Assembly (NCBI GenBank): GCA_002898075.1
Contig: BDSV01000044.1
Span: 1 to 64,000, forward strand
DNA from: a bacterium BMS3Abin03
Lineage (GTDB): Bacteria > Bacteroidota > Ignavibacteria > Ignavibacteriales > Ignavibacteriaceae
Length of the DNA stretch: 64,000 nt
Direction: 5' to 3'
Positions 1 through 64,000 of this stretch are shown here, piece by piece. The notes under the pieces were generated by a model. The model saw only the letters and a list, made by a program, of their open reading frames with translations, searched no databases and was not told where the DNA came from. Every line of letters begins with the position of its first letter. Position 1 is the stretch's first letter. The position numbers were made by a program, and so were the translations under genes.

Positions 1-1983
1 ATCGGATTTATTTACCAACGCATCATAATTAATAGCCGAACCAATAACAGCAAAATAATAAGGAGTACCCTTTGTTATAGGAGTAGTATTATCAAACGGA
101 TCGTTATAGATTCTTAATCTTATCCTGCCCGTTTCGGGATCGCTATAAGTTTCCAAATTTAACTTATTGGTTGAATCGGCTTCGGGATACAGAATTTCTA
201 TACCACCGGTTTCGCTATTTTCTTTATATAAACTTTTGATAAAATTATCAACCTGATACGAGGCAATAAGAAGGGAGTTTTGAGTGCTACTTACAATATC
301 TGCCGTATTATTTGTTCTAAATGCATACACATTAAAAATATGGAATTTCAAATCCCATGTTGGTGTTTTATTCAAATAACTTACCGCATCAGCAGTTTCC
401 CACACAATATCAATAAAATTGTCACTCGAGGTTAATACCGGGGTAACCGGCGGTGGTGGAGAAGGAGCCAGAAAGTTTAAAGCAAAAATATTCTGTGCGC
501 CGTCATCAATTTTACGTGCAACCGTAATACTGTTTAACCAATCCGATCCCTGCCCAACAACATAAGCAACAACTATTTCTTTTTCTACACCCCTTTCCAA
601 GGTAAACGGACCGGTATTCGTCATTTGTCTGACATCCTCTTGATCTGATGAAATCCAGCCCGAACCGGTTACCGGATCGCCGGAAAACCAGAAGAGCGGA
701 TCGGTTGTTTCACAACCAATGAACCCCGGGTTTCCATGTGAAAATTCACAGGGATCAATCTGAGTGCCAACCCGATCCAATCCCAACATATAATTTCTTG
801 CTTCCTCTTTGTTACTAGGATCATTCAGATTTGGGTCTCCGTTAAGATATTCCACAAATGAGGAAATTGGCAGGTTTTTAGCTCCCGGAAATTCTACAAC
901 GCCTATAACTTGTCCTCGTACTGAAAATGCCGTATCCAGAGGAGTATCAACTCCGTCTGTATATTTACCATCTCCGTCATTATCAATAAAAGTTTCGCCA
1001 GGAATGTAATCAACCGGACCTGAAAAGAAGTCTATCATATAACATGGCGGTTCATTTCCGTACTGCCCGTCGGTAGCTTCACCATTATAGGTATATCCGG
1101 CATTTCTTGGAACATCACTTCCAACTCTATCATCATCGTACTGACCTAAATCGGGGTCTGCCCATACACCAAAATACACGTCCGTCAATTCATCCGGATT
1201 TCCGTATAGAAAATCGGAGCCTCCAACATATTTAAATCTATATCTTAAAAATACAAGGTTACCGATAGCACCCGCCGAAGCAAATGCAAATATAGTTTGC
1301 TTTACTTCTATACCTAATTGCGATACGGTATTCCATCTTCTTTGATTTGACACTAAGCCATCACTAAAAATACACCATGCGGTTTCATCACCGATCAGGT
1401 CCGGTCTGTCTTCATCCGCGTCCCACTGACCGTTACCATTTTTATCAACAGGGTTGTAAACACCGTCACCGTCGCCATCGTAAAAGTCGGCACCTAAACC
1501 CACAGCATCAATCCAATCCTGCCAGCTAGGTCCAAAAGGTTCATCCTGAGAATTCAGAACGTAAATAACTGCATTAGGGTCGCTCTGTCCGCCGGCAACA
1601 GTACCCGGTACGTAATCTTCAACAAGAGAAGAAGGAGCAACTGCATTAGCCCATGGCTGACCGTCTGCATCACCTGATAAAAAGAATCCTGCTGAAAACA
1701 GGAAGACAGGACCGGCAAACCTGCCGCCGGCACCCTGATCTGCAGGTGGTATATTTACATTAGCGATATTTCCCTTCCTGTTAAAAGGAAGGTTAATATT
1801 GTTTATATTCATCCGATAAGCATCTCCTTGTTTACCGGATCCCAAAACAGAATTTAATTTATAAACGGGCTGAGGCCGTTTATTTCCGTTTAAATCATTT
1901 CCCATAAAACCGAAAGATGTTACAGCAATTCCGGCTAACAGGAGAACAATAATAAATATTTTTCTAATATTCTTGTTTTTCAT
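1..1983 (-). CDS. Partial secreted protein, C-terminus beyond window; signal-like N-terminus MKNKNIRKIFIIVLLLAGIAVTSFGF, with Asp/Gly-rich DxDGDGxxxxxD repeats
   Basis: Minus-strand translation from ATG at 1983 stays open to window edge; contains DGDGDGVYNPVDKNGNGQWDADEDRPD and DNDGDGKYTDGVD Ca-binding-like motifs. Confidence 0.75.
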   Translation of the reverse strand, partial: MKNKNIRKIFIIVLLLAGIAVTSFGFMGNDLNGNKRPQPVYKLNSVLGSGKQGDAYRMNINNINLPFNRKGNIANVNIPPADQGAGGRFAGPVFLFSAGFFLSGDADGQPWANAVAPSSLVEDYVPGTVAGGQSDPNAVIYVLNSQDEPFGPSWQDWIDAVGLGADFYDGDGDGVYNPVDKNGNGQWDADEDRPDLIGDETAWCIFSDGLVSNQRRWNTVSQLGIEVKQTIFAFASAGAIGNLVFLRYRFKYVGGSDFLYGNPDELTDVYFGVWADPDLGQYDDDRVGSDVPRNAGYTYNGEATDGQYGNEPPCYMIDFFSGPVDYIPGETFIDNDGDGKYTDGVDTPLDTAFSVRGQVIGVVEFPGAKNLPISSFVEYLNGDPNLNDPSNKEEARNYMLGLDRVGTQIDPCEFSHGNPGFIGCETTDPLFWFSGDPVTGSGWISSDQEDVRQMTNTGPFTLERGVEKEIVVAYVVGQGSDWLNSITVARKIDDGAQNIFALNFLAPSPPPPVTPVLTSSDNFIDIVWETADAVSYLNKTPTWDLKFHIFNVYAFRTNNTADIVSSTQNSLLIASYQVDNFIKSLYKENSETGGIEILYPEADSTNKLNLETYSDPETGRIRLRIYNDPFDNTTPITKGTPYYFAVIGSAINYDALVNKSD

Positions 1984-2029
1984 TTTTCAATCGTCCTATT
2001 ATTATAAGAAAATTCCATAGTACAAATAA

Positions 2030-4915
2030 TTAGAATCTGGCAAAGTTTAACTTCACTCCTAACTTAATTAACCTAGGAATTCCGAAGTTACTCGGATTAC
2101 GTTCTAAGCTTCGATAATCTTGCGCAAATCCTTCTCCGTTATTAGCAACGGCAGAACGACCTCCGGGTGTATTTAAATAACCGGTTGTATAAGGGTCTCC
2201 CGTCGAACGATATACACGTGTTACATTAATTGAACCCAATAAATTTTCTATCCATACATAAGGTACGATATAGAAATTGCCAACCGGGAAACTCTTTTCA
2301 GCTTTAATGTCAATTCTGAACGAGCCGGGTCCATAAGCTGAATTAACATACCCTGTATTATTAGCAGATAAACCGTTATCGCCGAGCAGATTCCAGTTGT
2401 CGGTTGGGGTATAAGGACGCCCGCTATTAAATGAAAACAGAGCATTGATATTTAACATTTCCCATATACCCGCTTTACCTTCAGGAATATAGAAATCTAC
2501 AACAAGCACACCGGTATGCCGCTGATCGAAAGACAGTGGGGCAATAACCTTCGGAGGCTGGTTATTATTATTTCTGAATACCGCCGTTTGGCTTGAGCTA
2601 GTAGATGAACCGGTTCCTTCGGCAAGTGAATATGTGTACTGTAAAGACAGACTAAAGTAACTTAACCGCGTTACGTCAAAAGAAAATGCAAATCCTTTAG
2701 TAGTACCAAAGTCGGCATTCTCGGAATAGATTGCATTTAATACTTCGCCGCCGGGAGTTCTCCTAAATTTATGGTTCTGATCATTAACCAGTCCTTTAAT
2801 ATTCTTATAAAAAAGAGTGATATTCAAAGCAGAATTATCGCCCATTAACTGACGGAAACCAATTTCATACTGAGTTGTCTCTTCCCTTCTAAGCCCTCCG
2901 TTCCGACCAAACTGAGGTTCATAGGAAATGAACCGATCGTATGAAAAAGGACCGGCATACATATCATTCAGTTCCGGCATCTGAATAAACCTGCCGTACT
3001 GGGCATGAAATACCGTTGAGGATGTAACCGGAAATCCGATACCAATTCTCGGTGAAATTTCCACCTCGACATCTTTAATTTTAAAATCCTGGATATCGAA
3101 TTTTGTTGGATCCAATCCGCCGGCATACGGTAATGAAGGATCTTTCAGCTCAAAAGATTTAATATCGAAATAATCCAAACGTAAACCGACATTTAGGACT
3201 AAATCTTCCAGTTCAAATCTATCCTGCAAATAAGTATATGCAATTACCGGTTTTCTCGGTCTGATAAATTCGTTCATAGAAGGGTCTGAACCAACATCTT
3301 TAAGCAACTGATTAGTTCTCGGTTCATCACCGTTTGTTTTGTTTTTGCCGGTGTAATCATAACCAAAAACAAACGGAGCTTCGTTTATAAATTTTTCGTC
3401 GATCGAAAGACTAGACTGTGCTGCTGCTAACCGGTATGCAAAAATACCGTAGCCTCTAACAGTGTGAGATGAGAAACCTGCACCGAACTCTAACAAATGC
3501 TTGTCTATTTGCGATGTAAAATCCAAATCAGCAGTTATAGCATCATCTTCTCTACGCTGGTAAATACCGGTTGAGTAACCATACGGTCTGAAGACGCCGT
3601 TCTCATCGAGATTATCCGTCCTTCTTCCATCGCCTAATAGATTAACACCCAGCTTGCTTGCCCAGATAGTACTATCACCATACGCAAGCAAATTATCTAT
3701 ATGTTCACCATCATTGAAAAATGGATTATATCTTTCAAAATCGAATAGTCTATATCCCAAAGTTAAATTCCAGAATGTACTATTACTTACAGTTTGAGAT
3801 ATTCTTAAGCTAGTGGATGTGTTTTCCTGATAGAATTCATCCTGGAATGCAGCATCATTTTTTATTTTACGTAAATCAAAAGATTTAGCAGTACGTTTAT
3901 TCCACAACCCGCTCAATATCATCCTCCAACCGCCAAAACGTGAGTTGATTTTACCCGATGCTCTCCAAACATTTGCCGGGTTATTCGGAATAAAATCGTA
4001 GGTTTTATTAATCGACGGAAATTCTAATTTAATTGCGGGTGGATTTGCATCCTTAAACCATCCCCTTTCGAGAGAAAGGAAGACTGTGTGTTCCGGAATA
4101 CCGGGAATTAATGGTCCGCTTAAAGAACCGGAATATAAATTGTAACCATAATCATCTGTATATGAAGACGATAGTATATCAACATAAGCACTATAATACG
4201 GCTGACCGGATTTTGTAGTTACATTAACAATACCGGATTGAGCTTCACCGTACTTGGCTTCGTAACCACCGACCTGAAATGATATCTGATCGATAGCTAT
4301 ATTACTTACCTGTGCTACACTTGTACGGTTGTAAAGGTTGTTTTGCGGAATACCATCTACAATGTAAAGAATTTCGCTGCCTCTACCGCCGCGTACGTTT
4401 ATCGTAGCATTACCGTCAGCGCCACCGCTGCCTTCCTGAACTACAACACCGGATTGCAAGGCGACAAAATTGGAAACGCCCCTAACCGGTAACCTGGAGA
4501 TTTGGTCGGCGTCTATAACTTTTACTGTGTTTGTAGCATTGGGTTCGAAAAACTTTTTGTCTTCTACAACAATTTCAGGTAAGGAAAAATCGGTAGAAAG
4601 CTCAACGTTTAATTCATACGTAACACCCGCTACAATTCTTACATTATTAATAGTTTTAGGTGCGTAACCGACATAACTTACTTTAACCGCATATGTGCCC
4701 GGCGTTATGTTCAGTATAAAATAATTCCCATCTAAATCGGTAGCTGCACCCATACCCGTATTCAGGATAAGTACATTGGCACCTATCAACGGCTCTTTTG
4801 TATCTGCATCAATCACTTTTCCGTTCAGTTTACCCACGCCTGTTTGAGCAAGAAGCGGTATTGTAAACAAAAGCAGAAAAATTCCTGCAGCTAATTTTGT
4901 AATCGAACTTTTCAT
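2030..4915 (-). CDS. TonB-dependent receptor with N-terminal CarboxypepD_reg-like domain and plug domain
   Basis: Signal peptide; GKVIDADTKEPLIGANVLI...GMGAATDLDGNYFILNITPGTYAVKVSYVGY; plug-like NVRGGRGSEILYIVDGIPQNN; C-terminal beta-barrel. Confidence 0.9.
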   Translation of the reverse strand: MKSSITKLAAGIFLLLFTIPLLAQTGVGKLNGKVIDADTKEPLIGANVLILNTGMGAATDLDGNYFILNITPGTYAVKVSYVGYAPKTINNVRIVAGVTYELNVELSTDFSLPEIVVEDKKFFEPNATNTVKVIDADQISRLPVRGVSNFVALQSGVVVQEGSGGADGNATINVRGGRGSEILYIVDGIPQNNLYNRTSVAQVSNIAIDQISFQVGGYEAKYGEAQSGIVNVTTKSGQPYYSAYVDILSSSYTDDYGYNLYSGSLSGPLIPGIPEHTVFLSLERGWFKDANPPAIKLEFPSINKTYDFIPNNPANVWRASGKINSRFGGWRMILSGLWNKRTAKSFDLRKIKNDAAFQDEFYQENTSTSLRISQTVSNSTFWNLTLGYRLFDFERYNPFFNDGEHIDNLLAYGDSTIWASKLGVNLLGDGRRTDNLDENGVFRPYGYSTGIYQRREDDAITADLDFTSQIDKHLLEFGAGFSSHTVRGYGIFAYRLAAAQSSLSIDEKFINEAPFVFGYDYTGKNKTNGDEPRTNQLLKDVGSDPSMNEFIRPRKPVIAYTYLQDRFELEDLVLNVGLRLDYFDIKSFELKDPSLPYAGGLDPTKFDIQDFKIKDVEVEISPRIGIGFPVTSSTVFHAQYGRFIQMPELNDMYAGPFSYDRFISYEPQFGRNGGLRREETTQYEIGFRQLMGDNSALNITLFYKNIKGLVNDQNHKFRRTPGGEVLNAIYSENADFGTTKGFAFSFDVTRLSYFSLSLQYTYSLAEGTGSSTSSSQTAVFRNNNNQPPKVIAPLSFDQRHTGVLVVDFYIPEGKAGIWEMLNINALFSFNSGRPYTPTDNWNLLGDNGLSANNTGYVNSAYGPGSFRIDIKAEKSFPVGNFYIVPYVWIENLLGSINVTRVYRSTGDPYTTGYLNTPGGRSAVANNGEGFAQDYRSLERNPSNFGIPRLIKLGVKLNFARF

Positions 4916-4986
4916 CTCTTCTCCACGAAGTTTGTGAAAAATATTACACTAAATAAATACTTAAATTTTAATCAACCCCATGTTTC

Positions 4987-5050
4987 AAAAAAAAACGGGC
5001 GAATTACACAACGAAAAATTTGTCTATTTATCGGTAACCCACCCGTTAAA
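4987..5050 (-). terminator. Possible intrinsic terminator downstream of the T9SS cargo gene
   Basis: On minus strand AACGGGTG ... CGCCCGTT followed by a run of T; long loop lowers confidence. Confidence 0.4.
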
Positions 5051-5064
5051 ATAATTATGCTATA

Positions 5065-6945
5065 TTATTTCAACAGCATCATTTTCTTTGTTGATACAAA
5101 GTTGCCTGCTATTATTTTGTACAGGTATAAACCTGATGCAAGATTTGAGGCATTAAAGTTTACTTCGTAACTACCGGCTTTCTGAGTAGCATTCACTAAA
5201 GTTGCCACTTCATTACCCAATATATCATAAATATTAAGTGATACATCACTTTTCTCAGCGAGTGTATATTTTATTGTTGTACTCGGGTTGAACGGATTCG
5301 GGTAGTTTTGCTCTAAACTAAAGTTGTTTACAACAATTTCATCTTCTATGTTAGTTGTAAGAGTCCATGTATAAGAATTATAATACCAAATTCCATCTGC
5401 ATCAAAACCGTTTTCCTGATTTTGTCCTGTACCACCTACACCGGGTATAGGATCAAAATAATAAATATAATGAGCAGTGGCTTGATTTCCGTGAATCTCT
5501 AATTCTTGAGCTAAGACCGGAAATTCTTCATGCACGTTGGGATCACCCTGAACTTTGCCAACAGAACCCCAGGTTGCTCCACCGTCTTCAGAAACTCTGT
5601 AATAAATATCAGTATAATAAACTGGAGTAGAATAAGGACCACCGTCACCAGGATAGATATTATAAGCACTGCTTCCAATTGTACCTGTCCATTCAGGACC
5701 CATCCACATTGCCATTACAACCTGTCCATTGTCTGAAGTTGCAATTGTACCATAAGCATTACCAATTGCATTACCACTATAGTTATCACTAATCGTATTA
5801 CCAAAGCCATCGTCAGGGGCTTCCATTTCTTCATCAGTAATTGCCAACCAATCCTGGTTTGCACTATTCCAATAAAGCATAGGAAAGACATTTACAGTAT
5901 CCGTACCACCCATATATAAGCCTTCACCATAGCCATTACACAGAACGTGTGAAACACCGGTAGGATCAATTGTAAGATTTACCTGATCAAAATTTGTGAA
6001 ATAAGGTGCATAATCTCTGTTTATAATTTGCCCATATTCACTGGTATTACCAGAAGTAGGTGCGCCACCAACCCCAATAATTGAACCATTCCAGGAACCT
6101 CCGCCATCTGTAGTTCCATACCAATAAATAAAATTAGGATTGATTGTCGAATCGGCATTGGCTCCCTCAAAGCCTCCCAGAGTAGCAATTACCATATCAT
6201 CTTTGGATTTTCTCAAGGGATTCTCTGCTGGAGTATCTGAAGCAGCGGACATATCTACATTTGGGTCGCCATCGCCAATTGTAAGAAGCGGATCAAATGT
6301 AACACCATCGTCGGTAGATATATAAAAAATCATATCGGTTGTAATACCCAAAATTGTTCCATCGGTAAGATAAACAAATGATGGCCAGTTACCTCCAAAT
6401 GTTGTGGCAGGGAAGGGTTGTCTAGGTTCAAAATTTACCAGATCAATCCAGGAATGATGGGCTGTTCCGCCAACGTGTCCCATAACTAAAGCATCGCCGT
6501 CATGATTACCTCCAACACAAGACTGAACTTCAGGCCATCCAAAAGGTGTTTGGGCAGGATCGAAGGCGTTGAAAGCATCAACGACACCATATGCTTTATA
6601 ACCAAACATTATGAATCTGTCACCGCCATCGACAACTCTCTTCATTGCAACCATAATTGGATCCGGAGTTCCATTAAAATCAAGATCAACCAAATCAATC
6701 ATTCTACGTGTTGCCTGATTGGTTTCATAGTCATATCCGGTATTGATAAACACATCACCTGCATCAACTGGTTTATTGAGTACTTTCGAATTCGTATTAT
6801 CAATCGTGTTTGTATTAGTAGTAGAAACTAAATTAGGATCGACTATTTGCGCTTTTTTTATCTCCTGCACATTACGTGATTGTGCAAACAAGATAGATGT
6901 TGTTAAAACAACAAATACAAAAAGAAACCGAAATCTTTTCGTCAT
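5065..6945 (-). CDS. Secreted protein with C-terminal T9SS (Por) type A sorting domain
   Basis: Signal peptide; C-terminus FSLEQNYPNPFNPSTTIKYTL...ASGLYLYKIIAGNFVSTKKMMLLK is a classic T9SS sorting domain. Confidence 0.9.
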   Translation of the reverse strand: MTKRFRFLFVFVVLTTSILFAQSRNVQEIKKAQIVDPNLVSTTNTNTIDNTNSKVLNKPVDAGDVFINTGYDYETNQATRRMIDLVDLDFNGTPDPIMVAMKRVVDGGDRFIMFGYKAYGVVDAFNAFDPAQTPFGWPEVQSCVGGNHDGDALVMGHVGGTAHHSWIDLVNFEPRQPFPATTFGGNWPSFVYLTDGTILGITTDMIFYISTDDGVTFDPLLTIGDGDPNVDMSAASDTPAENPLRKSKDDMVIATLGGFEGANADSTINPNFIYWYGTTDGGGSWNGSIIGVGGAPTSGNTSEYGQIINRDYAPYFTNFDQVNLTIDPTGVSHVLCNGYGEGLYMGGTDTVNVFPMLYWNSANQDWLAITDEEMEAPDDGFGNTISDNYSGNAIGNAYGTIATSDNGQVVMAMWMGPEWTGTIGSSAYNIYPGDGGPYSTPVYYTDIYYRVSEDGGATWGSVGKVQGDPNVHEEFPVLAQELEIHGNQATAHYIYYFDPIPGVGGTGQNQENGFDADGIWYYNSYTWTLTTNIEDEIVVNNFSLEQNYPNPFNPSTTIKYTLAEKSDVSLNIYDILGNEVATLVNATQKAGSYEVNFNASNLASGLYLYKIIAGNFVSTKKMMLLK

Positions 6946-7200
6946 AACTCTCTCCTTAGGTTTATTAGAAATATAATTAATTATTAAGAATTACAATATT
7001 AATCTATTGTTAAGATTATTTCTTAAGCCAAAATAATATAAGCTTATTTTTATGTCAAGTTTTTAAATCTTTAAAATTTATATTGTGAATTACGATATTT
7101 TAACTAAAATGTCAATACTTGTATTTTTCCGTTAAAAATGATATATCACCAAATAACTGATTTTTATTCCTTTTATCAATTTCTAACGAGCTAATATTTA

Positions 7201-7521
7201 TCAAAGTACTCCATTTAATTTTTCTACTATATGCGGTTTGGGAACAGCACCGATAATTGTTTCTTTAACTTCACCATCTTTAAAGATAAGTAAAGTCGGG
7301 ATGCTGCGAACACCGTATTTAATCGAAGTCTGCTGATTGGAATCAACATCTAATTTTCCAATTTTTGCCCTGCCTTCATATTCATTAGCTAATTCTTCAA
7401 CAATCGGTGCTATCAATCTGCAGGGGCCGCACCAGATTGCCCAAAAGTCTATTAATACAGGTACGTCAGATTTTAACACTTCGTCTTCAAAGTTATCATC
7501 GGTAAATGTAATCAGTTCCAT
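7201..7521 (-). CDS. trxA: Thioredoxin
   Basis: 106 aa, [15 protein letters not shown] active site, [15 protein letters not shown]. Confidence 0.95.
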
Positions 7522-7558
7522 TTATTACAACCTCTAAAAATTTATGGATAAACGAAAA

Positions 7559-8371
7559 TTACTTTTTCCCCATATAACTAACTATATCTTCTCCCCCGTC
7601 TGCGTTTATTATACCTCCACTTATCCATTCCCCTCCCTCTTTACAAAGCAACGAAATAACCCTGGCAATATCCTCCGGGGTTGTCAATCTTTTATGCGGG
7701 TTTTTTGTTATTGCAATATTAATCATTCTATCATTGTCGGGAATTTTTCTTAATGCGGGCGTATCGGTTACGCCAGCCATAATAGCATTAACTCCGGCTT
7801 TAATATGCCCGAGTTCTAAAGCGAGTTGTCTTATATGAGCTTCGAGAGCAGCTTTTGCGGCTGAAACAGCACCGTAAAACGGAATGGTAGTATGCGCGCC
7901 GGAACTGGTCATAGCAACTATCCTGCATTTATCAGCAAGTAATTTAGCGGCGTAAATTTCCTGGACCCAGTAAACCAGCGAGTGCGCCATTACATCCAAA
8001 GTCATTTGCATCTGGGGTTTGGTAATCCTGTCTTTTTCTTCACCGATAAAAAGCTTTAACGTACCGAATGCAAGCGAATGCATAATAACTTTTATTAACG
8101 GTTTATTATTCAATACTGATTTTAGCTTATCAACTACCCCAGCTCTTTTAAATTCATCTGCCGCGTTAACATTAAAAAATAATGCCTCACGCTCGTTACT
8201 TTTTATTTGCCCGATAATTTTTTCAACATTCGGCATTGTTGCCTGGCGATCGAGATGAATTCCAATTATGTTATACCCATCTTCAGAAAGTTTAACTGCC
8301 GTGGCTCCACCAAAACCGGACGATGCTCCTAATATTAAAGCCCAGTACTCTTTGTCCGCTTCAAGACCCAT
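7559..8371 (-). CDS. SDR-family oxidoreductase, enoyl-ACP reductase-like
   Basis: GASSGFGGATAVKL nucleotide-binding motif, Y-x-A-x-S-A-A-K catalytic region, C-terminal GGEWISGGIINADGGEDIV. Confidence 0.75.
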   Translation of the reverse strand: MGLEADKEYWALILGASSGFGGATAVKLSEDGYNIIGIHLDRQATMPNVEKIIGQIKSNEREALFFNVNAADEFKRAGVVDKLKSVLNNKPLIKVIMHSLAFGTLKLFIGEEKDRITKPQMQMTLDVMAHSLVYWVQEIYAAKLLADKCRIVAMTSSGAHTTIPFYGAVSAAKAALEAHIRQLALELGHIKAGVNAIMAGVTDTPALRKIPDNDRMINIAITKNPHKRLTTPEDIARVISLLCKEGGEWISGGIINADGGEDIVSYMGKK

Positions 8372-8478
8372 ATAAAAAATGTTTTCTCAATGAATTTATA
8401 ATTAATGGTTTCAATTATACAAAATAGACGTAACCTATACAACAATTGAATTCAAACGTTTTTAGAAAAGGATGAGTA

Positions 8479-11400
8479 TTATTTGCTATTTAGAATAATC
8501 GATTCATTCCCTAACAGGTTTTTAACTTCACTGATAAAATCCTCGGTAACATCTACGCGGTATTTTTCAAGCGAATACAGAAAACCTTTTGAACCGTTAT
8601 TATTTAAATGAATAAACACCGGGAGTTTTCCTTCATGCTGTTCTAAAATTATTTTTAAACCGGATAGTTGCTGCAGGGAATGTTTTTTTCTGTTAATAAG
8701 TATTTTTATACTTTGCGCTAATTGCCGGCGCGCATTTTCTAACGGTAAAACTTTGTTAACATGAATTTTTACAGCATCGCCGCTGCTTTCAATATCGCCA
8801 AGGATAAATACAGGTTCTTCTTCTTTTAGAAATTCACCGTACTCGGAATAAATTTTTGAAAACATAAGACACTCACAGGAGCCGGAAAAATCATCGATCG
8901 TGAAGAATGCCATTGTTTTACCGGAGCGGTCGATCTTTGTCCTAAGATCGGTTATTATTCCGCAGGCACGAATATTTTCCATATCCTTTAATTTTTCGCT
9001 TTCGCCGATACGGAAATTAGCAAATGAGTTATATTCAACTTCATACTTATGCAAAGGATGCCCGGTTACGTAAAAGCCCATTACCTCCCGCTCACGCGAA
9101 AGCCGTTCTTTTTCGCTCCAGGGTTCTTTGTCTGGAAGTTCCGGCTCTTTTATTTGGGCAATCTCGGTTCCACCAAACAAGCTGTTATCAGAGTCCAGTT
9201 TCGAATTCTGTACCTTGTAACCAAATTCCAAAGCCGATTCGATAGCATCGAGCATAGATGACCTTTGCGGCATAACCGAATCGAAAGCACCGGCTAATAT
9301 TAATCCTTCCAAAGCTCTTTTATTAACAATACGGGTATTGATATTCATACAAAAATCAAAGACACTATTAAAATCTCTATTCAGTTTTGTCCGCGCCTTA
9401 ATTATTTCCTCAACTGCGTTCTTTCCGACATTTTTTATTGCGGACATACCGAATCTTATTTTTCCATCGACCACATCGAAATTTACCGAGGGGTTATTTA
9501 CATCGGGTGGAAGCACTTTTATTTTCAACTTTCTGCAATCCTCTAAAAACTTTGTTATTTTATCACTATTTCCAAATTCATTCGTTAGGTTTGCAGCAAG
9601 AAACTCTGCCGTGTAATGCGCTTTAAGGTAGGCAGTTTGATAAGCAATAAAGCTGTAAGCCACAGCATGACTTTTATTAAAACCATAATTGGCAAACTTG
9701 TCAATCGCTTCGAATATTTGTACTGCAACTTTTTTAGTAATTCCTTTTTCAACCGCACCATTAATAAATTTAACCTTCTGTTCTTTCATTGCAAGCAGAT
9801 CTTTTTTACCCATCGCCCTGCGCAATAAATCAGCTTCTGCCAAACTCATTCCCGCTATTTTATTGGCAATCTGGATTACCTGTTCCTGGTAAACAATAAT
9901 GCCATAAGTTTCTTTTAAGATTTCCTCTAAAGGAGGGTGCAAATATTTAACTTGCTTAGCACCGGATTTCCTTTCAATAAATTCATCGATAAAATCCATA
10001 GGACCCGGTCTGTATAGCGCATTCATCGCAGCAAGATCGTTAAGCGTAGTCGGTTTTAATTGCTTTAAATACTCACGCATCGGGGCAGATTCAAACTGGA
10101 AGACACCAGTTGTTTGACCTTTAGAAAACAGTTTGTATGTTTCCTCATCGTCAAGCGGAATATCATCTATATCAATTTCCTGTCCGTAATTCTTTTTGAT
10201 CAGATCGAGTGTATCACGAATAATTGTTAATGTACGGAGACCGAGAAAATCCATTTTCAATAGTCCGGCTCCTTCAATCTCTTTCATATTGAATTGTGTT
10301 ACAATATCCTGCTGCGAAACAGCATTAGCAAGCGGAACGTAATTACTAACTTCATCCGGGGTAATAACAACACCCGCAGCATGCTTCGAGGCATTCCTGT
10401 TCATTCCCTCGAGCACCTTTGCAAACTTGATAAGGTTTTGTATTTCCGGCTCTTTGGAATTCTTTACCCACTTCAATTCCGGCACTTCGTTAAGTGCTTT
10501 ATCTATTGAATAAACTTTACCGAACTTGGAAGGGATGTACTTTGTTATTTTATTAACTACCGGAATCGGAATCTTCAAAACTCTTGCAACATCTCTTATA
10601 ACTGCTTTCGACGAAAGACGGTTGAATGTAATTATCTGGCTTACACATTCTTCACCGTATTTTTCTTTTACATATTCTATTACTTCGCCTCTCTGGTCAT
10701 CGGCAAAATCGACATCGATATCGGGCATGGACTTTCTTTCCGGATTAAGAAATCTTTCGAAGAGCAGGTTATATTTTAACGGATTGATATTCGTTATGCC
10801 CAATGCATAAGCAACCAGACTTCCGGCGGCGCTTCCTCTGCCGGGTCCAACCGGAATATTGTTTTTCTTAGCAGCATTAATAAAATCCTGTACAATGAGC
10901 AGGTAGCCCGAAAATCCCATCTTCTTTATTGTTTCAACTTCGAAGTTAAATCTTTCTTCCACCTGAGGTGTAATATTAATTTTTCTTTTCTCAAGACCTT
11001 CTTTTGCAAGCAGCTCAAAGTAATCGTCCAAAGTTTTTGCCTTAGAGTCTTCGGGAATTGGAAATTTGGGAAAGTAAAGCCCTTCAAAATCAAGTTTTAA
11101 ATCTATTTTAGAATCTATCTCGAGTGTGTTTTCAATTGCATTATCATAATCTTTAAATAATTCAATCATCTCTTCGGGAGACTTAAAATATATTTGATCT
11201 GTTTTATATTTAAGATCCTTATAATCCCTGCCCTCTTTATCGGAAAGCAAAAGAAGGATGTTATGAGGAAGAGCGTGATCTTTTTCGATGTAATGACAGT
11301 CGTTTGTGGCAACGAGTTTTATACCCAGCTCTTTCGAAAGCTTCGGCATCCATTCGAGCACGGCTTTATCTTTCTCTAATCCGTGGTCCTGAATTTCGAG

Positions 11401-12018
11401 ATAAAAATCATCTTCAAAAATATCTTTGAATGTTTTGGCTGTTTCTCTTGCTTTGTCGATATCACCGTTTACAAGATGATATGATACAACACCTCCCACA
11501 CACGCAGATGTGCAAATCAATCCTTCGCGATATTTTCTTAAAAGTTCAAGATCGACCCTCGGTTTGTAATAGAATCCTTCGGTGTGACCTAATGTTGAAA
11601 GCTTCGACAAATTTTTATAGCCCTGTTTGTTTTTTGCCAGCAGGATAAGGTGTGAGTAATTTTTCTTCCGTTTTTTCCCGTTCGTTTTATTTACTTCTCC
11701 CCTTTCAAAACGATTGCCTTTTCTAACAATGTAAGCTTCCATCCCTATAATGGGTTTGATGCCGGCTTTGGTTGCTTTTTTGTAGAATTCCGCCACACCG
11801 TACATAACTCCATGATCAGTCAAAGCAACGGATTTCATATTATATTTTTGCGCCGCTTCGACTAAACTGCCTACGGTGCAAGCACCATCCTGAAGTGAAT
11901 AATGACTGTGATTATGTAGGTGAATAAAATCAGACACCAGCTTTTCCGAAGTTTGGTTTGAAGGAAATATGTTCATTAAAGGATTGAAAAATCCTGATTG
12001 GAATATTACGGAAATCAA
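8479..12018 (-). CDS. dnaE: DNA polymerase III subunit alpha (start may be an internal Met)
   Basis: PHP domain FIHLHNHSHYSLQDGACTV; PGRGSAAGSLVAYALGIT; PDIDVDFADDQRGEVIEYV; length 1179 aa. Confidence 0.97.
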   Translation of the reverse strand: MISVIFQSGFFNPLMNIFPSNQTSEKLVSDFIHLHNHSHYSLQDGACTVGSLVEAAQKYNMKSVALTDHGVMYGVAEFYKKATKAGIKPIIGMEAYIVRKGNRFERGEVNKTNGKKRKKNYSHLILLAKNKQGYKNLSKLSTLGHTEGFYYKPRVDLELLRKYREGLICTSACVGGVVSYHLVNGDIDKARETAKTFKDIFEDDFYLEIQDHGLEKDKAVLEWMPKLSKELGIKLVATNDCHYIEKDHALPHNILLLLSDKEGRDYKDLKYKTDQIYFKSPEEMIELFKDYDNAIENTLEIDSKIDLKLDFEGLYFPKFPIPEDSKAKTLDDYFELLAKEGLEKRKINITPQVEERFNFEVETIKKMGFSGYLLIVQDFINAAKKNNIPVGPGRGSAAGSLVAYALGITNINPLKYNLLFERFLNPERKSMPDIDVDFADDQRGEVIEYVKEKYGEECVSQIITFNRLSSKAVIRDVARVLKIPIPVVNKITKYIPSKFGKVYSIDKALNEVPELKWVKNSKEPEIQNLIKFAKVLEGMNRNASKHAAGVVITPDEVSNYVPLANAVSQQDIVTQFNMKEIEGAGLLKMDFLGLRTLTIIRDTLDLIKKNYGQEIDIDDIPLDDEETYKLFSKGQTTGVFQFESAPMREYLKQLKPTTLNDLAAMNALYRPGPMDFIDEFIERKSGAKQVKYLHPPLEEILKETYGIIVYQEQVIQIANKIAGMSLAEADLLRRAMGKKDLLAMKEQKVKFINGAVEKGITKKVAVQIFEAIDKFANYGFNKSHAVAYSFIAYQTAYLKAHYTAEFLAANLTNEFGNSDKITKFLEDCRKLKIKVLPPDVNNPSVNFDVVDGKIRFGMSAIKNVGKNAVEEIIKARTKLNRDFNSVFDFCMNINTRIVNKRALEGLILAGAFDSVMPQRSSMLDAIESALEFGYKVQNSKLDSDNSLFGGTEIAQIKEPELPDKEPWSEKERLSREREVMGFYVTGHPLHKYEVEYNSFANFRIGESEKLKDMENIRACGIITDLRTKIDRSGKTMAFFTIDDFSGSCECLMFSKIYSEYGEFLKEEEPVFILGDIESSGDAVKIHVNKVLPLENARRQLAQSIKILINRKKHSLQQLSGLKIILEQHEGKLPVFIHLNNNGSKGFLYSLEKYRVDVTEDFISEVKNLLGNESIILNSK

Positions 12019-12129
12019 AATTGAATTGCCAAACGGAAAGGAGGGGAGAATGATTTTTTTATCGAAAGAAATATAATTTTTTATAAACCATTAAAACGGT
12101 TCGGTAATGTGGTCGGTTTTTCAAGGAGT

Positions 12130-12343
12130 CCACGACTTAAGAGACTGTTGCAGAACTAATGTTTGTCACACTGAATCCCCGATTTATCAGGATGAAGTGT
12201 CTCAAAGTTATCAAGCTTGAGATTCTTCATTCCGCTACGCTCCGTTCAGAATGACAATTCGGCTTCACTGTTAGGTACGCCGCAATTGCGGCGTAATGTA
12301 ATGAAGCCGAGTCAGACTTGTGTAACACATACCTAAGTCGTGG
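12130..12343. repeat. Nested palindromic intergenic element (MITE/REP-like) between dnaE and dut
   Basis: Outer arms CCACGACTTA / TAAGTCGTGG; inner TGTCACACTGAA...TTCAGAATGACA; inner CGGCTTCA...GCCGCAATTGCGGC...TGAAGCCG. Confidence 0.7.
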
Positions 12344-12376
12344 GTTAATAAAATGAAAAGGTGTTTTAATCACCTT

Positions 12377-12835
12377 TTACTCCCTCCCCGTATGCCCAAA
12401 GCCTCCTTCGCCTCTTTTGCTGTCGTTCAGGTTATCGGTTTCCTCCAATTTTGCTTTATAGACTTTCGAAAGAATTAGCTGTGCTATTCTGTCGCCGGGT
12501 TTTATTGTAAAATCTTCTTTACCGAAGTTTATCATTATTATTTTTATCTCGCCCCTGTAATCGGAATCGATTGTGCCTGGCGAGTTTAATACACCGATCG
12601 CGTGCTTTGCAGCGAGTCCGCTTCTCGGGCGTACTTGTATTTCGTAACCTTCGGGAATTTCGACAGAAAGATTTGTCGGCACCATTTCAACTTCCATCGG
12701 TTTTAATACAATTGGAATCTTCATTGCAGCACGCACATCCATTCCTGCACTCCCTTCGGTAGAATAGGAAGGGATGGGAATGTGATCGAACTCTTTGTTT
12801 ATTCTTTTGAATTTTACTGTTATTTCTTCTGACAT
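12377..12835 (-). CDS. dut: dUTP diphosphatase
   Basis: STEGSAGMDVRA, RPRSGLAAKHAIGVLNSPGTIDSDYRGEI, GDRIAQLIL, RGEGGFGHTG motifs. Confidence 0.97.
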   Translation of the reverse strand: MSEEITVKFKRINKEFDHIPIPSYSTEGSAGMDVRAAMKIPIVLKPMEVEMVPTNLSVEIPEGYEIQVRPRSGLAAKHAIGVLNSPGTIDSDYRGEIKIIMINFGKEDFTIKPGDRIAQLILSKVYKAKLEETDNLNDSKRGEGGFGHTGRE

Positions 12836-12924
12836 AAATTATCATTCTTCCTTTTTTTGTAGCGCGCACCTTCAAGTCGCAACATTAGCGAACTGAAGTT
12901 CGCTCTACAAATTTTTTGATGTTA

Positions 12925-14388
12925 TTAGTTTTTTGTTTCCTTTAATTTTTGTTTTATGGATTTTATTTCATCTCGGTTTACGGCAATGAAGTATAAATAA
13001 AATATAAAGCCGATAAAGATTAACGTTTTTATTAAAAGTGAAATATAAATATTACCGCTTTCGAAAAGATAATAACCGAATCCTGCCAAAGTAACACCCG
13101 CAAATATTTTAAATATCTTATCCATCTCGTAATTTATTTTATAAAATTTTTGTGTGACGAAGTAATATCCTAAAGCCATTACAAGATATGCCGCAAGCGT
13201 AGCTAAAGCTGCACCATAAATATTAAGCACCGGAATTAAGACAAAGTTAGCAACAACATTCGTAACTGCACCAATGCCTGTAATTAACGGGGCGTACAAA
13301 CTTTTTTCTTCTATATAAATTCCGGCGGAAAAAATAACATACAAACCGTTTATTAAATAAGCCAATAAAATAATCGGGACAATGCTTAAGCCGCTCCAGT
13401 ACCATGACCCGATAAGCGAATAACCGGAAATTTGAATTGTCGCAGCATCCGATATAAAAAGAGATAGTCCGACTAATATAATGCTTCCCACAAGAGTAAA
13501 ATATGTTAAAACTTTCGAGAACATTTCCTTTGCATTTTCTTCCTTTGCATTTTGCAGGAAGAACGGCTGCCACGCATACTGAAACATATTCACGAACAGC
13601 ATCATAAAAATACCGAGCTTATAATTTGCTTTATAAATTCCGATTGTTTTAAGATCGGTAAGCTTTTCCAATATCGGCACATCAATTACCTGAACAACCA
13701 TTACCGCAAGACCGGCAGGTAAATAAGGCAGCCCGAATTTCATTAACCGCTTAAACAACTTTGTATGAAATTTTAACCTGAAGTTCCTGTAAATTGTGGG
13801 CAGCAGCAGAATTAAAGATACAAGCGATGCAATTATGTTACTGAACAGTATCGCCTCAATTCCCAGCTTCATTACTAAAATGAGAAAAAGATTTAGAATA
13901 AGATTTGTACAAATGTTCAATATTTTAAACAGGGAAAACTTTTTAGCTTCACGGTTCAGTCTTAAAAGTAAAAAAGGAATTGCTCCGTTCACATCGAGAA
14001 AGATAACTGCGCCGGCAAGATATATTAAATAATGATATTCGTCAGGGATACCTAAATTAGCAGCAATTGCATCTTTGTAAAAGAAGATGATAAAACTAAA
14101 AATAAGTGAAGTTGCAAAGACCGAGATATACGGAGTGGAAAAATTATCTTTCTCATCGCCTATATCTTTGAAAGCTGCAAATTTAAGAAATGCAGAATCC
14201 ATACCGTAAATGTAAAAGATATAGACTATTGCTATAAACGCATAGACAATCTGGATTATGCCGTACTCTGCCGGTGCAAAAATATTCGTAAAAACCGGAA
14301 TGAGCAGAAAGTTGAGAAACCTTCCTACCATTGTACTCACACCGTAAATGGCAGTATCTTTCCCGAGTTGTTTTAGTTTATCAAACAT
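12925..14388 (-). CDS. Polysaccharide biosynthesis / flippase-like membrane protein (MATE/MOP superfamily)
   Basis: MFDKLKQLGKDTAIYGVSTMVGRFLNFLLIPVFTNIFAPAEYGIIQI; about 12 hydrophobic segments. Confidence 0.9.
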   Translation of the reverse strand: MFDKLKQLGKDTAIYGVSTMVGRFLNFLLIPVFTNIFAPAEYGIIQIVYAFIAIVYIFYIYGMDSAFLKFAAFKDIGDEKDNFSTPYISVFATSLIFSFIIFFYKDAIAANLGIPDEYHYLIYLAGAVIFLDVNGAIPFLLLRLNREAKKFSLFKILNICTNLILNLFLILVMKLGIEAILFSNIIASLVSLILLLPTIYRNFRLKFHTKLFKRLMKFGLPYLPAGLAVMVVQVIDVPILEKLTDLKTIGIYKANYKLGIFMMLFVNMFQYAWQPFFLQNAKEENAKEMFSKVLTYFTLVGSIILVGLSLFISDAATIQISGYSLIGSWYWSGLSIVPIILLAYLINGLYVIFSAGIYIEEKSLYAPLITGIGAVTNVVANFVLIPVLNIYGAALATLAAYLVMALGYYFVTQKFYKINYEMDKIFKIFAGVTLAGFGYYLFESGNIYISLLIKTLIFIGFIFYLYFIAVNRDEIKSIKQKLKETKN

Positions 14389-14397
14389 CTGAATTAA

Positions 14398-15240
14398 TCA
14401 TTCCGGTAATAGTTCAAGGGATATATCGAGCGCTTTAACACTGTGTGTAAGTGCACCGACGGAAATAAAATCGACACCTGTTTCTGCAATAGATTTAACC
14501 GTCTGTAATGTTACCCCGCCTGAAGCTTCGACTTTACATTTGCCGTTAATGAGTTTCACAGCTTCCGTCATATTCCGGATATCAAAATTATCAAGCATGA
14601 TTATATCGACATTGCAGTTAATCGCTTCTTTAACTTCATCAATATTTTTTGTTTCAATTTCAATTTTAAAACGATTCCCGCTTTTTTCGTTGTATAATTT
14701 GCAGGATTTCACGGCATTGGTAATTGATCCGGCAGTTTCGATATGATTATCTTTAATCAGGAACATGTCGTAAAGTCCGAACCTGTGATTTTCGCCGCCG
14801 CCGGTTTTTACAGCTTTCTTATCAGGCAGCCGAAGACCCGGAGCAGTTTTTCTCGTATCGATTATTTTGGCTTTTGTGTGTTTAACCTGTTCAATAAACT
14901 TACTTGTTAGCGTGGCTATTCCGCTCATCCGTTGTAAAAAATTAAGAGCGGTTCTTTCTGCAGTTAAAACTGATGCTGCATTACCGGATACAATAGCAGC
15001 GATATCTCCCGGATTAACTTTACTTCCGTTAGAAATTTTAATATCGAAACTTAATGAGCGATCATAAATAGAGAAAACTTTTTCGGCAATATCAATTCCG
15101 GCTAATACACCTGCTTCTTTTATAAGAATTTTTCCGGATGTTTTCCTTTTCGAATTAAGAACAGCAGAAGTAGTAATATCTCCTGTACCAATATCTTCGG
15201 CAAGAGCATTTCTGATTATTTTATCGATAACTTCGTTCAT
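14398..15240 (-). CDS. nadC: Nicotinate-nucleotide pyrophosphorylase (carboxylating)
   Basis: EDIGTGDITTSAVL, TRKTAPGLRLPDKKAVKTGGGENHRFGLYDMFLIKDNH, EASGGV. Confidence 0.97.
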   Translation of the reverse strand: MNEVIDKIIRNALAEDIGTGDITTSAVLNSKRKTSGKILIKEAGVLAGIDIAEKVFSIYDRSLSFDIKISNGSKVNPGDIAAIVSGNAASVLTAERTALNFLQRMSGIATLTSKFIEQVKHTKAKIIDTRKTAPGLRLPDKKAVKTGGGENHRFGLYDMFLIKDNHIETAGSITNAVKSCKLYNEKSGNRFKIEIETKNIDEVKEAINCNVDIIMLDNFDIRNMTEAVKLINGKCKVEASGGVTLQTVKSIAETGVDFISVGALTHSVKALDISLELLPE

Positions 15241-15656
15241 TTATCTTTATTAAAAAATGGGCGAATAACTTTAAGGAAGAATTCCGGTGGTCTGCAAACT
15301 TTTTTCGTTTCCCGGTTGACAAATACCAGATCGACATAACCCTCACAAATTAAAACATTTCTTTCCGCACTTATAATTTTATGATCGATGTGAACTTTAA
15401 CTTCGGGTAGTTTCCCTACCAGTGATTCTACTTCCAACAATTCATCGTAAAACGCCGGATTTTTGTAATTGATATAAATTGAATGAACCGGCATCATAAA
15501 ACCGTTCTCTTCTATTGTTTTATAAGTCAGGTTTAATTCCCGCATCATGTCGGTCCTGCCCACCTCAAAATATTCAGGGTATTTACCGTAATATGCGTAA
15601 TGCATTTGATCGGTATCGGCATATCTAACGCGGATATTTGTTTTATGTTTCAGCAT
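15237..15656 (-). CDS. Acyl-CoA thioesterase, 4HBT/YbgC-like
   Basis: RVRYADTDQMHYAYYGKYPEYFEVGRTDMMR hotdog-fold motif. Confidence 0.88.
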   Translation of the reverse strand: MLKHKTNIRVRYADTDQMHYAYYGKYPEYFEVGRTDMMRELNLTYKTIEENGFMMPVHSIYINYKNPAFYDELLEVESLVGKLPEVKVHIDHKIISAERNVLICEGYVDLVFVNRETKKVCRPPEFFLKVIRPFFNKDK

Positions 15657-15796
15657 AAAGTTTTTGAAAAATATTATATGAATTATTTAATGATAACTCA
15701 AGTTTAACTGTAATTTATATAAACCTTGCCTGCGGGAGGCAGGCGTTTACAAGTTAAAAAACGCTTTACTGCAATAGTAGGAACTGTTAAAAAAAA

Positions 15797-15905
15797 CTTT
15801 GTGAATCTTTGTGTCTTGGAGACTTTGTGGCGGATACAGCGAATTTATTTATTATACAAAACTTTTATTTGCCACGAAGACACAAAGACTCTAAGAAACA
15901 CAAAG
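15797..15905. repeat. Long imperfect inverted repeat rich in CTTTGTG/CACAAAG
   Basis: Left arm CTTTGTGAATCTTTGTGTCTTGGAGACTTTGTGGC (15797-15831), right arm GCCACGAAGACACAAAGACTCTAAGAAACACAAAG (15871-15905). Confidence 0.75.
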
Positions 15906-15960
15906 AATTTTTACTTATGAAATATTTTATTCAAACATAAAAGAAATAAAGTTTAAAACT

Positions 15961-15992
15961 AAAATAAAAAATCCCGAATAACTCGGGATTTA
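15961..15992 (-). terminator. Intrinsic terminator of the accA transcription unit
   Basis: AAATCCCGA-gttat-TCGGGATTT hairpin followed by TTTTATTTT on minus strand. Confidence 0.8.
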
Positions 15993-16030
15993 AAATAAGC
16001 TAAAATATTTTAATGTTCAGAGAACTTTCA

Positions 16031-16981
16031 TTATTCGACATATTCGCCCATAGCGCCAAATTTTTCCAATCTTGCTTCAATCAATTTATCCGGTTTGATT
16101 TTAACAAGTTCAACAAGCTCTTCAAGTAATACCGATTTTAAAGTTTCAGCAGCAGCGTTGTGATCTTTATGAGCACCTCCGAGCGGTTCGGGAATTATTC
16201 TGTCAATAATTTTTTGCTCAAGAAGATCGGGTGCGGTAAGCTTTAGCGCTTCAGCGGCTTGCTCTTTATAATCCCAGGTTCTCCACAAAATACTCGAACA
16301 GGATTCCGGGCTGATAACGGAATACCAGCAATTTTCCAGCATTAAAATTCTATTGCCCACACCAATACCAAGTGCGCCGCCGCTGGCTCCCTCGCCGATA
16401 ATAACAACAATTATCGGCACACGAAGCTTACTCATTTCAAAAAGATTTTTTGCAATTGCCTCCGCCTGTCCCCGCTCTTCTGCACCCAGCCCGGGGTATG
16501 CGCCGGGAGTATCGATTAAAGTTATAACGGGCTTGTTAAACTTTTCGGCTAATTTCATAAGGCGAAGCGCTTTCCTGTAACCTTCGGGGTTTGCCATTCC
16601 GAAGTTACGGTACACATTCGATTTTGTATCGCGCCCTTTTTGATGACCGATAATCATTACTTTGAATTTATCCAGCTTGGCGAAGCCGCCTATAATTGCC
16701 TTATCATCGGCAAAATGCCTGTCGCCATGAAGTTCGATAAAATCTTCGGTCATTAAATGAATGTAATCGAGTGTGAACGGTCTATCGGGATGCCGTGCAA
16801 GCTGTACGCGCTGCCACCTCGATAGCCCCTTGTAAAGCTCCTGTTTTAACTGGGAGACCTTTGCTTCCAGCCTGGCAATATCTTTACCGATATCCAGATT
16901 TCCCGATGATTGCCTCATCTCATCAAGTTTTTCTTCGAGTTCATATATCGGTTTTTCAAAATCTAAAATTGTTTTTCCCAT
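16031..16981 (-). CDS. accA: Acetyl-CoA carboxylase carboxyltransferase subunit alpha
   Basis: [79 protein letters not shown]. Confidence 0.97.
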
Positions 16982-16984
16982 TTT

Positions 16985-18973
16985 TTAATCTCTTTTGTTC
17001 CACATTTTATTTAACGTACGACCGAGAATTTCCAGGTCAAGCCAGATGTTTTGATTCTTTGCATAATAAAAATCGAGCTTCTCAAAATCTATGTTCGAAT
17101 CATTATCAATATACCAGAACCCTGTTAACCCCTGCCTGCCCATAAATATTCTTTTTCCCGAACGATCTAACTTAGGTCCCACAAAACTTTTTTTACCCCG
17201 GACAACCAACGGCACATTGAGTATAAATGAGCGGAAATCGGTTTTCTTTTTATTCATCTTTGAAATGAAATATATAAAAGGATAAATAAATAACAAAACT
17301 AACATGCCTGCAATAATATCAAAAGTTCGTTTAATAAAACGCATAAGCGGGCTTGAAATATTGTATTGAACTTCTACGAGGGGAATATCATCAAGCATCG
17401 AGACCGAGGTTTTGCCAACTATAAACTCCAATTCGGAGCCGCTTATTTTAAATTCGACCGGTTCATTGCGGCAATCGGAAACTACCGCCATCATCTCGCT
17501 GTATTCCAGATCCTTTGAAGAAAATATAACCTCGGTAATACCGTATTCGTCTATTACCTTTTTAATATTTTCTATACTGCCGACAACTTCGAACGAATTA
17601 ATATTTTTCCCTATATCATTATGATATTTCCCAACTAACCCGATAACCGTATGGTATTCTGTTCTCTTCTGCCTGATCTTATTTGCTATCTGGATTGCAA
17701 ACTGTTCTGTTCCTATTATCAGAGTTCTGTTCCTGCTTATATTATCGATTGTAAGCCCTACTTTAAAAATTAACTTTATTAAAAATCGCCACAGTGTTGT
17801 TGAGAACGAAAGTAATAAGTATGTAATTAATACAACAGCACGACTGTAAGCAAACTGCTTGAAGAAAAACGTAATCGAGGTAAGAATAACGAAACTAATA
17901 ATAATTGCGAGAAAGTTGCTTAAAACAGAAAGCGTATCCCGTTTATACACACGGGTAAGCGAGGCGGTAATAATATGTATTAATGCCGGAATAGTATATA
18001 TGATAGGATAATCCCGCAAATTAAATCCTACCCAGGAACTGTAGCTAATATAAATTTGTTCTGCAACGAAAAGGCATAAATCAAAAAGCAGAAAATCTAT
18101 TATTGCCGAAAGTATTGCCAGTTTTCTTTTACCGAAAAACGCAAAAATTTTCCTAACCCCAATAGCGGTACGAAGAATAACCTCCACCAAAAAAGAACTT
18201 GAAAGATGTTTTTTTACAAACAGGTGCATCGCATTGTAAAAAACTCTTGTTTCATCCAGACTGCTTCGTTTTGTACTTTCTCCTTTATAATGAATTATTT
18301 GAGTTGAATGAACGTAAAATACTTTATAACCTGCTTTTTGAATTCTATAGCATAAATCCAGGTCTTCGCCGTACATAAAAAATTGCTCGTCAAAGCCACC
18401 GACCTTTTCATAAACTTCACGCCGCATCATCATAAAAGAACCGCTAATAGCATCGACCTCATAGGATTTATTTTCATCGAGATAGGTAAGATTGTAACGC
18501 GCAAACAACTTATTCTTCGGGAATAAACGGCTGAGACCCGTTACTTTAGTAAAGGACGTCCACGGACCGGGAAAGCTTCGGCGGCATGCCAACTGCAGCG
18601 AACCATCCGGATTCAGTATTTTACAGCCGGCTAACCCGGCTTCGGGATTACTGTTAAAAAACCCGATCATTTTATCGAAAGTATCTTCGCTTACGAGAGT
18701 ATCGGGATTAAGCATAAGCATAAAGTCGCCCTTAGCAATTTTAAGCGCCTGGTTGTTTGCTTTTCCGAAACCAAGGTTTTTTTTATTGACGATTAGTTTT
18801 ACATCAGGAAATTTCTCGCGGATAAGCTCAACGCTCCCGTCATCGGAAGCATTATCTACAATTATAATTTCTTTGCTAATGCCTGATGATGCTTTTTCGA
18901 TTGAATGAAGTAAATTCTGCAGGAATTCTTTAACATTATAATTAACGATTATAATTGAGAGATTCAACTGCAC
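16985..18973 (-). CDS. Fusion: N-terminal GT2 glycosyltransferase + membrane/Rossmann region of a polyprenyl glycosylphosphotransferase with apparently truncated catalytic domain
   Basis: N-terminal SIIIVNYNVKEFLQNLLHSIE...MLNPDTLV (GT2); central 4-TM + RTLIIGTEQFAIQIANKI; C-terminal KRTFDIIAGMLVLLFIYPFIYFISKM...SFVGPK...GLTGFW. Confidence 0.85.
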   Translation of the reverse strand: MQLNLSIIIVNYNVKEFLQNLLHSIEKASSGISKEIIIVDNASDDGSVELIREKFPDVKLIVNKKNLGFGKANNQALKIAKGDFMLMLNPDTLVSEDTFDKMIGFFNSNPEAGLAGCKILNPDGSLQLACRRSFPGPWTSFTKVTGLSRLFPKNKLFARYNLTYLDENKSYEVDAISGSFMMMRREVYEKVGGFDEQFFMYGEDLDLCYRIQKAGYKVFYVHSTQIIHYKGESTKRSSLDETRVFYNAMHLFVKKHLSSSFLVEVILRTAIGVRKIFAFFGKRKLAILSAIIDFLLFDLCLFVAEQIYISYSSWVGFNLRDYPIIYTIPALIHIITASLTRVYKRDTLSVLSNFLAIIISFVILTSITFFFKQFAYSRAVVLITYLLLSFSTTLWRFLIKLIFKVGLTIDNISRNRTLIIGTEQFAIQIANKIRQKRTEYHTVIGLVGKYHNDIGKNINSFEVVGSIENIKKVIDEYGITEVIFSSKDLEYSEMMAVVSDCRNEPVEFKISGSELEFIVGKTSVSMLDDIPLVEVQYNISSPLMRFIKRTFDIIAGMLVLLFIYPFIYFISKMNKKKTDFRSFILNVPLVVRGKKSFVGPKLDRSGKRIFMGRQGLTGFWYIDNDSNIDFEKLDFYYAKNQNIWLDLEILGRTLNKMWNKRD

Positions 18974-18975
18974 TC

Positions 18976-19701
18976 CTATTTAAGCAATCTGAAAATACTT
19001 AGGCATCTTAGCTTCCAAACCATAAACACTGCTTCACGCACTATCTTTCTAGACATCTTAGACATGCCTCTTGTCCTATCCACAAAGACTATAGGAATTT
19101 CTATTATTTTAAATCCTTTCTTCCAGGTTTTAAAAGTCATTTCAATCTGGAAAGCATATCCGTTCGACTTTACTCCATCGAGGTTAATAGATTCTAAAAC
19201 GCTTCTTCTAAAACATTTAAACCCGCCCGTTGCATCTTTAACGGGCAGCCCGGTTATCACTCTTGTGTAGATATTTGCAAAGTAGCTCAGAAACAATCTA
19301 CGCATAGGCCAGTTAATAACATTAACTCCGCTTATATACCGGCTGCCTAAAACCAGGTCATATTTTTTAATCGTTTTGAGGAAATTCGGAATTTCATCCG
19401 GGTCGTGAGAAAAGTCGGCATCCATTTCAAATACGTATTCGTATCCGTTTTGCAGCGCATATTTAAAACCGGCAATATATGCAGTACCTAAACCCATTTT
19501 CTTTTCACGTTCAATTAAATGCACCCTATTATTTTTATTAGATTCTTCACGAACATAATCTGCCGTTCCGTCGGGTGAATTATCATCGACTACTAATACA
19601 TTTATATTTTCATCCTTGCTTAACACTTCGGGTATAAGCTTCGGAAGGTTCTCTACTTCATTATAAGTAGGAATTATAACTAAAATTTTGCCGTCGTTCA
19701 T
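18976..19701 (-). CDS. Polyprenol monophosphomannose synthase-like GT2 (DPM1 family)
   Basis: KILVIIPTYNEVENLPKLIPEVL, VVDDNSPDGTADYV, FEMDADFSHDPDEIP, DATGGFKCFRR. Confidence 0.92.
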   Translation of the reverse strand: MNDGKILVIIPTYNEVENLPKLIPEVLSKDENINVLVVDDNSPDGTADYVREESNKNNRVHLIEREKKMGLGTAYIAGFKYALQNGYEYVFEMDADFSHDPDEIPNFLKTIKKYDLVLGSRYISGVNVINWPMRRLFLSYFANIYTRVITGLPVKDATGGFKCFRRSVLESINLDGVKSNGYAFQIEMTFKTWKKGFKIIEIPIVFVDRTRGMSKMSRKIVREAVFMVWKLRCLSIFRLLK

Positions 19702-19740
19702 AACTTAACTTTAATTGTAATGTTTTATAAATTTTAGAAT

Positions 19741-21144
19741 TTAATTATAGTGTCCTTTGCCAAACAAAACAACGAAAATCGTTCTGAAGATTATTTTAAA
19801 ATCCATACGTAAAGACATATTTTCTATGTAGAACAGATCATATCTTAATTTAGCTTTAACATCCTCGACCGTCTCGTCATATTTATGTTTTACCTGTGCC
19901 CAGCCGGTTATTCCGGGGCGCACTTTTAACCTTCGTTTGTAATATGGAATTTCATTCGAAAGCATTTCAACAAAATAGGGTCTTTCCGGTCTGGGTCCCA
20001 CAATGCTCATTTCACCTTTTAGAACGTTCAGCATCTGGGGTACTTCATCAATTCTAACTTTTCTTATAATTTTTCCCACACGCGTAACACGGGGATCATC
20101 CCTCATCGACCAGACAGGACCGGTTAATTTTTCAGCATCCACATACATCGAACGAAATTTAATTATTTTAAATTTTTGTCCGTTCATTCCAACCCTTTGC
20201 TGCCTGAAAAAAACGGGACCTTTACTGTCTAATTTTATAACAATTGCAGTAATTAAATTAACCGGCAGGGTAACAACTAAAATTATGAATGAAGTGATAA
20301 TATCTAACAACCGTTTAAGCTTTTTTTCCCATTCCGGCATCAGTTCCGGCATAATGTCAATTAGCGGCATCCCGTAAATCTGAGATGTTCTCGCCTGCCC
20401 GCTGAGGATTTCGTAAAGGTCGGGAACTATTTTTAATCCTACCTGCTTATGTTCCAGTTTAGAAATAACATTTACAAGCAGGTTGTGGTCTTCTTTTTCC
20501 AGCGCAATAATAACCTCTTTTGCTTCTGCTTCATCCACTATCTTTTCAATTTCATCTACAGTTCCGGTTACTTCGGTTCCCTTATAAAATTTTCCCACAT
20601 TATCGGGATTAACGGCAGCATAAGCTTTCACATCGAGCCCGAGCGCCGGGTGATCGACTACCTGATCGTGAACTTCCTTTGCTTTAGGATTATAGCCAAC
20701 TATAACTGCGCATCTTCTGCCGATTCCTTTTACGAGCAATCTCCGCTGGAATCCCCGTATAGTTAGTCTTCCGACACCAACAAAAAAAAGAAGCAAGCCC
20801 CAGTAGATAAAAATCAATATCCTGCTGTTCGATTCAACACCGTGAAGATAATCATCAATAAAGATTACGATAAAGAGAATAAATATTCCGACGAATGTAG
20901 CTTTAAACAGAGTTGATAATTCATCGAACCGTGAAGCAGCAAACCAGGTGCGGTACATTCCCACAAAAGTAAATATCAGCAGCCAGTAGAAATAAACCAC
21001 AAGCATCGGCACAAACTCTTCGGGCATAGTAATAAGCTGAAACAACCCCGATTCTACCCTTACATAAAAGAATGCAGCCCATGCAAGGTTTATAAAGAGA
21101 AAGTCGAATAGAATGACAAGTATTTTTTCTGTTCTTTTGCTCAA
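19741..21144 (-). CDS. Undecaprenyl-phosphate sugar phosphotransferase (WcaJ/exopolysaccharide polyprenyl glycosylphosphotransferase family)
   Basis: Complete PGT core: KRLLDIITSF, RVGMNGQKFKIIKFRSMY, KVRIDEVPQMLNVLKGEMSIVGPRPERP, RPGITGWAQV. Confidence 0.93.
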   Translation of the reverse strand: MSKRTEKILVILFDFLFINLAWAAFFYVRVESGLFQLITMPEEFVPMLVVYFYWLLIFTFVGMYRTWFAASRFDELSTLFKATFVGIFILFIVIFIDDYLHGVESNSRILIFIYWGLLLFFVGVGRLTIRGFQRRLLVKGIGRRCAVIVGYNPKAKEVHDQVVDHPALGLDVKAYAAVNPDNVGKFYKGTEVTGTVDEIEKIVDEAEAKEVIIALEKEDHNLLVNVISKLEHKQVGLKIVPDLYEILSGQARTSQIYGMPLIDIMPELMPEWEKKLKRLLDIITSFIILVVTLPVNLITAIVIKLDSKGPVFFRQQRVGMNGQKFKIIKFRSMYVDAEKLTGPVWSMRDDPRVTRVGKIIRKVRIDEVPQMLNVLKGEMSIVGPRPERPYFVEMLSNEIPYYKRRLKVRPGITGWAQVKHKYDETVEDVKAKLRYDLFYIENMSLRMDFKIIFRTIFVVLFGKGHYN

Positions 21145-21199
21145 ATTGTTACTTAATAATTATTCATTTTTAAGTATAGATAAAATTCATTTAATAAAA

Positions 21200-22423
21200 T
21201 TAAATTTCTTTAATGATAGAAGTGAGCTTTTCAGCTTGTTTCATTCTATCAAAATTCTCAATGACAAAAGGTCTTCCTTTTTTACCTAGAGCGCTTAATA
21301 CCGGATCAACAATTAATTTTTCTAATGTTTGTAAATATTCTTCTTCATTACCCGGTTCCACCAAAACACCCGCTTCACATTTTTTAAAAATTTTAGCTGT
21401 TTCCGATTCCAAATCGGCAGATAATAAAACGGGAACTCCGGCAGCCCAGCTTTCAAATATTTTAACAGGAGTATTACCACCAGTGTCTATGAGAATTTTT
21501 TTTCGCGGGATAAGACTTAAATCCGAAGCTGCAACCAATTTCGCTATCTCTTCAATACTCATTGAATCTAAGTGTAAAAAATTAATCTTGCCTTTAATTT
21601 TCATTAAAAAATCATTAAGATTGTCTCCATTACCAATAGCAACAAAAAAAATATTTTCTTTATCATGATCAAGTTTCGATAGAACATTTCCCAGCAAGTC
21701 AATATCATTCATTCCGTAATTAAAAGACCCGAAATAAATCAGAACAATTTTATTAATTGGTATCCTATATTTTTCCCGAATACTTAATTTATCACTTTCA
21801 TTTACTGGTTTGAATACACTTGAGTCTGCACCGTTATAAATCACTTTAATTTTTTCTTCATCAATACCTTTCTTTACAATATTTGCTTTATCACCTTCGG
21901 CAGTAACAAGAATAACCGATGCTGTTCTCAGGATAAATTTTTCAATTTTAGTTAAAATATTAATTACAGATTTTCTTTTAAGAAGACCAAGCTCTATCCC
22001 AATATCCGGCCAGATATCTCTCAAATCTATTATAAATCTTATTCCTTTTAATTTAGAAATCAACGCAGCAGCGAAAGAGGTAGAAATAGGTGGTGATGAT
22101 GAGATTATTATATCAGCTTTATAGGAAGAAAAAAGAGTGTAAAAAAACGACGAACAGAAAAAAGAAAAATAAGACAGACCCCGTTTAATTAATGAATGTT
22201 TTTTAGGTAAATAAATCGGCAGGTAAATTATTCCCCGCTTTTCATCCTTTTGAAAAAACTTCGAAAATCCTTTATAAATATAGCCAAGAGGATAATTCGG
22301 CAACGGTGCAATTATTTTAATCTCATTGTTATCATTTTTCAATGCATTAACAAAATATTGCATTCTCAAAGAAGCTGCTCCAACTTCAGGATAATAAAAA
22401 TGTGCGTAGATTAATATTTTCAT
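21200..22423 (-). CDS. Glycosyltransferase family 4 (WbuB-like)
   Basis: KILIYAHFYYPEVGAASLRM; IRFIIDLRDIWPD; VIYNGAD; PVKIFESWAAGVPVL. Confidence 0.88.
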   Translation of the reverse strand: MKILIYAHFYYPEVGAASLRMQYFVNALKNDNNEIKIIAPLPNYPLGYIYKGFSKFFQKDEKRGIIYLPIYLPKKHSLIKRGLSYFSFFCSSFFYTLFSSYKADIIISSSPPISTSFAAALISKLKGIRFIIDLRDIWPDIGIELGLLKRKSVINILTKIEKFILRTASVILVTAEGDKANIVKKGIDEEKIKVIYNGADSSVFKPVNESDKLSIREKYRIPINKIVLIYFGSFNYGMNDIDLLGNVLSKLDHDKENIFFVAIGNGDNLNDFLMKIKGKINFLHLDSMSIEEIAKLVAASDLSLIPRKKILIDTGGNTPVKIFESWAAGVPVLLSADLESETAKIFKKCEAGVLVEPGNEEEYLQTLEKLIVDPVLSALGKKGRPFVIENFDRMKQAEKLTSIIKEI

Positions 22424-22466
22424 TAAATAAAACTATATTAAAATTCTTGTTAAATACAATTTAGAT

Positions 22467-23381
22467 TTAGTTGAAAAGGTATTTACAATATAATTTTCTA
22501 ACCAATTCATAATTCCTATACAATTCGCTATTATTATGAATTATTCTGTAAAAGTACTTTTTAATTATAAAAAAGGAAATATTTACTATGAGAAACAGAT
22601 AGTATTTAATCGTGATGAAATTCTTTTTATAAAACAGAATAAGCCCTTTATTTCTAAAATAGAAAATAAAGCTGCTCCGTACATCTTCGTGATGCTCACC
22701 TAAATGTATAATATTCTCAGTATCTATTACATAGTTTTGGTAGCCACCTTTTTTTATCCTGTAAGATAGATCTGCATCTTCAACATACATAAAATAATCA
22801 TCATCAAACCCTTTATGTTTTTCAAACAGTTTTTTCCTGATCATGAAAAAAGCACCTTTAACAATATCAACCTCCTTTGGAAAACTTAATGTATTACTCT
22901 TTTCACGTCGCAGTTTCAATAAAACATTTTTTAACCCAATTAGTTCTATTAACCGCCTAATTAAAGAAGGGAAAGCATAAAAGGATGGCTGATAGGAACC
23001 ATCTTCGTTTCTTAATTGAAGTCCTAATAGACCGATATTCTCCATTGCTTCAATTTCTTTTACCATTGTTTGTACAGGATTTCCCATTAAGATTATATCA
23101 CTATTTGCAAATAACAAGTAATCACCTTCTGCAATTTTTGCACCCTGATTGCAGGCGTGTGCAAATCCCTTATTAGTTTTATTTTCAATCAATTTTACAT
23201 CGGCAAACTTCGCCTTGATCATGTTCACATTGTCTTCCTTAGATGCATTATCAACTACAATTACCTCAAAATTTGTTTCTTTAATTTTTTCATAAATACT
23301 ATTCAGCGTATTTTCAAGAGTATTTTTATTGTTGAAACTAACAATGACAATCGAAACTAGCGGGGTTTTATTTGCATGCAT
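22467..23381 (-). CDS. Glycosyltransferase family 2
   Basis: SIVIVSFNNKNTLENTLNSIYE, VVDNASKEDNV, NKGFAHACNQGAKIAEGDYLLFANSDI. Confidence 0.9.
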   Translation of the reverse strand: MHANKTPLVSIVIVSFNNKNTLENTLNSIYEKIKETNFEVIVVDNASKEDNVNMIKAKFADVKLIENKTNKGFAHACNQGAKIAEGDYLLFANSDIILMGNPVQTMVKEIEAMENIGLLGLQLRNEDGSYQPSFYAFPSLIRRLIELIGLKNVLLKLRREKSNTLSFPKEVDIVKGAFFMIRKKLFEKHKGFDDDYFMYVEDADLSYRIKKGGYQNYVIDTENIIHLGEHHEDVRSSFIFYFRNKGLILFYKKNFITIKYYLFLIVNISFFIIKKYFYRIIHNNSELYRNYELVRKLYCKYLFN

Positions 23382-23428
23382 ACTTTCTCGAGGCTAAAAT
23401 ATTATAGGAAGAATTTTCGGCAGTCAAA

Positions 23429-24340
23429 TTATTGCTTTTTAAGAATCATATAATAAAAATAAATAAGTTTTTCCTTAATTGAGAATTCATTCCTTAAAAC
23501 ATAATTAAAGTAATTATTCAGACAAATCCTCAATTTCCTGTTTTTCAAACAATTAATTGTTTGTTCGTAAAATAAAATTATTTGCCTCACCGAATTTAAT
23601 ATTTTTTCGCTACTGATTCTCAATTTATCCGAAACTAATTTTTGAAAATCTTTATAAAACAAGACTGAATTATTCAACCTGATTAACAGGTTCTCTTTTT
23701 TTCTGAATCTAAATTGGTTGCCGACATAATTCTTGCTGTGAATTCTGTAATAATCCAACGGCTCATTTACAAAACTAATCTTCCCAGAGCATAACGCACT
23801 AAAATAAATCCACTTATCATAAATATCATAAGGGGAGAAAGGAAGAATCCTTTCGATAAAATCTTTACGGACTAACATTGTTGCCCCGCGTGCATTATTA
23901 TAAAGCAATTGATTAAAGAGGTTTCCGGCTTTTCTAATTGGCGGGTATCGCTTCCCGGTTTTTCTACCGGAATTTAATAAATAAGATTGAGCAAAAACCA
24001 AATCGGATTTTTCATTTTCAATTGTCTCCAATAGAACCGATAGTTTATTTGGCATCCAAACATCATCCTGATCACAGAATGCAATGTATTTTCCATTGCA
24101 AAGTTTTATTCCTTTTTCAAAACTTTTTGTGGGACCCAGATTTTCTTCATTCCTTATCAACTGCACATTCTTATTATTTATATTAGCAAAAAAGTTCTTA
24201 ACCATTTCGTAAGTATTATCATCTGAACAGTCGTCGATAATTATAATTTCATAATCATTGCAGGTTTGATGTAGCAATGAATCAAGTTGCTCGCGTATAT
24301 ATTGCGAGCCGTTATATGCAGCTAAAATAATTGAAATCAT
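23429..24340 (-). CDS. Glycosyltransferase family 2
   Basis: SIILAAYNGSQYIREQLDSLLHQTCNDYEIIIIDDCSDD, YIAFCDQDDVWMPNKL. Confidence 0.92.
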   Translation of the reverse strand: MISIILAAYNGSQYIREQLDSLLHQTCNDYEIIIIDDCSDDNTYEMVKNFFANINNKNVQLIRNEENLGPTKSFEKGIKLCNGKYIAFCDQDDVWMPNKLSVLLETIENEKSDLVFAQSYLLNSGRKTGKRYPPIRKAGNLFNQLLYNNARGATMLVRKDFIERILPFSPYDIYDKWIYFSALCSGKISFVNEPLDYYRIHSKNYVGNQFRFRKKENLLIRLNNSVLFYKDFQKLVSDKLRISSEKILNSVRQIILFYEQTINCLKNRKLRICLNNYFNYVLRNEFSIKEKLIYFYYMILKKQ

Positions 24341-24373
24341 AACAGAAAATTAATAATTCAACAATTATAGAAC

Positions 24374-25237
24374 TCAGTTTTGTTTATAACTTCCAAATAT
24401 TCCCTTTTTAAAATCAAGATAACCTTTGATTATGTATCCGATCTTCGAAAATTTATTTTTCTCATAGAGGAGCATTTTAATAACTGTGCGTCGATACACT
24501 TTTGACTCTTTACCTTTAAAATATTCAGGGAACAGGTGTTTATATTTTCGTTTTAAATATAGCCGGTTACGTGTTTTATAGTAGAACCGTACCGGATTAT
24601 GGTTGTATGGATAAACATCTTTTAAAAAAAGTTTTCGCTTTATTATGTTGCCTTCTTCGTGTAATAAGATACAATTATTAACCTGAATAATTTTATAATT
24701 TTGTAAGTGCAGCTTTAAATAATACTCGATATCTACAAAATCAATAAAAAAATCTTCATTAAAACCGCCAACTTTTTCAAATACTTTTAAGTTCAGCAAA
24801 TTTCCGGATGACATAACATCGAATTTTTCTGTCCAATTAATCTCGTCAACTTTCTGCGTGTTGAATTTATTTGCATGTACCGGGGAAACCACTCCAACTT
24901 CAGGTATTTGCCGGCTGACCTCTAATAATTTTTCCACCATTTTCTCCGGTGGATAACTATCCTGATCGAGTGTAATCAAATAGTCGAATTTATCATCAAT
25001 AGCTCTGTGTGCTGCAACATTTAATGCTTTACCAATTCCTACATTTTCATTAAAAAAAATGTACTCTATATTTTCCAATTCTTTAATCCGGGAGACTAAT
25101 ACATCATTTTTGTTCTCTGAATTATCCACAATGTAGAGTTTATCAACCTGCTCACTGATTGATAGAATGTTTTTTTTGACATTTTCTTCCGGATTATAGA
25201 GAACAATTACTCCAGCTACGGCAGCTTTATTCATCAT
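24374..25237 (-). CDS. Glycosyltransferase family 2 (rhamnosyltransferase-like)
   Basis: AGVIVLYNPEENVKKNI, YIVDNSEN, DYLITLDQDSYPP. Confidence 0.88.
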   Translation of the reverse strand: MMNKAAVAGVIVLYNPEENVKKNILSISEQVDKLYIVDNSENKNDVLVSRIKELENIEYIFFNENVGIGKALNVAAHRAIDDKFDYLITLDQDSYPPEKMVEKLLEVSRQIPEVGVVSPVHANKFNTQKVDEINWTEKFDVMSSGNLLNLKVFEKVGGFNEDFFIDFVDIEYYLKLHLQNYKIIQVNNCILLHEEGNIIKRKLFLKDVYPYNHNPVRFYYKTRNRLYLKRKYKHLFPEYFKGKESKVYRRTVIKMLLYEKNKFSKIGYIIKGYLDFKKGIFGSYKQN

Positions 25238-26444
25238 TTAAGTTTTTATAAATATTTTTATACTGATCAATTGATTGTTCTAAATTCAATTCGTTCTTTG
25301 CTGTTAGGAAACAACGCTTTGAAATTTCTTCATCCTGTAATAGCCTTATCAATTCTTCAACAGCAGAACTATAATCATTATTCTTAATTATGACACCGAC
25401 ATTGTATTTTCTAATAATATCTTTCGTATCACCAACGCCTTCGCTTACAACAACGGGAATTCCCGCAGCAAGATACTCTGCAAATTTAAGTGGTGAAGAG
25501 ACTCTGTTTATCAGATTATTTTCTCTCAGGAGAACACCAAAATCACAATCTGAAAGTATATATATTACTTCAGTTGAATCAGCAATAATAAACTCAATCT
25601 TATCAATTAAATTTTGTTCGGTCTTAATTATGCTTTTAAACTCTTCAATTTGATAGCTTACTATTTTAAAAAGAAAATCGGGAAACACATTTTTACACTC
25701 ATTTATAAATTGTAATAATTCCGAAATATTCTGCCACGAAGCAGCAGAACCGGAATACACACCGACTATATTTTCTTTTTTATGATTGATATTACTAAAT
25801 TCATTTTCTTTCCGATCGCTAACTATGGTTCTGTTAGGAATAACCTGGACTTTTCTATTTAGATTATCATCATACTTCTCGAATTTCTCTATCATATATT
25901 TTTTGAATGCCCGGGAGACAACTACAATAGCATCCGATTTTTTTATAACTCTTTTTTCCAGATATTCGAATAGTTTTACTTTTAAACTTTTTCTTCTCCA
26001 ATGATTTTTAAAAATCTCCTCTTCTATAAAAACACCTCTGTTATCATACAAAAGTTTTACACCCGGGAAACGCAATTTCATTACCCACCCGATTATAGCC
26101 GGAAACAAGCTGCGGGCATGTAAAATTTTAATCTTTTCATTTTTAATTATTTTAGAAACGCTTGTAATCCCTGCAAAGAAAAAAATCAACCAGTTAGGTA
26201 AAAATCTTCTGTACTTAAGCTGAGTTGTAATAAAAGTGATTTCCCCATCATATTGTCTTCGTATTCCCGATAGCTTATTTAACACTTCTTCCGAACTTTT
26301 CCCGGGTTCGAAAGAGACAAAACAGGGATTGAATTTGTTGCCTGAAATACTTTTCAGCAGTGGTAATCCCTGTGATAAAATTATCGGATTATCCAAACTA
26401 CCGTCATTAATAAATAAAATATTTATACGCTTATCGGTATTCAA
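25227..26444 (-). CDS. Glycosyltransferase family 4
   Basis: KILHARSLFPAIIGW, VIPNRTIV, PLKFAEYLAAGIPVVVSEGVGDT. Confidence 0.85.
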   Translation of the reverse strand: MNTDKRINILFINDGSLDNPIILSQGLPLLKSISGNKFNPCFVSFEPGKSSEEVLNKLSGIRRQYDGEITFITTQLKYRRFLPNWLIFFFAGITSVSKIIKNEKIKILHARSLFPAIIGWVMKLRFPGVKLLYDNRGVFIEEEIFKNHWRRKSLKVKLFEYLEKRVIKKSDAIVVVSRAFKKYMIEKFEKYDDNLNRKVQVIPNRTIVSDRKENEFSNINHKKENIVGVYSGSAASWQNISELLQFINECKNVFPDFLFKIVSYQIEEFKSIIKTEQNLIDKIEFIIADSTEVIYILSDCDFGVLLRENNLINRVSSPLKFAEYLAAGIPVVVSEGVGDTKDIIRKYNVGVIIKNNDYSSAVEELIRLLQDEEISKRCFLTAKNELNLEQSIDQYKNIYKNLNDE

Positions 26445-26475
26445 AAAGTTCTATTTAATTTTATATTAACACTGT

Positions 26476-27888
26476 TCATTCATTTACCGGTGCAACATCT
26501 AATTCTCTTCGCTCGTATTCTACATAAGCAATTATAATGGCTAAGATTATATCTATTTTATATTTTATTAATACTGCTGTAAAAAGACTGTAAACCATTA
26601 AGCCGGCTAATGAGCCAAGAATGGCTAAGGTCATTATTTTCACTTCAATATTCTGAGTGTTCTTAAGTACATAGTATGTTTGAGTAAATAACCTGACATA
26701 CAGCCATAAAAATAAGAGTAATCCGATTATGCCTCCCTTCCATAAAACAAACAGCCATGAATTATCCGGGTAATTTACCGCTAAGTTTGAAGTACTTAAT
26801 ATTTTATATTTTACCGTATCGCCGAGACCTTTGCCGATAATCGGGCTTTCCAAAAATTTCATAATTATATAGTAACCTAATTCCATGCGCATCAGGAACG
26901 ATTGATCCTCGGTTGGGTTTGCAAGCGATTCCGTCCTGTATTTAATATCGTTACTTGTCGATCTTTGAATATTTTTAGAGCTGCTACGCATACCAAAGAT
27001 GAATACCGGTAGTAGAATAATTATAATTACTGCGGATATTTTTATCTTGGATACACCTTTCCACAAATGTAAATATAGCGCAATTATACTTAATATGGCA
27101 ACAAATCCGGAAACCCAAAGAGACCTGGTAAGGGTAAGGATAAGACCGACAAAAATAAAAATAAATGCACCGATGAACAGACTTTTCTTAATGAAATCCG
27201 GTTTTTTCAAGATTAAGTAGGCAAATATTAAAGATAACGCAATTATAAAAATACCTGATTGAAATGTTACTACCCTTGTCCATCCTAAAAGTTTATAAAT
27301 AACCAGATACTCAGCAGCTATCAACCCCGCAATAACCGTAATAGAGATGAAAATATATTTATAATATTTCCTTTCCTTAATTAAGTAAAAAATTACGATG
27401 GAGAACGAGTAATAAAAAAAATGATAAATCTCACTGATTATAAATCCTTTTGGGTTATTGTTTTGGATTCCAACAATCATAGAGAATAGGGCATATCCCG
27501 TAAGAGCTATTAAAGGAAGTCTTAAATATTTTAAATCAAAATTGAAGGGCTTATCATACCCTGCATATTTAAATATAGCCAGAAGCGAAAGGATGAACAA
27601 AGGAATATCCTGCAATATTATCCATTTTATCCAATAATGAAATAGCTGATTCAGATAAATCAAGGGGAGAAGATTAATTACTATTAAAAGCATCGGCAGA
27701 TGAAATTCACTACCTGAAAGTACAATAGCAACTAAAATTGCTATATTTATTCCCGACAATATAAATAACGCATATTCTCCAGCAACTCGTATTATGGTTA
27801 ATTCAATTAGAATTACTAATAAAACCACCAGACTGAGGAAAAAGATATTGTTTTTAGTTATTCGAATATTTTCAGATTTGCCGATCAT
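26476..27888 (-). CDS. O-antigen ligase/polymerase (Wzy/WaaL-like) membrane protein
   Basis: Polytopic; large loop with EDQSFLMRMELGYYIIMKFLESPIIGKGLGDTVKY then NSWLFVLWKGGIIGLLLFL, typical of Wzy_C/O-antigen ligase. Confidence 0.8.
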   Translation of the reverse strand: MIGKSENIRITKNNIFFLSLVVLLVILIELTIIRVAGEYALFILSGINIAILVAIVLSGSEFHLPMLLIVINLLPLIYLNQLFHYWIKWIILQDIPLFILSLLAIFKYAGYDKPFNFDLKYLRLPLIALTGYALFSMIVGIQNNNPKGFIISEIYHFFYYSFSIVIFYLIKERKYYKYIFISITVIAGLIAAEYLVIYKLLGWTRVVTFQSGIFIIALSLIFAYLILKKPDFIKKSLFIGAFIFIFVGLILTLTRSLWVSGFVAILSIIALYLHLWKGVSKIKISAVIIIILLPVFIFGMRSSSKNIQRSTSNDIKYRTESLANPTEDQSFLMRMELGYYIIMKFLESPIIGKGLGDTVKYKILSTSNLAVNYPDNSWLFVLWKGGIIGLLLFLWLYVRLFTQTYYVLKNTQNIEVKIMTLAILGSLAGLMVYSLFTAVLIKYKIDIILAIIIAYVEYERRELDVAPVNE

Positions 27889-27943
27889 TAATTTTTATAT
27901 TGCTAAAATATTACTTCAAAATAAACAAATTATTTTTGTGTTA

Positions 27944-28036
27944 TTTCATCTGTTTATAATTTTAAATTTTGGTCAGATGGAACTTGCATTATAATTATTT
28001 TCTTATGTGTAAAAAGATTTTTCATGCTCGGTTCAT
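27944..28036 (+). repeat. Copy A of a ~92 bp dispersed repeat family
   Basis: TTTCATCTGTTTATAATTTTAAATTTTGGTCAGATGGAACTTGCATTATAATTATTTTCTTATGTGTAAAAAGATTTTTCATGCTCGGTTCAT; aligns to copies at 38463, 51043, 63380. Confidence 0.8.
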
Positions 28037-28099
28037 TCAAAAAATATTTTCCATGGATATTTTTAACTTCGCAAATTATGATGAATGAAACCCGAACAT

Positions 28100-29539
28100 C
28101 TATATTTTGAAAAGATCAAATAATTCCTTGAATTTATTTGCGCCGATAATCTTCATTAATAAAGCATAGACTATTAAACCTAAAATTACAAGTACGCCAA
28201 AAAGTATTCCGGAGTTTAAAACGTTTATAAAAATTAACTTTAACGATAAAAGAATTATCAATAAAATTATACTAATTAAAAATGATTCTTTAAAGCTAAA
28301 AGAAAAATTCAAAAATTTAAGCTCAATCAGTTTAAAAGGTATTGCAAATACAGGATATAACAGGATTAAAGATGAAATTAAGTAACTAACAGCCACACCT
28401 ATTACTCCCCAATTTAAACCGATAAAAAACCCGGTAACATATATCACCCCGCTTATTGCGCCCCATCTGAACATCCAATCTGTTCTACCTTTTGCCTGGT
28501 AAATCGAGCCGGTAGTTGTTGCAACAGATTGTATTAATCCAACCGGGGCAAGTATCATCAATAAGATTGCCAATAAAGCAGTATCCCATTTATTATTGAA
28601 GAAGGTAATTGAAAACAAATCACTCAATGCAAACACACTTACCATTAATGGAAATGTTAAAAATGAAATTGCATTTGCTACTTTTGTATAAATCTTTTTA
28701 AACCTCTCATTATCATTTTGAATTTTGGAATAAATCGGGAACATTACTCTTGACACGACTAATGAAATGTTTTGCAGCGGATAAAGCATAATTTTGTATG
28801 CCAGGTAATAATGACCCAGTTCCCTCTCCCCTAAAAATTTTCCTATTATCAGGTAATCCGTATTCCTAACGAAGTAATTAAATATATTGTATCCTAAAAG
28901 ATTAAGACTATAACTAACAACTGGTTTTATCTTCCCGTAAGAAAAAAAGAACAACGGCTTCCAGGTATTTACAATCAACAACAAACTTGTAGTAATAAAA
29001 GCAACTGTCAGACTCTGGAATACCAAACTCCATACGCCGAATTTAAGCAGAGCTAATGATATTCCAACCACTGCACCCAATATAACAGAAATTAATTCTA
29101 TTTTGGCAAGCAAATCAAATTTCAATTCTTTTTCAAGCAACTTTTTATGAACAATGCTGAAGGATGAGAGAATGAAAGAAATTGAAAGTACTTTTAAAAG
29201 ATTTTCAACTTTCATATTGTTATAAAACTCTGCGCCGAACGGTGCTGCTAAGAAAACTAAAACAGCCACAAGTATCCCGAATCCCACATTAACCCAAAAA
29301 ATTGAAGAAAGGGCTTCTTCAGTTAAATCCTGATTTTGTATAATAGCTGCTGCGGTTCCTAGGTCCTTAAAAATATCGAGGAAACCAATAATAACTATAG
29401 CCATAGCCATCACTCCGAAATCGGATGGAGTTAATAAAGCAGCCAGGATAATAGTAGTAGTATATTGAATTACCTGCCTGCCTAATTGAGAGGCGGAAGC
29501 CCATTTAACTCCTTTTACAGCATCTTTTTTTAATTGCAT
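28100..29539 (-). CDS. Lipopolysaccharide/polysaccharide flippase (Wzx/WzxC-like)
   Basis: KKDAVKGVKWASASQLGRQVIQYTTTIILAALLTPSDFGVMAMAIVIIGF. Confidence 0.9.
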   Translation of the reverse strand: MQLKKDAVKGVKWASASQLGRQVIQYTTTIILAALLTPSDFGVMAMAIVIIGFLDIFKDLGTAAAIIQNQDLTEEALSSIFWVNVGFGILVAVLVFLAAPFGAEFYNNMKVENLLKVLSISFILSSFSIVHKKLLEKELKFDLLAKIELISVILGAVVGISLALLKFGVWSLVFQSLTVAFITTSLLLIVNTWKPLFFFSYGKIKPVVSYSLNLLGYNIFNYFVRNTDYLIIGKFLGERELGHYYLAYKIMLYPLQNISLVVSRVMFPIYSKIQNDNERFKKIYTKVANAISFLTFPLMVSVFALSDLFSITFFNNKWDTALLAILLMILAPVGLIQSVATTTGSIYQAKGRTDWMFRWGAISGVIYVTGFFIGLNWGVIGVAVSYLISSLILLYPVFAIPFKLIELKFLNFSFSFKESFLISIILLIILLSLKLIFINVLNSGILFGVLVILGLIVYALLMKIIGANKFKELFDLFKI

Positions 29540-29554
29540 AAATTACATTGAATT

Positions 29555-30421
29555 TTAATATGTGCATTCTAAAAATATATCTAACTTAAGAATACATTTA
29601 CCTTTATATTTAAAATTGTAGAGCAGTTTAATGAACCATTCATTCTTCTCTAAAAATGATATCATCTTCGCATTTATTCTTAATCCCGGAAAAATAGACC
29701 GGATTTTAGGAAGCGGTATTATAGTTTTAAATTTATTAAATCCATGTTTCTTCAACACTTCAATCATTTCTGTATAAGTTGTTTCGTTAATGTGGGTGCC
29801 TTGAGCCGGAACCTTGTTTGTATAAGTATAATCAAAAATCCGGGTTACATCGCTGGGTCCAAACAATCTATTAGGCATTAAAATAATTAGTTTTCCATCT
29901 GGCTTTAATATTCTTTTAATTGATGTTAAATGTGATTCGAGGTCGGCAGGAGCGATATGCTCAATTACATTGTCTGAAAAAACAAAATCAAATTTATCAT
30001 CTAAATTAAAATCTATTATATCGGATTTGACAAATTCAATAGCCGGATCTGAATTGGATAGAACATATTCCGATATATCGACACCAACTAACCTTTTTGG
30101 TTTTCCCGTTTCCCGGATAGCGCTTAGTAAGTCACCATTTCCACATCCAACATCTAATATCGACTTTCCGTTAAATGCATTACCAAATTTTTTAACCAAA
30201 TTTATTTTGGGGTTTTGCTTCGCCGGAAGTTTTGCTTTACCGTAGAGTGAGTGAACAGTGTTGTAAACCACTCTATATAATTCCTTCCTTTTTTCTGAGT
30301 TAATCTCATTTAAAATTTTAAAATGAAATTCTTTTTCTACCTCAAATGCTTTTGCTAAAATATCTTCAGGAATTCCTATATCGGAAGAAAATCTTCTTAT
30401 ATGTGGATATTTTGAATTCAT
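29555..30421 (-). CDS. Class I SAM-dependent methyltransferase
   Basis: GKSILDVGCGNGDLLSAI; FDFVFSDNVIEHI; ILKPDGKLIILMPN. Confidence 0.92.
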   Translation of the reverse strand: MNSKYPHIRRFSSDIGIPEDILAKAFEVEKEFHFKILNEINSEKRKELYRVVYNTVHSLYGKAKLPAKQNPKINLVKKFGNAFNGKSILDVGCGNGDLLSAIRETGKPKRLVGVDISEYVLSNSDPAIEFVKSDIIDFNLDDKFDFVFSDNVIEHIAPADLESHLTSIKRILKPDGKLIILMPNRLFGPSDVTRIFDYTYTNKVPAQGTHINETTYTEMIEVLKKHGFNKFKTIIPLPKIRSIFPGLRINAKMISFLEKNEWFIKLLYNFKYKGKCILKLDIFLECTY

Positions 30422-30466
30422 TTATATTATTGTTGTTTAACTCGATCCTATCACTTCCATAAAATT

Positions 30467-31639
30467 TTATGAGTTCATTAAAGAATTATAAACTTTTATC
30501 AGCTTTTCATTTTGTAGATCCAAATTGAAATCAGATTCGATCGTATTCCTTGCTTCGTATGAAAAGTTGTAGGATGTGCTTACAAGCTCTATCATTTTTT
30601 GCACATAACTTTCCACATCTCTTTCTTCTACGAGAAATCCGTTTATTCCATCTTTTATTAGTTCAGTAATACCCGCATGTATTGTGCTAATGCAAGGTAA
30701 GCCTGTAGCCATTGCTTCCATCAACACAGTAGGAATTCCCTCTTTATCGCCGGCATTGCTTGTAACACTGTGATGCAGAAATACATCGGCTTTTCCCATC
30801 AGTTCGATTACCTGTTTCTGGGTTACTGTCCCAAAAAATTTTACTTTATTAATTATATCTAATTTGTCAACCAATCTTTGAATTTCATCCTTTAACTGCC
30901 CGTCTCCAGCTAAAATCAATTCGGCATTTTCGTAATATTTTAAGAAATCATTAAATGCAGAAACAGTAAAGAAATGTCCCTTTTTCTCAACAAAATTAGC
31001 TACCTGCAAGAAAATAATTTTTTCATTCTTTTCATATTTACTTTGTACAGGTTTTCTCTCAACAAAACCAAATTCATTCACCGGAATACCAATATGTAAA
31101 ACGGAATAATTTTTTAATGTGCCAATCCTTTCATTCAACTCATTCAGCATAAAAAAAGAAGGGAGTAAAATATATGCTTCATTAAATAGCTCCTTTAGTT
31201 TTTCCCTGTAATCTCTAAACTTAAGAAGTATTGAACCATCATAACCATGGAAATTAACAACAAGAGGGATATTTAGTTTTTTTACTACCGGCAATATTTC
31301 AATTCCCGCCGGTACAAAATGAGCGTGAATCAGTTGAATATTTTTATCCGAAATTATGCCGCTGAAAAACTTTTTTTGATTAAACGAAAGCCGTGGATTA
31401 CGTGAAAGTAATTTATGCTGACCATAAATCTTTGTAAAAATTTTGCCGGCTTTAAAACGTTTAAAATTTCTTGATTTAAAGTAAACCGGTTCGAACGGAA
31501 ATGTTTCAAGGTTTTCAACTTTATGAGAGGAAAGGACAAAAACCTTAAAAGATTTTCTAATCCCTAAAAGTTGTCTGTATATGAAAGTCATCGAGGGAGA
31601 AAGGTAGTGCTGCAAATAAATTGCTATATTCGACTTCAT
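30467..31639 (-). CDS. Glycosyltransferase family 4
   Basis: IHAHFVPAGIEILPVVKKL; GDKEGIPTVLMEAMATGLPCISTIHAGITELI. Confidence 0.92.
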   Translation of the reverse strand: MKSNIAIYLQHYLSPSMTFIYRQLLGIRKSFKVFVLSSHKVENLETFPFEPVYFKSRNFKRFKAGKIFTKIYGQHKLLSRNPRLSFNQKKFFSGIISDKNIQLIHAHFVPAGIEILPVVKKLNIPLVVNFHGYDGSILLKFRDYREKLKELFNEAYILLPSFFMLNELNERIGTLKNYSVLHIGIPVNEFGFVERKPVQSKYEKNEKIIFLQVANFVEKKGHFFTVSAFNDFLKYYENAELILAGDGQLKDEIQRLVDKLDIINKVKFFGTVTQKQVIELMGKADVFLHHSVTSNAGDKEGIPTVLMEAMATGLPCISTIHAGITELIKDGINGFLVEERDVESYVQKMIELVSTSYNFSYEARNTIESDFNLDLQNEKLIKVYNSLMNS

Positions 31640-31662
31640 TTTAGATTATAATGATAAGTAAA

Positions 31663-32847
31663 TTAACTTCTCTTCCGCCATCTGAACATATTCTCCTTAA
31701 TGTATTTCATCTTCTCCGAAGATTGAAGGTTTTTATTTTCCTTCATTAATATGAAAATAAATGCAATTAAAAATACGCTGAAGGTTATTAATAATGTAAA
31801 GATTGACCGCGGCGGATAGCTTTTCTTTACCGGAGGAACTGCATAATCAATCACCTGTAATGTTGGTATATCTTTTTTCTCCTCTATTTTTGCTTGCTCG
31901 TATAACGGTAAAACGAACTCTAATATTTTAGAATTTATTTCAACTTCTCTAAATAATCTATAGTAACCGATGGCGTTTTCCGGTAATGAATCTAAAGCAG
32001 GTATCATGCCTTCGGGAGTACCGTGTTTTTTCATCTCCTTCAACCGTTTTTCAAATTCTTCAACTTCTACCTGCATATTTTCTACTTGCGGAGTATTAGC
32101 GCCTTTAAGCTTTTCCAAAATCGATCGCTCAATTTGTTTTGCGATTAACTCGGTTTCAAGAGTAGTATATGCGCTTACGATACTTTTAAACTGTTCTTCC
32201 GGTTCTATTATTCCGGATTTTTTCTGAAAAGCCAGCAGGGAATCTTCTGAATTCCTTAAATTCTGCCGTATTTCGATAACGCGTTTCCCTAAAAAGATTC
32301 TATTATTTTTAGATTTCTGAGTTCTCAGTTCAATTAATTTTTCATTGAGTAATTGAATAATATAATTGGCTATATTTGCCGATAGCTGAGGTGATTTTGC
32401 TCTAACTTTTACTTCGTAGGCATTATATTCAGTCTCAGTTGCGTTAATACTATTAGCAAGTATCAATAATGTTTTTTCTCTGTAGTCTTTAATAGCGGGA
32501 CTTAACCCGTAAACATTTACTAGATCAAATTTCTCAATTACTTTTTCAAGATTTGTTCTGCTGTAAATTATCGTATTGTACATATCCATTTCCGGGCTTG
32601 AAGAAGTAGCACCTATATTAAACGGCAAATTTGTTCCTAAATTGCCTAATAATCCCGCTAAACCTCCCATTCCTGATTCCTCGGCGGGAACCAATAAAGT
32701 TGAAGAATCAAACTGTTCTTCAACTAAAAAGTAAATCATAAGATAGGAAATAATCAAAGTTGGCAGGAGTAATGCGATAAGGAATTTTTTCCATTTAATT
32801 AAGACTACTAAATAATCCAGCAAATCAATTCTTTTGTTTTCCGGCAT
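31663..32847 (-). CDS. Chain-length determinant / Wzz-family protein
   Basis: N- and C-terminal TM helices, coiled-coil core, VIDYAVPPVKKSYPPRSIFTLLITFSVFLIAF. Confidence 0.88.
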   Translation of the reverse strand: MPENKRIDLLDYLVVLIKWKKFLIALLLPTLIISYLMIYFLVEEQFDSSTLLVPAEESGMGGLAGLLGNLGTNLPFNIGATSSSPEMDMYNTIIYSRTNLEKVIEKFDLVNVYGLSPAIKDYREKTLLILANSINATETEYNAYEVKVRAKSPQLSANIANYIIQLLNEKLIELRTQKSKNNRIFLGKRVIEIRQNLRNSEDSLLAFQKKSGIIEPEEQFKSIVSAYTTLETELIAKQIERSILEKLKGANTPQVENMQVEVEEFEKRLKEMKKHGTPEGMIPALDSLPENAIGYYRLFREVEINSKILEFVLPLYEQAKIEEKKDIPTLQVIDYAVPPVKKSYPPRSIFTLLITFSVFLIAFIFILMKENKNLQSSEKMKYIKENMFRWRKRS

Positions 32848-33164
32848 TTGATAATTATTATTAGTGAAAAAATAATCTACTTAACAGAATATATATGAAA
32901 TAAATAATAAATTTACTAAACTCTCATATCACCTTGCAACTCAATTCTCAATGATTTTATACAACCGAAAAAATCAGGGAACTTTTACTGACCTGGTGCA
33001 TCTAAAACTATGAAAATCAAATTATTTGACTTTTTATAATATTTTGCTATTTTTAATCTATAAATTTAGGAAAGGAAAATTTTTTATCGATTAATTGCTA
33101 CTGTAATAAAAAATAAAAATAGCGACATAAATATTATTTTTTATTATCAGAGTAGCAAATTAGT

Positions 33165-33197
33165 ACCGATTTGGAGTCTCTCTGATCGGTTTTTTTA
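33165..33197 (+). terminator. Terminator/attenuator-like hairpin upstream of the small conserved ORF
   Basis: ACCGAT-TTGGAGTCTCTCTG-ATCGGT followed by TTTTTT. Confidence 0.55.
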
Positions 33198-33292
33198 TAT
33201 TATAACGAGTTTTTGCGGAGGTTAATTATTCTGAATTTTTGATACTAAGTTCAAGGAACAGCTATTCATTAACAAAAAAAAGGAAGGGTAAG

Positions 33293-33541
33293 ATGAAAGA
33301 GATCAAAGCAAAAATAGACAATCCGTTGTCGGATTTGATTAGTGACGAAATTTATGAGTTATTAGACTCTCACGGATTGATAGATGAAAAAGCAGTAAGA
33401 GATTATCAAATCCGTAAGAAGTTCAAGCAATTGAGAGCTAGTAAGATAAGCGCCGGAGATGCCATCGACACAATTCGTGAGGATTACCCATATTTACAAT
33501 TCGACACTATTAGAAAAATTGTTTATCAAATAAGTAAGTAA
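33293..33541 (+). CDS. Small hypothetical protein (~82 aa)
   Basis: ATG at 33293 preceded by AGGAAGGGT ribosome-binding site; soluble, helix-rich; the tracked TTG start at 33239 is less likely. Confidence 0.7.
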   Translation: MKEIKAKIDNPLSDLISDEIYELLDSHGLIDEKAVRDYQIRKKFKQLRASKISAGDAIDTIREDYPYLQFDTIRKIVYQISK

Positions 33542-33581
33542 ATTGCTTGACAATTAGAATTTATCATTTTATATTGTTTAC

Positions 33582-33660
33582 GGCTCTTTCAAAGGGTTCT
33601 CCCCTGCCCTTTGAGGCAATAGAGTCGAGCCCAGTGGTACCCCATCGCTGGGCTTTTATT
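33582..33660 (+). promoter_or_regulatory. Structured intergenic RNA/terminator region
   Basis: Hairpin CAAAGGG/CCCTTTG (33590-33596/33607-33613) then AGCCCAG/CTGGGCT hairpin (33628-33654) and T-rich tail. Confidence 0.55.
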
Positions 33661-33685
33661 TTTTTATTATCTTTGCGGAGCAGTT

Positions 33686-33988
33686 ATGGCTAAGAAAGTA
33701 CAAAGAAAAAATATTAGGAAATCTAAAAAGGCACAGGCGCAGCAATCGCCGTTTAAGATTTACTGGGAGAAACAAAATTATTTGTTCCTTTCCCTGGGTT
33801 TTATTGTTATAATAATAGGTTTTTACCTGATGACTATTGGTCCGTGGGATAGTGTTCCATCTCTTATAATTTCACCAATCCTGTTGTTTATAGGATATGT
33901 ATTGATTTTTCCCGCTTCAATTTTATCCAGAAAGAAAAAGGGGAAAGATGTAAAACAGGAAGAGCAAGTTGACTCTGGCAAAAGTTAA
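33686..33988 (+). CDS. Small two-TM membrane protein (DUF3098-like)
   Basis: Basic N-terminus, two hydrophobic segments, FKIYWEKQNYLFLSLGFIVIIIGFYLMTIG. Confidence 0.7.
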   Translation: MAKKVQRKNIRKSKKAQAQQSPFKIYWEKQNYLFLSLGFIVIIIGFYLMTIGPWDSVPSLIISPILLFIGYVLIFPASILSRKKKGKDVKQEEQVDSGKS

Positions 33989-34241
33989 AGGAAACATCGT
34001 TTCGACCCAGAAAAATTCCCAGCTTAAAGGTCACAAGCTTCTTATCGTTCATCCGGTTGATCTCAATAATAATTACATCGGCGAGAAGGATGTAATAGCA
34101 TTAGATTTTGTCGATGCAGGAATAGGGGATACAGTATTACTGGTTCAGGAGGGTAAAGCCGTTCAACAAATACTCGGGCATCGAAAAGCCCCTGTCCATT
34201 CGGTAATAGTTGCAATTGTCGATTCCATAGATGTAAATTAG
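33969..34241 (+). CDS. EutN/CcmL-family bacterial microcompartment vertex protein
   Basis: LAKVKGNIVSTQKNSQLKGHKLLIVHPVD...VIALDFVDAGIGDTVLLVQEGKAV matches the EutN/CcmL pattern; TTG start overlapping upstream gene. Confidence 0.85.
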   Translation: MTLAKVKGNIVSTQKNSQLKGHKLLIVHPVDLNNNYIGEKDVIALDFVDAGIGDTVLLVQEGKAVQQILGHRKAPVHSVIVAIVDSIDVN

Positions 34242-34269
34242 TTTCGCAACAACATCGGTTATTTCCATT

Positions 34270-35391
34270 GTGTCTAAACTAAATATTGAACAATTAACAG
34301 ACCTTTATTTATTACTTTCGGTCGAGGGAATCGGTCCGGGAAAGATAAGAAGCTTACTTGCGAAGTTTCACTCCACAGAAAAAATCCTATCCACAGATTA
34401 TCATTCCTTAACAACGGCGGAAGGAATAAGCACTAACCTCGCTCAACGCATTCGGAAAATAAATAGTAACAGAAACGCTATAAAATCCCGTGTAGAGGAA
34501 GAACTAACAAAGCTTGATAAGCTAAATGCAAAGCTTATAACTATATGGGATAAAGAATATCCGAAACTGCTTAAAAAAATATATGACCCGCCTATAATAA
34601 TCGAGATTAAAGGTAAGCTAATTGATCAGGATGAATATTCGATTGCAATTGTCGGAACAAGGCAGCCGACAAATTACGGGAAAGTTCAAGCCGAAAGAAT
34701 CGCTTCGGACCTCGCTGAACAAAGTATAACAATTGTTAGCGGTATGGCAAGAGGTATCGATTCAATCTCCCACTCTGCATGCCTTAAGCGTGGTGGAAGA
34801 ACAATTGCCGTTATCGGATCGGGATTGGATGTAATCTATCCTCCCGAAAATAGAAAATTGTTTGATACAATATGCGAAAGGGGTGCCGTAATAAGCGAGT
34901 TTCCGCTTGGTACAAAACCGGATGCACAGAATTTTCCAAGAAGGAACAGAATAATATCAGGTTTGAGTCTCGGAACGATTATAATAGAGACTGGAATAAC
35001 GGGCGGCGCAATGCAAACAGCCCGATTCGCACTGGATCAAAATCGGGAAGTATTTGCTTTACCCGGAAACGTTGGCGTAAAACAATCGGACGGAACAAAT
35101 TCTTTAATTCAAAGAGGCGAAGCAGAACTAATCCGGTCGGCTGAAGATGTGCTGCTGGAATTAGAATTGAAACTGAAACCCGTGCTCGGTAAAAATATTC
35201 CTCAAAGGCAGGAAGAGCTAAACTTGTTTGAAGAGAAAATTATCAACGCATTAAATTCAGAGCCAATGCAGATTGATAAAATTGCATCTGCAACAAATCT
35301 TTCCACATCCGATTGCCTTGTTCACTTGCTCTCCTTAGAATTTAAAGGAATGATAAAACAACTGCCCGGAAAAATGTTTGCACTTTTGTAA
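34270..35391 (+). CDS. dprA: DNA-processing protein DprA (GTG start)
   Basis: IAIVGTRQPTNYGKVQAERIA, SGMARGIDSISHSACLKRGGRTIAVIGSGLDVIYPPENRKLF, FPRRNRIISGLS. Confidence 0.96.
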   Translation: MSKLNIEQLTDLYLLLSVEGIGPGKIRSLLAKFHSTEKILSTDYHSLTTAEGISTNLAQRIRKINSNRNAIKSRVEEELTKLDKLNAKLITIWDKEYPKLLKKIYDPPIIIEIKGKLIDQDEYSIAIVGTRQPTNYGKVQAERIASDLAEQSITIVSGMARGIDSISHSACLKRGGRTIAVIGSGLDVIYPPENRKLFDTICERGAVISEFPLGTKPDAQNFPRRNRIISGLSLGTIIIETGITGGAMQTARFALDQNREVFALPGNVGVKQSDGTNSLIQRGEAELIRSAEDVLLELELKLKPVLGKNIPQRQEELNLFEEKIINALNSEPMQIDKIASATNLSTSDCLVHLLSLEFKGMIKQLPGKMFALL

Positions 35392-35537
35392 TAACAAATC
35401 TTAAATTACAAATAATCATTAACAATTATATTTTAGTTTTCAATAATCGTTTTCCGATTAAATAGTGATTATGAATCACTATTTAATACATATTTGAATT
35501 TTAGATTTGTAAATATCATTTAAAGTTTCTCCATTTA

Positions 35538-36641
35538 TTAATTCATATTACTTTTTATTAAATATATTTTACTATCCTTTTCATCAGGGAGGATATTAAA
35601 TGATGCTACATTGTTAGTAACAGTCTTCTCCGTTATTGTACCGACAGATGATATAATTTTGATGCTTTGGATTAGATCATCGCTGGTTTCAAATTGAATT
35701 GACAACGGCTGATTATATAATTCATTATCAAGATAGTCGCTAAATCTTAATTTATATATAGACATTTCTGAATCAGAAGATAGAAATGTTTTTTGAACCA
35801 CGAGATTATTACGCTCTTTTATATATTTAGCAACCATATCCATGTTACCGGACCAAAAATCTTCTGACTTGATATAATCTAAATCCTTAATAAATTCAGC
35901 AAAAGGATAGTAACCCCAACCTCCTACTATCCCAATAGAATGATACATTAATATAATCCATGCAGATTTTTGAAGTGCAGAATTAAATACAACTTGCATT
36001 TCTGCATGGTTATTAATAAGTACCGTATCTTGAGTTCCAATAAAAACTGCTGGAAGATAAAACCAATTATCCGGTTCTGTTTTAGTGTCTGGGGAAATAT
36101 AAAACTTACTTGGGTCTACTGTTGCGCCCCGCGCACATATAAATCCGGCATTTTTATTTGCAAGCTGGGTTCTTATTAAATAACCTCTCGCCCCCGGATA
36201 AGCGTAAGCACTCGGATTTAAATCCCAACTTTTCATTAAGTCAAAACACAATTTAAAATCATCATAAGCCTCTGAATAACTTAACGAGTCATGATTTATA
36301 TGCCTGTTACCATGCCCATAAAAATGAATTCCATAGGGCATCAAATTAGTCTTGAATTCTTCAATTAGATGATATTTATCCGGATTGTTATAGTTTTTTG
36401 TAACAAGTTCAAAATCCATTGTCAGATTTCTTTGTAATATTTCATCTACAGCATTTTGAAGCATTGGATTGTTGCCCCACGCAGCATCATACGTTATTGA
36501 GACAGCAGATTTGTGACCATCAAACCACTTAAGCACTTTTACATCAAAATCAGATGTTGAATTTTTAGGTTCCGACGGCGCTTTAGTCGTACAACTATTT
36601 AAAATTAAAAAACAAGATAAAATTACCAAAACTAGTTTCAT
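35538..36641 (-). CDS. Lipoprotein with polysaccharide deacetylase-like domain
   Basis: Lipobox ILNSCTT; KSAVSITYDAAWGNN, YGIHFYGHGNRHINHDSLSYSEAYDDF, SAYAYPGARGY. Confidence 0.75.
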   Translation of the reverse strand: MKLVLVILSCFLILNSCTTKAPSEPKNSTSDFDVKVLKWFDGHKSAVSITYDAAWGNNPMLQNAVDEILQRNLTMDFELVTKNYNNPDKYHLIEEFKTNLMPYGIHFYGHGNRHINHDSLSYSEAYDDFKLCFDLMKSWDLNPSAYAYPGARGYLIRTQLANKNAGFICARGATVDPSKFYISPDTKTEPDNWFYLPAVFIGTQDTVLINNHAEMQVVFNSALQKSAWIILMYHSIGIVGGWGYYPFAEFIKDLDYIKSEDFWSGNMDMVAKYIKERNNLVVQKTFLSSDSEMSIYKLRFSDYLDNELYNQPLSIQFETSDDLIQSIKIISSVGTITEKTVTNNVASFNILPDEKDSKIYLIKSNMN

Positions 36642-37178
36642 TATTTTCCCTCATTTACAATAAATTAATTCTTTCAAATTGGTTGCTGCTTACTCCCGTA
36701 TCGAAACAAGCAATCATTTACCAGCAAATTAGTTTTTACAAAAATAATTAAAATATTAATAGGTTTCCTCGAAAAAAGTATAAGCTTAAATTATTCCGAC
36801 TTTGATCGGGATAAACTAAGGCACTTTGTGCATTCTCATATCAGATGATGGTTTTTTGCATTAATAAATCAACAAAATATTTAAAATAAAATTTAATCGT
36901 TAATATAAAAATCTCTTTAACCCAGTAGTTACAGATCACCTCGTGACAATTGTTGTAAAAACAGATACTGTCTTTTGTACCACAGATTATCAATCTGTGG
37001 CTCCCAAATTGATTTATGAACACCAGTTAACAAACGCAAATTTTGGAAGTAAATTAGAACCGAAAATTTCTAAAATTAAAAGTTGTTTATTGATATTCAT
37101 TATTCATGTTACTTCTTGTTAGTTCGCAGGACACTGTCCTGCGCTACGGGGTTTGTATTAATTTATAAGTTATGCCGT

Positions 37179-38468
37179 TTAATACTTTTTCTTATTTTTC
37201 CAGAAAAATTTTAATCTTTCTTTTATACTTTTCTCCTGTCCGCTATCCGTCGGAAAATAAAACTGCTCGTCTTTTAATTCTTCGGGAAGATAATCTTCTT
37301 CAACAAAATGATTTTTATAACTATGCGCATATTTATAGTTTTTCCCGTAGCCGATATCTTTCATAAGATTGGTCGGTGCGTTGCGAAGGTGCAGTGGAAC
37401 AGGATACAGCGGTTTATTCTTAACTGCTTCTTCTGCTTTGTTTATTCCCGCATAAGACGCATTGCTTTTAGGACAGGATGCAAGATATGTAGTGCATTGA
37501 GCTAAAATTATTCTCGCTTCGGGCATACCGATTTTATCCACAGCACCGAATGCAGCTTCAGCTAATACAAGTCCGTTTGGCGAAGCATTACCGATATCCT
37601 CCGAAGCTAAAACAACCAACCGCCTTGCGATAAATAGCGGGTCTTCTCCTCCTTCCAACATTCTTGCCAGCCAGTAAAGAGCTGCATCGGGATCGCTGCC
37701 GCGCACACTTTTTATAAATGCAGAAATAAGATTGTAATGTTCTTCGCCTGCTTTATCATATATTATGTTTTTCTTCTGGATTACATTTTCCATTACCTCT
37801 TTGGTAATCTCTACCGGTTTTTTATCTATCTCCTGAATTACCGCTGCTTCAAGTATATTTAGAAGTGTTCGTGCATCTCCTCCGGATAGATAAAGAAGAA
37901 AATCCTCATCGGTTATTTCTATTTCCATTTGTGCAAGGAATTCATCCTTTTTAAGTGCCGTGTTCAAAATTCCCAGCAAATCGTCTTCGCTTAGATTATC
38001 CAAAACAAATATCCTTGCTCTCGAACGTAATGCGGGAATTACTTCAAAAGATGGATTCTCCGTTGTTGCACCGATTAAATAGATTAATCCTGATTCAACC
38101 GAACTTAACAGTGCATCCTGCTGTGCTTTGTTAAAACGATGCACTTCATCGATGAAAAGGATTGTTCTTTTTCCCATCTGTTTGTTTTGTTTCGCTATTT
38201 CGATAATCCTGCGTATCTCTTTTACTCCCGATGAGACAGCATTTATTTGGTAGAAGTCAGCTTTGGTTTCTTCGGCAATTATTTTTGCCAATGTTGTTTT
38301 GCCCGTTCCCGGGGGTCCCCATAAAACAAAAGAAGAAAGGGTATCGTTTTCAATCATCAGGCGTATCGGTTTGCCCTTTCCTACAAGGTTTTCCTGACCA
38401 AAAAAGTCATTCAACGTTTTAGGTCTTATTCTTTCGGCTAAAGGAACATCGGGTATATTATTTTTCAT
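37179..38468 (-). CDS. rarA: Replication-associated recombination protein A (AAA+ ATPase)
   Basis: PLAERIRPKTLNDFFGQENLVG, GPPGTGKTTLAKIIA, FIDEVHRFNKAQQDALL, C-terminal RarA domain. Confidence 0.96.
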   Translation of the reverse strand: MKNNIPDVPLAERIRPKTLNDFFGQENLVGKGKPIRLMIENDTLSSFVLWGPPGTGKTTLAKIIAEETKADFYQINAVSSGVKEIRRIIEIAKQNKQMGKRTILFIDEVHRFNKAQQDALLSSVESGLIYLIGATTENPSFEVIPALRSRARIFVLDNLSEDDLLGILNTALKKDEFLAQMEIEITDEDFLLYLSGGDARTLLNILEAAVIQEIDKKPVEITKEVMENVIQKKNIIYDKAGEEHYNLISAFIKSVRGSDPDAALYWLARMLEGGEDPLFIARRLVVLASEDIGNASPNGLVLAEAAFGAVDKIGMPEARIILAQCTTYLASCPKSNASYAGINKAEEAVKNKPLYPVPLHLRNAPTNLMKDIGYGKNYKYAHSYKNHFVEEDYLPEELKDEQFYFPTDSGQEKSIKERLKFFWKNKKKY

Positions 38469-38554
38469 CTGTTTAGAATTTTATATTAAGGTCAGATGTA
38501 ACTCGCATTAGAATCATTTTTTTGTGTGTGAGGAATTTTTCATGCCCGTTTTAT
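38463..38554 (+). repeat. Copy B of the ~92 bp dispersed repeat family
   Basis: TTTCATCTGTTTAGAATTTTATATTAAGGTCAGATGTAACTCGCATTAGAATCATTTTTTTGTGTGTGAGGAATTTTTCATGCCCGTTTTAT. Confidence 0.8.
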
Positions 38555-38846
38555 CGGTATTTTCTTTTACTTCAATTTTCATTTCGCCTTCTTTCAACAT
38601 ATCATATTTTTCTCTGGCGGTCTGCTCAATTTTGGCGGGAATTTTATTTTTTAAAGAATCAATTTCATTTTTAAGATTTGCGTTTTCCTTTTCCAGATTT
38701 GTTACCTGTTCTGTTAGAGAATCCAGCTCATTTTGCATCCGGAAATATTTTATCAAACCCCTGTCGTTAAACAGAAGATAAAAAATCCCGATCAGTATTA
38801 TTAATAGGAAACCATATACAAAAAATCTTTTCTTACTTTTTGCCAT
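38514..38846 (-). CDS. Septum formation initiator (FtsB/DivIC-like)
   Basis: N-terminal TM then coiled coil LDSLTEQVTNLEKENANLKNEIDSLK, EQTAREKYDMLKEGE. Confidence 0.85.
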   Translation of the reverse strand: MAKSKKRFFVYGFLLIILIGIFYLLFNDRGLIKYFRMQNELDSLTEQVTNLEKENANLKNEIDSLKNKIPAKIEQTAREKYDMLKEGEMKIEVKENTDKTGMKNSSHTKK

Positions 38847-39843
38847 CTAAGCTGTTCCTGATTATCCTGTCAATCAATTCTTCAAATGAAATACCCACAG
38901 CTTGCGCCATTTTCGGTACTAAACTCGTAGACGTCATTCCGGGCAGCGTGTTAACTTCCAAACAGTACGGAATGTTTTTTTCATTTAGCCGGAAATCAAC
39001 ACGTGCGTAAGTGCTGCATCGCAAAGATTCAAATGCTTTTTCAGCTTGCTTCTGCATTTCTTTAAAAACATCGCCGGAAATTTCTGCAGGCACGATGTAC
39101 TCGCTCATCCCGTGCGTGTACTTGTGTTTATAATCGTAAAAACCATCCTTTGGAATTATTTCTAAAACAGGTAGAGCTTCCCCATCTAAAATTGCAACCG
39201 TCATCTCCCTGCCCTCTATGTATTCTTCAATCAATGCAAGATTAGAAAATTGCAGTGCTAATTTTATCGATGCTTCAACATCACTTTCACTTTTAGCAAT
39301 CGTTAATCCAACTGTCGAGCCCTGGTCATTCGGTTTAATTACGCAGGGAAACCCGAAGCGCGATTTTATTTTTTCAACAACTTCATCTAAAACAAAATTG
39401 TTTTTTGCCAGCAGCCAATCAGCGGTGTTAACGTTACTTTTTCGGAAAAGAATTTTGGACATCAATTTATCCATTGCAACAGCAGAAGACATAACACCCG
39501 AGCCGGTGTATCTTATTCCTTTCAATTCCAAAATCGATTGAATGGTACCGTCTTCACCCCACTTGCCGTGAAGCGCAATAAAAACGAGATCGACGTTTTT
39601 CATCAGGTCAGAGTTTACAGCTTTCAAATAATTTCCATTCGATATCCCGGCAAAATCTTTTTCATCAAAAAAAAGAGAATCATCTTCCGGTTGATTTGTA
39701 CCATAAGCAGGATCAATTAAAACTGTTTCATAACCCAATGAGTTAACCGCTTCGTAAATAGCTTTGCCCGAAGATTTTGATACATCTCTTTCCGGTGAAG
39801 TTCCGCCTATAAAAATGGCAATTTTAAAATCATATTTATTCAT
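38833..39843 (-). CDS. ddl: D-alanine--D-alanine ligase
   Basis: IFIGGTSPERDVSKSSG, ALHGKWGEDGTIQSILELKGIRYTGSGVMSSAVAMDK, EVNTLPGMTSTSLVPKMAQAVG. Confidence 0.96.
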   Translation of the reverse strand: MNKYDFKIAIFIGGTSPERDVSKSSGKAIYEAVNSLGYETVLIDPAYGTNQPEDDSLFFDEKDFAGISNGNYLKAVNSDLMKNVDLVFIALHGKWGEDGTIQSILELKGIRYTGSGVMSSAVAMDKLMSKILFRKSNVNTADWLLAKNNFVLDEVVEKIKSRFGFPCVIKPNDQGSTVGLTIAKSESDVEASIKLALQFSNLALIEEYIEGREMTVAILDGEALPVLEIIPKDGFYDYKHKYTHGMSEYIVPAEISGDVFKEMQKQAEKAFESLRCSTYARVDFRLNEKNIPYCLEVNTLPGMTSTSLVPKMAQAVGISFEELIDRIIRNSLDGKK

Positions 39844-39919
39844 AGCGTGGCGATCTGTAAATTCAAAATTAAATAACTCATCAGTACTGTTATTTTTTTA
39901 ACAATTTAATGCTATCAAA

Positions 39920-39951
39920 TTTCTAATCCCGACTAAGGTCGGGATTAGAAA
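39920..39951. repeat. Perfect 14-bp-arm hairpin TTTCTAATCCCGAC-taag-GTCGGGATTAGAAA
   Basis: Direct reading; lies between the aldolase 3' end and ddl. Confidence 0.85.
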
Positions 39952-40053
39952 TTAGGTTAATTATACACAGCTAATATAGAGAGCAATGTGTAATAACAAA
40001 ACAATTAAAAATAGATGATAGTTTAATAATATTCTTTCGCCGGAGCTAAATAC

Positions 40054-40713
40054 TCAATCATAAATATTCAGAGAATCTATTTTTATACCGTATGTTTCTT
40101 CCGATATTTCCAAAAGTTTTTTAATATCTTGTTTCGAAAGCTGTTTCGGAGTACCCATCATCCTTGCTGTAAAAATTGTTTTCGCCGAGTGCTCAAGTTT
40201 TTCCATTTTATAATAAGCATCATCAAGAGTTTTACCCAAAGTAAGCGCGCCATGGTTTTCCAGTAGATACGCCCAGGAATGTTCTATGTAAGGTTCAAGA
40301 CTTAAAGGCAAATCGTTTGTTGAAGGAGCGCCGTATCGGCAGAGCGGCACTTTGCCTAAAGTAAGTAAAACCTCGGGGAAGTAATGTTCCGAAAGCCCTT
40401 CGCCTATTAAGCTAAAAGCCGTAGCATAAACCGGGTGGCAGTGAACAACAGCATTAACATCGGGTCTTCTTGAATATGCGAAAAGGTGAAGTTTGAACTC
40501 GGTAGTAATTCTTCCTTCGCCTTTAAGAAGCGAGCCGTGCATATCAAATTCGAGAATATCTTCTTCAGTAACATCGCCTTTGCACACACCCGAACGCGTA
40601 AATAAAACAGTATTGCGCGAGGTTATTACTGAAACGTTTCCGTCGTATGCAGAGACAAATCCCTGCTTGTAAATCTTATGACAAACAGAAACAATCTTTT
40701 CTACTTCCCGCAT
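40054..40713 (-). CDS. Class II aldolase/adducin family protein (fuculose-phosphate aldolase-like)
   Basis: SAYDGNVSVITSRN, VVHCHPVYATAFS, LLENHGALTLGKTLDDAYYKMEKLEH. Confidence 0.92.
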   Translation of the reverse strand: MREVEKIVSVCHKIYKQGFVSAYDGNVSVITSRNTVLFTRSGVCKGDVTEEDILEFDMHGSLLKGEGRITTEFKLHLFAYSRRPDVNAVVHCHPVYATAFSLIGEGLSEHYFPEVLLTLGKVPLCRYGAPSTNDLPLSLEPYIEHSWAYLLENHGALTLGKTLDDAYYKMEKLEHSAKTIFTARMMGTPKQLSKQDIKKLLEISEETYGIKIDSLNIYD

Positions 40714-41696
40714 TTCTTTTCTAATGTCTCCATTAATTTCATATTTATCAATCCATCTTCTCCGGTAACAGCAGGAGTATCATTATTTATAAATGATTTT
40801 TGAATCGAGCGCAGCAAATAAACGAGTTTATTGCCTCTTTTTCTAAAACTCATTTTTGCTTCGCCCTCCAACTGAATTGTGAGTTTGGCAGAATGATGCT
40901 GTTTTACACCGATAAAATTTTCAATAGCGATAGACCCCTTGTGCCCGAGTATTTCTATTCTGTTAAATGCTTTTTTATTATTGAACGACACGTTAAAATA
41001 TCCGTATCCGCTATCTTTAAATCTTACCAGACCGGCTGCAAAATCATCCACTTCACTTTTATAAACAAGATTATCCATGTAACCGTTTATATCTTCAATC
41101 TCTCCGCCGTAAAACCGGAGTAAGTCAATCAGATGAGTGCCGAGGTCTCTTAAGGCACCGCCGCCGCTCAGTTTTTTGTTAAAGCGAAAATTACTTCCGG
41201 GCGGGAAATCTACATTAAAACTTAAATTGATCGTAACCAGCTTGCCGAGCAATTGATTTTTTAATATATGCTTTGCTTTAACAACAAGAGGATGAAATCT
41301 ATGCACATAATTAACAGATAACAGAACCTTATTAGCTTTGCAGGCATTCACCATTTCTTCTGCCTGCCGAAAATTTAGTGCAAGCGGTTTTTCACACAAT
41401 ATGTGTTTACCGGCTTCTGCTGCTTTAATAACCTGCTCATAATGATCGGCATTAACACTTGAAACATAAACCGAGTTTATATCGGATTTGAGAAACTCAT
41501 CATAGTTATCGAATGCAGCAAACGCGCCCGACTTCTTAGCCAATTCCTTTGAGCGTTTTAGACTATGACTATATAGCGAATGAAGTGAGCTTCTTCTTAA
41601 ATAAGTTAGTGCCGGAATGAATGTATGTTCGGTATAATACCCGCAGCCGGCAATTCCCCATTTTAATTTTTTAGCTTTAGGTCTTTTAATTTTCAT
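40701..41696 (-). CDS. Gfo/Idh/MocA family oxidoreductase
   Basis: KWGIAGCGYYTEHTFIPAL, GKHILCEKPLALNFRQAEEMV, GGGALRDLGTHLIDLL. Confidence 0.94.
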   Translation of the reverse strand: MKIKRPKAKKLKWGIAGCGYYTEHTFIPALTYLRRSSLHSLYSHSLKRSKELAKKSGAFAAFDNYDEFLKSDINSVYVSSVNADHYEQVIKAAEAGKHILCEKPLALNFRQAEEMVNACKANKVLLSVNYVHRFHPLVVKAKHILKNQLLGKLVTINLSFNVDFPPGSNFRFNKKLSGGGALRDLGTHLIDLLRFYGGEIEDINGYMDNLVYKSEVDDFAAGLVRFKDSGYGYFNVSFNNKKAFNRIEILGHKGSIAIENFIGVKQHHSAKLTIQLEGEAKMSFRKRGNKLVYLLRSIQKSFINNDTPAVTGEDGLINMKLMETLEKKCGK

Positions 41697-41721
41697 TGTT
41701 CAGCGTTATTGTGTATTTTTT

Positions 41722-42687
41722 TCAGGTTTTCTTTTTAAATAGTTTTAGTCTGTCCATCAGCAGGCGAATCGGTTTTGAATTCAACATAATATAAAAATGC
41801 ACGCCAGGAATATTTTTATCCAATAAATCTCTTACCTGTTTCGATGCCCATTCAACTCCTATATTCAAAACATCTTCGGGTTTGGCTGCATATACTTCAT
41901 CGGCTAATGCATCGGGAATTGTTATGTAAAAATTCTTCGGGATTGCATGGAGCTGCGCCTTTGAGGTTAAAATTTTCAAACCCGGAATTATCGGTACGTT
42001 AACGCCTTCCTGTTTACACATATCGACAAAATCAAAATAAAATTTATTATCGAAGAACATTTGAGTAACTACATAATCAGCGCCTGCATTAATTTTTTCT
42101 TTAATGAATTTGATATCCGATTTTAAGTTGGGAGCTTCAAAATGTTTTTCGGGGTAGCCGCCCACACCAACGCAGAAGTTCGTCGGCTTGGCATCAAGCA
42201 AAGAATCTTCGAGATATTTGCCCTTGTTCATATCTGTAATCTGCTTAACCAGTTCACTTGTAAACCTGTGTGTGCTTTTACCCAAAGGGAGAGGTTTTTC
42301 ATAACCGCTATCGTCTCCCCTTATGGCAAGTACATTCTCAATTCCAAGATAATTAAGCTCTATCAAAAAGTCTTCGGTCTCTTCTCTCGTAAATCCTTTT
42401 ACCAGGATATGCGGAATGGCGTCAACGTTATATTTATTCTGAATCAGGGCACAGATACCGAGAGTGCCCGGTCTTTTTCTTTTAACCTTTTTCTTAATGC
42501 CGCCGGGAGTTTCCTCATATATAACTTCGGCAGAGTGACTTGTAATATCTATAAATGGCGGGTTGTATTTCATAATAGCATCTAATACGGAAAGTACACT
42601 CTTAATGTCTCCGCCTCTTTTAGGCGGTATAAGCTCAAAGCTGATTAAAGGTTCTTCTGCATTTTTTAAATGTTCAATTACTTTCAT
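41722..42687 (-). CDS. metF: Methylenetetrahydrofolate reductase
   Basis: FELIPPKRGGDIKSV, NVLAIRGDD, GGYPEKHFEAPNLKSDIKFIKEKINAGADYVVTQMFFDN. Confidence 0.94.
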   Translation of the reverse strand: MKVIEHLKNAEEPLISFELIPPKRGGDIKSVLSVLDAIMKYNPPFIDITSHSAEVIYEETPGGIKKKVKRKRPGTLGICALIQNKYNVDAIPHILVKGFTREETEDFLIELNYLGIENVLAIRGDDSGYEKPLPLGKSTHRFTSELVKQITDMNKGKYLEDSLLDAKPTNFCVGVGGYPEKHFEAPNLKSDIKFIKEKINAGADYVVTQMFFDNKFYFDFVDMCKQEGVNVPIIPGLKILTSKAQLHAIPKNFYITIPDALADEVYAAKPEDVLNIGVEWASKQVRDLLDKNIPGVHFYIMLNSKPIRLLMDRLKLFKKKT

Positions 42688-42884
42688 GTCATTCTATTAT
42701 TTTTAATAATCTTTAATTTAATATAATTATTGATAAAGTTCTCGGTAAATTATCATTAAAGCCAATCTGAATTTAAGATGATTTTCATCATTCCTAATTT
42801 CGGCGAATTTATATATTTCATCAATTATAATGCAAATATACTTTAACAATAATTAATTAGATACGGCAGTTTTTAATATGTCAC

Positions 42885-43095
42885 CCCTGACGGGGTTCTT
42901 TATCGTTGAAGGTGTCTTTTTGCTACAAACATTTCACCCCTGCGGGGTTTGAAAACAACTGTTCTAAGTTTTTTAGAAAACAATATATCTATCGATGTTC
43001 AGTATGAAAATAGATAAAACATTTTTGAATTTTTCGGGACAATACTAAACTTTTTTATTTCGATATCAACTCCGTCAGGAGTGAAATGTTTGTAA
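42885..43095. repeat. Intergenic inverted-repeat element with ACAAACATTTCA / TGAAATGTTTGT arms
   Basis: Arms 42925-42936 and 43082-43093 perfect 12 bp; CACCCCTGACGGGGTT and CACCCCTGCGGGGTTT hairpins. Confidence 0.75.
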
Positions 43096-43121
43096 TATTT
43101 TAATCAATCTCCATTCAATCT

Positions 43122-45572
43122 TTACGGCGAAAGAATGAGCAGCTTGTTGGAAGAGTTTTTTATTTTGTTTACATCTGTTGAGATTTTCATATATTTCCCT
43201 TCCAGCCACATCAGTGCCATATCACTGTAATGATCGCTCATCACATTGCCCGATTGACCCGTTGTAAGAATAAGATAAAACTGATCCGGCTTACTGAAAT
43301 CATATAGAAACCGCATTGATGGACCCAAATCATTTTCGAACGGCTTATGCCTGAATACCGGATACTTCTCAACGCTTTCAGAAAAGGAATACTCGGTGTT
43401 GAAAATTGTTGTTCCATCGCCGCCTATTTCATACGGACCAATGTTTATATAATCATCGAGCGGGGAAAAATTTCCGCTGAACGGATGTTTAAATACTACT
43501 TTATGAATTCTGCCCCATTGCCAGGTCTTTACTTCCGAGCCGATTTCATTTTCAAGATAAGTTAATGCATCCGAAACACTCTTCCTGATTATCTCATCCC
43601 TTCCTTCCCGGACTTCCGTATTTACATCATCCCACCATACCGAAGACGGATTATCTAAAAGTTTCAGGATACTCCGGTAGGGCACATTTGCCATAAACAC
43701 GAACTGGTTAAAAAGATCGTTGCCCATTTTGTCTTCGTAAATATTTTCGAGTAAATATTTATAAGTGGTTAAATAGATTGCCGGCGCCTGATAATATTTG
43801 TTTAGGTCATAGTTCCACTCGCTTAAAAGTTCCAGCGATAGTTTTAAATTACTGTCGGTAATTTTAACATCCTTAAAAGCATCGATAATATATTTAACAA
43901 TTGTTTTTGCATAAGGCGATACAAAATCCATCTGGTAATTCATAAAATCCTGTTCGGAGTGTTTCTCCTTGGAGTTGAGGAGCTGAGTAATTCTTTCAAT
44001 TCTGGATGGCGGTTCCCACAAATTTGAAATATGATATTTAAACTCTTTGACGGTTTTATTATTTGCCGAAGCAATAAAATTTTGCGGAGGATTATACAAC
44101 ATCGGCAATTCATCTCTATCAACAAATCCTTTCCAATCATTCTCCGAATTTGTTCCGTCGAAAACAAAAGTTGTATTGTTTGCCTTTCTTATCGGCAGTG
44201 CTCCGCCGAAAAGATAACCGATATTTCCTTCCTTATCTGCATAAATAAAATTTTGTCCCGGAACGTTAAACATTTGTACCGCCGATTTGAACTCTTCCCA
44301 GTTACTCGCTTTATTAATTTTCAAAAAAGCATAAGCTTCATCACTTAATTCATCTCCCATCCATCTAACGCTTATCGGCGGATAGGAATTGTGTTCTTTG
44401 TTATAGATAAAATTGTACGGATAGATAGCGGATATTATCGGTCCGCGGTGAGTTGATTTGATTTCTATCGGTACCGGTTTTCTGTTGCGCACTTCAATAG
44501 TATCTTCAATAACGGATAGATTTTTCCACTTCCCGTCTAACAGGTATTTGGTTTTCGACGAGTCTAATTTTTCAAAATAAAAGTCACAATCATCGAGCAT
44601 AATATTGGTTAGCGCCCACGATATATTTTTGTTTTTCCCGATGACAATTCCAGGTACTCCGGGTAATGAAACTCCCGCAGCATTCCACTCCGGGCTACGG
44701 ATAACGACTGCATACCATTTACCGGGCGCGCTGAACCCGAGATGCGGATCGTTGGCAATTATCGGTTTGCCGGAAACTGATTTCTCTTTATTAACAACCC
44801 AACTGTTCGAGCCGATATGTGTCCCGGTACTGCCGATAAATTTCCTGAATAACTGATCTGTTTTAATAAATGAAGAATTCACCTGTGCGAATTTTTCTAA
44901 TCCGGAAGGAATTATTGTCGGTCCATTTTCGGGATACTCGGGAAAAATGTCTTCCACTTTCTCTTTCCCAAATTTCTGCACAAGTTCTGTAAACATAAGA
45001 TCGGTCCACCAGCTAATATTCAGTTCCCATGCCATCATTCTAATTACAATTATACTGTGAAGCGGTTTCCATTTTTCAGGTTGGTATCCTAAGAAATCGA
45101 ATTCAAAAGTATATTCGTTTTTTTTCTGAGCGATGTAATAATTTATTCCCTTTGAATAAGCATTTAATATCCTGAGTGCTTCGGGATTCATTTTTTCCAG
45201 GATTCTTTCCGCGGTTCGTTTTATTCCAATGGTTCTGAACATTTTATCGAAAGGCAATGTTTCTTCACCGAATATTTCACTCAATCTGCCTTCACCCGCA
45301 CGGCGGATTAAATCCATTATAAACATCCGCTCCTGTGCATGAAGATACCCCAAAGCAAATGCAGCATCCTCATCGTTCCGGGCAAAAACATATGCAACCG
45401 CCATGCTGTCGCGGTATATTTCAACATTCTCTTTTAATTCTTTTGCTTTTAGCGTACCTTCATAAACGGGAAGAGAATTACTGAGCACGCTATAAATAAT
45501 ATATCCGCCGATTATGAATACAAGCAGAAGTGATCCTACAATTCCGATTGTTATTTTTTGCCAGGGTTTCAA
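43122..45572 (-). CDS. Penicillin acylase family protein (Ntn-hydrolase)
   Basis: IYRDSMAVAYVFARNDEDAAFALGYLHAQERMFIMDLIRRAGEGRLSE; catalytic Ser context GTHIGSNSWVV; ANDPHLGFSAPGKWY. Confidence 0.94.
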   Translation of the reverse strand: MKPWQKITIGIVGSLLLVFIIGGYIIYSVLSNSLPVYEGTLKAKELKENVEIYRDSMAVAYVFARNDEDAAFALGYLHAQERMFIMDLIRRAGEGRLSEIFGEETLPFDKMFRTIGIKRTAERILEKMNPEALRILNAYSKGINYYIAQKKNEYTFEFDFLGYQPEKWKPLHSIIVIRMMAWELNISWWTDLMFTELVQKFGKEKVEDIFPEYPENGPTIIPSGLEKFAQVNSSFIKTDQLFRKFIGSTGTHIGSNSWVVNKEKSVSGKPIIANDPHLGFSAPGKWYAVVIRSPEWNAAGVSLPGVPGIVIGKNKNISWALTNIMLDDCDFYFEKLDSSKTKYLLDGKWKNLSVIEDTIEVRNRKPVPIEIKSTHRGPIISAIYPYNFIYNKEHNSYPPISVRWMGDELSDEAYAFLKINKASNWEEFKSAVQMFNVPGQNFIYADKEGNIGYLFGGALPIRKANNTTFVFDGTNSENDWKGFVDRDELPMLYNPPQNFIASANNKTVKEFKYHISNLWEPPSRIERITQLLNSKEKHSEQDFMNYQMDFVSPYAKTIVKYIIDAFKDVKITDSNLKLSLELLSEWNYDLNKYYQAPAIYLTTYKYLLENIYEDKMGNDLFNQFVFMANVPYRSILKLLDNPSSVWWDDVNTEVREGRDEIIRKSVSDALTYLENEIGSEVKTWQWGRIHKVVFKHPFSGNFSPLDDYINIGPYEIGGDGTTIFNTEYSFSESVEKYPVFRHKPFENDLGPSMRFLYDFSKPDQFYLILTTGQSGNVMSDHYSDMALMWLEGKYMKISTDVNKIKNSSNKLLILSP

Positions 45573-45781
45573 TTATTACTGCCGTTTTTTATAGTATTAA
45601 ATATAATCAATAATTAGTTTTGTGAAGAAATCAAGGGTTTAAAACTTAACCTGAGGTAAATTATAAAGCAATTTTAGGATTAATGAAAGGTATTCCCAAA
45701 TTCATTCCCCCGCTTTGTGCCCGTACCCAAATATTATCATGAGAATCTTCAAACATGAATGTAACAAAGTTATAACATATA

Positions 45782-47152
45782 CTATATTAGAGTCTGCTTC
45801 CATTTTTTAATCTCCCTTTTCACCAATTCAGGATTTGGTGAGCCGAAAGTTTGTTTTCTATTCAAAACGTTTTTAATATCTAATATCTCAATTGCAGATG
45901 CATCGAAGATAGGATTGATTTTTTTCATTTCATCAAGATTTAGCCGATCGAACTTTGTATTCTGCACTTCACAATATTTCACAACATTTCCAACAATGTG
46001 ATGGGCTTCCCTGAAAGGAATTCCTTGCATAACCAACCAATCGGCAAGATCGGTTGCAAGTGAAAAGTCGCCTTTTAATTCTTCCTTATATTTTTCGGTA
46101 TTTATTTCCATTGTTCGAATCGTATGTCCTGTAAGCAACAGACTATTATAATAAGTTTCTACAGAATCAAAAAGTGGTTCTTTATCTTCCTGCAGATCAC
46201 GGTTGTAACTTAATGGAAGTCCTTTTAAAACAGTAGCGAGGGAAATATAATTTCCAAAAACTCTACCGGTTTTTCCTCTAATTAACTCTGTAATATCCGG
46301 ATTTTTCTTCTGCGGCATCAAAGAAGAACCGGTGGTAAACTTATCACTAAGCTTAATAAAATTCCATTCGGCAGAGGACCAAATTATAATTTCTTCAGCG
46401 AGCCGACTTAGATGCATCATTCCTGTTACACAACAATGCAGAAAATCCAAAACAAAATCCCTGTCCGATACTGCATCCATAGCATTTGCTGTTATTTCTG
46501 TAAAACCAAGATTTTCAGCCATAAATTTTCTATCTAAGGGAAATGTAGAACCTGCCAGTGCACCGGATCCTAAAGGCGATACATCAGCCACATCATGTAC
46601 AAAGTTTAATCTTCTTTTATCTCTTTCAAACATTTCTACATAAGCAAGGAGATGGAATGCATAGGAAACGGGCTGTGCTCTCTGTAAATGTGTGTAACCG
46701 GGAATGAGAGTATTTATATGCTGACCGGCTAAATCCAAAAAAACATTCTGCAAATGGTGTAATGCATTTATTAATTCTTTAGATGATTTTTTTACCCATA
46801 GGCGAAGATCGGTTGCAATTTGGTCGTTTCGGCTTCTCCCGGTATGGAGCATACCTGCTGTATTACCAATTAGCTCGAATAATTTTGTTTCGATAGCAGA
46901 ATGTATATCCTCATAATTTCCATCTTCCGGTTTCCAGGAGCCATCGTTAAAATGTTTTTCAATGAGATCTAAACCATAAATTATTTTCTCTGCTTCTTCA
47001 CTAGAAATAATTTTCACCTTGGCAAGCATTTCTGCATGCACTTTACTAACAAGCACATCCTCCTTAAATAAATTTATATCAAAAGATAAAGAGGAAGAAA
47101 ACTTTAACGCTGATTTGTTAAGTTTATCTTTGAACCTGCTGCCCCAAAGCAT
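45782..47152 (-). CDS. argH: Argininosuccinate lyase
   Basis: LWGSRFKDKLNKSALKFSSSL, TGRSRNDQIATDLRLW, GSSLMPQKKNPDITELIRGKTGRVFG. Confidence 0.97.
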   Translation of the reverse strand: MLWGSRFKDKLNKSALKFSSSLSFDINLFKEDVLVSKVHAEMLAKVKIISSEEAEKIIYGLDLIEKHFNDGSWKPEDGNYEDIHSAIETKLFELIGNTAGMLHTGRSRNDQIATDLRLWVKKSSKELINALHHLQNVFLDLAGQHINTLIPGYTHLQRAQPVSYAFHLLAYVEMFERDKRRLNFVHDVADVSPLGSGALAGSTFPLDRKFMAENLGFTEITANAMDAVSDRDFVLDFLHCCVTGMMHLSRLAEEIIIWSSAEWNFIKLSDKFTTGSSLMPQKKNPDITELIRGKTGRVFGNYISLATVLKGLPLSYNRDLQEDKEPLFDSVETYYNSLLLTGHTIRTMEINTEKYKEELKGDFSLATDLADWLVMQGIPFREAHHIVGNVVKYCEVQNTKFDRLNLDEMKKINPIFDASAIEILDIKNVLNRKQTFGSPNPELVKREIKKWKQTLI

Positions 47153-48405
47153 TATTCTTTTACCTCCTTATATATAGAGTTCCGAACTATATTTAAAGTT
47201 TTGAATGGAAGCCCATATAATTTTAAAAACCCTTCCGCAGCTTTGTGATCAAATGTATCGCCGGCAGCATAAGTTGCAAGCTCTTTATCATACAGACTGT
47301 AAGGTGAGATTCTTGATAATACATTTATATTTCCTTTATATAATTCTATAAATATTTCACCTGAAACTGTATCTTGGGTTCTATCAACAAAGGTCATTAA
47401 AGCATCAAATAGAGGAGAATACCAAAGACCATCATATATTAAATTTGCAATTTGGTTGGAAACATTTTGCTTAAACCTAAAAGTTTCTTTGTCCAAAACT
47501 AATTTTTCGAGTTCATAATGGGCTTTATGAAGAATTACAGCAGCCGGTGCTTCATAAATTTCTCTCGATTTTATTCCCACAACTCTGTTCTCAATTAAAT
47601 CAATTCTGCCGATGCCGTGTTTTCCACCAAGTAAGTTTAACTCTTTAACAATTTCAGCAGCAGTGTAATTATAACCATTAAGTTTTACAGGAATTCCTTT
47701 ATCGAAAAGGATGGTAACTATTTCAGGTTCCAAAGGAGCTGTTCTGGGATTCACAGTTATTTGGTACGCATCTTCAGGTGGACAGTTGGTTGGGTCCTCG
47801 AGAATACCGCACTCAACAGCAGTCCCCCAAAGATTTTCATCAATAGAATACGGAGATTTTCTTGTTACTTTTACATGTATGTTATGCTTCATTGCATAAT
47901 CAATCTCTTCTTCTCTACTTTTAAATTCCCAGAACCTTAACGGTGCAAGAATATTTAATTGTGGAGCAAGTGTTTGGATTCCGACTTCAAATCTAACCTG
48001 ATCATTACCTTTACCTGTACAACCATGCGCAATAGTATCAGCCCCTTCTGCCAAAGCTATATCAATTAATAATTTTACCAGGAGCGGTCTTCCAATTGCA
48101 GTTGCCATAGGATAAACTCCTTCATACAATGCACTGGCTTTTAATGTTTTAAATGCAAAATTAGAAACGAATTTTTCCTGCAAATCAACTATGTGAACCG
48201 TTTTTGCACCTGTTTTTAACGCTTTTTCTTCTATACCATCAAGCTCGGCAGTTGGACCAAGTACGCCTGTAACAGTAATAATATCCGCATCATAATTTTC
48301 GCTTAACCATTTAACCATTACTGAGGTATCGAGTCCGCCTGAATATGCAACTACTATTTTTCTTCTATGCATTTTTTTTAATATCTCCTTATTAATTATG
48401 TTCAA
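47152..48405 (-). CDS. argG: Argininosuccinate synthase (true start probably internal Met at 48372)
   Basis: KIVVAYSGGLDTSVMVKWLSENY, AHGCTGKGNDQVRFE, SPYSIDENLWG. Confidence 0.96.
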   Translation of the reverse strand: MNIINKEILKKMHRRKIVVAYSGGLDTSVMVKWLSENYDADIITVTGVLGPTAELDGIEEKALKTGAKTVHIVDLQEKFVSNFAFKTLKASALYEGVYPMATAIGRPLLVKLLIDIALAEGADTIAHGCTGKGNDQVRFEVGIQTLAPQLNILAPLRFWEFKSREEEIDYAMKHNIHVKVTRKSPYSIDENLWGTAVECGILEDPTNCPPEDAYQITVNPRTAPLEPEIVTILFDKGIPVKLNGYNYTAAEIVKELNLLGGKHGIGRIDLIENRVVGIKSREIYEAPAAVILHKAHYELEKLVLDKETFRFKQNVSNQIANLIYDGLWYSPLFDALMTFVDRTQDTVSGEIFIELYKGNINVLSRISPYSLYDKELATYAAGDTFDHKAAEGFLKLYGLPFKTLNIVRNSIYKEVKE

Positions 48406-48493
48406 TAGAAGTAATCTTTAACTATGTTCTTCATTAAATTTCCCAACGAATTTTTTCCAACAATATTTACTAATGGAAAGACGGAAATGAATT

Positions 48494-48952
48494 TCATTTC
48501 TCCGGTAACTCGGTCATTATTTTTTTTAGTTTGTCTATTATAAAAGGAATATTTTTTTGATTATCAGGAATAATTAACACTGTATCATCTCCTCCTACCG
48601 TACCCATTATTTCCTTTTTGTTAAGCCGGTCAATATAATGAGCTACACCTTGTGCTCTTCCAGCAAGGGTTCGTACTAAAATCATAGATTCATTATGCTC
48701 AATACTTAAAATTTCATAACATATCAGCTTTGCAATTTGTCTTCCTGATTCTTCCGCATTGTAAATATACCTGATGCCATCACCCGAAACCGATTTTATT
48801 ACTCCAAGTTCGGCAAAATCCCTGCTTAAAGTTGCCTGGGTTACATTAACTCCCTCTTCTTTAAGTTTTGTCAGGAGATTATCGTGATTTGTTATTATAT
48901 AATCGTTTAAAATTTCTTTAATACGGTTCTGTCTTTTCAATTTTACAGACAT
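48494..48952 (-). CDS. argR: Arginine repressor
   Basis: KRQNRIKEILNDYIITNHDNLLTKLKEEGVNVTQATLSRDFAELGVIK; C-terminal GTVGGDDTVLIIPDN. Confidence 0.95.
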   Translation of the reverse strand: MSVKLKRQNRIKEILNDYIITNHDNLLTKLKEEGVNVTQATLSRDFAELGVIKSVSGDGIRYIYNAEESGRQIAKLICYEILSIEHNESMILVRTLAGRAQGVAHYIDRLNKKEIMGTVGGDDTVLIIPDNQKNIPFIIDKLKKIMTELPEK

Positions 48953-49058
48953 AAATTATTTCCTTTTAAATTATTTAAAATTGAAGAAAGTATCTAAATA
49001 AATTTAAAAACTTCTCCTTCGGTTATGATTAAAAAGATCGCTTCCGATCCATAGTTTA

Positions 49059-49462
49059 TTAATTCCATATTTTAAAGCTTTGAAGATTTGGAATCATACC
49101 ATCTGTTCCCTGTCCACCAGCGTTTACGGCAACATTAATTAACTTTGCAGTTCCTTCACCACCGGATACAATCGCTTTTGCCATCTCTGAACAAATAGCA
49201 ATTAATCCTTCGAGAAAGACAGCATAATTGTCGGCACCATCCATTCTTTTTATCTCTGAAAGACCGTTTACTAAAATTATTACCATATCATTCGGAGCAT
49301 CTGAAACTTTATCCGATGTAAATGTATACCTGCAGTATCACCGGGAATATCTGAATATGTTAATGCAATATTTTTCTTTCGTTTCTTTATCCCGCAATGA
49401 ACTCCGGCAGTTTTAAAACCCTGAGTTATGGTAATCGTTCCTTTAGGATTAAACTGAAACAT
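49059..49462 (-). pseudogene. argJ: Remnant of glutamate N-acetyltransferase argJ with internal deletion and frameshift; possible trace of argB at the 3' end
   Basis: N-terminal part GTITITQGFKTAGVHCGIKKRKKNIALTYSDIPGDTAG; other frame SDAPNDMVIILVNGLSE...NYAVFLEGLIAICSEMAKAIVSGGEGTAKLINVAVNAG. Confidence 0.8.
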
Positions 49463-50480
49463 ATTTCAACTTCCTTTCTAACAACCCGGAGGTCTCATCC
49501 CAACCGAATAATCTGTTCATATTCTGGATTGCTTGACCTGCAGCGCCTTTCACAAGTTTATCAATTTCCGCTGTAATAATTAGAACTTTTCCTTTTATAG
49601 AAACATTTATGTCACAAAAATTAGAATCAATAATCAATTGAAACACAGGTGGATTATTTCTTAGCCGGACAAAAGGAGAACTCTGATAAACTGTATTATA
49701 TACTTTATCAATATCTTTTTTTTCTACCTCTTCAGATAAATGGATTGTTATAGTAACATAAATTCCTCTCGATACGGGAAGAAGATGAGGCGTAAAAGAA
49801 AAAGGCGAATGAAATCCATTTTTATAAAGCTGCTGCAATATCTCCGGCTCATGCCTATGATTGTTAACATTATAAACTTTTACATTGCCGTACATCCCGG
49901 GTAAAAGTAGATCTGCACTTACAGCGTTTCCAGCCCCGCTTGTTCCTGAAAATGCAGCACAACTCACGCTTATAATTTTATCCGCAAAATCAGGCAGTAA
50001 AGGAAGGAGAGAAAGAAGTACGGCGGTAGGATAACAGCCGGGATTTGCAATTAACTTCACATTATCATAGTTGGTTGACGGATGATCTGCTAATCCATAT
50101 ACTTTATCCTTTAAAAGATGTGGCGAGGTATGTGTGAATTTATACCACTGCATATATAACTCTTCAAAATCTAATCTGTAATCTCCACCGATATCCACAA
50201 CAAATTTACCGTTGCCGATTAGCTTAGGTACGTATTGCAGAGCTTTGGCAGGTGGAAGATCAATAAAATATAAATCGTGCTCAAGAGAAATATTATCAAT
50301 AGATTCTATTTGAAGATTATCCGCTAATCCATCAAGACGGGAGGAAATATCATGTGATTTTTCACCTGCATTACTTTTTGCATAAACCCGGAATTCCGTT
50401 GTAAAAGGATGCTGAGCCAGACATTGAATTAATTTTTCCCCAGCGTACCCTGTCCCTCCGATTATACCAATTGAATGCAT
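49449..50480 (-). CDS. argC: N-acetyl-gamma-glutamyl-phosphate reductase
   Basis: IGIIGGTGYAGEKLIQCL, KLIANPGCYPTAVLLSLLPLL, SGTSGAGNAV, HRHEPEILQ. Confidence 0.95.
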   Translation of the reverse strand: MHSIGIIGGTGYAGEKLIQCLAQHPFTTEFRVYAKSNAGEKSHDISSRLDGLADNLQIESIDNISLEHDLYFIDLPPAKALQYVPKLIGNGKFVVDIGGDYRLDFEELYMQWYKFTHTSPHLLKDKVYGLADHPSTNYDNVKLIANPGCYPTAVLLSLLPLLPDFADKIISVSCAAFSGTSGAGNAVSADLLLPGMYGNVKVYNVNNHRHEPEILQQLYKNGFHSPFSFTPHLLPVSRGIYVTITIHLSEEVEKKDIDKVYNTVYQSSPFVRLRNNPPVFQLIIDSNFCDINVSIKGKVLIITAEIDKLVKGAAGQAIQNMNRLFGWDETSGLLERKLKYVSV

Positions 50481-51042
50481 AGTTTTTTCTATAAATTTTT
50501 ATTAATAAATTTTACTTAGGATTGAATTATTCTTGAAGTGATTATGATTTCGCCCGCTAAGGGCGTTTATGGATGATAGAAAAAGAATAAGTTTCTTTTG
50601 AAAGAATTAATAGGAATGGATTAATATTTTTTCTTTTGTTTATCATTACTAATACAAAATATAGAAAACCAAAAATACTTTGTCAATAGGATTATGAATA
50701 TTTTATTAAAATATTTTCCATATCTGCATAATTCTGTAGCTATAATGTATTTTTATGCATTTTTCTAAATTATTTTGTTTAATAATGAAAGTATTAAAAC
50801 TAACTGAAGCCTTTGCAAAACCTATATAAAGTAAACAAATAGCATTAATATTAGTGTCAAAATTAATCAATAAGGAAGGCGAAGCATTGAAAAATGAATA
50901 AAATAGCACTTCCAAACCAATCAAGTAACATTAAGTATTTTGTGAAGAATAAGTTTCGCGAAGCATCCTAACTAACAATTAAAATTATCTAACGAAAGTA
51001 ATTTATTACTTTATATTAAACCGGAATAAAATTAAACTATAT

Positions 51043-51135
51043 TTTCATATACTTATAATTTCTTGTTTTTGACCATATGGAACTCTCATTATAATCATTC
51101 CTTTGTGTGTAAATGTTTTTTCATACTCGTTTCGT
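51043..51135 (+). repeat. Copy C of the ~92 bp dispersed repeat family
   Basis: TTTCATATACTTATAATTTCTTGTTTTTGACCATATGGAACTCTCATTATAATCATTCCTTTGTGTGTAAATGTTTTTTCATACTCGTTTCG. Confidence 0.8.
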
Positions 51136-51152
51136 AAGTTCTTTAAAATATG

Positions 51153-51187
51153 TACCGCGATTTAAGGTAATTTGCAGCGACGTTAAA
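51153..51187 (+). promoter_or_regulatory. SAM-II-like 5' half-aptamer, apparently degenerate
   Basis: ACCGCGATTTAAGGTAATTTGCAGCGACGTTAAA closely matches the aptamers at 63548 and 63692, but no GCTAAA follows. Confidence 0.5.
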
Positions 51188-51378
51188 CCCGGGGCGATCT
51201 CGCTCAAGCTTGTGCCGGTTCATCGGGGAAAAGTGAGAATTTATTAATGCTTCAAGCTTTTAAATTCTTGTTTACAGTGTAATTACCTTTATAAAGTGGA
51301 CTCATTAATTGTAACTTAACAGATAATTTTGAATTATATATTTACATATTTTTGCGGTTATAATTTGTCGGAGAAGCT

Positions 51379-54000
51379 TTGATATTTGAAAAAGTAAGAT
51401 ATAATGAAATAAGATCAGGGAAATCCAAATGGCATAAGTGGGGTCCATATTTAACCGACCGCCAATGGGGAACCGTTCGCGAAGACTACAGCCGCAACGG
51501 AGAAGCATGGACATACACAACTCACGATATGGCACGAAGCTTCGCATACCGCTGGGGTGAAGAAGGTATCGGCGGAATAAGCGATGAGTTTCAGCGGCTT
51601 TGCTTAGCGCTATCTTTCTGGAATGGTAAAGACCCGATTTTAAAGGAAAGATTTTTCGGTCTTTCGGGTAAAGAAGGAAACCATGGCGAAGATGTGAAAG
51701 AGTATTATTATTATCTTGATAACACACCATCTCATTCCTACATGAAAATGCTTTACAAATATCCGCAGGAAGAGTTTCCTTACTCCCAACTATTGGAAGA
51801 AAACAGAAATAGAGGAAAATCAGATCCTGAATTTGAATTAATTGATACCGGAATTTTCGATGATGATAAATACTTCGATATTTTTATTGAATATGCAAAA
51901 GCTTGTGAAGAAGACATCTTAATTAAAATAACAGCATACAACCGTGCAAAGCAAGAAGCCGTTTTAAATATTATTCCGCAAATATGGTTTCGCAACACGT
52001 GGTCGTGGGGTTATAACAATTACAAGCCTCTTCTCTGCACACTTTTCGATCATGTACTCAGCGCTGAACATAAAAACCTCGGCAGGTATTATCTTTATTG
52101 TGAAAAAAGCTGCGAATTTCTTTTCTGCGATAATGAAACAAATCATAAAAGACTTTATGGCGTAAAAAACCGAAAAGGATATTTTAAAGATGCCGTAAAT
52201 AATTATGTAGTTAACGAAGATAAGGATGTGGTTAACGAAGAAAGAACAGGAACAAAAGCTGCCGCAAATTACAACCTGATAATTCCCGCTGGCGGTTCTC
52301 ATTCCATCAGACTGCGGTTAACGAAAACATCTTTTAATAATGCCTTTATCGATTTCGATACGATCTTCAAAAACAGGATTAATGAAGCAAACGAATTTTA
52401 TGATGAACTTCAAGTAAAAATTAAAAGTGAAGATGAAAAGAATGTGCAGAGACAGGCGCTTGCGGGAATGCTCTGGAACAAACAATTTTATTACTACGAT
52501 GTTCCACAATGGTTGAACGGAGACCCCGGGCAGCCCCCGCCGCCTAAAGAACGATTAACGGGTCGTAACAGTAAGTGGACTCATTTAAATAACGCCGATA
52601 TAATTTCTATGCCCGATAAATGGGAATACCCATGGTATGCAGCATGGGATCTTGCTTTTCACTGCATACCCCTCTCAATGATAGATTCTGAATTAGCTAA
52701 AAAACAGTTGAAACTTTTAACACACGAATGGTACATGCACCCTAACGGGGAGCTTCCCGCTTATGAATGGAATTTTTCCGATGTCAACCCGCCTGTTCAT
52801 GCGTGGGCAACGTGGCGTGTTTATAAAATTGATAAAAAACATAACGGCGGTAAAGGTGATGTAGCTTTTCTCGAATCGGTTTTTCATAAGTTGCTTTTAA
52901 CTTTTACCTGGTGGGTAAACCGCGAAGACGAACATGGGCATAATATTTTTCAGGGCGGTTTTCTCGGGCTTGATAATATAGGTGTGTTTAACCGCAGTTC
53001 CGGATTCCCGGTTAACGGGCATATCGAACAAGCCGACGGAACGAGCTGGATGGCAATGTTCTCATTAAATTTATTGCAAATCTCTCTCGAACTTTCAAAA
53101 TATAATCCTATTTACCAGGATTTAGCCACAAAATTTTTAGAGCATTTTCTCTATATCGCCGGTGCAATGAAAAACATAGGCGGAGAAGGCGTAAGTTTAT
53201 GGGATGATGATGATGAATTCTATTTTGATGTTCTTCACACTAACAAGGGATGTACAGTATTAAAAGTTCGTTCCATGGTTGGTTTAATACCGCTGTTTGC
53301 AGTAGAAGTAATAGAACCGGATATAATTAAAAAATGCCCCGAGTTTGCCGGGCGAATGGAATGGTTTTTAAAAAATCGACCCGATCTTTCTAATCTTGTT
53401 TCGCATTGGGAAATTAAGGGTAAAGGTGAGCGCAGGTTGTTCTCTCTTCTAAGAGGTCATCGCTTTAAAAAATTATTAAAACGAATGCTCGATGAAACAG
53501 AATTCTTATCGGATTACGGCATTCGCTCATTATCAAAATTTCATAAATCGAATCCTTACGTTTTTAAAACCAACGGGAATGAATTTAAAGTAGATTATGA
53601 ACCTGCAGAATCGCAAACCGGTTTGTTCGGCGGTAATTCAAACTGGCGCGGACCAATCTGGTTCCCGGTAAACTTTTTAATTATAGAATCGCTGCAAAGA
53701 TTTCATCATTATTACGGCGACCAATTCAAAGTTGAATACCCAACAAATTCGGGCAATTATTTTACAATAAATGAAATTGCAAATGAATTAAGCAAACGCC
53801 TGGAAAAAATATTTTTGAAAGATAAAAACGGTAACCGACCTGTTTTCGGTGAAAATCAAAAATTTCAGAAGGATAAAAATTTTAAAGATTATATTCTTTT
53901 TTATGAATACTTTCACGGTAACAACGGAAAAGGTTTGGGAGCTTCGCATCAAACAGGTTGGACTGGCTTAATCGCAAAACTTCTGCAACCACGAGACTAA
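51379..54000 (+). CDS. Large glycoside hydrolase, GH63/MGH1-like glucosidase (TTG start)
   Basis: KWHKWGPYLTDRQWGTVREDYSRNGEAWTYTTHDMARSFAYRWGEEGIGGISDE; YPWYAAWDLAFHCIPLSMID; GLFGGNSNWRGPIWFPVNFLIIESL. Confidence 0.9.
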   Translation: MIFEKVRYNEIRSGKSKWHKWGPYLTDRQWGTVREDYSRNGEAWTYTTHDMARSFAYRWGEEGIGGISDEFQRLCLALSFWNGKDPILKERFFGLSGKEGNHGEDVKEYYYYLDNTPSHSYMKMLYKYPQEEFPYSQLLEENRNRGKSDPEFELIDTGIFDDDKYFDIFIEYAKACEEDILIKITAYNRAKQEAVLNIIPQIWFRNTWSWGYNNYKPLLCTLFDHVLSAEHKNLGRYYLYCEKSCEFLFCDNETNHKRLYGVKNRKGYFKDAVNNYVVNEDKDVVNEERTGTKAAANYNLIIPAGGSHSIRLRLTKTSFNNAFIDFDTIFKNRINEANEFYDELQVKIKSEDEKNVQRQALAGMLWNKQFYYYDVPQWLNGDPGQPPPPKERLTGRNSKWTHLNNADIISMPDKWEYPWYAAWDLAFHCIPLSMIDSELAKKQLKLLTHEWYMHPNGELPAYEWNFSDVNPPVHAWATWRVYKIDKKHNGGKGDVAFLESVFHKLLLTFTWWVNREDEHGHNIFQGGFLGLDNIGVFNRSSGFPVNGHIEQADGTSWMAMFSLNLLQISLELSKYNPIYQDLATKFLEHFLYIAGAMKNIGGEGVSLWDDDDEFYFDVLHTNKGCTVLKVRSMVGLIPLFAVEVIEPDIIKKCPEFAGRMEWFLKNRPDLSNLVSHWEIKGKGERRLFSLLRGHRFKKLLKRMLDETEFLSDYGIRSLSKFHKSNPYVFKTNGNEFKVDYEPAESQTGLFGGNSNWRGPIWFPVNFLIIESLQRFHHYYGDQFKVEYPTNSGNYFTINEIANELSKRLEKIFLKDKNGNRPVFGENQKFQKDKNFKDYILFYEYFHGNNGKGLGASHQTGWTGLIAKLLQPRD

Positions 54001-54020
54001 TAGTTTGTTGGTTTTCAATA

Positions 54021-54224
54021 AATCGAACGGGAATTGATGTGATAAACTTCTAAAATCATTATTCCTTGTTTGGTGTTCATTATTTAAAAAATGGTTTAAT
54101 GTTTAATTTAACGAACAATCATAATTATCACTTCCCGTCTGCTTTAGCGGACGGACTTAGGAACAGAGTAGAAATAATAAACGGCTTTAGCCGTATTACG
54201 GTGTTTCAATGGGGCTAAAGCCCG
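54021..54224. repeat. Tandem repeat unit 1 (~200 bp) with embedded palindromes
   Basis: Begins AATCGAACGGGAATTGATGTGATAAACTTC; contains CGTCTGCTTTAGCGGACGG, CGGCTTTAGCCG and GGGCTAAAGCCC. Confidence 0.85.
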
Positions 54225-54259
54225 TAGTGTGTTGTGGTACTTTTGTAAACCGTTCGATG

Positions 54260-54460
54260 AATCGAACGGGAATTGATGTGATAAACTTCTAAAATCATTA
54301 TTCCTTGTTTGGTGTTCATTATTCAAAAAATGGTTTAATGTTTAATTAAATGAATAATCATAATTATCACTTCCCGTCTGCTTTAGCGGACGGACTTAGA
54401 AAAAGAGTAGAAACAAAAACGGCTTTAGCCGCATTGCAGTGCTTGATAGGGCTAAAGCCC
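54260..54460. repeat. Tandem repeat unit 2, near-identical to unit 1
   Basis: Same sequence with scattered substitutions, offset about 239 bp. Confidence 0.85.
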
Positions 54461-54773
54461 TAAATGTTTCCTTTATTTCTTAATCCGTTCGCTGAAGCGA
54501 ACGGGAATAAAATATTTTTGTAGTTTTTTTGTTCGATAAATCGAACGGGAATTGATAATATTTTTTCAAAGGCTGTCATTCCGCACCTGATGCGGAATCC
54601 CTTAACTTTCAGAGATCCCCGCCTGCGCGGGGATGACATACATTGTAAATTAAAACCGGTGATTTTAATCACTGTTGTTTCTCTTTAATTCCACATATAT
54701 TTATAGTTGACAATTCTTTTATTTATTTTCATTTCACTTAAGAATATTCTTGTATTTAAAAACAGAGGAAAAA

Positions 54774-55679
54774 ATGAAATTAGGATTTATCGGTCTCGGA
54801 AAAATGGGCGGTTTTATGATTGAAAGATTAATGAAAGGCGGACATGAAGTTGTCGTTTATGATTTAAGTAAAGAAGCAATCTCAAAAGCTGCCGAAAACG
54901 GTGCGATTCCATCCGAATCGCTTGAAGACCTCGTAAGCAAGCTTCCTAAAAGAAAAATTGTTTGGATAATGGTTCCCGCCGGCAAACCTATTGATATGAC
55001 AATCGATACGATCCAAAATTTATTAAACGAAAAAGACATTGTAATTGACGGCGGAAATTCATTCTGGAAAGATTCGCAGGCGAGAGCAGAACGGCTTAAA
55101 GAAAAAAACATTTACTATCTCGATTGCGGAGTAAGCGGAGGCGTGTGGGGATTGAAGAACGGCTACAGCTTAATGTCCGGCGGAGAAAAAGAACCGTCGG
55201 AATATGTGTACCCGGTTTATAAATCTCTCGCGCCAAAAAACGGCTATACTTACTGCGGTAAAAGCGGTTCGGGTCACTTTGTTAAAATGGTGCACAATGG
55301 AATTGAGTACGGGTTGATGCAATCTTATGCAGAAGGATTGGAAATATTGGAAAACTCTCCTTTTGATTTAGACTTAAAGTCTGTTGCAAACGGTTGGAGG
55401 TTTGGCAGTGTTATTCAATCGTGGCTGCTGGATTTAATTGTTAATGAACTAAGTGCGGATCCGAAGCTGGAAAAAATTGAAGGATACGTACCCGACAGCG
55501 GCGAGGGAAGATGGACCGCGCAGGCAGCTATTGAATTCGGCGTTCCTGCACACATAATTACTTCATCTTTATACAACAGGTTTCAATCACAGCAAGATGA
55601 ATCGTTTGCAATGAAAGTACTTGCCGCATTAAGAAATCAGTTTGGCGGACACTCAGTTAAAATGAAGGATGATGAGTAA
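54774..55679 (+). CDS. gnd: 6-phosphogluconate dehydrogenase, decarboxylating (short GndA-type)
   Basis: MKLGFIGLGKMGGFMIERLMKGGHEVVVYD, IVIDGGNSFWKDS, CGKSGSGHFVKMVHNGIEYGLMQ; ATG at 54774 after AGAGGA. Confidence 0.94.
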   Translation: MKLGFIGLGKMGGFMIERLMKGGHEVVVYDLSKEAISKAAENGAIPSESLEDLVSKLPKRKIVWIMVPAGKPIDMTIDTIQNLLNEKDIVIDGGNSFWKDSQARAERLKEKNIYYLDCGVSGGVWGLKNGYSLMSGGEKEPSEYVYPVYKSLAPKNGYTYCGKSGSGHFVKMVHNGIEYGLMQSYAEGLEILENSPFDLDLKSVANGWRFGSVIQSWLLDLIVNELSADPKLEKIEGYVPDSGEGRWTAQAAIEFGVPAHIITSSLYNRFQSQQDESFAMKVLAALRNQFGGHSVKMKDDE

Positions 55680-55865
55680 GCCCGCTGCAGAACTTTATTT
55701 TGTCATTCCGGAGTTCCCTTATCGGAAGAAGAGTCTCGCATTTATCATTGTTGAAATTCTTCATTCCGTTTTGGTCCGTTTAGAATGACAGTTCACAAGT
55801 TCTGTAATGGATTCCGTTAACAGCCGGCAATTTATAAATGAATTTAGTTCAAAAAGGATAATAAA

Positions 55866-57386
55866 ATGAACAGACCAGAAAACAGTATATTAGTAATCTT
55901 CGGCGCATCGGGAGATTTAACTAAACGCAAGCTTATTCCGGCGCTTTGCGCGCTTAATATGCAAAACATACTTCCCGAAAAGTTTGCTATTTTCGGACTC
56001 GGAAGAACGAAATTAAGCCACGACGATTTTAGAGATTTAATGAACGAGGGAATTAAAAATTATTCCGATTCTTATGATGAAAAAAATGTAAAACCATTCT
56101 TGAAAAAATTATTCTATCAATACATCGACGCCACTCATCAGGATGCATATAAAAATATGACAACAAAGCTGCAGGAAATAAGAAAAGAAATGGGTGTTGG
56201 CGGCAACACGGTTTTTTATCTTTCAACCCCGCCTAGTCTCTATGCCGTAATTCCGAAGAACCTTGCAAAGCATAATTTAAATAATGAAAATGACGGCTGG
56301 AAAAGAGTAATAGTTGAAAAACCTTTCGGTTACGATTTGAAAAGTGCTATCGAGCTGAACCATTCATTGCATGAAGATTGGAATGAAGATCAGATTTACA
56401 GAATAGATCATTATCTGGGGAAAGAAACAGTTCAGAATGTTTTGGTAACAAGATTTTCGAACGGGATTTTCGAACCGTTATGGAACAGAAATTATGTGCA
56501 TCATGTTGAAATAACCGCTGCCGAATTTATTGGTGTTGAAAAACGCGGCGGTTATTACGAAAAATCCGGTGCGCTTCGCGATATGGTTCAAAATCATTTG
56601 TTGCAATTAGTCGGGTTAACTGCAATGGAACCACCTTCAGCAATGGATTCAAATTCTATAAGAAATGAAACGGTTAAAGTTTTTCAATCACTCCGTCCAA
56701 TTAAAGAAGATGATGTGATAAATTCTGCCATGCGCGGTCAATATCTTGCTTCAACAATCAAGGGAGAAAAAATAAAGGGCTATCGCGAAGAAGCCGGCGT
56801 CGATCCGAATTCGAAAACTGAAACATTTGTTATAATTAAATTTTATATAGATAATTGGCGCTGGGGCGGAGTTCCGTTTTATATTCGCACGGGTAAACGG
56901 CTTCCCACCCGGGTAACGGAAGCGGTTATTCATTTTAAACCAACGCCTCATTATTTGTTTGCGAAAAAAGATATTTGTGAATCCTGTAACCAACTGGTTA
57001 TTCGCATTCAACCCGATGAAGGAATTTTGTTGAAGTTCGGAATGAAGGTTCCTGGTTCGGGTTTTGAAGTTCAAAATGTAAATATGGATTTTCATTATTC
57101 CGACTTATGCAATCAAAAAATTCCAACTGCTTATGAAAGATTATTACATGACAGTTTACTTGGCGATTCTACATTGTATGCAAGAGAAGATGCTGTAATG
57201 GCTGCGTGGAAGTTTTTGGAACCTGTTCTAAATGCCTGGAAGAACAATCCTAAAATTCCTGTTTATGGTTATCCGGCAGGCACCTGGGGACCGGAAAACG
57301 CCGACAATTTAATTGAAGACCCCACAATGACGTGGCGTTATCCTTGTAAAAATCTTTCAAATGACGGAGTGTTTTGCGAATTATGA
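55866..57386 (+). CDS. zwf: Glucose-6-phosphate dehydrogenase
   Basis: LVIFGASGDLTKRKLIPAL, YRIDHYLGKETVQNVLVTRFSNGIFEPLWNR, RWGGVPFYIRTGKRLPTR. Confidence 0.97.
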   Translation: MNRPENSILVIFGASGDLTKRKLIPALCALNMQNILPEKFAIFGLGRTKLSHDDFRDLMNEGIKNYSDSYDEKNVKPFLKKLFYQYIDATHQDAYKNMTTKLQEIRKEMGVGGNTVFYLSTPPSLYAVIPKNLAKHNLNNENDGWKRVIVEKPFGYDLKSAIELNHSLHEDWNEDQIYRIDHYLGKETVQNVLVTRFSNGIFEPLWNRNYVHHVEITAAEFIGVEKRGGYYEKSGALRDMVQNHLLQLVGLTAMEPPSAMDSNSIRNETVKVFQSLRPIKEDDVINSAMRGQYLASTIKGEKIKGYREEAGVDPNSKTETFVIIKFYIDNWRWGGVPFYIRTGKRLPTRVTEAVIHFKPTPHYLFAKKDICESCNQLVIRIQPDEGILLKFGMKVPGSGFEVQNVNMDFHYSDLCNQKIPTAYERLLHDSLLGDSTLYAREDAVMAAWKFLEPVLNAWKNNPKIPVYGYPAGTWGPENADNLIEDPTMTWRYPCKNLSNDGVFCEL

Positions 57387-58147
57387 CGGAAAAACAAATT
57401 ATAAAAATATTCCCCTCGGTTGATAATTTATCCGATTTTTTTGCCGAGTTTTTAAAACAGCAGGTTGATGAAATACCGGATAATAATTTTTTTTCAATTG
57501 CACTTTCCGGCGGTTCGACACCGGAGAAAATTTACCGACATATTTCAGAAAATTACAGGGATAAAATTAACTGGGATAAAATTAAAATATTTTTCGGAGA
57601 TGAAAGATGCGTTCCTCCCGACAGCGAAGAGAGCAACTTCAAAATGGCAAATGAGAACTTGTTAAAAAATATCAAAATCCCGGAAAAAAATATCTTCCGA
57701 ATTAAAGGAGAAAATAATCCTAAAGAAGAAGCCGCCCGATATGAAGAAGAACTTAAAAATAATATCCCTGTGAAAAACGGAATTCCAAAATTCGATTTAA
57801 TAATGCTCGGTCTCGGCAAAGACGGCCATACGGCGTCAATCTTCTCAAATCATATTGACTTGTTTTTTGCATCCCGTCTCTGTTCGGTAGCTGTTCATCC
57901 TAAAACAAAACGTGAAAGAATTACTATTACAGGTAAGGTAATTAACAACGCTAAGCTTGTTACTTTTATAGTTACGGGAGAAAAGAAGGCAGTTATTTTG
58001 AATAGACTTTTTAGCAATGATAATTCCGAAAGGAAATTTCCCGCTGCTTTTGTCTCACCCAAAGACGGAAAAATTATCTGGATATTAGATCAGGATGCAG
58101 CCCGTTTACTGAATAGCGGAACTGCCTTTACGGGAAAACACAAATGA
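57374..58147 (+). CDS. pgl: 6-phosphogluconolactonase
   Basis: FSIALSGGSTPEKIYRHI, IFFGDERCVPPDSEESNFKMANENLL, GLGKDGHTASIF. Confidence 0.95.
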   Translation: MRIMTEKQIIKIFPSVDNLSDFFAEFLKQQVDEIPDNNFFSIALSGGSTPEKIYRHISENYRDKINWDKIKIFFGDERCVPPDSEESNFKMANENLLKNIKIPEKNIFRIKGENNPKEEAARYEEELKNNIPVKNGIPKFDLIMLGLGKDGHTASIFSNHIDLFFASRLCSVAVHPKTKRERITITGKVINNAKLVTFIVTGEKKAVILNRLFSNDNSERKFPAAFVSPKDGKIIWILDQDAARLLNSGTAFTGKHK

Positions 58148-59127
58148 TACTTGCAGGAGATATCGGCGGTACAAAAACCTTATTAGCACTCTTTGAATTA
58201 GAGAATAATAAGCTGATCAAGAAGAAATTCAAACGTTATGCAAGCAAAAAATATAAAACATTCGATACAGTAATGAGCGACTTTTTAAAAGACGAAAAAA
58301 CACTGCCCCGAAGCGCCGCATTCGGAATTCCCGGACCTGTTGTAAACGGAAAAGTGAAATCGACAAATCTTCCCTGGGTTATTGATGAACATTTACAAAG
58401 CAAAAAAACCGGCATTCCTAAAATAAAAGTTGTAAACGATCTTGCAGCAACCGCTTTTGCAATCCCTTTTTTGAAAGATGATGAACTTATCGAAATTAAA
58501 AAAGGTGCGGCAGATAGAGATTCGGAACGTTTCGCAGTAATTGCACCGGGAACAGGTTTGGGAGAGGCATTTTTACTCTGTGAAGAAGATAAAAAAATCG
58601 TAATCCCTTCAGAAGGCGGGCATACAGATTTTGCTCCCACAAATAAATTGGAAACTGAATTGTTACTGTATCTCAAAGAAAAATTTAACCGTGTTAGTTA
58701 TGAAAGGATAATTTCAGGCAGCGGTATGCCAAACATTTTTGAGTTCCTGGTAAACTGCCGCCATAAAAAACCAAGCAAAGAAACACTGAATAGAATGGAA
58801 ACCGAAGACAAAACCGTTGTGATTTCAGAAATGGCTTTAAAGAAAAAGGATGAAGTTTGCGAAACAACATTAGAAATATTTGTTTCGGTTTTAGGTACAC
58901 ACGCAGGTAACCTCGTTATGACAACTATGTCAACAGGCGGAGTTTATTTCGGCGGAGGAATACCTTTTAAGATACTGCCTAAGCTTAAAGAAGGAAATCT
59001 CGTAAAAAGTTTTACCGGGAAAGGAAGATTAACAAACCTGCCCGGGGTAACGCCAATTTATGTGATCAATAATAATTTTGCCGCCCTGCATGGTGCGGCA
59101 AGAATAGCCATTGAAAATTCGATGTAA
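58144..59127 (+). CDS. glk: Glucokinase
   Basis: ILAGDIGGTKTLLALFE, FGIPGPVVNGKVKSTNLPW, VIAPGTGLGEAF, EGGHTDFAP. Confidence 0.95.
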   Translation: MILAGDIGGTKTLLALFELENNKLIKKKFKRYASKKYKTFDTVMSDFLKDEKTLPRSAAFGIPGPVVNGKVKSTNLPWVIDEHLQSKKTGIPKIKVVNDLAATAFAIPFLKDDELIEIKKGAADRDSERFAVIAPGTGLGEAFLLCEEDKKIVIPSEGGHTDFAPTNKLETELLLYLKEKFNRVSYERIISGSGMPNIFEFLVNCRHKKPSKETLNRMETEDKTVVISEMALKKKDEVCETTLEIFVSVLGTHAGNLVMTTMSTGGVYFGGGIPFKILPKLKEGNLVKSFTGKGRLTNLPGVTPIYVINNNFAALHGAARIAIENSM

Positions 59128-59286
59128 CTCTCATTCCGAACGGAGTTAAGAATCTCACGCTCAAATAACCGGGAATTCTGCACTGCACGACAACGAGATA
59201 CTTCACCCCGCTGAATCGGTAATTATAATGATAACACAATAAGTAAATAAATAATTTTATAAAGTAATTATTAAGCGGAGTTAAAA

Positions 59287-62094
59287 ATGTCAAAATTAAA
59301 TCAACTCGCCCGGCTCGGCCAATCTATTTGGTATGATTATATAAGAAGACAATTCATAACCGGGGGAGAATTAAAAATTCTTATCGATAAAGGATTACGC
59401 GGAATAACTTCTAATCCATCCATATTCGAAAAAGCGATTGCCGGAAGCAGCGACTACGATGACGATTTGAGAGAGTTAACAGGCAAAGGTTTATCGACAG
59501 AAGAAATCTATGAAAAATTGGCTTTGAAAGATATTGAACTTGCTGCCGGTTTAATGCTGCCCGTTTACCAAAGCACTAAAACATTAGACGGTTACGTAAG
59601 CATCGAGGTCAGTCCTAAATTAGCACACGATACGGAGATTACAATTAGGGAAGCAAAAAGGATTTTTGCCGTTCTAAACAAACCAAACGTGATGATAAAA
59701 GTGCCCGGAACTAAAGAAGGTTTGCCTGTAATTACCGAGCTTATCGGTTCGGGTATAAACGTAAATGTAACTCTTCTATTCAATGCTGAAAATTACCGGA
59801 AGAGTGCCGAAGCATATTTAGAAGGACTGGAACTTTTGATTAAGCGGAACGGAGACGTTTCAAAAGTTGCATCTGTTGCCTCGATGTTTGTAAGCCGGAT
59901 AGACGTTGCTGTCGATAAAGAATTGGATAAATTAAATGCCGCCGAACTAAAGGGAAAGATTGCCATCGCAAATGCGAAATATGCATACCAACTTTTTAAA
60001 AGAATTTTCAGCAGCGAAAGATGGAACGAATTAAAAGAAAAAGGTGCTTCTGTTCAGAGACTGCTTTGGGCAAGCACAGGTACAAAAAATCCGCTTTATC
60101 CCGATACGCTTTATGTCGATAACCTGATCGGCAAAGAAACGGTTAACACAGTTCCCCCGGCAACTTTCAACGATTTTATGGATCATGGAATCGTCTCTCC
60201 CACACTCGAAATAAATGTTAATGAAGCTATCGAACAGCTCGATGCTTTGAAAAAGTCCGGAATTGATCTGGATATAATTACAAACAAACTCCAAATAGAC
60301 GGAGTTGCATCATTCTCAAAATCATTTGAAAACTTAATGTCTGCCATTAAAGAAAAAGTAGAAAGAATCGGCAAAGAAGAAAAACTCATTAGGATTTCTT
60401 TGGCTAAATATCAAAAAGATTTTGAGGGCACATTAACACAACTTAAAGAAGAAAAAATAGTTCAAAGAATATGGGAAAAAGATTATACAGTCTGGAGCGA
60501 TAAACCCGATGAAATAACAAATCGCCTCGGTTGGTTAAAAAGCCCGGAAGTTTCCTTAGAAATGATAGACGATATCAATGAATTTGTTGAATCGGTAAAG
60601 AAAGATGGTTTCACCCGTGCATTGCTTCTTGGAATGGGCGGCTCAAGCTTAGCTCCCGAAGTTTTTAGATTAACATTCGGTGTGAAAGATGGATACCTTG
60701 ATTTAGCTGTTTTAGACAGCACTCATCCCGAAGCTGTTCTCGAAAAGGCAAAGCAATTTAATCCCGAAAAAACATTGTTTATCGTTTCTACAAAATCCGG
60801 TGGAACGGTTGAGACGCTCTCATTTATGAAATTTTTCTACAATCAAACTATTAAAAAAGCAGGTAAAGAAAATGCGGGAAAACATTTCATAGCAATTACA
60901 GACCCCGGAAGTAAATTGGAACGAATTGCTTCGGATTTGAATTTCAGAAAAACATTCTTGAACGATCCAAATATCGGCGGAAGATATTCTGCACTTTCTT
61001 TGTTCGGTATTGTCCCCGCAGCTTTAATTGGAGTAGACCTGGATGCATTATTGAACAATGCGGCAGTTATGGTTTGTAACAGCGAGGGCTTTAACTGCCC
61101 TGTTTATGGTGACAACACTCCCGCACAACTTGGCTGCGCTATGGGCGAACTGGCTAATCAGGGACGAGACAAAATTACATTTATCACTTCTGCCGAATTA
61201 ATTTATTTCGGCGCATGGGTTGAACAACTGATTGCAGAAAGTACCGGAAAAAACGGGAAAGGCATTTTGCCTGTAGTTGGTGAAGAGGTTACAACTCCTG
61301 AATTTTATTCTGATGACAGATTGTTCATTTACTTGCATCTAAAAAATGATAAATTAAAAGAAACATCTGTTGAAGCATTAAAAGATGCAGGTCATCCGAT
61401 AATCGAAATTATATTGAATAATTTTTATGATCTTGGCGGAGAATTTTTCCGGTGGGAAATGGCAACTGCGATAGCTGGTTGGAGGATAGGTATCCAACCG
61501 TTCGATCAGCCAAATGTTGAAGCAGCGAAAATTCTTGCGAGAGAAATGCTCGCTAAATATTTAAAGGAAGGCAAACTTCCACAGCCAAAACCAAATTTTG
61601 AAACGAACGAAATGAAAGTTTTCGCAAAAACTGAATCAAACAACATCGCAAGTTTAGTTGAGGAATACTTTGGGAAAAATGAAAAGGAATTCAGAGAGAA
61701 AGAAAATCAATACGTTACATTACAAGCTTATGTAAAACCTGATAGCGCAACGTCCGAACAGTTACAAACATTGCGAACTCTAATTCAGAAAAAATATAAA
61801 TCCGCCGTTACCGTTGGATACGGACCGAGATTTCTTCATTCAACCGGACAGCTTCATAAAGGAGACGCCGGCAAAGGTGTTTTTATCCAGTTAATTTCAA
61901 AAATCAGCCAAGATGCACCCATTCCGGATGAAGCAGGAGATGATAAATCTACAATGAGCTTCGGTGTGCTTATCACCTCGCAAGCTTTTGGCGACCGCCA
62001 AGCATTATTGGAGAACAAGCGAAAAGTGATCTCCTTTCAGCTTAATACAAGTGTTGACAGCGCTATCAAATTATTAATAAATAGTTTTGCATAA
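59287..62094 (+). CDS. Bifunctional transaldolase / glucose-6-phosphate isomerase
   Basis: N-terminal transaldolase (GIRGITSNPSIFEKAI-like, NVMIKVPGTKEGLPVI, VASMFVSRID) joined to C-terminal PGI (LLGMGGSSLAPEV, FIVSTKSGGTVETLSFM, GGRYSALSLFG). Confidence 0.95.
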   Translation: MSKLNQLARLGQSIWYDYIRRQFITGGELKILIDKGLRGITSNPSIFEKAIAGSSDYDDDLRELTGKGLSTEEIYEKLALKDIELAAGLMLPVYQSTKTLDGYVSIEVSPKLAHDTEITIREAKRIFAVLNKPNVMIKVPGTKEGLPVITELIGSGINVNVTLLFNAENYRKSAEAYLEGLELLIKRNGDVSKVASVASMFVSRIDVAVDKELDKLNAAELKGKIAIANAKYAYQLFKRIFSSERWNELKEKGASVQRLLWASTGTKNPLYPDTLYVDNLIGKETVNTVPPATFNDFMDHGIVSPTLEINVNEAIEQLDALKKSGIDLDIITNKLQIDGVASFSKSFENLMSAIKEKVERIGKEEKLIRISLAKYQKDFEGTLTQLKEEKIVQRIWEKDYTVWSDKPDEITNRLGWLKSPEVSLEMIDDINEFVESVKKDGFTRALLLGMGGSSLAPEVFRLTFGVKDGYLDLAVLDSTHPEAVLEKAKQFNPEKTLFIVSTKSGGTVETLSFMKFFYNQTIKKAGKENAGKHFIAITDPGSKLERIASDLNFRKTFLNDPNIGGRYSALSLFGIVPAALIGVDLDALLNNAAVMVCNSEGFNCPVYGDNTPAQLGCAMGELANQGRDKITFITSAELIYFGAWVEQLIAESTGKNGKGILPVVGEEVTTPEFYSDDRLFIYLHLKNDKLKETSVEALKDAGHPIIEIILNNFYDLGGEFFRWEMATAIAGWRIGIQPFDQPNVEAAKILAREMLAKYLKEGKLPQPKPNFETNEMKVFAKTESNNIASLVEEYFGKNEKEFREKENQYVTLQAYVKPDSATSEQLQTLRTLIQKKYKSAVTVGYGPRFLHSTGQLHKGDAGKGVFIQLISKISQDAPIPDEAGDDKSTMSFGVLITSQAFGDRQALLENKRKVISFQLNTSVDSAIKLLINSFA

Positions 62095-62833
62095 TAAAAT
62101 GATAAAAGCAATAATATTTGATCTCGACGGAACACTTGTTCAAACAGAGATTTTAAAAGCTCACTCTTATGGAAAAGCGCTTGCAGAATTAAGTAAAAAT
62201 TCTGTTCGGGAGGAACAAGTTATAAAAAGTTTTAAACTATTAGTTGGATTGAGCCGTAAGGAAGTTGCTCGAAGGTTAATTGAACAATTCGGAAAGAATA
62301 TTAATACTGATTATTCAAACCTTATTCAGAAAGAACTAGCTGAACTATTAATAAAACACCGTTTGAAAATCTATCACGAAATGCTTTCCGATCCGCTTGT
62401 CCTCCCAAAACATTCCTGTGAATATAATATTGGATTGCTGAAAACAGCGATTGCTAAAGAATTAAAAACCGGGTTAGCAACAATGTCATATTGCGAACAG
62501 GTAAAAAACGTATTGAAAATATTAGAATTAGAGAATCACTTCAATTACATAATTACCCGTGATGAAGTAAACCACCCTAAACCCGATCCGGAAATTTATC
62601 TTAAAATGTTAGAGAAATTAGAAATCACAAATAGCGAAGCAATAATTATTGAAGATTCCGTTTCCGGAATCCAAGCAGCGCAGGCAGCAGGGGTAACGGT
62701 TTTTGCAGTAACAAACAGCTTAACTGAAGAGAAAGTGAAAAACTCCCGGATAATCGATAGCAAGTTTATTATAAATAATCGTCCGAATTTAAATAAAAGA
62801 ATTTTTTCTTTTATATCCCGTAACGCAGGATAG
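62087..62833 (+). CDS. HAD-family phosphatase (start ATG at 62099 also possible)
   Basis: IKAIIFDLDGTLVQTE, HPKPDPEIYLKMLEKL, IIIEDSVSGIQAAQAAGVTVFAV. Confidence 0.93.
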   Translation: MHNKMIKAIIFDLDGTLVQTEILKAHSYGKALAELSKNSVREEQVIKSFKLLVGLSRKEVARRLIEQFGKNINTDYSNLIQKELAELLIKHRLKIYHEMLSDPLVLPKHSCEYNIGLLKTAIAKELKTGLATMSYCEQVKNVLKILELENHFNYIITRDEVNHPKPDPEIYLKMLEKLEITNSEAIIIEDSVSGIQAAQAAGVTVFAVTNSLTEEKVKNSRIIDSKFIINNRPNLNKRIFSFISRNAG

Positions 62834-63198
62834 CATCCTGAATTTCCTATGGATGTAACTTTGCGCTGACGTCCAACCTTTAGCCGGGTAAAGAAGATGC
62901 TAAAGACCATCTACTTAATAAAGTTCGTTTTGATCCGGCAGTACAGACCCTGCAACACTAACCGGATTAATTTTCATAGCGCGTGCAATTAGTTTAACCT
63001 TCTTTCCTCTTATAGCAGCAAACAATGAATAGAACTTGTCAATTCTGTGTACACAGAGTTTAATAAAACATCAAACATCTATGCCTATATTAATGGGACA
63101 AATTCAATAATGGATTTTGACAGAATAATTCAAAAGTTTGCGAAGGAAACCATAGGAATTATCAGAGATGCTGAAGAATTATACACTATTTTAATTGC

Positions 63199-63297
63199 TT
63201 TTCGGATTTTACAATAAACTCATCTCTTTTTACCTGTCCCGACTTTTGCGGGAAGAGATGATAAAGGTGAGTTTATAATAAAACCAAAATCCGAAAA
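63199..63297. repeat. ~100 bp nested imperfect palindrome
   Basis: TTTTCGGATTTT...ATAAACTCA...CATCTCTT...CCCGACTTTTGCGGG...AAGAGATG...TGAGTTTAT...AAAATCCGAAAA. Confidence 0.8.
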
Positions 63298-63379
63298 CCA
63301 ATTTGTAAAAGGTATAAATAGAGGGCATAATGCGGAACAAAATAATAATTGATTTGAATGTAAAATATGAGTTTATCTT

Positions 63380-63471
63380 TTTCATCTATTTATAATTTGA
63401 TATTAAGGTCAGATGGAACTCGCATTATAATCGTTCCTTTGTGTGTAAATATTTTTTCATGCTCGTTTCAT
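63380..63471 (+). repeat. Copy D of the ~92 bp dispersed repeat family
   Basis: TTTCATCTATTTATAATTTGATATTAAGGTCAGATGGAACTCGCATTATAATCGTTCCTTTGTGTGTAAATATTTTTTCATGCTCGTTTCAT. Confidence 0.85.
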
Positions 63472-63547
63472 ACTAAAATATTTATGTTGTCAATAATTTG
63501 GTAGTTTTAAAAAATTTATTTATATATGGATAGTTCTTTAAAATAAA

Positions 63548-63602
63548 TGTCGTGATTTAAGGTGAATTGCAGCGACAAAAAATAAATTGCTAAATAGCTA
63601 TT
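63548..63602 (+). promoter_or_regulatory. SAM-II-like riboswitch aptamer 1
   Basis: P1 TGTCGT/GCGACA enclosing GATTTAAGGTGAATTGCA, followed by AAAAATAAATTGCTAAATAGC. Confidence 0.7.
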
Positions 63603-63611
63603 GAGTTTGTT

Positions 63612-63638
63612 ACCCCGCTATTTAGCGGGTTTTTTTTG
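63612..63638 (+). terminator. Intrinsic terminator 1 (expression platform of aptamer 1)
   Basis: CCCGCTATTTAGCGGG followed by TTTTTTTT. Confidence 0.85.
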
Positions 63639-63691
63639 TCTTTGCCTGCTGTTAAGCAGACCTGCTTGCCGACAGGCAAGCTAAATCCAAC

Positions 63692-63743
63692 CGTCGTGAT
63701 TTGTGACATATTGCCGCGACGTTAAACTTGTGCTAAAAAGTCA
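63692..63743 (+). promoter_or_regulatory. SAM-II riboswitch aptamer 2
   Basis: P1 CGTCGT/GCGACG; loop GATTTGTGACATATTGCC; TTAAACTTGTGCTAAAAAGTCA with TGAC/GTCA pseudoknot pairing. Confidence 0.85.
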
Positions 63744-63757
63744 GAGGTGAAATTTAA

Positions 63758-63786
63758 ACCCCCGTCTTTTTAAGCGGGGGTTTTTT
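63758..63786 (+). terminator. Intrinsic terminator 2 (expression platform of aptamer 2)
   Basis: ACCCCCG-TCTTTTTAAG-CGGGGGT followed by TTTTT. Confidence 0.85.
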
Positions 63787-63847
63787 ATTTGCAGTTACTG
63801 AAAAAAATTTTTGGTCATTAACAAAATAAATGAAAGGGAAAATACAA

Positions 63848-64000
63848 ATGAATGAAATAACATCAATACTCGAATCGATCCCGGTGGATCCTTTGACTGG
63901 TGCTATTGCAGTTCCTATATATCAAACTTCTACTTATGTACAGGAAGCTCCAAATGTTAATAAGGGATTTGATTATACGCGGACAAATAACCCAACTCGT
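63848..64000 (+). CDS. Partial Cys/Met-metabolism PLP-dependent enzyme (cystathionine gamma-synthase / sulfhydrylase family), runs off window
   Basis: MNEITSILESIPVDPLTGAIAVPIYQTSTYVQEAPNVNKGFDYTRTNNPTR: family N-terminal signature. Confidence 0.88.
   Translation, partial: MNEITSILESIPVDPLTGAIAVPIYQTSTYVQEAPNVNKGFDYTRTNNPTR

Follow-up and report, generated by a model that had tools for sequence, protein, structure and literature searches.

Tandem SAM-II aptamers with one intrinsic terminator apiece upstream of a metB-type operon in a member of the Ignavibacteriales

The window analyzed here is a stretch of 64,000 nucleotides from bacterium BMS3Abin03 (order Ignavibacteriales; GenBank assembly GCA_002898075.1, contig BDSV01000044.1), whose genome is referred to below as G000. 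Region 63548-63787 of this window consists of two SAM-II aptamers with an intrinsic terminator after each (Table 1), and it is followed by a metB-type gene that begins in the window and continues in the contig, where homoserine dehydrogenase (hom), aspartokinase and lysA (diaminopimelate decarboxylase) come after it. The metB-type product belongs to the cystathionine gamma-synthase/gamma-lyase family, with all the model scores shown lying below the curated cut-offs, and the neighboring hom gene suggests that within this PLP family it is MetB. A previous sequence-only reading of this DNA had described two tandem SAM-II units, a terminator following each, and a methionine-metabolism gene downstream; its sequences and coordinates agree with the window, and all of these elements were found. 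A promoter search gave no match better than chance. The units are 144 nt apart, compared with 102-115 nt in most relatives and 145 nt in G022. The window's spacer contains two extra small hairpins, which are stable and have a single other near copy in the genome, at G000:C141, so that this segment could be a repeat or mobile element of small size.

Table 1. Features of the tandem SAM-II leader and the start of the downstream gene
Feature	Position	Strand	Pairing or evidence
SAM-II aptamer unit 1	63548..63599	+	RF00521 34.1 bits; P2a/P2b pair counts
Unit 1 P1	63548-63552 with 63573-63577	+	
Unit 1 GATTT	63554-63558	+	
Unit 1 P2a	63561-63563 with 63597-63599	+	GGU with GCU; two G-U pairs, one G-C
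Unit 1 P2b	63567-63570 with 63589-63593	+	UUGC with GCUAA
Unit 1 GCTAAATAGC	63589-63598	+	
Antiterminator unit 1	63587..63628	+	UUGCUAAAUAGC (63587-63598) with GCUAUUUAGCGG (63617-63628)
Intrinsic terminator unit 1	63614..63637	+	CCCGCTATTTAGCGGG + 8 T; hairpin 63614-63629
GCTATTTAGC inside unit 1 terminator hairpin	63617-63626	+	
Two extra small hairpins in inter-unit spacer	63644..63682	+	one further 2-mismatch copy in genome
SAM-II aptamer unit 2	63692..63742	+	RF00521 40.2 bits, above cut-off
Unit 2 P1	63692-63696 with 63717-63721	+	
Unit 2 P2a	63705-63707 with 63740-63742	+	GAC with GUC
Unit 2 P2b	63711-63714 with 63732-63736	+	UUGC with GCUAA
Unit 2 GCTAAAAAG	63732-63740	+	
Proposed antiterminator unit 2	63734..63773	+	AAAAAG of GCUAAAAAG with CUUUUU, plus GGU with ACC
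Intrinsic terminator unit 2	63756..63789	+	AAACCCCCGTCTTTTTAAGCGGGGGTTT (hairpin 63756-63783) + T-rich tail
CTTTTTAAGC at unit 2 terminator	63766-63775	+	
5' end of metB-type gene	63848..64000	+	runs to 65020 in contig

The identity of the aptamers was established with the Rfam SAM-II model, RF00521, which cmscan matched to unit 2 at 63683-63757, above the cut-off of 36 bits, and to unit 1 at 63539-63614, 1.9 bits below the gathering score. Searched against the whole 3.76 Mb assembly, the model gave E-values of 2.0e-7 for unit 2 and 8.3e-6 for unit 1, and the next-best place had an E-value of 0.35, so that the two units are the only significant places in the assembly. The ligand-site bases GAUUU, UUGC and GCUAAA, mapped by analogy from the structure of SAM-V, whose binding of SAM has been called virtually identical to that of SAM-II (PMC6061858), are present in both units, and the two share a common P2a register. 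Unit 1 had been thought to lack a short-range pseudoknot partner; it does have its P2a, whose counterparts in relatives covary.

Taken over 21 units from relatives, the helices P1, P2a and P2b together comprise 91.3% standard pairs (96% of cells are paired in P1, 81% in P2a and 93% in P2b). The covariation score reached 0.283, where shuffles gave 0.096 and slid alignments no more than 0.061; the slid versions are the fairer control, since the alignment contains related sequences and the shuffles consequently overstate significance. Changes on both sides of a pair occur in P1 and in P2a, where they affect two of the three pairs. Covariation is uninformative about P2b, because UUGC/GCUAA hardly varies.

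Three terminator-like sites, two of which are the terminators of units 1 and 2, were found in 1.2 kb where 0.6 would be expected. The minimum-energy fold of unit 1 is the 12-pair antiterminator (-22.2), and when GCUAAA is held unpaired, as it is in the SAM-bound pseudoknot, the fold changes to the terminator (-19.8). The duplex of this antiterminator by itself has an energy of -16.0, which none of the 44 control hairpins from the window equals, and as a modeled structure it is convincing. The antiterminator predicted for unit 2 is weaker: its energy of -8.4 is equaled by 6 of the 44 control hairpins, the terminator (-30.1) wins at equilibrium whether or not the pseudoknot strand is available, and the antiterminator appears only in RNA ending before the 3' strand of the terminator (RNA end at 63774). 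Unit 2 would thus be at best a kinetic switch. In that pre-termination fold the GGU/ACC pairing also holds part of the 5' strand of the terminator, and in the folds of all four genomes compared GCUAAAAAG lies in the antiterminator, with similar pairing in G027, G047 and G036. Since CTTTTTAAGC lies mostly in the loop of terminator 2 and touches a single stem base, its complementarity alone makes a weak antiterminator. The antiterminators proposed by the sequence-only reading therefore stand for unit 1, and for unit 2 are weaker than it described. Furthermore, when all 38 units that have a terminator are considered, pairing of the 3' P2 strand averages -10.8 with the unit's own terminator and -9.2 with those of other units, a result that none of 20,000 permutations equaled, and for 20 of these units at most 5% of 44 unrelated window hairpins pair as well.

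In sequence and structure, then, two complete aptamers of one type are found in one leader, and each is followed by a terminator as its putative expression platform, with a computed switch for unit 1 and at best a kinetic one for unit 2. The terminator at each unit supports the transcriptional type of control previously proposed for the tandem, and we consider it probable that the leader is a pair of complete SAM-II OFF switches placed one after the other. From the aptamers, terminators, antiterminator pairing and conservation found by computation we infer SAM binding, termination and an effect in the cell as follows. At low SAM, the strand of each unit containing GCUAAA would pair with the terminator region that lies downstream of it, and transcription would continue past both stops into metB-hom-aspartokinase-lysA. 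When SAM is abundant, each aptamer would shut its P2 pseudoknot, withdrawing GCUAAA from the antiterminator, and the terminator would form. Unit 1 would be thermodynamically bistable, and unit 2, with its much stronger terminator, would work only kinetically, during transcription.

Because expression would require readthrough at both stops, repression would multiply, and the chief gain of serial stops would be a lower leak, with a modest sharpening. For ideal independent switches with a readthrough of 1/(1+L/K), a calculation that is arithmetic and not data, the 90-10% span is 81-fold for one switch, 40-fold for two in series (apparent Hill coefficient 1.19) and 32-fold for three (1.26), while two leaks of 10% become 1%, the multiplied repression being a larger effect than the sharpening. 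The steep response of two switches that was suggested from the sequence alone is on these figures overstated.

We built a covariance model, R1, from these units and searched 80 genomes of the family with it, taking an E-value below 1e-7 as a strong match. Strong SAM-II was present in 14 genomes, in every one of them in a serial pair, and no solitary strong SAM-II was seen in the 80. We did not score as SAM-II the weak R1 matches in G002, G035 and G115, nor the RF00521 matches that fall inside coding sequence in G015 and G045. Ten of the 14 genomes carry SAM-II doubles (G000, G004, G014, G022, G023, G027, G036, G039, G113 and, at two loci, G047); in the other four (G007, G017, G031 and G049), which are the only ones of the family with RF01725, SAM-II follows a SAM-I/IV riboswitch (RF01725) that has its own terminator. 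At the double loci, our script rule detected a terminator after the first unit in 11 of 11 cases and after the second in 8 of 11. The doubles precede the window's type of metB in G027, G036 and G047, metK in G014 and G039, two small or unknown genes and then metK in G023 and G113, and unknown small genes in G004 and G022. Orthologues of the window's metB, 78-83% identical, occur in the family only in G027, G036 and G047, other family homologues being at most 52% identical; all four genomes have the tandem, so that its position upstream of this gene is shared by these relatives.

This metB is nearer to Bacteroidota homologues (up to 66% identity) than to its paralogues in the family (up to 52%), and its sequence is compatible with a possible transfer of the gene from Bacteroidota. 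Arrival of the leader together with the gene was considered and rejected, no SAM-II having been seen at E < 0.02 at the Bacteroidota metB loci examined.

Units in the same slot resemble each other across genomes more than they resemble their neighbors, with a mean distance of 0.34 within slots and 0.43 between slots (none of 2000 swaps of slot labels within genomes was as extreme; the statistic ignores phylogeny). SAM-II units following SAM-I/IV were assigned to slot 2 by position, and their sequences resemble slot 2. The exception is the second unit of G022, whose nearest unit is a slot 1 unit. Judging by sequence, slots 1 and 2 are separate old lineages; most simply, SAM-I/IV would have taken over the first position of an old pair in some places. 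Recent local duplication as the origin of the tandem was rejected on the likeness within slots.

The weakness of the unit 2 antiterminator, which its terminator outcompetes at equilibrium, raises the question of whether one unit alone responds to SAM, while the basal level is set by the other, as an almost constitutive attenuator or a relic. Decayed units do exist, in slot 1 of G014 and G039 (27 bits with R1, compared with approximately 50-70 in others) and in slot 3 of G362, and in a SAM-II/SAM-V tandem the linker blocked the SAM-II response, showing that neighboring sequence can silence an aptamer (PMC11508383). However, both window units keep all ligand-contacting bases and P2a pairs, the pre-termination folds of unit 2 in four genomes all place GCUAAAAAG in the antiterminator, and both slots have been kept as separate lineages across genera, and we consider a single responsive unit rather unlikely. 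Less likely again is a two-threshold or two-input device, in which the slots respond to different SAM concentrations or slot 1 recognizes another SAM-like ligand. It would account for the separate lineages and for their consistent differences beside P2b, where slot 2 usually has AUA/GUA-UUGC with GCUAAAAAG and slot 1 GAA/AAC-UUGC with GCUAAA[UCG], but the SAM-contacting bases are the same in both slots and the downstream genes bear no sign of a second ligand. A chance resemblance of short motifs and hairpins to SAM-II, to which the score of unit 1 below the Rfam cut-off might point, is refuted in practice by the genome-wide E-values, the covariation, the syntenic conservation and the methionine-pathway gene, and its probability is negligible.

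Two SAM-II OFF switches in series, the reading we prefer, can be compared with known systems. With SAM-II (RF00521) as known from the metA element (PMC1273637) and from Sinorhizobium meliloti metZ, predicted to be transcriptional (PMC9373788), the window's leader shares P1 and the P2 pseudoknot, the conserved core, a terminator after P2, methionine genes and OFF logic; it differs in having two units in series and in its lineage, the Ignavibacteriales. SAM-II has been known in the Bacteroides group since 2005 (PMC1273637), and our search of a paper collection found no literature joining the SAM-II riboswitch with "Ignavibacteri-". Two background statements of the sequence-only reading need correction: SAM-II is mostly transcriptional (PMC2258182, PMC6061858), not often translational, and tandem copies, held not to be commonly reported, number 44 in a 2022 survey, some with a terminator for each unit, under the name pseudo-cooperative (PMC9481103). 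As described there, these also place two SAM-II before one gene, and the window is no different in kind; its relatives add a triple with two abutting aptamers. The SAM-II/SAM-V bi-mechanism tandem (PMC9481103, PMC11508383) likewise has two SAM pseudoknot switches in series, but SAM-V acts on translation whereas both window platforms are terminators. Mixed serial switches of SAM-I/IV followed by SAM-II are represented by two examples in the survey (PMC9481103) and by six loci among the window's relatives. Given the 44 tandems in the survey, novelty is limited: the arrangement of the window's leader has been described before, and what is new is the lineage and its pattern. Tandem transcriptional SAM-II is hereby placed in the class Ignavibacteria, and in one family strong SAM-II is confined to two-gate leaders with either SAM-II or SAM-I/IV in the first slot. 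With doubles, mixed pairs and triples upstream of metB, metY and metK, the relatives provide a natural series for assessing what serial riboswitches could buy, be it lower leak, a steeper response or different thresholds.

Beyond the family, SAM-II matches were found in 43 of 391 genomes of the class, and a phylum-level search added one single genome outside it. In the same order as the window, G361 has SAM-II doubles before metK. In G391, also of this order, unit 1 has a terminator-like hairpin and the 3' strand of unit 2 contains a Shine-Dalgarno-like AAGGAG, with AAAAAATAAGGAG directly before the metK start codon, which makes this leader a candidate bi-mechanism tandem. SAM-I/IV followed by SAM-II stands before metY in family f8. 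By inspection, the six SAM-I/IV and SAM-II loci among the window's relatives (G031, G007, G049, G017, G243 and G307) all have a terminator after both switches. In L047, L048, L050, L051, L119 and L120, SAM-I/IV with a terminator and SAM-II with a terminator precede an O-acetylhomoserine sulfhydrylase gene, the SAM-I/IV of L119 being recognized by eye, without a model match above the cut-off. Families f4, f5 and f12 have single SAM-II copies before metK, metH and other genes, at loci only partly read by eye.

In family f14, metY is preceded by a triple leader (G260, G295, G332 and G342), in which aptamers A and B abut with zero linker and no terminator between them, followed by a terminator-like hairpin and then by a third SAM-II, C. 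The hairpin was recognized by eye in these four genomes, where the T-run rule of the script missed it, and by the script in G362, in which C has decayed. The triple leaders lie at L110 1004-1245, L111 1027-1303, L112 4631-4909 (minus strand), L113 877-1175 (minus strand) and, with the third aptamer decayed, L114 3298-3405 (minus strand). A and B appear to share one terminator; ligand binding by B is less certain, since B has lost at least one base of GAUUU. We tentatively suggest, as a doubtful proposal, that SAM-II serves the Ignavibacteria as a building block for leaders of graded complexity, from doubles through SAM-I/IV with SAM-II to the f14 triple, where the abutting A and B would share a terminator and bind SAM cooperatively ahead of a third SAM-II with its own stop. 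The accessible part of the 2022 survey names no SAM-II triplet, and its list of dual aptamers on a single platform holds glycine and guanidine-II only (PMC9481103). If the proposal is true, the f14 triple would contain, as far as the accessible literature goes, the first dual-aptamer, single-platform SAM riboswitch and a new candidate for a cooperative riboswitch, and the slots may differ in the SAM level to which they are tuned.

Some further loci were observed. In L041 (1260-3969) and L129 (1191-3905), tandem SAM-II is followed by a small unknown protein, a DUF6745 protein (an assignment checked in L041 alone) and metK. G023 and G113 have a SAM-I riboswitch (RF00162) alongside tandem SAM-II; a 2007 survey had no species with both classes. 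A SAM-II-like variant in L082 at 1501-1556 (G022:C43:87871-87926) has UUGU/ACUAA in place of UUGC/GCUAA, a compensated pair, together with a GGC/GCC P2a and a terminator-like hairpin, before a gene named by eye as an M3-type oligopeptidase; altered specificity is possible from its sequence. Finally, in L126 (2126-2182 and 3008-3062, minus strand) and L122 (1485-1542 and 2350-2406, minus strand), two SAM-II lie in series along a gene cluster, with GGAG inside the 3' pseudoknot strand, as in the translational type, and with L,D-transpeptidase-like and TPR-like genes (by eye) downstream instead of methionine genes.
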